Below the pieces are notes generated by a model, which had not been told where the DNA came from, did no database searches, and saw only the letters and a program-made list of their open reading frames with translations. Positions 1-35,699 of a DNA stretch of 35,699 nucleotides are shown here, one piece after another (position 1 is the stretch's first letter; each line of letters begins with the position of its first letter). Both the position numbers and the translations under genes were made by a program. This DNA is from Wohlfahrtiimonas larvae (GTDB lineage: Bacteria > Pseudomonadota > Gammaproteobacteria > Cardiobacteriales > Wohlfahrtiimonadaceae): the NCBI RefSeq assembly GCF_002006755.1, contig NZ_MVDO01000074.1, forward strand, positions 1 to 35,699, given 5' to 3'.

Positions 1-476
1 GCATCCGTAGTAAATTCAATCAAAAAGGTCTCAAAATGACTTTTGTAACATTAGATGATCGTTCTGGCCGAATGGAGCTGCGTTTATATGATGAACATTT
101 AGAACAATTGAGCCAACCTTTAACAACAAAATCAGTGCTAATTGTGAAAGGTACATTAACATGGGATGATTTCAATGGTGGCATGCGTATTCGTCCATTA
201 GAATTACAACATCTTGAGGCTGTTCGAGAAGCATCTGCGAAATCATTGATTTTAACCAATCATGCAAATTTTGAAATAACAAAAGCCCAAAAACTGATCC
301 AATTAATCAAAGATTATCAATCAGATAATGGCAAACCTATTTATTTCAAATACCATACAGAGTACGCAAATGTCATGTTAGAATTAGGTAACTCTTCCCA
401 TTTACAAATCACAGATGACTTACTTGAAAAACTGTCTAGCCAATTTCATGAACTTTCAATAAAAGTACAGTATTAA
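1..476 (+). CDS. dnaE: DNA polymerase III alpha subunit, C-terminal end (partial)
   Basis: This is the 3' end of the replicative polymerase catalytic subunit; the open frame runs in from the left edge (codons in phase with base 3), so the ATG at 36 is internal. The visible 158 or so residues match the C-terminal OB-fold region and tail of E. coli DnaE: a TLDDRSGRMELRL strand pattern, then an ILIVKG-like strand (VLIVKGTLTWDDFNGG) and a poorly conserved tail that contacts tau in the family. The polymerase and PHP domains lie outside the window. The stop codon is followed at once by the ribosome binding site of the next gene, so read-through transcription into the LysR gene is likely. Identification is secure from alignment of the OB-fold from memory. 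Confidence 0.95.
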   Translation, partial: IRSKFNQKGLKMTFVTLDDRSGRMELRLYDEHLEQLSQPLTTKSVLIVKGTLTWDDFNGGMRIRPLELQHLEAVREASAKSLILTNHANFEITKAQKLIQLIKDYQSDNGKPIYFKYHTEYANVMLELGNSSHLQITDDLLEKLSSQFHELSIKVQY

Positions 477-491
477 GGAACTTATATACGT

Positions 492-1403
492 ATGGTGGAT
501 CTGAATCAACTCTATTACTTTGCTAAAATCGTTGAATATGGCGGCATTAGTGAAGCAAGTAAACATTTACGAATCCCTAAATCTAAGTTAAGCCGCCATT
601 TAGCAGCATTAGAAGAAGAGCTAGGGGTCCGTTTGATACATCGTACTACGCGCCATTTTTCAGTCACCGATATTGGTCAAACATATTATACTCATTGTCA
701 AGCTATGTTAGAGAAGGCAGAAATTGCACAAGCATCTATCATGGAAGCACAAACAAAACCACGGGGATTAATCCGAATCACCTGCCCCATCACACTCTTA
801 CATATGTCTGTGGAGAATATGATCACAAGTTTTGTTAAGGAAAATCCTGAAGTTGAAATGATCGTTGATGCCACTAATCGAAGAGTTGATTTAGTTCATG
901 AAGGTGTTGATATTGCTTTGCGTGTCATCAAACCACCTTTTGAAGATAGTGAATATGTCATGAAACGCTTAAGTGTACGAGAGCAAGTGCTGGTTGCTAG
1001 CCCTGATTTAATCAATCAAATAGGAAAAATAGTAACCCCTGAAACATTACACCAATTTCCTTCTCTAGCACATAACCAGCATCGCGATCGTAATAACTGG
1101 GAACTTATAGATCAACATAATAATACAACTATAGTCCCATTTAACCCCAAATTTATGACGACTGATTTATCCTTACTTAGAAAAGCAGCATTGAATAGTA
1201 TAGGTATAGTTAAATTGCCATTAATGGTTGTTCATGATGATATTAAATCAGGGAAACTCATTAGAATCTTACCTGATTGGCATTTTCAAGATGAAGTTGT
1301 ACACGCAGTCTATCCTTCACGTCGTGGCGTTATTCCTGCTATTCGCAGCTTTTTGGATCATTTAGAAAGTGAATTTGCTGAATTAGACAAATCTCAATGT
1401 TAA
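492..1403 (+). CDS. LysR-family transcriptional regulator
   Basis: A 303-residue protein of typical LysR length. Residues 1-60 form the winged helix-turn-helix (LNQLYYFAKIVEYGGISEAS, then the recognition helix around IPKSKLSRHLAALEEELG). Residues 90-300 form the periplasmic-binding-protein-like effector domain (RGLIRITCPITLLH onwards). The start ATG is 10 nt after AAGGAAC, which overlaps the dnaE stop codon. It resembles the AaeR/PecT-like branch that acts on aromatic or efflux genes, but the target cannot be told: no divergently transcribed partner lies beside it, which is unusual for this family. It may be carried along in the dnaE transcript. Confidence 0.9.
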   Translation: MVDLNQLYYFAKIVEYGGISEASKHLRIPKSKLSRHLAALEEELGVRLIHRTTRHFSVTDIGQTYYTHCQAMLEKAEIAQASIMEAQTKPRGLIRITCPITLLHMSVENMITSFVKENPEVEMIVDATNRRVDLVHEGVDIALRVIKPPFEDSEYVMKRLSVREQVLVASPDLINQIGKIVTPETLHQFPSLAHNQHRDRNNWELIDQHNNTTIVPFNPKFMTTDLSLLRKAALNSIGIVKLPLMVVHDDIKSGKLIRILPDWHFQDEVVHAVYPSRRGVIPAIRSFLDHLESEFAELDKSQC

Positions 1404-1486
1404 TGGTTATTTAAACACTATATTTTTATTTTACTTTTCTACATGTATAATAAGTACAAATTATTTATGTAAACAAAGCAAATAAA

Positions 1487-1696
1487 ATGAAAAAACCAAG
1501 CTTTTTAACATTACCTGAAAAAATTATGTTGCTAGCCATTGTTGTGATTACTATCACCTTGATGTTCTACTCTCATGTAGAACAATCTAAATACACTAAG
1601 CTCATTAGCAATGTACAACATTGCTATAAAGAAGATCATAAAAATGATCCTATTGCTACAAAAATAAAAAATAGAAATAACACACATAAAAGCTAG
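1487..1696 (+). CDS. Small single-pass membrane protein, unknown function
   Basis: A 69-residue protein that I do not recognise. Residues 12-29 (IMLLAIVVITITLMFYSH) form one clear transmembrane helix. A short basic N-terminus precedes it and a charged, lysine- and asparagine-rich tail with one cysteine follows. A TATAAT hexamer lies at 1446-1451, about 35 nt before the ATG, but the -35 is poor; no strong Shine-Dalgarno is visible (AAGCAAATAAA). Codon use and the AT-rich third positions look like the neighbours. It could be a real small protein or a chance ORF; the N-terminal helix and promoter position favour real. Confidence 0.55.
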   Translation: MKKPSFLTLPEKIMLLAIVVITITLMFYSHVEQSKYTKLISNVQHCYKEDHKNDPIATKIKNRNNTHKS

Positions 1697-1730
1697 ATAA
1701 TATTACTCATAATCAATGAGTTATATTTTA

Positions 1731-1781
1731 TAATACTTCACCACAAGTATTAATAATGTTATTGTTATTGAATATAACAAT
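1731..1781. promoter_or_regulatory. Two tandem inverted repeats upstream of cobD
   Basis: TAATACTT (1731-1738) and AAGTATTA (1745-1752) make an 8-bp repeat with a 6-nt gap. ATTGTTAT (1761-1768) and ATAACAAT (1774-1781) make a second 8-bp repeat with a 5-nt gap. They end 24 nt before the cobD ATG. Neither has a T-run after it, so an operator or leader hairpins are as likely as a weak terminator for the small gene before. Too short and too AT-rich for a cobalamin riboswitch. Confidence 0.45.
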
Positions 1782-1805
1782 GAAGATTTTTCTAATGGTG
1801 AAATA

Positions 1806-2765
1806 ATGAGTTTAATCACAATTTGGCTAGCTGCTATTACTGATATTTTTTGGGGTGACCCTAATTACCGTTATCACCCTGTTCGCATAATTGGCAATGC
1901 AATCACATTCATAGAAAAAAAATTACGCAAATACTGTTTGAATGATCATGCCTTGAAAATCGCAGGAATTTATTTAACAGTCTTAATTGTGCTTGGTACT
2001 TATTTAGCGATCTATTTTCTGATTGCTATCATCAATAAATATAGTCATTTATTCGCAACATTCATCTCTATCTTTCTCATATATTCATTCCTAGCACTTC
2101 AATCATTAGTAGATGCAGCTAATGATATTTACTATTCATTGAAAAATGAACCAATTGCACAAACTCGCCACAAGCTTGCCATGATTGTAGGTAGAGATAC
2201 CCAACAATTGAATGAACAACAGATCACTAAAGCAACTGTAGAAACCGTTGCAGAAAATAGTGTCGATGGTGTGATTGCACCATTATTTTTCTTATTCATT
2301 GGCGGTGTACCATTGATGGCAGCCTATAAAGCCATTAACACATTAGATTCTATGGTTGGCTATCAAAATAGCCATTATAAAGCGATCGGCTGGTGTTCAG
2401 CTAAATTGGATGATATTGCCAACTATATTCCTGCTCGTTTAAGTTTATTGTTCATCACAGCGAGCGCTATACTATTAAAATTAGATTATAAGAATGCGTG
2501 GAAAATTGGCAGGCGAGATTGCTATCAGCATAAAAGCCCTAATAGTGCTTGGTCTGAAGCAACAGTTGCAGGTGCCTTGAATATCCAATTAGGCGGAGGC
2601 AATTATTATCATGGGATTTATGTTTATAAGCCAACCATTGGTGATGATATGAACACCATTAATATTGAACATATACAACAGGCAAATCATTTAATCTATG
2701 GTGCTTGTGCTATTGCTTTAGTCTCATTCACGCTCATTTTTTTAGTGCTTAAATTCGTATTTTAA
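1806..2765 (+). CDS. cobD: Adenosylcobinamide-phosphate synthase (CbiB/CobD)
   Basis: An integral membrane enzyme that joins adenosylcobyric acid to aminopropanol phosphate in the late part of adenosylcobalamin synthesis. The 319 residues equal the family length. Family hallmarks are visible: an N-terminal helix ending in DIFWGDPNYRYHPVRIIG, the loop AENSVDGVIAPLFFLFIGG near residue 150, the AYKAINTLDSMVGY segment, and NSAWSEATVAGALNIQLGG near residue 245. Four to five membrane helices are evident. It is followed 10 nt later by a CobC-like decarboxylase that would supply the aminopropanol phosphate. No other corrin genes are in the window. The name is cbiB in Salmonella nomenclature. Confidence 0.93.
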   Translation: MSLITIWLAAITDIFWGDPNYRYHPVRIIGNAITFIEKKLRKYCLNDHALKIAGIYLTVLIVLGTYLAIYFLIAIINKYSHLFATFISIFLIYSFLALQSLVDAANDIYYSLKNEPIAQTRHKLAMIVGRDTQQLNEQQITKATVETVAENSVDGVIAPLFFLFIGGVPLMAAYKAINTLDSMVGYQNSHYKAIGWCSAKLDDIANYIPARLSLLFITASAILLKLDYKNAWKIGRRDCYQHKSPNSAWSEATVAGALNIQLGGGNYYHGIYVYKPTIGDDMNTINIEHIQQANHLIYGACAIALVSFTLIFLVLKFVF

Positions 2766-2775
2766 AGGGTTCTCA

Positions 2776-3789
2776 ATGATCAATGGCCACGGTGACGATT
2801 ATTTCAATTTTAATCATATCGAGATTAATTTCAGTAGCAATGTTTATCAATCACCAGCGATTCCGGCTTTACAGCAATATTTAGCGGGTCAATTACATTT
2901 AATCACACGTTATCCTGAGCCAGATGCTGCATCATTGAAGCAATTACTGTCAGAAACCTATCATATTTCAGGGCAAAAACTTTGGATCACCAATGGAGCA
3001 ATTGAAGCTATTTATCTGATTGCGCAAGCCTTCCAAAATCAACGTGCCACCATATTAGCTCCTACTTTTAGCGAATATGCAGATGCTTCTCGCATTCACA
3101 ATTTAACGATTCAATATATTTATAATATTGACGAATTTAAAGGTGATAGCGAGCTATTTTGGCTGTGCAACCCCAACAACCCAACAGGCATTTATTGGGA
3201 TGATGAAACACTAATTGCGCTATTTAAGCAATATCCTCAAACAACTTTTGTGGTGGATGAATCCTATTTAGCTTTCGTTCAAAGTGCTAGAAAAAATTTT
3301 TTTCCTTATCAACATTTACCTAATGTCATCACATTGCATTCGCTGACAAAATGCTTTGCCATTCCTGGTTTACGTTTGGGCTATTTCTCAGCATCCAAAC
3401 AACTCATTCAAAGAATCAGCCATTATGCAATGCCTTGGTCAGTGAATCAATTAGCCATTGAAGCTGGTAAATTTCTCACAAAGCACAAAGAAAAATTTGC
3501 AGTACCTTTAATAGATTTATTAAAAAAAAGAGAAAATTTATGTGATGCTATTAATCAAATTTCAAGATTATCTACATTACCAACACAAACCCATTTCTTT
3601 TTAGTTCATATTCAAAATGAAACAATAACAGCTTCTGAACTTAAAAAAATCTTAGGCGAAGAATATGGGATTTTAATTCGTGATTGTGCAAACTTTGAAG
3701 GATTAACGCCCTATTATTTCCGCATTGCAACACAAAAAAAAGAAGCCAATGAATCTCTTATCAATGCCCTACAAATGATTTTTAATTAG
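2776..3789 (+). CDS. PLP-dependent L-threonine-phosphate decarboxylase-like (CobC)
   Basis: A 337-residue fold-type I PLP enzyme of the class I aminotransferase family. It has the NPNNPTG motif near residue 135, the PLP-contact DESYLAF near residue 162 and the Schiff-base lysine in SLTKCFAIPGLRLGY near residue 193. The N-terminus MINGHGDDYF resembles the HGG start of CobC/CobD-type threonine-phosphate decarboxylases. These make (R)-1-amino-2-propanol phosphate, the substrate of the preceding CobD; the two genes are 10 nt apart. Histidinol-phosphate aminotransferase is the close alternative by family, but the neighbour makes the cobalamin role likely. The Shine-Dalgarno AAAGGG lies just after the cobD stop. 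Confidence 0.8.
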   Translation: MINGHGDDYFNFNHIEINFSSNVYQSPAIPALQQYLAGQLHLITRYPEPDAASLKQLLSETYHISGQKLWITNGAIEAIYLIAQAFQNQRATILAPTFSEYADASRIHNLTIQYIYNIDEFKGDSELFWLCNPNNPTGIYWDDETLIALFKQYPQTTFVVDESYLAFVQSARKNFFPYQHLPNVITLHSLTKCFAIPGLRLGYFSASKQLIQRISHYAMPWSVNQLAIEAGKFLTKHKEKFAVPLIDLLKKRENLCDAINQISRLSTLPTQTHFFLVHIQNETITASELKKILGEEYGILIRDCANFEGLTPYYFRIATQKKEANESLINALQMIFN

Positions 3790-3856
3790 CACTTAAACTT
3801 CTCTTAAGATATTGCTATATTTGTTAATCTTACAAAAATATTAGGCAGGATTTAAA

Positions 3857-5104
3857 ATGGTGGATTCTCAGTGTAAAGGTTTTAATAGTCAACTCTTATC
3901 AGCAGATAAAAGCATTAAAGATGCTCATGGTGCAATCAACACACCCATTTATCGTACAGCAGCTTATGAGTTCCCTAATTCACAAGCGATTGCAGATGCT
4001 TTTCAAAATAAAGAGATGATTCCTTCCCACACTTATTCTCGCATCAGTAACCCTTCAGTTGAAAGTTTAGAGAAAAAGATCAAAGCCATTTCAGGTGGTG
4101 ACAATGTCATGCTATTCAGCTCGGGTATGGGCGCGATCTCTAATGCTTTTATGGCATTAGCTTATGCAGGTAGCAACATCGTCACTTCCCCACATTTATT
4201 TGGGAATACCTTTGCATTTTTCCAATTCACATTGGCAGAATTTGGCGTAGAGGTTCGCTTTGTGGATACAGATGATTTGGCTGCTATAGAAAATGCCATT
4301 GATGAAAATACTTGTGCTTTCTTTTGTGAAGTGATCACGAATCCCCATTTAGAAATTGCAGATTTAGCCAATATTTCACCTATTTTGAAAAAGCATAATG
4401 TGCCAATGGTTGTCGATACAACAATCATTCCTTGGTGCGGATTTGATGCGAAAAAGTTTGGCGTGGATATTGAAGTGGTTTCCACCACAAAATACATTTC
4501 AGGGGGTGCAACAAGCTTAGGCGGTGCAATTGTTGATTATGGCTCATTTGATTGGTCCAAACATCCACGATTGAAAAAAGTTACGCCACAAGCACCATTC
4601 TCAGCATTCATGTTTAAAATTAAACGAGAAATCGCCCGTAACTTTGGTGCAAACATGGATCCTGATACAGCATTTTTCCAATCATTGGGCTTAGAAACAT
4701 TAACGTTACGTTATGAAAAAATGAGCAATAATGCTTATGAATTGGCTAAGTTCTTAGAAACTTTACCGCAAATTGTGAAAGTTTCTTACACGCAATTAGA
4801 CAGTTCGCCTTATAAAAAGCTATCCGATGAAATGTTTAAAGGGCATCCTGGTGCAATGCTAACTTTTGATTTAAAAGATCAAGTAACATGCTTTGCATTT
4901 ATGGATAAACTACAGCTCATCAAACGTGCGACAAACCTATTTGATAACAATAGCTTGATCATTCACCCTGCTTCCACAATTTATGGTACATTCACAGCAG
5001 AAATGCGCAAAGTGATCGGCATTGAAGATACCTTGATCCGCATGTCCGTTGGCTTAGAGGAATTAGAAGATATCAAAGCTGATATTCTCCAAGCACTGCA
5101 ATAA
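3857..5104 (+). CDS. Cys/Met-metabolism PLP enzyme, O-acetylhomoserine sulfhydrylase-like (MetY type)
   Basis: A 415-residue member of the gamma-family of trans-sulfuration PLP enzymes. Visible motifs are TYSRISNPSVESLEKKI near residue 57, the PLP phosphate-binding FSSGMGAISNAF near residue 88, VVDTT near residue 185 and the Schiff-base lysine in STTKYISGGATSLGG near residue 213, followed by IVDYGSFDW as in MetY. Near the C-terminus are HPASTIYG and IRMSVGLEEL. It would make homocysteine from O-acetylhomoserine and sulfide, but methionine gamma-lyase cannot be excluded. The HG of the usual TKYxxGHG motif is changed to GGAT. Shine-Dalgarno GCAGGA precedes the ATG; a shared terminator follows. 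Confidence 0.8.
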   Translation: MVDSQCKGFNSQLLSADKSIKDAHGAINTPIYRTAAYEFPNSQAIADAFQNKEMIPSHTYSRISNPSVESLEKKIKAISGGDNVMLFSSGMGAISNAFMALAYAGSNIVTSPHLFGNTFAFFQFTLAEFGVEVRFVDTDDLAAIENAIDENTCAFFCEVITNPHLEIADLANISPILKKHNVPMVVDTTIIPWCGFDAKKFGVDIEVVSTTKYISGGATSLGGAIVDYGSFDWSKHPRLKKVTPQAPFSAFMFKIKREIARNFGANMDPDTAFFQSLGLETLTLRYEKMSNNAYELAKFLETLPQIVKVSYTQLDSSPYKKLSDEMFKGHPGAMLTFDLKDQVTCFAFMDKLQLIKRATNLFDNNSLIIHPASTIYGTFTAEMRKVIGIEDTLIRMSVGLEELEDIKADILQALQ

Positions 5105-5130
5105 TCAATTTTTCGCACATCAAAATCAAA

Positions 5131-5157
5131 AATCCTCGCCAATGCGAGGATTATTTT
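5131..5157. terminator. Bidirectional intrinsic terminator between the MetY-like gene and yeeZ
   Basis: A perfect 9-bp stem AATCCTCGC (5131-5139) / GCGAGGATT (5144-5152) with loop CAAT. On the plus strand ATTTTAT follows. On the minus strand the stem is followed by TTTGATTTTGA. It sits between convergent genes and can serve both. Confidence 0.9.
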
Positions 5158-5175
5158 ATACAGCATCCGATTTAA

Positions 5176-5997
5176 CTAAACTTCGTAAATTGAACCTTGA
5201 TATTGGAATGGGAAATCACGCGTGATTTTGCTGCCATCCACATACGATGCACGCGTTGGGCGTGCTAATTCTGCTTCATCAAAGATCGGCAATGGCAAGC
5301 GATGATCTACCGCCACTTTATTGTAATATTCATAACGCGTTGGATGCATTGCCACAACCACATTATAAATCTGTTTTTCAGTCCAATCACCCGCAATGAT
5401 CGCCGCAATCGCATTCACAGCATCCACTCGGTGAACCATATTGATGCTATGATTTGGATAATCAAAATGCGTTTTCTTTTGTAACCAATTTTGTGGCAAG
5501 CGATCATCACCAAATAATCCACCCAAACGCACAATCGCCACAGGAATTTTAACTGCTGCCAACAATGCTTCTTCTGCTGCCAAAACTGCATCGCCTGAAT
5601 CATTGATCGGTTCGCAATAAGATTGCTCTGTTACGATGTTAGCTTGCTTGCCATATACAGAGATTGAACTTGTGAACACAATGCGTTTTGCACCACAATA
5701 TTCTGCTGTTTTCGCTAAAGCTGCCACGATGGATGCATATTTTTTCAAACCATGATGCCCATTCGGTGGCAATGTAATCACCAAAGTATCACAGCTGAAT
5801 AGCGCTTTAATATTTGGGTTTCTTAATGATAAATCCAAAGTTGTATTCAACAACTGGCAATTCAAACCCAATGCTTTGACTTCTTCAACACCTTCTGTTG
5901 ATGCCTTTGAACCTTGCACATCATAACCATCTTTTTGCAACTTCTCTGCCAATGGCAAACCAACCCAGCCCAAGCCAACGATGGAGACTTTTTCCAT
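5176..5997 (-). CDS. yeeZ: NAD(P)-binding epimerase-like protein (YeeZ family)
   Basis: A 273-residue extended-SDR-like protein matching E. coli YeeZ in length and along its whole span. It has the dinucleotide-binding VSIVGLGWVGLPLAEKL at residues 4-20, LVITLPPNG near residue 73, IVFTSSISVYG near residue 106, IVRLGGLFG near residue 157 and a C-terminal SYVDGSKITRDFPFQYQ. The substrate of YeeZ is not known. The gene starts 34 nt after fdhF on the same strand without a visible terminator between, so it may be the last gene of the aegA-hydN-fdhF unit, although its Shine-Dalgarno is weak (GATGAG). Confidence 0.88.
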   Translation of the reverse strand: MEKVSIVGLGWVGLPLAEKLQKDGYDVQGSKASTEGVEEVKALGLNCQLLNTTLDLSLRNPNIKALFSCDTLVITLPPNGHHGLKKYASIVAALAKTAEYCGAKRIVFTSSISVYGKQANIVTEQSYCEPINDSGDAVLAAEEALLAAVKIPVAIVRLGGLFGDDRLPQNWLQKKTHFDYPNHSINMVHRVDAVNAIAAIIAGDWTEKQIYNVVVAMHPTRYEYYNKVAVDHRLPLPIFDEAELARPTRASYVDGSKITRDFPFQYQGSIYEV

Positions 5998-6031
5998 GTT
6001 ATTTACTCATCAAATAAAAATAATGCACGGA

Positions 6032-8182
6032 TTATAAGCCATTCATCGTGAGATTCAACGACTCCTTAATCTCCATATAAGTTTCTTGCACATAATTCTC
6101 TGCCCAAGCTTGATCATCGATCACCTCAAGTTTCACCGCACAATGCTTATATTCAGGGGTTTTGGTGATGGGATCGCCCACATCCAATGTGAGTTTATTA
6201 CATGCACCAATCCACCATTGATATGTCATATAAACTGCGCCTTTATTCACTCGCTCATTGAAGTTAGCGCGCGTCATCACTTGCCCACGGCGCGATGCAA
6301 TCCACACTAAATCTTGATCTTTAATCCCCATTTTCATGGCATCATCAGGATGAATTTGCACAAAACCAGGTTCATCAGCTAAAGTCTGTAATGCGCTACA
6401 ATTGCCCGTCATTGATCGACAAGAATAATGCCCAACTTCACGCACTGTTGATAATATGAAAGGATATTCTTGATCTGTTTTTTCTAATGGCGGGCGCCAT
6501 TGTGTTGCATATAATTGCCCTTTTTTCGATGGCGTTGAGAATAAGTTATTTTGATATAGCCATTCCGTGCCTTGATGATTTTCATCGGGACAAGGCCACT
6601 GAACATGCCCCAAACCTTCTAATTTCTCATAAGTCACACCAGAAAATGATGGGCATAATGCACGCATTTCATCCCATATTTCTTTCGTATTGGCATAATT
6701 CATTGGATAGCCCATCGCTGTGGACATCAAACTAATAATCTGCCAATCGGTTTTCACATCACCTTTCGGATCTACAGCTTTATTGAAATACTGAAAACCA
6801 CGGTCCGCCGATGTATAAACGCCTTCATGTTCACCCCAAGAAGTTGCAGGAAACACAACATCCGCCATCAAGGCTGTTTTTGTCATAAAGATATCTTGCA
6901 CAATCACAAATTCTAATTGCTCAAAGGATTGCTGAACCATAGATAGATCCGCTTCTGTTTGCATTGGATCTTCGCCCATCACATAAAAAGCTTTGATCTT
7001 ATCTTCATGCACCACCAAATGCGGTACTTCACTTAAAAACTCGCCAACTTTGCTAGGTAATGATTCCACGCCCCAAGCTTTCTCAAATTTTGCACGAATG
7101 GCATCATCCGTCACAGCTTGATAACCGGGAAATTGATTTGGCAATGCGCCCATATCACAAGCGCCCTGCACATTATTTTGCCCACGCACAGGCGAAATCC
7201 CCACATTCGGTCGCCCAAGATTGCCCGTTAATAATGCCAAGCTTGCCAAGGTTTTCACAGCATCCACGCCTTGATTCCATTGCGTAACACCCATGCCCCA
7301 CATGATCAAAGCACCCGATGATTTGGCATACATGCGTGCAGCTTCACGGATTTTTTGTGCAGGAATTCCTGTAATGGTTTCAGAATATTCTGGCGTATAT
7401 TGCTGAACCGTTTGTTTCATAGCTTCAAAGCCTTCTGTGAACTGATTCACATAATTGGCTTTATAGAGTTTTTCCTCAATGATCACATACACAAATGCAT
7501 TCAATAACGCGACATTCGTACCATTTTTAAGTGGCAGCCAAGCATCCGCAATGCGCGCAGTTTCAATATAACGCGGATCACACACAATGATCTTCGCGCC
7601 CTTTTCTTTCGCTTTGATCACTCGGCGCGCAATGATTGGATGAGAATCTGCAGCGTTATAACCAAAAACTAATAGACAATCAACATCCTCAATTTCATTG
7701 ATGGAGTTGCTCATTGCGCCGTTTCCTACAGTTTGTTGCAGACCTGCAACAGATGGGGCATGTCACACCCGGGCACAACAATCTATGTTGTTCGTCCCCA
7801 CCACTGCGCGCGCAAATTTTTGCATCAAGTAATTCACTTCATTGCCCGGCCCGCGGGATGAACCTGTGAGATAAATGCTATCTGCACCATGCTCTTTTTT
7901 AATTCTTTTTAAATTATCAGAAGCAAATACGATGGCTTCTTCCCAAGAAACAGGTTTCAGTGGTTCATTACGATTTTTACGCATCATCGGCGTTGTTAAG
8001 CGCGGCGTTAGAATTTTTGTATCATTGATAAAATCCCAACCATAATAACCTTTGAGGCACAATTCACCTTGATTGGTATAACCATTGGCGCCTTCTGCCC
8101 CCACGACTTTGCCATCTTCCACCATCAAATATAATTTGCAGCCCGATGCGCAATAAGGACATACTGTTAAAACTTTTTCCAT
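6032..8182 (-). CDS. fdhF: Formate dehydrogenase H, selenocysteine-containing molybdoenzyme (716 aa, UGA-encoded Sec140)
   Basis: This is a molybdopterin-guanine-dinucleotide enzyme that oxidises formate to CO2. The reading frame is interrupted by one TGA (7765-7763), but it is intact: translation through TGA gives 716 residues against 715 in E. coli FdhF. The TGA falls at codon 140, the E. coli Sec140 position, in the context DCCARV-U-H-APSVAGL with the catalytic histidine at 141. The [4Fe-4S] cysteines are at 8, 11, 15 and 42 and the conserved lysine at 44, as in E. coli. The ATG at 8182 is chosen because GAGGAA lies just ahead; upstream in-frame TTG at 8197 is an inferior start. The gene follows hydN by 17 nt and has no hydrogenase-3 genes nearby. 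SelA, SelB, SelC and SelD must be encoded elsewhere. Confidence 0.96.
7734..7765 (-). promoter_or_regulatory. Selenocysteine codon UGA and SECIS hairpin in fdhF
   Basis: The UGA is at 7765-7763 (minus). Seventeen nt later the hairpin loop begins: stem TGTTGC (7751-7746) and GCAACA (7739-7734) close the loop AGGTCT. The E. coli fdhF SECIS, which binds SelB, has the same AGGUCU loop at the same distance from UGA. The stem here is a perfect 6 bp and lacks the bulged U known in E. coli, unless an alternative pairing restores it. Confidence 0.92.
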
Positions 8183-8199
8183 AATATTTTTCCTCAACT

Positions 8200-8703
8200 T
8201 TATTGCGCTAAATTCACTAAACTTTTAGCCGCCGTTGCCTCGCGTTTTTCTTTGATAATTTCATCCATCGATTTTGCATCCATGATGCTCAATGCATGGG
8301 TTGGGCAAACTCGCACACAAGCAGGTCCTGTTGCCACTTCATGGCATAAATCACATTTCAATGCTTGGCTGTCTTCTTGTGTAATGACCGTCATCGCACC
8401 AAATGGGCAAGCAATCGCACAGTTTTTACAACCAATACAGAGCGATTGATCCACAATCACCGCGCTATCCTGTCTTGAGATTGCCAAGGTTGGGCAAACT
8501 TCCGCACATGGCGCATTTTCACATTGGCGGCATAACACAGGCAGCGTGATTTTTGCACCGCGAATCACTTTTAAGCGTGGCGAAAATGTCTCTTTCGGTA
8601 ATAGCGTTTGCAATTTAATTTCAGAATGAGCAACAGCGCAGGCAATTTCACACGTTCGGCAACCAATGCAACGCTCTGCATTCACCGTGATAAAGTTATT
8701 CAT
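8200..8703 (-). CDS. hydN: HydN-like four-cluster ferredoxin, electron carrier for FdhF
   Basis: A 167-residue iron-sulfur protein with the full set of [4Fe-4S] motifs of the HydN/HycB family: CIGCRTCEIAC near residue 12, CRQCENAPCAEVCP near residue 51, CIGCKNCAIACP near residue 81 and CDLCHEVATGPACVRVCP near residue 110. HydN is associated with formate dehydrogenase H in E. coli and is thought to carry electrons from FdhF. The start MNNFIT at 8703 is chosen because it aligns with E. coli HydN; an open frame continues upstream to 8790 but overlaps aegA. The ATG overlaps the aegA stop (ATGAATAA, 8 bp), which suggests translational coupling. Confidence 0.92.
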   Translation of the reverse strand: MNNFITVNAERCIGCRTCEIACAVAHSEIKLQTLLPKETFSPRLKVIRGAKITLPVLCRQCENAPCAEVCPTLAISRQDSAVIVDQSLCIGCKNCAIACPFGAMTVITQEDSQALKCDLCHEVATGPACVRVCPTHALSIMDAKSMDEIIKEKREATAAKSLVNLAQ

Positions 8704-10690
8704 GGCGTAACTCTCTTGCCACAAATTGTGGCGGGAAAATTGGCTGAATTTGTAGATATTTAATGATGCCTTCCGCAGCTCTTCTGCCATCTGACATGGC
8801 TGTCACAACAAGATCCGCACCACGGACAACATCGCCGCCTGCAAAGATTTTTGCATTCGATGTTTGGCAGAATTTACCTTCGCCACGCGCGGCATCAATC
8901 CCACCCCATTGATCTAAATTCACATGATAAGGCGATAACCAAGGCATCGCATGAGAGCTGAAACCAAAAGCTTGAAGAATAATATCTGCTTCTAAAATAA
9001 ATTCAGAGCCTGCAATTTTTTGTGGTCGCCTACGGCCTGAAGCATCAGGTGCACCCATTTCTGTCCGCATCATTTCAATGCCTGAAACTTTGCCATCATT
9101 ATTCAAAACAATACGCAAAGGCTGAACATTGAATAAAAATTCAACGCCCTCTTCTTTCGCATTTTTCACTTCCTTTTTAGAGCCTGGCATGTTCACTTCA
9201 TCACGGCGATAAGCGCATGTCACAACTTCTGAGCCTTGGCGAATGGATGTACGCACACAATCCATCGCAGTATCACCACCACCCAAAACAACTACCTTTT
9301 TGCCTGCTGTATTCACATAAGGCTCTTTTTCAAGCTGTGCTAAATCCATCACATGCTTTGTGTTCGCAGTTAAAAATGGTAATGCATCATAAATATCATC
9401 CGCATTTTCATTCGCTAAACCTGCTCTTGTATATTGATAAGCGCCTACACCCACAAATACAGCATCGTAATCACGCATCAAATCATCAAAAGATATATCT
9501 TTGCCAATCTCTGTATTTAAGTGAAATTCAATGCCCATTTCTGTGAATAATTCACGGCGATGCACAAGGATATTTTTATCCAATTTAAAAGATGGAATGC
9601 CAAATGTGAGCATCCCGCCAATTTCAGGATGACGATCAAACACCACAGCTTTAATACCATTTTTGGTTAATACATCCGCACAGCCTAATCCTGCTGGGCC
9701 TGCGCCTATGATGGCAACGCGTTTACCTGTATTAACTACATTAGATAAATCAGGCTTCCAACCCATTTCAAAAGCGGTATCTGTGATGTATTTTTCAATG
9801 TTACCGATTGTCACTGCACCTAACTCTCTGCGATCCAAAGTACAAGCACCTTCACATAAGCGATCCTGCGGGCAAACTCTGCCACAAACTTCAGGCAATG
9901 AACTGTATTGATGACACAATTCAACTGCTTCTAAAATTTTGCCTTCTTTGGCTAACTTAATCCAATGAGGGATTTGATTATGAACTGGACATGTCCATTC
10001 GCAATAAGCATGATCACCACAAGTGATACAACGCTCGCCTTGCTTTTCGATATCGCATTGATTGAAACCTATATAGATTTCATCAAAGCCTGTTTTACGC
10101 GCTTCGATTGCAATTTTATCGGCATCTTTTCTAGGGATTTTGCCTAAATTACCAATAATAGAAGATTGTTGTGGTGCTTGATAGCCATGATTCCCAAGCA
10201 TTGTGCGTAACTGTTTTTGTTGTTGATTATGTTGGATTAGGCTTTCATCATAATATTGAATGGCATTCGTTGGGCAAGCATTCACACATGCAGGCCCGTC
10301 ATTTTTATCTTCACATAGATCACATTTATGCGCGACGGCTTCATAATTCAACAAACCATCTTGAGCTTGCCCATTCACAACGGAAATCACACCAAATGGA
10401 CATGCAATTACACAGTTTTTGCAACCAATGCATTTATCTTCGATTAATTTAACGTAATCATCTCTAAAAATCAGTGCATCTGTCGGGCAAACAGCGACAC
10501 AAGGAGCATCATCACATTGATGACACATCACAGATGTCCGCACATTACCATTATCTAATAATGTGACACGCGGTAAGAAATTCTCTTTGGATTCTGGCCA
10601 TAAACCATCATTATGGGATAACACACAAGCAGTTTCGCACGCTAAGCAACCAATACAACTTAATGGATCAGTCAAAACGAATCGATTCAT
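8696..10690 (-). CDS. aegA: AegA-type ferredoxin/GltD-like FAD oxidoreductase fusion
   Basis: A 664-residue two-part protein matching E. coli AegA (about 659 residues) throughout. Residues 1-145 are a HydN-like ferredoxin with four clusters (CIGCLACETAC at 12, CHQCDDAPCVAVCP at 56, CIGCKNCVIACP at 87, CDLCEDKNDGPACVNACP at 123). Residues 190-655 are a glutamate synthase small subunit-like module: CITCGDHAYCEWTCP near 221, VCGRVCPQDRLCEGAC near 268, FAD-binding VAIIGAGPAGLG near 325, NAD(P)-binding VVVLGGGDTAMD near 470 and a C-terminal AGGDVVRGADLVVTAM. It probably moves electrons between FdhF/HydN and NAD(P) or a reductase. In E. coli aegA has been reported to be needed for formate-dependent urate degradation. 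It is first in the operon, divergent from tsuA across 278 AT-rich bases with no sigma-54 motif that I can see. Confidence 0.92.
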   Translation of the reverse strand: MNRFVLTDPLSCIGCLACETACVLSHNDGLWPESKENFLPRVTLLDNGNVRTSVMCHQCDDAPCVAVCPTDALIFRDDYVKLIEDKCIGCKNCVIACPFGVISVVNGQAQDGLLNYEAVAHKCDLCEDKNDGPACVNACPTNAIQYYDESLIQHNQQQKQLRTMLGNHGYQAPQQSSIIGNLGKIPRKDADKIAIEARKTGFDEIYIGFNQCDIEKQGERCITCGDHAYCEWTCPVHNQIPHWIKLAKEGKILEAVELCHQYSSLPEVCGRVCPQDRLCEGACTLDRRELGAVTIGNIEKYITDTAFEMGWKPDLSNVVNTGKRVAIIGAGPAGLGCADVLTKNGIKAVVFDRHPEIGGMLTFGIPSFKLDKNILVHRRELFTEMGIEFHLNTEIGKDISFDDLMRDYDAVFVGVGAYQYTRAGLANENADDIYDALPFLTANTKHVMDLAQLEKEPYVNTAGKKVVVLGGGDTAMDCVRTSIRQGSEVVTCAYRRDEVNMPGSKKEVKNAKEEGVEFLFNVQPLRIVLNNDGKVSGIEMMRTEMGAPDASGRRRPQKIAGSEFILEADIILQAFGFSSHAMPWLSPYHVNLDQWGGIDAARGEGKFCQTSNAKIFAGGDVVRGADLVVTAMSDGRRAAEGIIKYLQIQPIFPPQFVARELRHE

Positions 10691-10968
10691 ATTTCACTAC
10701 CTAACTTATATTCTTAATATATTTCTAATTAAGCTAAATTTTACAATAAATCAGATAAATGCAGATATTTAGCCCTATCCTCTATGATTTAAAGCAAAAA
10801 ATATTACATTTAGTTTTCTAAATCATTACAAAGATCAACATTTAACAGTATTGAATGCTTTATTTTTAATAAAATACTAATAATATATGTTTTATATGAA
10901 ATAATTCTTGCCTAATCATTTAAACCTGATAATAATAAGGAAATATTCAAATCATTTAGGAGAATAAT

Positions 10969-12006
10969 ATGATTACTGGGTTGATCATCGGTACTTTACT
11001 TGGCTTTATATTGCAAAGAGCCCGCTTTTGTATGACAGGTGGTTTTAGAGATGTTTATCTCACCAAAAATAATACAATGCTGTATGCTTTTTTCATTGCT
11101 ATTGCCATACAGGGGATTTTAGTTCTTGGCTTTGTGGAAACAGGTGCTTTAACCATTAAGGCGAGTACATTTTCTTTATTTGGCACGATTATTGGAAGCT
11201 TAGTGTTTGGTATCGGTATCATTTTAGCAGGCGGATGTGCTACAGGCACTTGGTACAGAGCAGCCGAAGGGCTCATTGGCAGTTGGGTTGCCTTAGCTTT
11301 TTATATGATTTTAGCTGCAACGATGAAATATGGTGCGTTATCAGGGTTTTCTCAAGAAGTTTCAAGCATTGCACGCTACCCTGATTCCATTGCACAAACT
11401 ACGGGAATTCCACAATGGTTATTGATCATAATTTTTACAGTGCTAACCATTTACTTGGCACGTAAAATTCTAAAAAAACCAAAATTAAAGGTTGCATCCT
11501 TGCCCGCAAAGCACCAAGGCATTTTACACATCCTATTTGAAAAGCGTTGGCATCCATTTGTAGCAGCAGCGATCATCGGCATATTGGCAGCAATTGCATG
11601 GATTGCAAGCTCACAAACAGGACGAAACAGTGGATTAGGCATTACAACACCCTCTGCAAATATTGTTACCTTTTTAATCACTGGGAATTCTGACTTATTA
11701 GATTGGGGCGTGTTTTTAGTACTAGGCATTTTTATCGGCTCATACATTGCGGCTAAAGGCAGCAGAGAATTCAAATGGCGTTTACCAAGCAGTGCTACAT
11801 TATTATCAAGCATGATTGGAGGGATATTAATGGGCATTGGTGCAAGTTTAGCTGGCGGTTGCACCATCGGTAATGGCTTAACTAAAACCGCCATTATGTC
11901 ATGGCAAGGTTGGATCAGCCTAACATTCACAATTTTTGGTGTTTGGATTGCAGCTTATTTTGTGTATGTGCGTAAACGTAAAACAACACAACCTGCCCTC
12001 ACATAA
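10969..12006 (+). CDS. tsuA: Thiosulfate transporter TsuA (YeeE/YedE family)
   Basis: A 345-residue inner-membrane protein, close to E. coli TsuA/YeeE in length and order of motifs. It has two YeeE-type repeats, each with a cysteine-containing helix-loop: ARFCMTGGFRD at residue 18, LAGGCATGTWYRA near residue 85 and SLAGGCTIGNGL near residue 293. The cysteines are those proposed to pass thiosulfate through the pore by transient hydrogen bonds. KPKLKVASLP and HILFEKRWHPFV in the middle loop are also shared. The Shine-Dalgarno TTAGGAGAA lies 7 nt ahead. tsuB follows after 40 nt. Confidence 0.93.
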   Translation: MITGLIIGTLLGFILQRARFCMTGGFRDVYLTKNNTMLYAFFIAIAIQGILVLGFVETGALTIKASTFSLFGTIIGSLVFGIGIILAGGCATGTWYRAAEGLIGSWVALAFYMILAATMKYGALSGFSQEVSSIARYPDSIAQTTGIPQWLLIIIFTVLTIYLARKILKKPKLKVASLPAKHQGILHILFEKRWHPFVAAAIIGILAAIAWIASSQTGRNSGLGITTPSANIVTFLITGNSDLLDWGVFLVLGIFIGSYIAAKGSREFKWRLPSSATLLSSMIGGILMGIGASLAGGCTIGNGLTKTAIMSWQGWISLTFTIFGVWIAAYFVYVRKRKTTQPALT

Positions 12007-12046
12007 GTTACACAACGTTAATAAATAAACACAAGGAAACATTATT

Positions 12047-12274
12047 ATGGCACTTTATGAATTAAAATCTGTTGGTTTAGTTTGCCCTTTTCCACTCATT
12101 GAAGCCAAAGAACAAATGGCTAAATTGGAAAAAGGTGATGAACTATTGATCGAATTTGATTGCACACAAGGCACAGAAGCTATTCCTCGTTGGGCAGCTG
12201 AAAATGGTTACCCCGTTTCAGATTATCAACAAATTGGTGATGCCACATGGCGCATTACAATCATTAAACCATAG
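12047..12274 (+). CDS. tsuB: TusA-like sulfurtransferase TsuB (YeeD)
   Basis: A 75-residue protein of exactly the E. coli YeeD length. It has the SirA/TusA fold signature VCPFPLIEAKE with the active cysteine at residue 13, followed by IEFDCTQGTEAIPRWA. In E. coli and Spirochaeta TsuB works with TsuA to take up thiosulfate sulfur. Shine-Dalgarno AAGGAAA is 9 nt before the ATG. The gene forms a two-gene unit with tsuA and ends before a 10-bp hairpin. Confidence 0.93.
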   Translation: MALYELKSVGLVCPFPLIEAKEQMAKLEKGDELLIEFDCTQGTEAIPRWAAENGYPVSDYQQIGDATWRITIIKP

Positions 12275-12283
12275 TATGATCTA

Positions 12284-12311
12284 GCTTGCCTTATTATCTT
12301 TTAAGGCAAGC
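12284..12311 (+). terminator. Hairpin after tsuB, possible weak terminator
   Basis: A perfect 10-bp stem GCTTGCCTTA (12284-12293) / TAAGGCAAGC (12302-12311) with an 8-nt loop, 9 nt after the tsuB stop. There is no T-run after it (ACATTAATT), so termination may be inefficient; it may instead protect the 3' end. Confidence 0.6.
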
Positions 12312-12422
12312 ACATTAATTCCGACCAATTTTCTCACAATAATTTTTATCGCAAATTATGAGATCGTGTAGTACAATACAATCCCTGATATATATACATT
12401 TTATCCCAATCAGGAATTATTC

Positions 12423-14075
12423 ATGACACGTTTTATCTTTGTGACTGGTGGTGTTGTTTCATCACTAGGTAAAGGCATTGCCGCAGCTTCTCTTGGCGCT
12501 ATTTTAGAATCCCGTAAACTTAAAGTAACTATGATGAAATTAGATCCATACATTAACGTGGATCCTGGCACTATGAGCCCATTTCAACATGGTGAAGTTT
12601 ATGTGACGGAAGATGGTGCTGAAACTGACTTAGACCTTGGTCACTATGAGCGTTTCATCCGCATGACTGCAACACGTAAAAATAGCGTGAGCGCAGGCCG
12701 TGTTTACTTAAATGTTATCCAGCGCGAACGCCGCGGTGACTACTTAGGTGGCACAGTTCAAGTCATTCCCCATATTACCAATGAAATTAAAACCTGTATT
12801 CGTCAAGCAGCAGGAGATGCTGATATTGCATTGATCGAAATCGGTGGCACAGTGGGCGATATCGAATCATTACCATTCTTGGAAGCTATTCGTCAATTAA
12901 GTTCAGAATTAGGTCGTGATCAATCATTATTTATGCATTTGACATTACTACCTTACTTACAAGCATCTGGCGAATTAAAAACAAAACCAACACAACATTC
13001 TGTCAAAGAATTACGCTCTATTGGTATTCAGCCTGATATTTTAGTTTGTCGTTCTGAGGTTGCCATTCCTGATGATGAAAAGAGCAAAATTGCTCTATTC
13101 ACTAACGTACAAAAAGAAGCTGTGATCCAATGCTTAGATGCTAAAACAATTTATGAACTTCCACGAGTATTGCATGAAGAAGGATTAGATCGTATTGTTT
13201 TAGATTATTTAAATCTTTCAGCACCAGAAGCAGATTTAACAGAATGGGATGCTGTTGTTGAGAAAATCTTAACGCCACAGTCACAAGTAAATGTATTAAT
13301 GGTTGGCAAATATATTGACTTAACAGATGCTTATAAATCAGTGAATGAAGCATTATTCCATGCTGGCATCAAAAATTCAGTAAAAGTTAAAATTCACTAC
13401 TTAGATTCAGAAACATTAGATAATGCAAAAACAGAAGAAGAGCTTGCACCATACTTTGAAAATATTGATGCGGTTCTAGTCCCTGGTGGCTTTGGCGAAC
13501 GAGGCATTGAAGGCAAAATCAATGCAGTTCGTTATGCCCGTGAACACAAAATTCCATACTTTGGCATTTGCTTAGGTATGCAAGTTGCTGTGATTGAATA
13601 TGCACGTAACGTAGCAGGTTTAACAGATGCAAACAGCTCAGAAATCCGCTCAGATACACCACACCCTGTGATCGGCTTAATCACTGAATTCACTAATGCA
13701 GCCGGAGAAACTGAACGCAGAACAGCTAAATCAGATGTTGGTGGTACAATGCGTTTAGGCGCACAAACCTGTGTTTTAGAACAAGATTCTAAAGCGTACT
13801 CAATCTATCAAAAAGAAGAAGTTGTTGAACGCCATAGACATCGCTATGAATTCAATAACGATTATTTAAATGTTTTAAAACAAGCTGGATTAAAATTCTC
13901 TGCTTGGTCAAAAGACAAAGAACTAGCGGAAATCATCGAAATTTCTGATCATCCTTGGTTCATTGCATGCCAAGCACATCCTGAATTCAAATCAACGCCA
14001 CGCGATGGCCATCCATTGTTTGTAAGTTTCATTGCGGCAGCGGTTGAACGCCAAAAGAAAACTTCTGGCCAGTAA
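12423..14075 (+). CDS. pyrG: CTP synthase
   Basis: A 550-residue enzyme (545 in E. coli) that makes CTP from UTP with glutamine. The N-terminal synthetase domain (1-265) has the P-loop [37 protein letters not shown] and IGGTVGDIE. The C-terminal class I glutamine amidotransferase domain (290-545) has the nucleophile in GICLGMQ near residue 381 and the His-Glu pair in AHPEFKSTP near residue 519. The ATG is preceded by CAGGAATTATT. A TACAAT at 12372-12377 may be its -10 box. It lacks the GGGC leader known from Gram-positive pyrG. A strong terminator follows. Confidence 0.97.
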
Positions 14076-14088
14076 TTCCTGACATGAT

Positions 14089-14123
14089 AAATCATTAGAA
14101 ATAATTTATTTCTAATGATTTTT
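14089..14123 (+). terminator. Intrinsic terminator of pyrG
   Basis: A perfect 15-bp stem: AAATCATTAGAAATA (14089-14103) and TATTTCTAATGATTT (14107-14121), loop ATT, with T continuing (14119-14123). The stem is AT-rich with few G-C pairs. Confidence 0.75.
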
Positions 14124-14174
14124 GTCGATAATCAATGAGTCATCGTTCATATTATTTTATTGAGGAATATGCTA

Positions 14175-14555
14175 ATGTTAAAATATTTGAGTTTAACTTC
14201 TCTGATAATCTTGATCGCTGGCTGCTCAAGCACCATTGAGCATATCATTACTCCTACAGAAGACTCTAAAAATTCAAAGCTCAGTTGGGAAATGGAAGGT
14301 CGCGCGCCTGAATGGCACATTAGTATCAACGATCAACGCTTTCATGGATCATTCCCCGGCCGTTATGAAGGACGCGTAATGACCTGGGAGGAAACAATCA
14401 AAGCGAACAAAATCTATTTAAAAGCTAATAGCCAAACCGCTAAGATTGAATTAACTGAGGAATATTGCACTGTTGCAGGTAAGGATTATACCCATTCAGC
14501 AACAGTCGATATCAATCAACAAACATTTAAAGGTTGTGCAAAACGTAAATCATGA
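14175..14555 (+). CDS. Small predicted lipoprotein
   Basis: A 126-residue protein with a type II signal peptide: hydrophobic residues 5-14, then the lipobox LIAGC with the lipid cysteine at 17. The mature part has a GRAPEWHISIN segment near residue 45 and two later cysteines, near residue 99 and four residues before the C-terminal basic tail (CAKRKS). This pattern recalls the COG3650-type periplasmic domain (G-EPFW-type start, C...GC end), but the match is weak. The ATG at 14175 is chosen since GAGGAAT lies about 8 nt ahead; an in-frame ATG at 14169 is too close. It overlaps trmL by 4 nt (ATGA), so the two are translationally coupled. Confidence 0.78.
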   Translation: MLKYLSLTSLIILIAGCSSTIEHIITPTEDSKNSKLSWEMEGRAPEWHISINDQRFHGSFPGRYEGRVMTWEETIKANKIYLKANSQTAKIELTEEYCTVAGKDYTHSATVDINQQTFKGCAKRKS

Positions 14556-15022
14556 GCCGATTATCCGTTATATTATTCGAGCCTGAAATTCCACCTAATA
14601 CAGGCAACATCATCCGACTTTGTGCAAATACTGGTGCAAAACTACATTTAATCAAGCCATTAGGATTTAAATTAGAAGATAAAGCCTTAAGGAGAGCTGG
14701 TTTAGATTACCACGAATGGGCTGATCTCAAAACATGGGATAGCCTAGCTGAATGCTTAGATTATATTAAACCCAATAATGCATTTGCCATGACAACCAAA
14801 GGTACCCGTTCATTCTTTGATGTCAAATTTACAGACAATGATGCTTTAATTTTTGGCCCAGAAACTCGTGGCTTGCCTATGGATTTTTTAAATAGTCTGC
14901 CACATGAAATGCTATGTCGTCTGCCAATGACAGAAAATGGACGAAGTTTAAATTTATCTAATAGTGTTGCTATCGCCATCTATGAAGGATGGCGACAACT
15001 AAACTTTACTTCTTTGAATTAA
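14552..15022 (+). CDS. trmL: tRNA (cytidine/uridine-34-2'-O)-methyltransferase TrmL
   Basis: A 156-residue SPOUT methyltransferase that 2'-O-methylates the wobble base of leucine tRNAs. The family motifs are clear: IPPNTGNIIRLCANTGAKLHLI at residues 13-34, LIFGPETRGLP near residue 106 and the knot C-terminus RLPMTENGRSLNLSNSVAIA near residue 127. It lies 4 nt inside the lipoprotein gene end. Its last 17 nt overlap the 3' end of rnfH on the other strand, and its terminator is inside rnfH. Confidence 0.95.
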   Translation: MSRLSVILFEPEIPPNTGNIIRLCANTGAKLHLIKPLGFKLEDKALRRAGLDYHEWADLKTWDSLAECLDYIKPNNAFAMTTKGTRSFFDVKFTDNDALIFGPETRGLPMDFLNSLPHEMLCRLPMTENGRSLNLSNSVAIAIYEGWRQLNFTSLN

Positions 15023-15311
15023 GCTGTTTTCTTTTCCGTTCTGCTCGAATCATTCGAGCAGTTTTTGGATCAATCTGCAATGGTCGATAAACTTCTATCC
15101 GATCACCCTCTTGCAAAATATAATCTAACTCGACTGATTGATTAAAAACACCATAAATTGGTGTTTCTATCATAGCTTTTGCTTTTTCATCCAACAAGAA
15201 ATTGGGTAAAGCATCCTGCAATGCACTGCCTTCTTTAATCATTTGATACTCTTGCAATTGCTCATCGGGCAATGCCAAAACATACTCTACTTTGATCATA
15301 TTATTCGCCAT
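15006..15311 (-). CDS. rnfH: RnfH/RatB family protein (UPF0125)
   Basis: A 101-residue ubiquitin-like-fold protein of the RnfH family, of unknown biochemical role, nearly always found after ratA. It has IKVEYVLALPDEQ near the start, a central PIYGVFNQSVELDYILQEGDRIEVYRPL matching E. coli, and a C-terminal DPKTARMIRAERKRK tail. The start at 15311 (MANN) is chosen because AAAGG lies 6 nt ahead; the gene then overlaps ratA by 11 nt. A start at 15299 (MIKV) is possible. The 3' end overlaps trmL. Confidence 0.88.
   Translation of the reverse strand: MANNMIKVEYVLALPDEQLQEYQMIKEGSALQDALPNFLLDEKAKAMIETPIYGVFNQSVELDYILQEGDRIEVYRPLQIDPKTARMIRAERKRKQLNSKK
15040..15065 (+). terminator. Intrinsic terminator of trmL, inside rnfH
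   Basis: A perfect 9-bp stem CTGCTCGAA (15040-15048) / TTCGAGCAG (15052-15060), loop TCA, followed by TTTTT (15061-15065), 17 nt after the trmL stop. The whole signal lies within the antisense rnfH coding sequence, under its conserved arginine-rich tail. Confidence 0.88.
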
Positions 15312-15735
15312 AAACAACCTTTGCTCGATCAGAGAAAGCTTTGATCATAGAACCATACATATTCTCAAAAATTGGATTAAGCATATTAGATAATAAACCA
15401 ATCGATAAAGTAAAATCGAGTTCAAATTCAATCTTTGATTCCGTCGCAGATAGTGGAATAAATTTCCATTCACCGTATAGTTTTTTAAAAGGGCCATTTA
15501 CTAAAGACATCTGAATCATCTCACCATCCACCATACGATTCCTGGTGGTGAAAGCTTTATTCACAGGCCCCATTAAAACACCGACAGAAGCATCCATTTC
15601 ACACTCTGTCTGACGCAGTATCCTAGCTGTTTTACACCATGGTAAATATTCTGGATATTTCTCTACATCATTAACTAAATCAAACATTTGCTTAGCCGAA
15701 TAAGGTACGACTTTACTTTTACGAATAATTGGCAA
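15301..15735 (-). CDS. ratA: RatA/COQ10-like START-domain protein, TTG start
   Basis: A 144-residue START/polyketide-cyclase domain protein. It aligns with E. coli RatA from the first residue: PYSAKQMFDLVNDVEKYPEYLPWC at residues 11-34, FTTRNRMVDGE near 62, SLVNGPFKKLYGEWKF near 76 and MIKAFSDRAKVVYG at the end. In E. coli it was described as a toxin that blocks 70S assembly; its relatives bind ubiquinone (COQ10), and this second role is favoured by many. The initiator is TTG, 6-7 nt after a strong AGGAG, and no ATG is available before residue 17. It starts 12 nt after pta. Confidence 0.9.
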   Translation of the reverse strand: MPIIRKSKVVPYSAKQMFDLVNDVEKYPEYLPWCKTARILRQTECEMDASVGVLMGPVNKAFTTRNRMVDGEMIQMSLVNGPFKKLYGEWKFIPLSATESKIEFELDFTLSIGLLSNMLNPIFENMYGSMIKAFSDRAKVVYGE

Positions 15736-15747
15736 AGAAAACTCCTG

Positions 15748-17421
15748 TTACTTCTGTTGCGCCGCCTGCACTGCGGTAATCGCAATAGTGTAAACGATAT
15801 CTTCAACTAATGCACCACGAGATAGGTCATTCACTGGTTTTGCTAAACCTTGAAGCACTGGCCCAATGCTAATTAAGTTCGCACTTCTTTGTACCGCTTT
15901 ATAGGTTGTATTACCCGTATTTAAGTCAGGGAAAATAAATACTGTTGCTTGACCTGCAACTGGACTATTCGGTAATTTTTGCTTACCCACAGAAGGCACA
16001 TAAGCTGCATCAAATTGAATAGGACCATCAATCAATAAAGATGAATCCAATGTTTTTGCAATTTCTGTCGCCTCTTTTACAGCATCTACCGCAGGACCTG
16101 CGCCTGATGTACCTGTTGAGTAAGAGATCATCGCAACACGTGGATCAATACCAAAAGCCTTTGCAGAATTTGCTGATTGTACCGCAATACCGGCCAATTG
16201 TTCTGGTGTTGGGTTAGGATTCACTGCGCAGTCTCCATAAACATGCGCACCTTCAGGCATCAACATAAAAAAGATACTAGAAACGATTTTAGAACCTTTT
16301 TCAGTACCTAAAAATTGAAATGCTGGACGAATAGTATCTGCAGTAGTATGTACAGCACCAGAAACAAGTCCATCCACATCATCAACAGCCAACATCATCG
16401 TTCCCAAAACAACACGATCTTGGATCTGCTCTTTAGCTTTTTCAGGCGTCAGTCCTTTGTGCGCTCTTAACTCAACCATTTTATCAATGTATTGATCTGC
16501 GATACTAGCTGGCTCAATAATTTCGATGCCTTCAGGCAATTGAATCCCTTCTCTTGCAGCAACGGCTTCGATTTCTGCACGCTCACCCAATAAAACACAA
16601 TTGGCAATTTGACGATCATGACAAATTACAGCAGCTTTCAATGTTCTTGGCTCATCACCTTCAGGTAATACAATGCGCTTATTTGCTTTACGCGCACGAT
16701 CAATCAATTGATATTTAAAAAATGCAGGTGTTGTGATTGGCTTTTCAACATAATTTTTAATATCGTCCACCAATGAATCAATTTTTAGATTTTCAGCAAT
16801 AAAAGCCACAATTTCATCCAGATTCGATAATGACTCATTCTCACCAATTAAACCCAAACATGGAATTTTCTTTTCTGTCACAACTTGGCACGCAGCTTCT
16901 TCAACTGATAAAATTTTATCAGCCATTCTATTAGCAACGAACCCTACCAATTCATTATCAAACACATCAAAGCGTTTAATATAGAAATCTAAATATTCAC
17001 CAATTTCGCACAATGTATTACGACCAGAATTACCAGCAAAAATTAAACCTGACTGGAATGTTGCTGCTAAATCTAAATTTAATTTTTCAGTAAAAGGATT
17101 ACGGGCATTCAGTTCAACACCTTCTATAATAACCACATCATTATTTTCATGTGCCTGCATCACAAGCTCAATAGATTTTTCTAAAATTGTGTCGTAATGA
17201 TCCGTCAAAATGCTCTTTTCAACGTTATTCATTTTCATTGAAGCAGGCGCAGTTTTACCAAAAACATGCTGATATAAAATATCAATATCTTTTTTAGAAT
17301 GACTGATAGGCTTAACATAGCCAACCTTTAATCCTTTTGCTTCTAAAGCTTTCACAAATGCAAAAGTAATAGGATAAAGATTTCTGATTTGACCAATTGG
17401 GCTAATAAATAATGTTTTCAT
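15748..17421 (-). CDS. pta: Phosphate acetyltransferase, short form lacking the DRTGG domain
   Basis: This enzyme interconverts acetyl-CoA and acetyl phosphate. The protein has 557 residues, about 157 fewer than E. coli Pta (714). Residues 1-215 form the N-terminal P-loop-like (AAA_26) domain: MKTLFISPIGQIRNLYP, then VVIIEGVELNARNP, LIFAGNSG and VGFVANRMAD. Residues 233-557 form an intact catalytic PTA domain (RIVLPEGDEPRT, DVDGLVSGAVHTTADTIRP, SYSTGTSGAG, VFIFPDLNTGNTTYK). The middle DRTGG domain of E. coli Pta is absent. The N-terminal region mediates NADH and pyruvate effects in E. coli, so regulation probably differs here. AGGAAG lies 7 nt before the ATG. It is followed by ratA and rnfH. 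Confidence 0.93.
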   Translation of the reverse strand: MKTLFISPIGQIRNLYPITFAFVKALEAKGLKVGYVKPISHSKKDIDILYQHVFGKTAPASMKMNNVEKSILTDHYDTILEKSIELVMQAHENNDVVIIEGVELNARNPFTEKLNLDLAATFQSGLIFAGNSGRNTLCEIGEYLDFYIKRFDVFDNELVGFVANRMADKILSVEEAACQVVTEKKIPCLGLIGENESLSNLDEIVAFIAENLKIDSLVDDIKNYVEKPITTPAFFKYQLIDRARKANKRIVLPEGDEPRTLKAAVICHDRQIANCVLLGERAEIEAVAAREGIQLPEGIEIIEPASIADQYIDKMVELRAHKGLTPEKAKEQIQDRVVLGTMMLAVDDVDGLVSGAVHTTADTIRPAFQFLGTEKGSKIVSSIFFMLMPEGAHVYGDCAVNPNPTPEQLAGIAVQSANSAKAFGIDPRVAMISYSTGTSGAGPAVDAVKEATEIAKTLDSSLLIDGPIQFDAAYVPSVGKQKLPNSPVAGQATVFIFPDLNTGNTTYKAVQRSANLISIGPVLQGLAKPVNDLSRGALVEDIVYTIAITAVQAAQQK

Positions 17422-17444
17422 TAAACGACTTCCTTTGTTGAACG

Positions 17445-17470
17445 AAAAAGGATGATCCCAAGATCATCCT
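17445..17470 (-). terminator. Intrinsic terminator-like hairpin between ackA and pta
   Basis: A perfect 9-bp stem AGGATGATC (17470-17462 on the minus strand) / GATCATCCT (17457-17449), loop TTGG, followed on the minus strand by TTTTT. It lies 18 nt after ackA and 24 nt before pta, so it could attenuate read-through into pta. Confidence 0.82.
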
Positions 17471-17488
17471 AATATTTTCTAGTAAAAA

Positions 17489-18682
17489 TTAAAGTGCATT
17501 CACAATCTTCACTGTATCTCTTACAATCATGAGTTCTTCATCTGTGCACAGCACCATAGCTTTACCAAATGTTGGGCTTTCACCAATAATGCCTTCCTTA
17601 CCGCGAGAAGTCGCACTGTTTGCAGCTTCATCTACTTTAAAGCCCAAAAATGCTAAATGCTCCAAGACTTTCTTGCGCGTCATTACGTCATTTTCACCAA
17701 TACCACCTGTGAATACTAATGCATCCAAGCGACCTAATGGCACGATGAAAGAAACAATTTTCTTCGCTAAACGATAAATCATAATTTCTAGTGCAAGTTT
17801 TGCCCCCTTATGACCTTCTTCAGCTGCTGCCCATAATGTACGGCAGTCATTCGATAATTCTGAAATACCCAATAAACCACTTTTGCTATTTAATAATGTA
17901 TCGATTTCATCTACATTCAAATTTAATTTAGAAGATAGAAATTTCACAATACCTGCATCCACATCACCTGCACGCGTCCCCATCACCAAACCTTCTAATG
18001 GTGTGAATCCCATGGTTGTATCAACAGATTTGCCATTTTTAATAGAGGCCAAAGAAGAGCCATTACCCAAATGCGCACTAATAATTGCCGAGTTATTTCT
18101 ATCTAAGCCCAATTTTTCAATAGTCTTGTCAGCAATGTAACGATGGCTTGTACCATGGAAACCATAACGTCTAATATTATGATCACGATATAAGTCCATA
18201 GGGATAGCATATAAATATGCGGTCTCTGGCATTGTTTGGTGATACGCTGTATCGAATACAGCCACTTGTGGCAATGTTGGAAATGCAGCAATTGCAGCCT
18301 CAATACCGATTAAATTTGCAGGGTTATGAATTGGCGCATAAGGAATACATTTTCGAATTTGTGCAACAACCTCATCATTGATTAATGCTGAATCTTTAAA
18401 TTTAATCCCACCATGAACAACACGATGCCCAATAGCTTTAATTTTATCTAAATAGCCTTGGTCTTTTAAAAAACTCAAGATAAAATCAACCGCTGCTTTA
18501 TGTCCGCTACCATCACCTAAATCTGCAGGAGTTTTATTGCCATTCCAAGATGTTGTGATCACTGCACCAGCTTCACCTAATCTTTCAGCTAAACCAGACA
18601 TCTCTACTTGTTCACTCACCTCATCCATTAATGAAAATTTAAGCGATGAACTACCGCAGTTAAAAATAAGGATATAAGACAT
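17489..18682 (-). CDS. ackA: Acetate kinase
   Basis: A 397-residue enzyme (400 in E. coli) of the ASKHA fold that makes ATP from acetyl phosphate. It begins ILIFNCGSSSLKFSLMD, with the ATP-binding phosphate loop. HRVVHGG is near residue 87, FDTAYHQTMP near residue 143, RYGFHGTSHRYI near residue 171 and AHLGNGSSLA near residue 203. GFTPLEGLVMGTRAGD is near residue 224 and VFTGGIGEN near residue 325. The Shine-Dalgarno GGAGAAT precedes the ATG. ackA lies ahead of pta as in E. coli, but separated by a terminator-like hairpin. Confidence 0.97.
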   Translation of the reverse strand: MSYILIFNCGSSSLKFSLMDEVSEQVEMSGLAERLGEAGAVITTSWNGNKTPADLGDGSGHKAAVDFILSFLKDQGYLDKIKAIGHRVVHGGIKFKDSALINDEVVAQIRKCIPYAPIHNPANLIGIEAAIAAFPTLPQVAVFDTAYHQTMPETAYLYAIPMDLYRDHNIRRYGFHGTSHRYIADKTIEKLGLDRNNSAIISAHLGNGSSLASIKNGKSVDTTMGFTPLEGLVMGTRAGDVDAGIVKFLSSKLNLNVDEIDTLLNSKSGLLGISELSNDCRTLWAAAEEGHKGAKLALEIMIYRLAKKIVSFIVPLGRLDALVFTGGIGENDVMTRKKVLEHLAFLGFKVDEAANSATSRGKEGIIGESPTFGKAMVLCTDEELMIVRDTVKIVNAL

Positions 18683-18764
18683 AAATTCTCCGTGAATTTC
18701 AATTTGTTATTAATCTTCAAGCAATACTTTTATACAACCTAACTGCTCATTTATTCTCAATATA

Positions 18765-19301
18765 TTAAAAATCTTCATCTTCATGTTGCTCATTTAAATT
18801 ACTATAAATTAATATAATTTTAGATGAGCACCCACTCGCATTTGAAAAAGGATTCACCACACGATCTATCGATAGCCAAATCCCCCAACTGCGATCCTGC
18901 AACTGCCAAAACATACCTTCATCTGACTCATTGAACGTAGCCTTATTTAGCTTTTTAGTCAAATGTTTTATGTAAGCATTTTGTTGCTTATCACAATTTA
19001 CATCATTATTTGAGTAATAACTGAAACTAACATCATTTAACAACCACTCTCCGTCTAGTTTCATATACGTCATTTCTAAACTATTTGGCTTTTTATAAGC
19101 AGATAACACCAACTCATCATCTGTTTCTAAAGTGGTGTCTAATTTACCGAAAAAATTCTGATTCGCAATCATATCATATGGAGTCAATTGAGGTAGATCA
19201 GAATTTAACAAAAAATTACTTATATTATCTAAAGTTATCGCTTTTGAAAACACTGGCAATAAACCTAACCCTAAAAATATTAATACTCTCTTATTGCCCA
19301 T
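18765..19301 (-). CDS. Predicted secreted protein of unknown function
   Basis: A 178-residue protein that I do not recognise. Residues 1-21 form a signal peptide (KRVLIFLGLGLLPVFSKA, cleavage likely after KA). The mature part is hydrophilic and acidic with two cysteines (CDKQQN near residue 104 and SGCSSK near residue 157), a tryptophan-rich segment (MFWQLQDRSWGIWLSIDR, near residues 130-147) and an acidic tail EQHEDEDF. It is divergent from sitA and in line with ackA, 82 nt away. No strong Shine-Dalgarno is visible. Codon use is like the neighbours. Its length and clean signal peptide argue for a real gene. Confidence 0.65.
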   Translation of the reverse strand: MGNKRVLIFLGLGLLPVFSKAITLDNISNFLLNSDLPQLTPYDMIANQNFFGKLDTTLETDDELVLSAYKKPNSLEMTYMKLDGEWLLNDVSFSYYSNNDVNCDKQQNAYIKHLTKKLNKATFNESDEGMFWQLQDRSWGIWLSIDRVVNPFSNASGCSSKIILIYSNLNEQHEDEDF

Positions 19302-19327
19302 AATATATACTCAAACCCCACCATCAC

Positions 19328-19348
19328 ATCATTTATTATTAAAATGAT
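19328..19348. promoter_or_regulatory. 21-bp inverted repeat in the sitA divergent spacer
   Basis: ATCATTT (19328-19334) and AAATGAT (19342-19348) flank a 7-nt AT spacer. It lies 26 nt before the secreted-protein gene and about 60 bp upstream of the sit -35. It may be a metal-regulator operator, but it does not match the Fur or MntR consensus well. Confidence 0.4.
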
Positions 19349-19406
19349 CCTACATTAAAAACATTCCCGCCAAATAAGAATAACTCTCAAATCCGTAAAA
19401 TCTCAT

Positions 19407-19435
19407 TTGGAACCCTCTTATAGATTTACTATACT
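19407..19435 (+). promoter_or_regulatory. Predicted sigma-70 promoter of sitABCD
   Basis: -35 TTGGAA (19407-19412), a 17-bp spacer and -10 TATACT (19430-19435). Transcription would start near 19442, about 29 nt before the sitA ATG. Confidence 0.65.
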
Positions 19436-19470
19436 AAAGTTTTTCAATCTCTCAATGAAGGTAACTCTCC

Positions 19471-20373
19471 ATGCGTAAACATAAATACCTAGCCGCAATT
19501 GGTATCACAATCCTTACTTCTGTATTCTCTCTTGCATCTTTTGCAAATGCAAAAGATAAGCTCAAAGTTGTAACAACTTTTACAATTATCCAAGATATGG
19601 CTCAGAATGTTGCAGGCGATGCTGCAACTGTTGAATCTATTACGAAACATGGCGCTGAAATTCATAACTATCAGCCAACACCCAAAGACATCTTACGAAC
19701 ACAATCTGCAGATTTAATCTTATGGAATGGATTAAATTTAGAAAACTGGTTTGAGCGCTTCTTTGAAAATATGAAAGATGTTCCTTCAGTTGTGATCAGT
19801 GACGGCATTATTCCTATGTCAATTGTTGAGGGTGAATATAGCGGCATGCCTAACCCTCACGCTTGGATGTCTGCCACAAATGCTATCATTTATATTGACA
19901 ATATCCGTGATGCACTCATTAAATATGACCCCGATAATAAAGATATCTATACTACCAATGCAGAAACTTATAAAGCAAAGATCAAAGCATTAGATCAACC
20001 ATTACGTGATCGTTTAGCCAACATTCCACAAGATAAGCGTTGGTTAGTGACAAGTGAGGGTGCTTTCAGTTATCTTGCAAAAGATTATGATTTAAAAGAG
20101 CTGTATTTATGGGCAATCAACGCTGAACAACAAGGTACACCACAACAAGTTCGTAAAGTTATCGAAACTGTTCGAGCAAATAACATCCCTGTAGTATTCA
20201 GTGAGAGTACTGTATCTGATAAACCTGCAAAACAGATCAGTAAAGAAACAGATGCGATTTATGGGGGCGTTTTATACGTTGATTCATTATCAGATCCAGA
20301 TGGTCCAGTTCCAACATACATTGATCTTCTACAAACAACTGTTGAAACAATTGCAAAAGGTTTTAATCAATGA
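19471..20373 (+). CDS. sitA: Mn2+/Fe2+ ABC transporter, periplasmic binding protein (SitA/YfeA-like)
   Basis: A 300-residue cluster A-I (ZnuA/TroA fold) metal-binding protein. A signal peptide covers residues 1-27 (cleavage near FANA-KD). Metal ligands expected for the SitA/YfeA group are in place: His65 ([11 protein letters not shown]), His130 (MPNPHAWMS), a glutamate near 195 (VTSEGAF) and an aspartate near 270 (YVDSLSD). The long His-rich loop of zinc-specific ZnuA is absent, which favours manganese or iron. The gene overlaps sitB by 4 nt (ATGA). Confidence 0.92.
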
Positions 20374-21257
20374 TTTCACAAGAAAAATTTTCACTCACAG
20401 TAGAGAATTTAACAGTGACATACAATAATGGCCATACGGCCATTAGAGATGTTAATTTTCATTTGGATGGTGGTACTATTTGCGCACTTGTTGGTGTTAA
20501 TGGTGGCGGAAAATCCACATTATTTAAAAGCATCATGGGCATGGTAAAACCAACCAAAGGCTCAGTTTCTATCAACGGTGGCAATGTTAAGACTGCATTA
20601 AAGCAAAATACAGTCGCCTATGTACCACAAACTGAAGAAGTTGACTGGAACTTTCCAGTGTTAGTTTCTGATGTGGTGATGATGGGACGTTATGGCAAAA
20701 TGAATTTTTTGCGCATTCCATCTTCTAATGATAAAACCAAAGTTTTAGAGTCTTTAAAACGCGTCAACATGGAATCATTAGCTCATCGACAAATTGGTGA
20801 ATTATCGGGCGGGCAAAAAAAGCGTGTGTTTTTAGCACGCGCTTTAGCCCAAGAGGGCAAAATAATTTTATTGGATGAGCCTTTTACTGGTGTAGACGTG
20901 AAAACTGAAAATGCGATTGTAGATTTACTCCGCAAGCTCCGTGATGAAGGTCATTTAATTTTAGTTTCCACACATAACTTGGGTTCTGTACCTGAATTTT
21001 GTGATCAAACATTATTTATCAATCGTACAATCATTGCAGCAGGTCCAACAGAAACAACCTTCAACCATCATAACCTAGAAAAAACTTTTGGTGGTGTATT
21101 GCGCCATATTCACATTGATGGTGATGATCTGCATGATGATAGCGACCCTCGCCGCGTAACAGTATTAACAGATGATGAACGTCCTGCTGTATTCTATGGT
21201 GTTGATAAAAATGATCCACCTAGAACGAGTACACAAGCGCCAAAGGGAGAAAAATAA
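20370..21257 (+). CDS. sitB: Mn2+/Fe2+ ABC transporter, ATPase (SitB-like)
   Basis: A 295-residue cytoplasmic ABC ATPase. Walker A is GVNGGGKST near residue 42, the Q-loop is in [14 protein letters not shown] near residue 86, the signature is LSGGQKKR near residue 144 and Walker B is [10 protein letters not shown] near residue 164, followed by a switch histidine in VSTHNLG. After the core, near residue 240, is an acidic tail ([15 protein letters not shown], then [11 protein letters not shown]), typical of SitB/YfeB proteins. It overlaps sitA by 4 nt and sitC by 1 nt (TAATG). Confidence 0.93.
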
Positions 21258-22108
21258 TGTGGGAATTATTAACTGAACCCTTTACCTATGAATACATGCG
21301 CAAAGCTATTTGGGTCAGTGGATTAGTTGGCGGTACATGTGCTTTCTTATCTGCTTACCTAATGCTAAAAGGCTGGTCCTTAATGGGTGATGCCTTATCT
21401 CACTCTGTTGTACCTGGTGTTGCAGGTGCTTATGCATTAGGATTACCCTACTCAATCGGCGCATTCTTTTCCGGTTTACTTGCTGCTTTTTCTATCACTG
21501 TGATTCGTCATTTTACACAGCTTAAAGAAGATGCCATTATTGGTTTTATATTTTCCACATTCTTTGCTGTTGGGCTATTTATTGTATCCCTGAATCCCAC
21601 ATCAGTTGATGTACAATCTATTATCTTTGGTAATATCCTTGCCATTGCTGATAGTGATATCTTACAAGTCAATATTATTATTGCTGTTTCACTCATTGTC
21701 TTGTGTGTTATTTGGAAAGATTTATTAGCAGTTTTCTTTGATGAAATTCACGCTCGCTCTGTTGGTTTATCACCATTAAGATTGAAAATCATTTTCTTCA
21801 CATTACTCAGCGCATGCACAATCGCAGCATTACAAACTGTTGGTGCAATTCTCGTAATTGCTATGGTTGTCACACCTGGTGCTACTGCTTATCTTTTAAG
21901 CGATAAATTTTCTCACATTATCATTATCTCCATCATTATTGGCTCTTTAACTAGCATTGTTGGCGCTTGGCTAAGCTACTTTCTAGATGGGGCAACAGGT
22001 GGCGTCATTGTTACTTTACAAACTGGGTTATTCTTATTGGCATTCTTCTTTGCACCAAAATATGGATATATTGCAACACGCCTAAAAATTCGTAAAGGAG
22101 CACAATAA
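21257..22108 (+). CDS. sitC: Mn2+/Fe2+ ABC transporter, permease (SitC-like)
   Basis: A 283-residue ABC-3 family inner-membrane permease with about eight hydrophobic helices. It has MLKGWSLMGDALSHSVVPGVAGAY near residue 37, VGAILVIAMVVTPGATAYLL near residue 195 and a C-terminal GATGGVIVTLQTGLFLLAFFF. It begins on the sitB stop codon and ends on the sitD start, so the four proteins are coupled. It is clearly paralogous to the next gene. Confidence 0.93.
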   Translation: MWELLTEPFTYEYMRKAIWVSGLVGGTCAFLSAYLMLKGWSLMGDALSHSVVPGVAGAYALGLPYSIGAFFSGLLAAFSITVIRHFTQLKEDAIIGFIFSTFFAVGLFIVSLNPTSVDVQSIIFGNILAIADSDILQVNIIIAVSLIVLCVIWKDLLAVFFDEIHARSVGLSPLRLKIIFFTLLSACTIAALQTVGAILVIAMVVTPGATAYLLSDKFSHIIIISIIIGSLTSIVGAWLSYFLDGATGGVIVTLQTGLFLLAFFFAPKYGYIATRLKIRKGAQ

Positions 22109-22950
22109 TGTCAGAATTATTCAACTTCTTTATAGAACCCTTTCAGCTAGAATTAATGCGCAGAGCACTATACGCAGCCATCATTATTGCAATTGTCTGC
22201 GCGCTCTTTTCATGTTTCTTAGTACTCAAAGGTTGGTCTTTAATTGGGGATGCTATTTCTCACGCTGTATTGCCAGGTATTGCAGTAGCTTATTTAATTG
22301 GGATACCATTCATCGTAGGTGCATTTATTTCTGGTATTTTCTGCTCATTTGCCACTGGATTTATTAAAAATAATTCTAGAATCAAAGAAGATACGGTCAT
22401 GGGAATTTTGTTCTCAGGAATGTTTGCCATCGGCATCATCATGGTGACAAAAATTCATACCAATATCCATTTATCACACATTTTATTTGGTAATATTTTA
22501 GGTATCACTCAAAATGAATTTATTTTTACGGTTGTCATCAGTATTATTATCAGTGCTGTTATTTTATTAAAGCTCAAGGATTTTATACTATTTTGTTTTG
22601 ATGCCACCCAAGCTAAAGTGGTAGGATTGCCAGTAACATTTTTACATTATTTATTATTGTCAATGCTTTCCTTAACCATTGTAACAACATTACAAGCTGC
22701 CGGTATTGTGCTTGTGATCGCAATGTTGATATCACCTGGCATTACAGCTTTTCTACTGACTAAGCGATTTGAACTTATGCTCATTATCGCAGTACTCGTT
22801 TCTGTCACTGCTTCTGTAATTGGCACCATTATCAGTTATCACTTAGATGCAGATACAGGGCCGTCCATCGTTATTGTTCAAGCAATTATTTTTGTTCTAG
22901 CCTATATCTTAAGCTTAATTTTACGTGCAAAAAAGCCACAACATGCATAG
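22108..22950 (+). CDS. sitD: Mn2+/Fe2+ ABC transporter, second permease (SitD-like)
   Basis: A 280-residue ABC-3 permease, the partner of SitC, with VLKGWSLIGDAISHAVLPGIAVAY near residue 38 and AAGIVLVIAMLISPGITAFLL near residue 198. Two different permease subunits are normal in SitABCD and YfeABCD systems and distinguish them from ZnuABC. The 3' end of the gene, including its TAG stop, lies inside the hairpin that terminates the convergent mgtE gene. Confidence 0.93.
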   Translation: MSELFNFFIEPFQLELMRRALYAAIIIAIVCALFSCFLVLKGWSLIGDAISHAVLPGIAVAYLIGIPFIVGAFISGIFCSFATGFIKNNSRIKEDTVMGILFSGMFAIGIIMVTKIHTNIHLSHILFGNILGITQNEFIFTVVISIIISAVILLKLKDFILFCFDATQAKVVGLPVTFLHYLLLSMLSLTIVTTLQAAGIVLVIAMLISPGITAFLLTKRFELMLIIAVLVSVTASVIGTIISYHLDADTGPSIVIVQAIIFVLAYILSLILRAKKPQHA

Positions 22951-22963
22951 CATGTGTGGCTTT
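22929..22963 (-). terminator. Terminator of mgtE, embedded in the sitD 3' end
   Basis: Stem AAAGCCAC (22932-22939), bulged A, ACATGC (22941-22946) / GCATGT (22950-22955), GTGGCTTT (22956-22963), loop ATA. On the minus strand it ends in a TTTTTT run (22934-22929). On the plus strand the T-tail is weak. The sitD stop TAG is in the loop and stem. Confidence 0.85.
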
Positions 22964-22984
22964 GCCACTTCTTAATAATTCTAA

Positions 22985-24391
22985 TTAACTCAAAGATCCT
23001 GCGGCTTCAAGTAATAAATCACTTAAAAACCAATAAGCAAAGCTAAAATAGATCACAACTCCCAAGAAATCCATAATAGATGTCAACATAGGTGAGCTTA
23101 ACGTTGCAGGGTCAATGTTAAAACGTTTTGCAATAAATGGTAAAAATATCCCAATTAACCCCCCCACAAATGTTACTGTTACCATTGAAAGACCAATAAT
23201 TAATAAAACTTCAATACTAATATTTTCTTTAAAGAAGTATGCTAAAACAATTTCAGCTGAAGCAACAGTACAACCTAGCATTAATGCAACAGGCACTTCT
23301 TTCTTAAATACAAACCAGATATCTTTCCACTTAAGCGTAAGATCCCCCAAAGCCATTGAACGGATTACTAATGTTGCAGACTGACTACCTGTATTACCGC
23401 CCATATCTACAATAGGCGCTAAGAATGCTGCCAAAATAATTACTTCAGATAAAATTTCTTCTTGTTTGGCAACAAATGAACTTGTAAATACACCAAACAC
23501 CGTTAGGATAATTAACCAAAAACCACGTACAGTAAACATCCGCCAAAATCCAGAATATTGATAATCTAATTCAGGACCTGACATCGGTACGTTACCACCA
23601 AGCTTAGCAAATGAATCGGCAGACGATTCACGTAGACGCTCCATTGCATCATCCACCGTAACAATACCGACTAAATGACCATAACCATCCGTAACAGGCA
23701 GTGCTTCTAAATTATAACGCTCAATTAACTCGACTGCGATCCGATCTTTATCGGATGCTCTTGCCTGAATAATATCCTTAACCATTACATCTCTAATGCA
23801 ATCATCATCATGACTCATTAATAGATCTTGCAATGATAAAACTCCAACTAAATGGCGATATTCATCTGTTACATAAATCATAGATAAAGCTTCTTTTGTT
23901 CGCGCATCGATACGAATTTGCGCCCAAGTATCCCTTACTGTTGCTGTTTCTGGAATATTGACATAATCTGCCGTCGTCATCGCGCCCACTGTACCTTCAG
24001 GATAAGATGATAATGCGATAATCGCCTCTCGCTCTTCTTTATCTAAAGAAGGTAATATTTGTCGGCGCTGTTCTGTATTCAACATCACAAACAAACTAAC
24101 TTGTTCATCTGATGGCAAGTCTTCAAATAAGCGCCCTAAAGTTTCGATCGATAAATGAGGAACAAATCTTAACTTCTCTTCTTCTTCAAACTCTTCAAAT
24201 AAATAAGATAAATTTGCAGAATCTAGCTTTTCTAACAAAGACACTACTGATTCTGTGGGAAATTCCTCCACTACATCTGCAATATCAATCGCTTTTGTAT
24301 TTTTGATTAATTCAACAAATGCTTCTGCATCACCTGTTTCAATGATCGGCTCTAAATAAAAATATAAGTTAGATTGTTGATAAACGCTCAT
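22985..24391 (-). CDS. mgtE: Mg2+ channel/transporter MgtE
   Basis: A 468-residue magnesium-gated Mg2+ channel. Residues 20-130 form the cytoplasmic helical N domain, about 135-255 form two CBS domains (VGAMTTADYVNIPETATVRD, then VGVLSLQDLLMS and VGIVTVDDAMERL), a connecting helix follows, and 280-468 are the transmembrane part with about five helices. The pore helix sequence AAFLAPIVDMGGNTGSQSAT near residue 325 and LPFIAKRFNIDPATLSSPM near residue 420 are family hallmarks. AAGGAG lies 5 nt before the ATG. It is preceded by a long structured leader in which this Shine-Dalgarno can be paired. Confidence 0.95.
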   Translation of the reverse strand: MSVYQQSNLYFYLEPIIETGDAEAFVELIKNTKAIDIADVVEEFPTESVVSLLEKLDSANLSYLFEEFEEEEKLRFVPHLSIETLGRLFEDLPSDEQVSLFVMLNTEQRRQILPSLDKEEREAIIALSSYPEGTVGAMTTADYVNIPETATVRDTWAQIRIDARTKEALSMIYVTDEYRHLVGVLSLQDLLMSHDDDCIRDVMVKDIIQARASDKDRIAVELIERYNLEALPVTDGYGHLVGIVTVDDAMERLRESSADSFAKLGGNVPMSGPELDYQYSGFWRMFTVRGFWLIILTVFGVFTSSFVAKQEEILSEVIILAAFLAPIVDMGGNTGSQSATLVIRSMALGDLTLKWKDIWFVFKKEVPVALMLGCTVASAEIVLAYFFKENISIEVLLIIGLSMVTVTFVGGLIGIFLPFIAKRFNIDPATLSSPMLTSIMDFLGVVIYFSFAYWFLSDLLLEAAGSLS

Positions 24392-24396
24392 GACTG

Positions 24397-24422
24397 CTCC
24401 TTAGTTATATTGTATATAGGAG
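24397..24422 (-). promoter_or_regulatory. Hairpin sequestering the mgtE Shine-Dalgarno
   Basis: On the minus strand CTCCT (24422-24418) can pair with AGGAG (24401-24397), the mgtE Shine-Dalgarno, across a 16-nt AT-rich loop that can itself pair partly (TATA/TATA). The CTCCT arm starts one base after the stop codon of the 4-codon ORF at 24424-24438. Confidence 0.55.
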
Positions 24423-24423
24423 A

Positions 24424-24438
24424 CTATGGTTTGGACAT
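24424..24438 (-). CDS. Candidate leader mini-ORF, Met-Ser-Lys-Pro-stop
   Basis: ATG TCC AAA CCA TAG on the minus strand, preceded 6 nt by GAGG (24448-24445), a stronger and better spaced Shine-Dalgarno than many genes here. The stop directly follows a proline codon, a context known to slow termination (as in TnaC). A ribosome held at the stop would cover the adjoining CTCCT element and leave the mgtE Shine-Dalgarno free. It encodes no useful protein; its translation would be regulatory. This is inference from position. Confidence 0.45.
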   Translation of the reverse strand: MSKP

Positions 24439-24535
24439 CACCCACCTCTAATATTAATAGATAATAACTTACTTAATATTAGATATAAGTGAAATTGTGA
24501 ATAGATCTTCAGATTGCCTGAAGATAGAAAAATTC

Positions 24536-24592
24536 TCAGGACTTAACTGCTGATCTCATGATCAAAACACAAGGATATGATCGGGTCCTCAT
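24536..24592 (-). CDS. Possible 18-codon upstream ORF in the mgtE leader
   Basis: An ATG at 24592 opens an 18-residue frame (MRTRSYPCVLIMRSAVKS) ending TGA at 24536, inside the outer helices of the leader. The nearest Shine-Dalgarno, GGAG (24609-24606), is 13 nt away, longer than ideal. Its translation would melt both long helices. In E. coli mgtA is controlled by a 17-codon leader peptide, MgtL, but the sequences are not alike. It may be chance. Confidence 0.25.
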   Translation of the reverse strand: MRTRSYPCVLIMRSAVKS

Positions 24593-24626
24593 CCACAGAA
24601 CTTTTCTCCAAATAATAAAAAAACGT

Positions 24627-24656
24627 ATTATACAGACTCATTTCACAATGTAACAA
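24627..24656 (-). promoter_or_regulatory. Predicted sigma-70 promoter of mgtE
   Basis: -35 TTGTTA (24656-24651), an 18-bp spacer and a consensus -10 TATAAT (24632-24627) on the minus strand. No other good promoter is nearer to mgtE. Confidence 0.7.
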
Positions 24657-24733
24657 TTTTTATTTACAAAAATAAATAAAATTTAATGCCATGAGCAATG
24701 ACCAACCTTACTCATCCTATTCAATATTATTCT

Positions 24734-24884
24734 GATAAAATCATTATGATTAAATTAATATCATTCAAGGGTACCTTATGAATAATAAATTGCAACCATT
24801 CGCCCTATCAAAAAGATGATTTTAGCAAAACTCATGAGCAATAAAAAAGGCTTAATAACATTCATTAAGCCTTTTTTACTTTGA
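24734..24884 (+). other. Candidate short plus-strand transcript between mgtE and exbD
   Basis: The 240-nt stretch after the mgtE promoter holds no convincing gene. On the plus strand it has a 13-bp palindrome AATCAT-T-ATGATT (24739-24751), AAGGG followed by a 13-codon ORF (24778-24819), a 22-codon ORF joined to it by ATGA (24816-24884), and a perfect terminator whose stem lies within the second ORF. A small RNA or a decayed gene start are both possible. Confidence 0.25.
24843..24877. terminator. Bidirectional intrinsic terminator after exbD
   Basis: A perfect 14-bp stem: AAAAAAGGCTTAAT (24843-24856) and ATTAAGCCTTTTTT (24864-24877), loop AACATTC. The A-run and T-run make it work in both directions. 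It ends the tonB-exbB-exbD transcript on the minus strand. Confidence 0.92.
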
Positions 24885-24900
24885 TCCCAAAATGGCATCA

Positions 24901-25446
24901 TTAACCTTCTGTCGGCGCAACCACTTGTTGTTCTCCTGCTGAATTTTCAGATATTGGAGCTGTAGCAGTTTCATCACCTGCTGATGAAGCACCGCCTTCA
25001 CCAGGTAGAGTTACAAAACCAATATTCCCCAAACCAGCCTTACTTAATGAAGTAATTGTTTTAGCAACAATTTCATAAGGCACTTTAATATCAACATGAA
25101 ATTGTACCAATGGATTATAATCAGGCCCATTTTTAGCTAGAGCTTCTGATTTCAATGTTGTTAAAGTGTTTAACACTGCTTCATCTGAGTCCATTTTAAC
25201 TTCATTAATATGCACTTCAGAATCACCATTAATCGCAACTAAAATAGGTTTATTCTCCACTTGATCCGGCGTCGTTTTCTCTTTTAAATCGACAGCTTCT
25301 GGTAACTTTAATTGAACAGACTGTGTTACCAATGGTGCTGTAAGAATAAAAATGACCAAAAGTACTAACATGACATCGATCAATGGCACCATATTAATTT
25401 CAGCACGTGCACGAGAACTCGTACCACGTAAACGTCCAAATGCCAT
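24901..25446 (-). CDS. exbD: TonB-system proton channel subunit ExbD, with C-terminal tail
   Basis: A 181-residue inner-membrane protein with one transmembrane helix (MVPLIDVMLVLLVIFILTAPLV, residues 20-41) holding the conserved pore aspartate at 25. A periplasmic domain with VDLKEKTTPDQVENKPILVAIN follows. E. coli ExbD has 141 residues; the extra residues are a C-terminal low-complexity Gly/Ala/Ser/Thr/Glu tail from about 148 (GEGGASSAGDETATAP onwards). The Shine-Dalgarno GGAGC precedes the ATG. It starts 2 nt after exbB. Confidence 0.93.
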   Translation of the reverse strand: MAFGRLRGTSSRARAEINMVPLIDVMLVLLVIFILTAPLVTQSVQLKLPEAVDLKEKTTPDQVENKPILVAINGDSEVHINEVKMDSDEAVLNTLTTLKSEALAKNGPDYNPLVQFHVDIKVPYEIVAKTITSLSKAGLGNIGFVTLPGEGGASSAGDETATAPISENSAGEQQVVAPTEG

Positions 25447-25448
25447 GA

Positions 25449-26180
25449 TTAAGCTCCTTTTGTTTGGCTCTTATCGCAACAATCATTCTTGCAATGCACA
25501 CACTCACCACCTAATAAATTTAATAATTCATAAGCAAATGAATCTAATGCACCAATGGTTACTTGATTACGTCGAATCACCCAGCTATGTGCTAATACCG
25601 CAGGAATAGCAACGGCCAAACCCACACCTGTCATAATCAATGCTTCACCTACAGGGCCTGCAATCTTATCAATTGTACCTGCACCTGTTGAACCAATCTC
25701 AATCAATGCATGATAAATACCATACACTGTACCAAACAATCCAACAAAAGGAGCCGTTGCAGAGATAGCAGCCAAAGCTGTTACACCGTTTTCACAGCGT
25801 AAATTAATCTCATCTAATTTTGTGCTCAAAGCTCGTGTAATCACTTCACCTAATGAACCGCTATCTCTTAATGATCCGCCATGTGCTTTTTTATAACGTT
25901 GTACAGCATGCACTCCTGCATCTGTTAAAATTTCATGATAATTATTAGGCGTATGCTCCATTAAATAACCATCAATATCTTCTACTGACTTGGCATTCCA
26001 AAACATTTTTAAGAATTTTTTAGTATGGCGCTTTTCAGAAAAGCCTTGCAAAGCTTTCAAAAAAATAATGAGCCAAGATACGATAGACATCGTAATTAAA
26101 ATAACAAAGAGTATCTTACTCAACATATCAGCTTGGCCAATAAAGTTTTCAAAGCCCAATCCACTTACTTCTGGTTGCAT
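25449..26180 (-). CDS. exbB: TonB-system proton channel subunit ExbB, with cysteine-rich C-terminus
   Basis: A 243-residue MotA/TolQ/ExbB family protein. Three membrane helices are visible at residues 18-42 (ILFVILITMSIVSWLIIFL), near 130-155 (ALAAISATAPFVGLFGTVYGIYHAL) and near 175-195 (GEALIMTGVGLAVAIPAVLAH). The TAPFVGLFGTVYGI motif carries the conserved proton-path threonine and the helix-breaking glycines. The last 17 residues hold Cys227, His229, Cys230, Cys234 and Cys235 (CVHCKNDCC), which I do not know from E. coli ExbB. AAGGAAAA lies 4 nt before the ATG. It drives TonB with ExbD. Confidence 0.93.
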   Translation of the reverse strand: MQPEVSGLGFENFIGQADMLSKILFVILITMSIVSWLIIFLKALQGFSEKRHTKKFLKMFWNAKSVEDIDGYLMEHTPNNYHEILTDAGVHAVQRYKKAHGGSLRDSGSLGEVITRALSTKLDEINLRCENGVTALAAISATAPFVGLFGTVYGIYHALIEIGSTGAGTIDKIAGPVGEALIMTGVGLAVAIPAVLAHSWVIRRNQVTIGALDSFAYELLNLLGGECVHCKNDCCDKSQTKGA

Positions 26181-26219
26181 GTGTTTTCCTTTTTCACTTA
26201 AATAAACTTATAAATCAAT

Positions 26220-26993
26220 CTAGAATCTCAATTGATATGGCACTCGCACAACAATAGACTGTGCTTTACCATCCACAATGTATGGTTTTAAACGAACCTT
26301 ATGAGCAGCTGTCATTGCTGCTTTATCAATCTGATCATTCCCAGAGGATTTTTCTATCCTGACAGAGACAGCTTTACCTTGTTCATTAATCTTAATTAAT
26401 AAAATAGTTGTCCCACCTGTGCGGCGCATCAATACAGATCTTGGATAATTAGGTGCAGGTTTTGATAAAACAGAGATATCCTGCATAGAAAACACTCGAT
26501 TTTCTACACGTTTAGACTGACGCTTTGGCTGTGGCTTAGCTTCTTGTTTTTTCTTTTGTGGCTTTGGTTTTGGTTGTTCTTTTTTCTTCTCTTGAATTTT
26601 AGGTGCTTCAGGAGCTGGCTGTTTAGTGGTGATAATTTCTTCCTTCGGCTCTTCAATAACAGGCTCTTCAGGCACTTCTTCCACTTTCTCTTCGACAACT
26701 TCCTCTTCTTTAATTTCTTCCTTGATTTCTTCTTTAACTTCTTCCTCAGGCTCTGTAGGTTCTGTTAAAAGCTCTTCATCATCATGCTGATTTGTAATCT
26801 CTGCGGCATCATCAACACCCGCCAAACTTATGTTATGCATGATCATTGTTGAAGGCTCTAGCATAATTTGATGATCAGGCGAACGGCTACCTGCATAAGT
26901 AATACCATAAAGAAGACCGCCATGAAACAAAAAAACGCCCAACATAGCGGTCGCTACTAATGTTTTGCTAGTTTTATAGTGTTGTAACGGCAC
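26220..26993 (-). CDS. tonB: Energy-transducing protein TonB, GTG start
   Basis: A 257-residue inner-membrane-anchored periplasmic protein that transmits ExbBD energy to outer-membrane receptors. One transmembrane segment (residues 13-30, VATAMLGVFLFHGGLLYGI), then an acidic region (EEEVKEEIKEEIKEEEVVEE, near 78-97), a Pro/Lys/Gln-rich region (PKPKPQKKKQEAKPQPKRQ, near 142-160) and a C-terminal TonB domain from about 175 (APNYPRSVLMRRTGGTTILL, SSGNDQIDKAA). The initiator is GTG with AAGGAAAG 4 nt ahead; no ATG is near. It is first in tonB-exbB-exbD. Confidence 0.93.
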   Translation of the reverse strand: MPLQHYKTSKTLVATAMLGVFLFHGGLLYGITYAGSRSPDHQIMLEPSTMIMHNISLAGVDDAAEITNQHDDEELLTEPTEPEEEVKEEIKEEIKEEEVVEEKVEEVPEEPVIEEPKEEIITTKQPAPEAPKIQEKKKEQPKPKPQKKKQEAKPQPKRQSKRVENRVFSMQDISVLSKPAPNYPRSVLMRRTGGTTILLIKINEQGKAVSVRIEKSSGNDQIDKAAMTAAHKVRLKPYIVDGKAQSIVVRVPYQLRF

Positions 26994-27066
26994 AATCTTT
27001 CCTTCTTACATTCTAATGATTCAATTTAACAAACTGTTAGATTCTAGAAACAATATTCAGCTCAGA

Positions 27067-27095
27067 ATTATTCACATTTACAGCTGATATGTCAA
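27067..27095 (-). promoter_or_regulatory. Predicted sigma-70 promoter of tonB-exbB-exbD
   Basis: A consensus -35 TTGACA (27095-27090), a 17-bp spacer and -10 AATAAT (27072-27067). The leader to the GTG start would be about 65 nt. Confidence 0.72.
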
Positions 27096-27099
27096 TACA

Positions 27100-27120
27100 A
27101 ATAACAATTATTCTCATTTG
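27100..27120. promoter_or_regulatory. Fur-box-like operator upstream of tonB
   Basis: AAATAACAATTATTCTCATTT is read here in two parts because it is a 21-bp imperfect palindrome (AAATAACAAT, T, then ATTCTCATTT on the plus strand). It resembles the Fur site family with repeated NATWAT hexamers. It lies 4 bp upstream of the tonB -35, where Fur could interfere with RNA polymerase. Iron control of tonB is normal in gammaproteobacteria. Confidence 0.6.
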
Positions 27121-27197
27121 ATTATTGTCAAAATATTAAATAAAACCTATCAATACTAATTATCAATCAGTAAGTTAATCATTAAATAATACAAGTA

Positions 27198-27231
27198 TAA
27201 AAAAAGAGAAAGCTCATCACTTTCTCTTTTT
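27198..27231 (-). terminator. Intrinsic terminator of dps
   Basis: A perfect 12-bp stem AAAAAGAGAAAG (27231-27220 on the minus strand) / CTTTCTCTTTTT (27212-27201), loop TGATGAG, with more T on the minus strand. It lies 27 nt after the dps stop. Confidence 0.85.
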
Positions 27232-27258
27232 ATGATACAAATATATACAGTTAACACA

Positions 27259-27780
27259 TTATTTAATGCTATTGAGTGTCTCATATAAAAACCAAACTCG
27301 CTGTTCAGCCTGATCAATCCAATCATCCAACAAATTAGTTGTTGCATAATCATCATATTGATCAGTAATAACATGCAACGCTCTCAATTCTTGACCTAAG
27401 CGCTGATTATCTTCCATTAAAATTTCTAACATTTTTTGAGCATTCACAGCAGAGTCATTGTTATCTTTAATTGTTTGCAACTGAGCTATTTCCCCAATGG
27501 AATGAATGGTCACGCTGCCAATTTTGCGAACGCGCTCCGCAGCTGCGTCCACAATAGCTAAAATCTCACTTGCTTGATCATCCAATAACAGATGATATTC
27601 ACGAAAATGTGGGCCACTAACATGCCAATGGAAATTTTTAGTTTTTAAATATAAAGCAAATACATTTGCAAGTAACTGGTTTAAACCTTTGGTAATCTGT
27701 ACAACACCTTCTGACTCGATTGAAGTAGGAGCCCAACTGTTTTTTCTTTCCATTTCTTTTATTTTTGCTGATGCTTTCAT
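27259..27780 (-). CDS. dps: Dps family DNA-binding ferritin-like protein
   Basis: A 173-residue four-helix protein that oxidises and stores iron and protects DNA. The ferroxidase signature is complete: KTKNFHWHVSGPHFREYHLL, then DDQASEIL, giving the H, H, D and E ligands of the dimer interface. The N-terminus (MKASAKIKEMERKNSW) is lysine-rich, as needed for DNA binding in E. coli Dps. The ATG at 27780 is chosen since AAGGAG lies 6 nt upstream; an ATG at 27783 directly ahead is possible. A weak TATAAT (27876-27871) is upstream. Context beside TonB, SitABCD and MgtE suggests iron and oxidative-stress control. Confidence 0.93.
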   Translation of the reverse strand: MKASAKIKEMERKNSWAPTSIESEGVVQITKGLNQLLANVFALYLKTKNFHWHVSGPHFREYHLLLDDQASEILAIVDAAAERVRKIGSVTIHSIGEIAQLQTIKDNNDSAVNAQKMLEILMEDNQRLGQELRALHVITDQYDDYATTNLLDDWIDQAEQRVWFLYETLNSIK

Positions 27781-28385
27781 CATAATCTCCTTTTTCATAA
27801 TTAATGCATGAGTACTGATTCGTTGAAAATAATGATAACGCCACACTATATGAATGGCTATTTGATAGTCATTATATAAACTATAACTTTTTTTAATGAC
27901 ACAACCGATATCTGCTATCTGCCAAAAACCTTATTAGTTAATTTTTTTTTATAATAATCAACTATTGACTTAAAAAATCTCCAGATAATTTTTTAAAGCC
28001 TCATCTCATAAATAAGGCAAACAGATTGATAAATATATAAAAATAATTGGTAACACAATAACTAACCTTAAACCAGACATAATTTAGCATCCCAAAAATA
28101 ATGCCAAAATAAAAACATAATCAACAATATCAATTAACTAGATTAAAACATATTACATGCAACATTATTTTTACTACAAAATAGATACATCTAAGAGATA
28201 TAAATCAAAATTTCATTATAAAAAATATTAGAACAATAGTTTTTTTTATACTATACTTTTCCCAATTCTATGGAAGTGATCAATCTTTATATTACGCCCA
28301 TAAGAACAAATCAATTACATAAGATCATTAAGCATGTACTTAATCTTATGACTCTATTGTCATTGAGCTGTTTTAGGAGGTATTT
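27781..28385. other. AT-rich intergenic region between dps and the allB group
   Basis: About 600 nt, strongly A+T rich, with no convincing gene on either strand. It has the dps leader and a weak minus-strand TATAAT (27876-27871), a 9-bp AT repeat TTAAAAAAT (27970-27978) / ATTTTTTAA (27988-27996), overlapping TATACT hexamers (28247-28252, 28252-28257) that may be the -10 of the allB group, and a hairpin at 28318-28350. No tRNA or known riboswitch was seen. Confidence 0.5.
28318..28350 (+). promoter_or_regulatory. Inverted repeat upstream of the allB group
   Basis: CATAAG (28318-28323), a 3-nt bulge, ATTAAG (28327-28332), loop CATGTA, CTTAAT (28339-28344), CTTATG (28345-28350): 12 bp with one bulge. 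It lies 35 nt before the first ATG. It has no T-run; it could be an operator for a regulator of purine use, or a leader hairpin. Confidence 0.4.
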
Positions 28386-28601
28386 ATGCTACCCACAATA
28401 AGCTTAGAATCTAGTTTTATCACTAATTATTGTAGTATAAACTATAAAATTTCAGCCGATGAACAACCATATATCCCCTTGATAAAAGACATAAATCAAA
28501 AGCACATTTTTGATCTCTTTACACTAGGATTAATACAAGGATACATTTGTCCAACAATTTTACAGACTCTTTTGCTAAGGAGAAAACCAAATGAGTTATG
28601 A
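28386..28601 (+). CDS. 71-residue ORF overlapping allB, unknown
   Basis: I do not recognise this protein. It has the best Shine-Dalgarno in the window (AGGAGG at 28375-28380, 5 nt before the ATG) and it ends 11 nt inside allB, so its translation would be coupled to allB. Residues 40-63 (HIFDLFTLGLIQGYICPTILQTLL) are hydrophobic and may form a membrane helix. It might be a leader peptide, a small membrane protein or the remnant of a truncated gene. allB has its own AAGGAG at 28577-28582. Confidence 0.5.
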   Translation: MLPTISLESSFITNYCSINYKISADEQPYIPLIKDINQKHIFDLFTLGLIQGYICPTILQTLLLRRKPNEL

Positions 28602-29955
28602 CTTAATTATTAAAAATGGCTTAGTGATTCTCGAAACTGGTGAAACCAATATTGATGTTGCCGTTAAAAATGGCAAAATCGCAGCGCTTGGTTACGACTT
28701 AGGTGATGCCGAAGAAATCATTGATGCAGAAGGCTTAATCGTTAGCCCTGGCATGGTGGATGTTCATGTTCATATTACTGATCCAGGTGGCGTGCGCGCT
28801 GATTGGGAAGGATATGTCACAGGTACAAAAGCATGTGCCAAAGGCGGCGTGACAACTTTTGTAGAAATGCCATTAAACCAATTACCTGCAACAGTGAATG
28901 GTGAAAGCATTCGTAAAAAATATGCGGCAGGTCAAGATAAATTACGTGTGGATGTTGCATCATTTGGTGGCCTAGTGCCTTTTAATCTAGATGGTGGCAT
29001 TCAAGAATTGAATGATGAAGGCGTTGCAGCTTATAAATGCTTTATGGCAACGTGTGGCGATCCAACTTTAGATGGCGACTTCTCTAACGTAGATGATTAC
29101 GCATTGATGGAAGGCATGAAACAAATTGCTAAAACAGGGAAATTATTAGCAATCCATGCTGAAAATGCAGCAATCACAGATGCATTAGGCCGTGCTGCTA
29201 AAGCTCGTGGTGAAAAAACATTGGCAGAATATGTTGCAACCCGCCCTGTATTCACCGAGGTTGAAGCAATCCGCCGTGCGATTTTCTTCGCTAAATTAAC
29301 AGGTTGCCGTATTCACATCTGTCACGTTGCATGCCCAGAAGGCGTTGAAGAAGTCATCAAGGCACGTGAAGAAGGTTTAGATATTACATGTGAAACTTGT
29401 GTTCATTACTTATACTTCACAACAGATGAATTAGACTCCATTGGCATGTCAGCTAAATGCTCACCACCAATCCGTGATCAGGCAGCGCAAGATGGCTTAT
29501 GGAAATATGTTATTTCAGGTGCCGTTATCACTGCTGTATCAGATCACTCACCTTGCACACCAGATTTAAAAGATAAAGACAATGCATTTGATGCTTGGGG
29601 CGGTATTTCAGGCGTACAAAACAACGTTGATATCCTATTTGATGAAGGCGTACAAAAACGTGGTTTATCTTTAAAAGCATTTGCTGATTTGATTGCAACT
29701 AAACCATCAGAACGCTTTAACTTACCAATGAAAGGCTCTATTGCATTGGGTAAAGATGCTGACTTTGTATTCATTAAACCACAATCAGCTTACACTTTGA
29801 AAGCTGAAGACTTGGAATATCGCAATAAGTTCAGCCCTTACGTTGGCCGCACAATCAATGCACAAATTGCTCGTACAATTTTACGTGGCAAAACAATTTA
29901 TGCATTAGGACAAGGCGTAACTGAAGGTGCAGTGGGTCAATTTATTCGCCGATAA
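28591..29955 (+). CDS. allB: Allantoinase
   Basis: A 454-residue amidohydrolase-fold enzyme that opens allantoin to allantoate. It equals E. coli AllB (453 residues) in length and pattern: DLIIKNGLVILE at the start, the metal-binding DVHVHITDPGG near residue 58, EMPLNQLPATVN near residue 93, the carbamylated-lysine segment AAYKCFMATCGDP near residue 145, the metal histidine in IHICHVACPEG near residue 241, AKCSPPIRD near residue 288 and the catalytic SDHSPCTPD near residue 313. It ends with YRNKFSPYVGRTI and ILRGKTIYALG. Related dihydropyrimidinases and hydantoinases are excluded by the CSPPIRD and SDHSPC contexts. The Shine-Dalgarno AAGGAG is 8 nt before the ATG. Confidence 0.95.
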   Translation: MSYDLIIKNGLVILETGETNIDVAVKNGKIAALGYDLGDAEEIIDAEGLIVSPGMVDVHVHITDPGGVRADWEGYVTGTKACAKGGVTTFVEMPLNQLPATVNGESIRKKYAAGQDKLRVDVASFGGLVPFNLDGGIQELNDEGVAAYKCFMATCGDPTLDGDFSNVDDYALMEGMKQIAKTGKLLAIHAENAAITDALGRAAKARGEKTLAEYVATRPVFTEVEAIRRAIFFAKLTGCRIHICHVACPEGVEEVIKAREEGLDITCETCVHYLYFTTDELDSIGMSAKCSPPIRDQAAQDGLWKYVISGAVITAVSDHSPCTPDLKDKDNAFDAWGGISGVQNNVDILFDEGVQKRGLSLKAFADLIATKPSERFNLPMKGSIALGKDADFVFIKPQSAYTLKAEDLEYRNKFSPYVGRTINAQIARTILRGKTIYALGQGVTEGAVGQFIRR

Positions 29956-30002
29956 AATCGGCATATACACAACTTTTGAGAGTAGTTGTTAAAGGAAAAA
30001 TT

Positions 30003-31397
30003 ATGGCAAATACAGAAAACCATGAAGTCTGCGAAAAAGCTGCTAACATTGATCAATCGCTATTACCCAAAAAAGCTGAAGAACGCACCGTTGGCCCATT
30101 AGGATATGTATTCATGTGGATTGGTGATGGCATCAATCTTGGCAATATGACCTTGGGTGCTAGTTTAGTTGTAGCAGGATTAGCAACTATGAACATCTAC
30201 CAAACCTTCGCTGCTGCTTTAATTGCGATTGGGATAATCTCCACTGTATTTGCCTTAAATGATCGTGTGGGTTATCGCACAGGTATTCCTTATGTTGTTC
30301 AATTAAGGATGTCATTTGGCGCAAAAGGTGCAATCATCTCTTCCCTTCTGCGTGGTATTCCTGCCGTTGTTTGGTACGGTTTCCAAAGTTGGATCGGTGC
30401 TACAGCTTTAAATGAAATTGTAAAAGTATTCTCTGGCCATACCTTTGATAATATCTTTATCTGTTTCTTAGCATTGCAAGCGATTCAAATCGTATTATCA
30501 CTCTATGGCTTCCATGCGATTAAATGGGTAGAAATCTTAATTTCACTAGTTGTCATTGCTGCTTTAATTTATGTATTCATCATCTTATTGCAACCACATC
30601 ATCTAACGAAAATCACTGATACTTGGGTCAATACTCCGGGTACTTGGGGCTTGCCATTCTTCGGTTTCATTATGATGTTCTTAGGCAATTACGCTGCCAT
30701 TTTCTTAAGTGCAGCTGACTATTCGCGTGAATTGAAAACTGGCATCAGCGATGGTAAACGCGGGTTCTTATACTTCTTACCAATCGTAATTGCATACGGC
30801 TTTGTATTAACCATTGGTGTAATGTTAGCTTCTGCAACTGGCAATACAAACCCAGTGCAAGCATTTGCGATCATTGTTGAAAATGATTACATCACTGTCG
30901 CAGTATCAGCATTCATTGTATTGGGTGCTATTGCTGTGAACATGGTTGCAAACATTGTGCCACCTGCTTATGTGATCACTTTAATTACTAAGATGAAGTA
31001 TAAGCCTGCTGTTGTGTTAACTGGTTTATTAGCAATCGCCGCTTGCCCTTGGGTTTTGGTTGATGAAAACTCAGCGAAAGGCTTACAGATCTTCATATTA
31101 ACGTATTCAGCATTTTTAGGCCCAATTGTTGCGATCTTACTATTGGAATACTATGTATTAAGAAAACAGCAAGTAGATGTGCAGGAGCTTTACAACACAT
31201 CAGGACAATTTGCAGGCTTCAATAAAGCTGCAATCATTGCAATGTTGATTGGTGCAGGCGCTGCATTCATTGAAGTGAATTTGGCTTGGATTGTTGGATT
31301 TATTGTGGGCGGTGTAGCTTACATGATCTTAACTAAAGTGGCTTTCTTAGATTCGCCATTCCGCAAAGGAACGATCTTTGAAGACAAACAAAAATAG
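30003..31397 (+). CDS. NCS1-family nucleobase/allantoin permease
   Basis: A 464-residue protein with about 12 transmembrane helices in the nucleobase:cation symporter-1 family (PucI, YbbW, CodB relatives). It has GPLGYVFMWIGDGINLGNM near residue 33, VPYVVQLRMSFG-like sequence (IPYVVQLRMSFGAKGAIIS), IPAVVWYGFQSWIGATALN near residue 117, SAADYSRELKTG near residue 235, and NMVANIVPPAYVI. Its place 47 nt after allB makes allantoin the first choice; cytosine, uracil or hydantoin are possible. The ATG at 30003 is chosen since AAAGGAAA lies 4-5 nt ahead; an upstream TTG lacks one. A short hairpin (29948-29962) spans the allB stop. Confidence 0.88.
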   Translation: MANTENHEVCEKAANIDQSLLPKKAEERTVGPLGYVFMWIGDGINLGNMTLGASLVVAGLATMNIYQTFAAALIAIGIISTVFALNDRVGYRTGIPYVVQLRMSFGAKGAIISSLLRGIPAVVWYGFQSWIGATALNEIVKVFSGHTFDNIFICFLALQAIQIVLSLYGFHAIKWVEILISLVVIAALIYVFIILLQPHHLTKITDTWVNTPGTWGLPFFGFIMMFLGNYAAIFLSAADYSRELKTGISDGKRGFLYFLPIVIAYGFVLTIGVMLASATGNTNPVQAFAIIVENDYITVAVSAFIVLGAIAVNMVANIVPPAYVITLITKMKYKPAVVLTGLLAIAACPWVLVDENSAKGLQIFILTYSAFLGPIVAILLLEYYVLRKQQVDVQELYNTSGQFAGFNKAAIIAMLIGAGAAFIEVNLAWIVGFIVGGVAYMILTKVAFLDSPFRKGTIFEDKQK

Positions 31398-31423
31398 TTA
31401 AATCAAATACCCTGTAAAACTAA

Positions 31424-31450
31424 AAATGCCTGACTTGTTCAGGCATTTCT
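31424..31450 (+). terminator. Intrinsic terminator after the permease gene
   Basis: A perfect 10-bp stem AAATGCCTGA (31424-31433) / TCAGGCATTT (31439-31448), loop CTTGT. The T-tail is short (TTTCTAT). Confidence 0.75.
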
Positions 31451-31492
31451 ATATAATACTCACAAAACTAATATCAACTTATCTCTATCACA

Positions 31493-32116
31493 ATGAAAGA
31501 ATTAATCTTAATTAGACATGGCGAAGCTGAACACCTAACAAATAATCTTACTGGAGGTTGGAGCGACCATCCTTTAACAGAATTAGGTATGCAACAAGCT
31601 TTCAAAACCGCACAAAGCATCTATAGCTATTTATTAAATAATGCACACATTAGTTTATATAGCAGCGATCTTATACGTGCACAAACTACAGCACAACAAA
31701 TTCAGTCTCACCTTAAAATTAATCAAATTCATTATCATCCAGGTTTACGCGAATTAAATAATGGTATTGCTAAAAATATCTCTATAGATGATGCAAAAAA
31801 ATTGCTAAACCCTATCACACACCCCACATTAGATTGGATTCCATATCAAAATGGAGAAAGTTGGAGAATGCTCAACCAGCGCATTGATACAACAATGGAA
31901 GAAATTCACTCACATACCCATGATGATACTGTCATTATTATTTCACATGCTAATGCCATTATTTGCATGATACATTGGTGGCTGAATATCAAAGAAGATC
32001 ATCACCTTACAAATATTATGTACAGCATCGATCCTTGTAGCATCACACATTTAATTCAAGATAAACATGGGTGTTTGACTATTAAAAAGCTGAATGATAC
32101 TTCTCATTTAAAATAA
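31493..32116 (+). CDS. Histidine phosphatase family protein (phosphoglycerate mutase-like)
   Basis: A 207-residue member of the histidine phosphatase superfamily. The catalytic LIRHGEAEH is at residues 6-14, the second conserved segment LYSSDLIRAQTTAQQI is near residue 55, and the later histidine is in IIISHANAIICM near residue 148. The RHG motif and fold assign the catalytic type but not the substrate; broad-specificity phosphatase is likely. CobC-type alpha-ribazole phosphatase belongs to this family, and cobD is 30 kb away, but nothing proves that role. A TATAAT at 31452-31457 lies upstream and there is no clear Shine-Dalgarno. Confidence 0.82.
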   Translation: MKELILIRHGEAEHLTNNLTGGWSDHPLTELGMQQAFKTAQSIYSYLLNNAHISLYSSDLIRAQTTAQQIQSHLKINQIHYHPGLRELNNGIAKNISIDDAKKLLNPITHPTLDWIPYQNGESWRMLNQRIDTTMEEIHSHTHDDTVIIISHANAIICMIHWWLNIKEDHHLTNIMYSIDPCSITHLIQDKHGCLTIKKLNDTSHLK

Positions 32117-32131
32117 CGTAAGTTTAAAGCA

Positions 32132-32168
32132 AAAGCCTTCTTAGATTACTAAGAAGGCTTTCTTGTTT
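32132..32168. terminator. Bidirectional terminator between the phosphatase gene and rnpB
   Basis: A perfect 13-bp stem AAAGCCTTCTTAG (32132-32144) / CTAAGAAGGCTTT (32149-32161), loop ATTA. On the plus strand CTTGTTTT follows; on the minus strand the stem is followed by TGCTTT. It ends the phosphatase transcript and probably rnpB. Confidence 0.85.
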
Positions 32169-32517
32169 TGCGAGTCGATCTATAAGCCGGGTTCTGTCGA
32201 GAATTATCATTCATCTAGGGATACAATCACTCATATCCTCAAGCAACCTACCCGAATACAGTGCGGATCACACTATGCATATTCCTATTTGGTCTTGCTC
32301 CAAGTGGGGTTTACCTCAGCTACATCAAGTCACCTTGTGTACGGTGCGCTCTTACCGCACCTTCTCACCCTTACCGAGACTTTCATCTTTAGGCGGTTTA
32401 ATTTCTTCAGCACTTTCCATCAGCTCACGCTGTCTAGACGTTATCTAGCACTTTGATCCGTGGAGCCCGGACTTTCCTCGGATGATTTCTCACACGCGAT
32501 AATCCAATCAACTCACG
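32165..32517 (-). ncRNA. rnpB: RNase P RNA (M1 RNA)
   Basis: The ribozyme subunit of RNase P, about 350 nt. The 5' conserved core GAGGAAAGTCCGGGCTCC (32479-32462 on the minus strand) and the 3' conserved ACAGAACCCGGCTTA (32197-32183) are the P4-forming regions of every bacterial type A RNA. Between them are GGTGCGGTAAGAGCGCACC, GGAGCAAGACCAAATAGG and GGGTAGGTTGCTTGAG, as in E. coli M1. Helix P1 forms from GTGAGTTGAT (32516-32507) with ATCGACTCGC (32179-32170), 10 bp with G-U pairs, which sets the ends to within a few bases. A promoter lies just ahead. Confidence 0.96.
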
Positions 32518-32522
32518 CGAGA

Positions 32523-32550
32523 ATTATCCTCTCTTCACAAAAAATGGCAA
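32523..32550 (-). promoter_or_regulatory. Predicted promoter of rnpB, overlapping the antiporter terminator
   Basis: -35 TTGCCA (32550-32545), a 16-bp spacer, -10 GATAAT (32528-32523); the start 6-7 nt later matches the 5' end predicted from P1. The -35 box is part of the terminator stem of the upstream antiporter gene. Confidence 0.72.
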
Positions 32551-32571
32551 CCCTTTTTCAAGAATTGCCAT
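32538..32571 (-). terminator. Intrinsic terminator of the NhaD-type antiporter gene
   Basis: A 12-bp stem with two G-U pairs: ATGGCAATTCTT (32571-32560 minus) and AAGGGTTGCCAT (32555-32544), GAAA tetraloop, followed on the minus strand by T6 (32544-32539). Confidence 0.85.
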
Positions 32572-32606
32572 CATTTAATACAATTATGAATATATTTAGT
32601 ATTGAT

Positions 32607-34007
32607 CTAGATAAAGAAAATCACTGTTAATAAGATATAAACAGGAATCAATACTAATACAGACCATTTCATGTAACCAAAGAACGTCGGCATATTCACA
32701 CCAGCTTGTGTTGCAATACTCTTCACCATGAAGTTTGGCGCATTACCAATATATGTCACAGCACCCATAAATACAGAACCCATTGAGATCGCCAACAATG
32801 TCGGGCTCAAGTCTGTCATTAAGTGTTGCGCATCACCTGATGCCAAGTTGAAGAACACTAAATATGTTGGTGCGTTGTCCAAGAAGGCAGACAATGCGCC
32901 CGTCATCCAAAAATACATGCTATCAATTGGTGCACCATTTGTATCATGAACCATATTCACAATGCCAGACATCGAACCATCAGCACCTGCTTTCAAGATT
33001 GCCAATACTGGTGCAATTGTAATAAAAATACCTGCAAATAACTTTGCCACTTCCAATACAGGATCCCAACCAAACTCATTCTTTTCATGAATAATCTTAG
33101 GGGTTAATTTTAATGAAATTAGCGCTAATATTAATAAAACTGCATCACGAAAAATATTTTGCAATTCAATTGGGGTGCCTAAAATTGTAAATTCAATATT
33201 TGGCTTCCAAAAACCAGAAATTAAAACGCCAACAACCATACCTGCTAAGAATAAAAAGTTAAATTTACCTTGGATACTGAAAGGCACTTTTTCTGTTACA
33301 ACATCAGCAATATTGCCTTCTTTCTTGTAATAGTAAGAATCAATGACAAAGAAAACTCCCAATACAATTGCACTTGTGATCAGCAAAGGCATAAACATGT
33401 GCTTCATTGTCCAAAGGAAATCAACACCTTTTAAGAAACCTAAAAATAATGGCGGATCCCCTAATGGCGTCAAACTACCACCGATATTGGCCACTAAGAA
33501 AATGAAGAAAATCACAATATGCACACGATGTTTACGATTTTCATTCGCACGCAGTAATGGGCGAATCAACAGCATTGCCGCCCCTGTTGTCCCCATAAAT
33601 GATGCAAGAAATGTACCAATTAATAAAATTATAACATTTAACTTCGGCGTCCCCTTTAAACTACCTTCCAAGTAGATACCACCAGACACTGTAAATAATG
33701 CAAAAATCAAAATCATGAATGGTATGTATTCTAATAAAATTGCATGAGCAACCACATGACTTAGGTCCACAAAACCAAATGAAAACAAAAATGGAATAAT
33801 AAATCCAAGACACCACAATGCAGTGATCTTACCAAAATGATGATGCCAAATATTAACAGCAACTAAAGGGAAAATCGCAATAGATAATAAAATCCCTGCA
33901 AATGGAATTACCCATAACAAACTAGCACTTGCACCATCAAATCCTGCAGAAAATGCTGGAGATGACAGCCCTAACATAACTAATAATAAAGATGTAAATA
34001 ACCTCAT
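32607..34007 (-). CDS. NhaD-type Na+/H+ antiporter or related ArsB/NhaD permease
   Basis: A 466-residue integral membrane protein with 10-12 hydrophobic helices and a cleavable-looking or first-helix N-terminus (LLLVMLGLSSPAFSA). It has motifs of the ion transporter superfamily branch that includes NhaD: FMGTTGAAMLLIRPLLRA near residue 137, NIGGSLTPLGDPPLFLGFLKG near residue 174 and GALSAFLDNAPTYLVFFNLA near residue 375. The conserved DPPLF and LDNAPT sites are the discriminating motifs. Sodium:proton exchange is most likely but a substrate such as citrate is not excluded. AGAAGAGAAG precedes the ATG, and a strong terminator follows. Confidence 0.82.
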   Translation of the reverse strand: MRLFTSLLLVMLGLSSPAFSAGFDGASASLLWVIPFAGILLSIAIFPLVAVNIWHHHFGKITALWCLGFIIPFLFSFGFVDLSHVVAHAILLEYIPFMILIFALFTVSGGIYLEGSLKGTPKLNVIILLIGTFLASFMGTTGAAMLLIRPLLRANENRKHRVHIVIFFIFLVANIGGSLTPLGDPPLFLGFLKGVDFLWTMKHMFMPLLITSAIVLGVFFVIDSYYYKKEGNIADVVTEKVPFSIQGKFNFLFLAGMVVGVLISGFWKPNIEFTILGTPIELQNIFRDAVLLILALISLKLTPKIIHEKNEFGWDPVLEVAKLFAGIFITIAPVLAILKAGADGSMSGIVNMVHDTNGAPIDSMYFWMTGALSAFLDNAPTYLVFFNLASGDAQHLMTDLSPTLLAISMGSVFMGAVTYIGNAPNFMVKSIATQAGVNMPTFFGYMKWSVLVLIPVYILLTVIFFI

Positions 34008-34126
34008 ATCTTCTCTTCTATAATTGAATCAAACAGTGAAGATACTACCTCAATCATTCTCTCAAGGCTACAAAAAATCTACACTTTTCTCATTTTTAAT
34101 AAGAAATCATGCTTTATTCTTATCAA

Positions 34127-34156
34127 GAAAAAGGGATCATGTAGCTTATGATCCCT
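34127..34156 (-). terminator. Intrinsic terminator of the nitroreductase gene
   Basis: A perfect 9-bp stem AGGGATCAT (34156-34148 on the minus strand) / ATGATCCCT (34140-34132), loop AAGCTAC, followed by TTTTTC on the minus strand. It lies 37 nt after the nitroreductase stop. Confidence 0.85.
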
Positions 34157-34193
34157 GATATAACTATACACTTATATAAAGTAAATTAATGAA

Positions 34194-34790
34194 TTAACCA
34201 AATACTTTAAAGCGTTCTACTTCATCCATATGAGATTTTTCACCTGCTCCTGCAACAATTGAACCAAATGGCATTTGTGCATGTAATGTCCATGATTCAG
34301 GAATGCCATATTCTTTAGCCACATCATTATCAATGAGTGGATTATAATGTTGAATATTTGCACCAATATTACTTTCTGCTAATAACAACCAAACAGCATA
34401 CTGCGCAATCGCTGTGGATTCTTGTGACCATTTTGGAAAATTTGCTGCATATAATGGGAATTGTTCTTGCAAACCTTTAACAACATTTTGATCTTCAAAA
34501 AATAAGACTGTACCAAAGGCTGCTCTGAAACCATCAATGCGTGCTTTTGTTGGCTCAAACTGATCAGCAGGTACGATTTGGCGTAATTGTGCCTCTGTCA
34601 TATCCCACACTTTAGTATGCTCATCACCAAATAAGATCACAATGCGTGAACTTTGCGAATGAAATGCAGAAGGCGCCTCGCTCACAGCTTTCTTAATCAT
34701 TGAAGCAATTTCATCTTTCGATAAATCCATATTTTTACCTAATTGATAAATTGTTCTACGTTTTTCTAATAAATTTTGAAAATTACTCAT
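34194..34790 (-). CDS. Nitroreductase family oxidoreductase
   Basis: A 198-residue FMN-dependent nitroreductase fold protein of the group that includes HBN1/YdgI-like enzymes. The FMN-binding LLEKRRTIYQLGKN is at residues 6-19, APSAFHSQSSRIVIL near residue 40, and a C-terminal PFGSIVAGAGEKSHMDEVERFKVFG holds the flavin site of this branch. It would reduce nitro or quinone compounds with NAD(P)H; the natural substrate is unknown. The ATG at 34790 is chosen since AAAGGA is 8 nt ahead. An open frame continues upstream to 34829 without a good start. The gene is divergent from tkt. Confidence 0.88.
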   Translation of the reverse strand: MSNFQNLLEKRRTIYQLGKNMDLSKDEIASMIKKAVSEAPSAFHSQSSRIVILFGDEHTKVWDMTEAQLRQIVPADQFEPTKARIDGFRAAFGTVLFFEDQNVVKGLQEQFPLYAANFPKWSQESTAIAQYAVWLLLAESNIGANIQHYNPLIDNDVAKEYGIPESWTLHAQMPFGSIVAGAGEKSHMDEVERFKVFG

Positions 34791-35029
34791 AATGATATCC
34801 TTTACATAACTAAAGTAGATGTGATTCAACTCAAAAATTTGAAACTTGATTATAAATATTTATCCATCAAATGCGAGCTATTTCCATCTAACAAACTGTT
34901 CTACAAATGAAACAATTAAGTTATTGGCAAATATATATAGGATCTATTTTTCAAGCAGTGATTTATTAGCATAGATTCAGTATAATGACAGGATTGATTT
35001 TCTTATTTATTCATTCTAAGGATTTGAAC

Positions 35030-35699
35030 ATGTCGTCAATCGAACAAAAAAGTGCTAATGCTATCCGTTTTCTAAGTATGGATGCAGTCCAAAAAGCAAA
35101 CTCAGGCCATCCGGGCGCACCAATGGGAATGGCAGAAATGGCTTATGCACTTTGGCATAATCACCTTTCTCACAATCCAAGCAATCCAAATTTCTTTAAC
35201 CGTGATCGTTTCATTTTATCAAACGGTCACGCGTCAATGCTTTTGTACTCTTTGCTTCATTTGACAGGTTATGATGTTTCAGTTGACGATTTAAAAAATT
35301 TCCGTCAGTTAAACTCAAGAACCGCTGGCCATCCTGAGCACGGCTATATTCCTGGCATCGAAACAACAACAGGTCCTTTGGGTCAAGGTATCACAAATGC
35401 AGTTGGTTTTGCATTGGCAGAAAAAATGCTAGCAGCAGAATTCAACAAAGATGATTTTAGCATTGTTGATCACTATACATATACATTCATGGGCGATGGC
35501 TGCATGATGGAAGGTATCTCTCACGAAGCTTGTGCTTTAGCAGGTACTTTGAAATTAAATAAATTAATCGCACTGTATGATGACAACGCAATTTCTATCG
35601 ATGGTGATGTATCTGGTTGGTTCACAGATAATACAAAGCAACGTTTTGAAGCTTATCAATGGAATGTAATTGGCCCAATTGATGGCCATGATATTGAAG
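35030..35699 (+). CDS. tkt: Transketolase, N-terminal part (runs off the window)
   Basis: A thiamine-diphosphate enzyme of the pentose phosphate pathway; 223 residues are visible of about 660. It has [26 protein letters not shown] near residue 9, the ThDP-phosphate region [20 protein letters not shown] near residue 103 and the metal/ThDP motif [13 protein letters not shown] near residue 155. These are hallmark transketolase sequences, excluding pyruvate dehydrogenase. The ATG at 35030 has TAAGGA 8 nt ahead and a TATAAT at 34981-34986 about 44 nt ahead. Gene symbol tktA or tktB cannot be chosen. Confidence 0.93.

Follow-up and report, generated by a model that had tools for sequence, protein, structure and literature searches.

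Wohlfahrtiimonas larvae carries a gene for a Mg2+ channel of the MgtE class behind a long leader, and the question raised by this locus is whether, and by what means, that leader controls the channel. The locus was analysed within a stretch of 35,699 nucleotides, in the following called the window. MgtE is a widespread bacterial class of Mg2+ channels, and its best-known leader control is the M-box riboswitch. An earlier note on this DNA had already named the gene mgtE. This assignment is correct, as the product scores 314.9 bits with TIGR00400 (cut-off 232.75) and carries the domains of the family. It is the single MgtE gene found in the genome. According to profile models, CorA-type genes are also encoded, and the model for P-type Mg2+ ATPases gave no hit above its cut-off in the genome. 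An EttA orthologue, L31 and Rho are all encoded. The answer that we favour is that this mgtE is controlled by a translation-aborting Mg2+ sensor resembling MgtL and MgtQ, and we put the probability of this reading at roughly 0.57. Since the leader holds a conserved ORF with the N-terminus Met-Asp-Glu-Asp-Pro, of the kind known elsewhere for ribosome drop-off at low Mg2+, mgtE is probably controlled like mgtA of E. coli or mgtB of Salmonella.

The features on which this reading is built are collected in the table. Transcription could start at the candidate promoter listed there; the number of promoter-like sites in the leader region was not above chance. In W. populi (G004:C12:32658-32691), a second 34-base copy of the stretch with the -10 box (94% identical), perhaps a duplicated promoter, precedes the mgtE leader by about 330 bp. 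On the far side, between a TolR/ExbD-like gene and mgtE, an inverted repeat (GGCTTAAT/ATTAAGCC, window 24849-24877) is flanked by A and T runs. It is likely a two-way intrinsic terminator, a reading that is consistent with an own promoter for mgtE. The consensus scan for terminators did not list this repeat, and within the mgtE leader the same scan found no intrinsic terminator. Beyond the repeat, TolQ/ExbB-like, TolR/ExbD-like and TonB-family genes stand in tandem (24901-26993, minus strand), the first two scoring under the NCBIfam cut-offs for named TolQ, TolR, ExbB and ExbD. The window also holds a class A RNase P RNA at 32167-32515 on the minus strand (RF00010, 300.9 bits).

Features of the mgtE leader and gene (positions in the window)
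Feature	Positions	Strand	Remarks
mgtE, Mg2+ channel/transporter, 468 aa	22985..24391	(-)	TIGR00400 above cut-off; Pfam MgtE_N, CBS and MgtE domains
mgtE Shine-Dalgarno, AGGAG	24397..24401	(-)	predicted to be paired with CUCCU, probability 0.93 without ribosome
CUCCU anti-Shine-Dalgarno	24418..24422	(-)	present in four species; partner AGGAG, or GGGAG in two
MSKP-stop mini-ORF, AUG-UCC-AAA-CCA-UAG	24424..24438	(-)	as first described; Shine-Dalgarno and stop lost in W. populi
Long AU-rich hairpin H3	24439..24491	(-)	seen in the window and in W. populi, missing from W. chitiniclastica
Hairpin C:D, AUCUUCAG-GCAAU-CUGAAGAU	24505..24525	(-)	8-bp stem, unchanged in four species
Region B, GUCCUGAG, directly 3' of the leader ORF stop	24535..24542	(-)	GUCCUGA in four species; alternative partners by folding
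17-codon leader ORF, GUG start, VDEDPIISLCFDHEISS-stop; proposed Mg2+-sensing uORF	24543..24596	(-)	length and start position kept in four species
Leader ORF Shine-Dalgarno, GGAG 9 nt before GUG	24597..24612	(-)	GGAG in window and W. populi
Candidate sigma-70-like promoter, TTGTTA-18-TATAAT	24627..24656	(-)	10/12 consensus matches; TATAAT kept in four Wohlfahrtiimonas species

The leader ORF reads GUG GAU GAG GAC CCG AUC AUA UCC UUG UGU UUU GAU CAU GAG AUC AGC AGU UAA, and the first residue of its peptide would be formyl-Met if translated. It belongs to the same mgtE leader as the mini-ORF on which the earlier note had centred, 104 nt upstream of it. A short ORF of this kind, preceded by a Shine-Dalgarno sequence and placed upstream of the Mg2+ transporter gene, was found in all four species with a long leader, namely the window, W. 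populi, W. chitiniclastica and sp. G9077. It has exactly 17 codons in 4/4, and its start lies equally far from the -10 box in each. In the case of W. chitiniclastica and G9077, the Shine-Dalgarno sequence is GAGG, 10 nt before an AUG. The peptide is VDEDPIISLCFDHTINS in W. populi and MDDDSIVPIWRSYTTIQ in W. chitiniclastica and G9077, starting with fMet-Asp-Asp-Asp-Ser in W. chitiniclastica, so that residues 2-5 are DEDP or DDDS throughout the four. Overlapping the leader ORF, a +1 frame (MRTRSYPCVLIMRSAVKS, window 24592-24536, minus strand) is likewise open in each of the four, with 18 codons in the window and W. populi and 28 in W. chitiniclastica and G9077; its AUG stands 13 nt from the Shine-Dalgarno sequence and is therefore a less likely start.

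Between the window and W. chitiniclastica, 16/21 nucleotides match in the first seven codons of the leader ORF and 8/30 in the rest, and the C-terminus of the peptide is not conserved. From the window to W. chitiniclastica, GUG becomes AUG with the start kept, GAG becomes GAU at codon 3 with the acid kept, and AUA becomes GUG (Ile to Val). These changes within the first seven codons are consistent with coding. The conservation over four species amounts to two really independent leaders, one of the window and W. populi and one of W. chitiniclastica and G9077. Judged by this comparison of sequences, the leader ORF is real and conserved.

Downstream of the ORF, the leader is rich in pairing options. 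Region B could pair either with the Shine-Dalgarno and start region of the uORF (A) or with UCAGG of C; its GUCCUGA follows the uORF stop directly in the window and W. populi and lies five bases further on in W. chitiniclastica and G9077. Hairpin C:D is without covariation because nothing in it varies. Hairpin H3 was also considered as a mobile or genomic repeat, and no other strong copy was found. In a folding test, ribosome footprints were masked and the leaders of the four species were refolded. With the simulated ribosome at the uORF stop, the probability of C:D was 1.0 in all four species. With the ribosome at the uORF start, the predicted probability of B:C was 0.61 in the window, 0.02 in W. 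populi, 0.98 in W. chitiniclastica and 0.99 in G9077, and with the ribosome on codon 5 it was 0.12 in the window. On account of the B:C probabilities with the ribosome at the start, the simulated folding argues well for a position-dependent RNA switch in the W. chitiniclastica/G9077 branch and weakly in the branch of the window and W. populi.

Closer to the gene, the earlier note had pointed to a CUCCU able to pair with the mgtE Shine-Dalgarno sequence, and this part of it was confirmed: beyond the high pairing probability predicted for the window, the pairing is kept in 4/6 species, with predicted values of 0.88-1.0 without ribosome across the four long-leader species and with one U-G pair where the partner is GGGAG (W. 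chitiniclastica and G9077). In the two Lapin species, the uORF and the anti-Shine-Dalgarno are both missing. With a simulated ribosome on the early uORF codons, the probability of the CUCCU pairing remained at least 0.85. As CUCCU and the mgtE Shine-Dalgarno sequence stay mostly paired in most simulated states, folding does not explain how the uORF would be linked to mgtE.

Altogether, the following mechanism can be proposed. Early acidic residues in the nascent chain are known to destabilise the translating ribosome, more so at low Mg2+, and in E. coli drop-off on the EPDP of MgtL raises mgtA (PMC11282234; PMC11552253). Here, mgtE would be transcribed from its own promoter with a structured leader, some 230 nt long, that contains the 17-codon ORF with its acidic/proline start. 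At ample Mg2+, ribosomes would complete the leader ORF and occupy B just past the stop, and hairpin C:D would form. At low Mg2+, the acidic codons would destabilise the ribosomes, which would drop off prematurely; B would then pair with C or with the Shine-Dalgarno and start region of the uORF, and mgtE expression would rise. The conserved CUCCU would mask the mgtE Shine-Dalgarno sequence and thereby keep basal mgtE translation low. As the output step, Rho-dependent termination is one candidate (as in Salmonella mgtA and corA) and access to the mgtE ribosome site another (as in mgtB). In this scheme, we infer the translation of the leader ORF, the drop-off of ribosomes and the Mg2+ response together with its direction. 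The general idea of the earlier note, Mg2+ control of mgtE through a proline-containing leader peptide, thus remains plausible, with a different ORF (24596-24543) and an aborting logic in place of a pause at termination.

The pause itself was to occur at an MSKP mini-ORF: a ribosome stalled at its Pro-stop would cover CUCCU and free the mgtE Shine-Dalgarno sequence. The letters described are exact on the minus strand, with GAGG (24448-24445), 6 nt, the mini-ORF (24438-24424), U (24423), CUCCU (24422-24418), AGGAG (24401-24397) and the AUG of mgtE (24391-24389), so the geometry is right, with stop and CUCCU one base apart, and the CUCCU pairing is conserved as described above. However, an arrangement of Shine-Dalgarno-AUG-xxx-xxx-CCN-stop at fixed spacing is kept in 0/5 other species. 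In W. populi, whose MgtE is 92% identical, the GAGG has become GATG and the counterpart reads AUG-UCU-AAC-CCA-UGG, the stop TAG having changed to TGG; the frame continues for 11 codons (MSNPWSPAFYN) and ends at a UAA at the mgtE Shine-Dalgarno sequence. At the nearest place, W. chitiniclastica and G9077 have AUG-GUC-UGA with no Shine-Dalgarno sequence and no MSKP counterpart, and the two Lapin MAG species have an unrelated short mgtE leader that holds no such mini-ORF. In addition, the GAGG of the window sits within the 3' arm of the long hairpin (24491-24439). Because it is not conserved among relatives and its GAGG lies in a hairpin arm, the mini-ORF is probably incidental and non-functional as an ORF, and we give stalling at its stop hardly any credence. 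As a chance baseline, the 229-nt leader was shuffled 10,000 times with its dinucleotide composition kept. An AUG mini-ORF of 2-8 codons with a Shine-Dalgarno sequence arose anywhere in 14% of these shuffles and at most 60 nt from the gene in 3.1%, and one ending in Pro-stop in 0.6%, figures that are after the fact and generous to the mini-ORF because its pattern was picked by eye. The same shuffles bear on the thought that the leader is an ordinary one in which a uORF and an anti-Shine-Dalgarno have arisen by chance. In its favour, 41% of the shuffles had a Shine-Dalgarno-preceded uORF of 5-40 codons and 2.8% a CUCCU ahead of the Shine-Dalgarno sequence; moreover, the long leader is dispensed with in two species of the genus. 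Yet the acidic start is rare, as a Shine-Dalgarno-preceded uORF with at least three D/E/P at residues 2-5 arose in 0.35% of the shuffles and one with four in 0/10,000, and the conservation over four species stands at a neutral divergence at which the window shares 48% of the four-fold degenerate sites of mgtE with W. populi and 27% with W. chitiniclastica. Chance is thus a highly improbable account of this leader.

A more serious competitor is a structured RNA that binds a protein or, as a riboswitch, a metal, and in which the RNA structure is what is conserved and the 17-codon ORF is incidental. Over 140 nt, promoter to hairpin inclusive, the window and W. populi are 92% identical, far above the four-fold sites, hairpin C:D is invariant, and the start region of the uORF participates in pairing, so that conservation of the N-terminal part of the leader ORF could in part serve the RNA. 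On the other hand, no Rfam family matches the leader, the M-box (RF00380) giving no match at its gathering threshold nor up to E = 10, and the fold energies of the part from uORF to hairpin are just mildly lower than those of shuffles (z -1.6 to -2.6). Across the divergent leaders, the Shine-Dalgarno sequence, the start codon type, the length of 17 codons and the acidic codon 3 are kept, and we consider a structured RNA with an incidental ORF unlikely, though by no means negligible. Alternatively, the leader ORF could be translated and regulatory and sense another signal, such as EttA and the energy state, charged tRNA or another metal, or it could act through the whole peptide. Acidic N-termini indeed respond to EttA too (PMC11282234), and leader ORFs of Salmonella mgtCBR sense ATP and proline tRNA (PMC8092293). 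Against this, the regulated gene encodes a Mg2+ transporter, the single Pro codon, replaced by Ser in W. chitiniclastica, disfavours sensing of proline tRNA, and the non-conserved C-terminus speaks against the whole peptide. A signal other than Mg2+ is therefore improbable in our view, and an aborting Mg2+ sensor remains the reading that we prefer.

The 18-base core RTGGATGANGACNCGATC of the leader ORF was found with 0 mismatches in the four mgtE leaders only, among 57 genomes searched. At the corA genes of the genus, neither an acidic uORF nor a leader resembling that of mgtE was found. In 89 other gammaproteobacterial mgtE leaders, acidic uORFs were not enriched (2/61 Shine-Dalgarno-preceded uORFs, compared to 3/70 on the reverse strand), so the acidic uORF belongs to this genus as far as sampled. 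Related genomes hold further acidic cores, one of them MDEDPI in a Lapin MAG; these were rejected, as those examined sit inside longer reading frames. In the MgtE tree, the Lapin pair is placed nearer to the window than W. chitiniclastica is, with moderate support (82/78), and by this placement a loss of the leader in the Lapin pair is the simpler reading.

Should the preferred reading be true, the ribosome itself would sense Mg2+ for transporters of an unrelated family, and would do so in another lineage. Nature would also provide two N-termini, DEDP and DDDS, whose drop-off could be compared. The chances seem evenly balanced that Mg2+ sensing by drop-off on acidic codons, known for enterobacterial P-type Mg2+ pumps, arose separately or was retained in Wohlfahrtiimonas for an MgtE channel; Mg2+ sensing by nascent peptides would then be a principle that recurs and is not peculiar to mgtL and mgtQ. 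A literature search covering few subscription journals turned up no account of such a leader peptide at mgtE.

The leader of mgtE can finally be set beside the known systems. Like mgtL, the ORF in the mgtA leader of E. coli and Salmonella, it places a short ORF with an acidic/proline start before the gene of a Mg2+ importer. MgtL has 17 residues, a length equal to that of the leader ORF here. The mgtA leader is likewise structured, with mutually exclusive stems and a stem able to hide the Shine-Dalgarno sequence of the uORF (PMC11552253). In contrast, the gene here is mgtE, of an unrelated transporter family, and the peptides are alike at the acidic N-terminus only. The M-box (ykoK) riboswitch is comparable as a cis-acting mgtE leader thought to respond to Mg2+ (PMC12810186), and differs in that it has no match in the window. 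For gammaproteobacteria, the literature searched yielded a single structured mgtE leader, the so-called mgtE motif, a candidate riboswitch that includes the Shine-Dalgarno sequence and AUG; the accessible part of its account reports it from Thioalkalivibrio only and describes no leader ORF (PMC11109978). The leader ORF of corA, corL, also stands before the gene of a Mg2+ channel and has alternative stems (PMC11552253), to which those predicted here may be compared, but it is reported with a single conserved proline, its start is not described as acidic, and it belongs to another gene family. In the case of mgtQ, which precedes mgtB in the Salmonella mgtCBRU operon, the ORF lies between operon genes and its region 3 is the anti-Shine-Dalgarno, whereas in the mgtE leader the anti-Shine-Dalgarno has a hairpin of its own, which folding does not connect with the uORF. 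The likeness with mgtQ lies in the acidic codons near the start, in an upstream anti-Shine-Dalgarno able to hide the transporter Shine-Dalgarno sequence, and in alternative stem-loops, which are predicted here (1:2/3:4 versus 2:3 in mgtQ). In Salmonella, these 8 codons with Asp2 and Glu5 promote the translation of mgtB, whose ribosome site is hidden or freed by alternative stems (PMC8092293).
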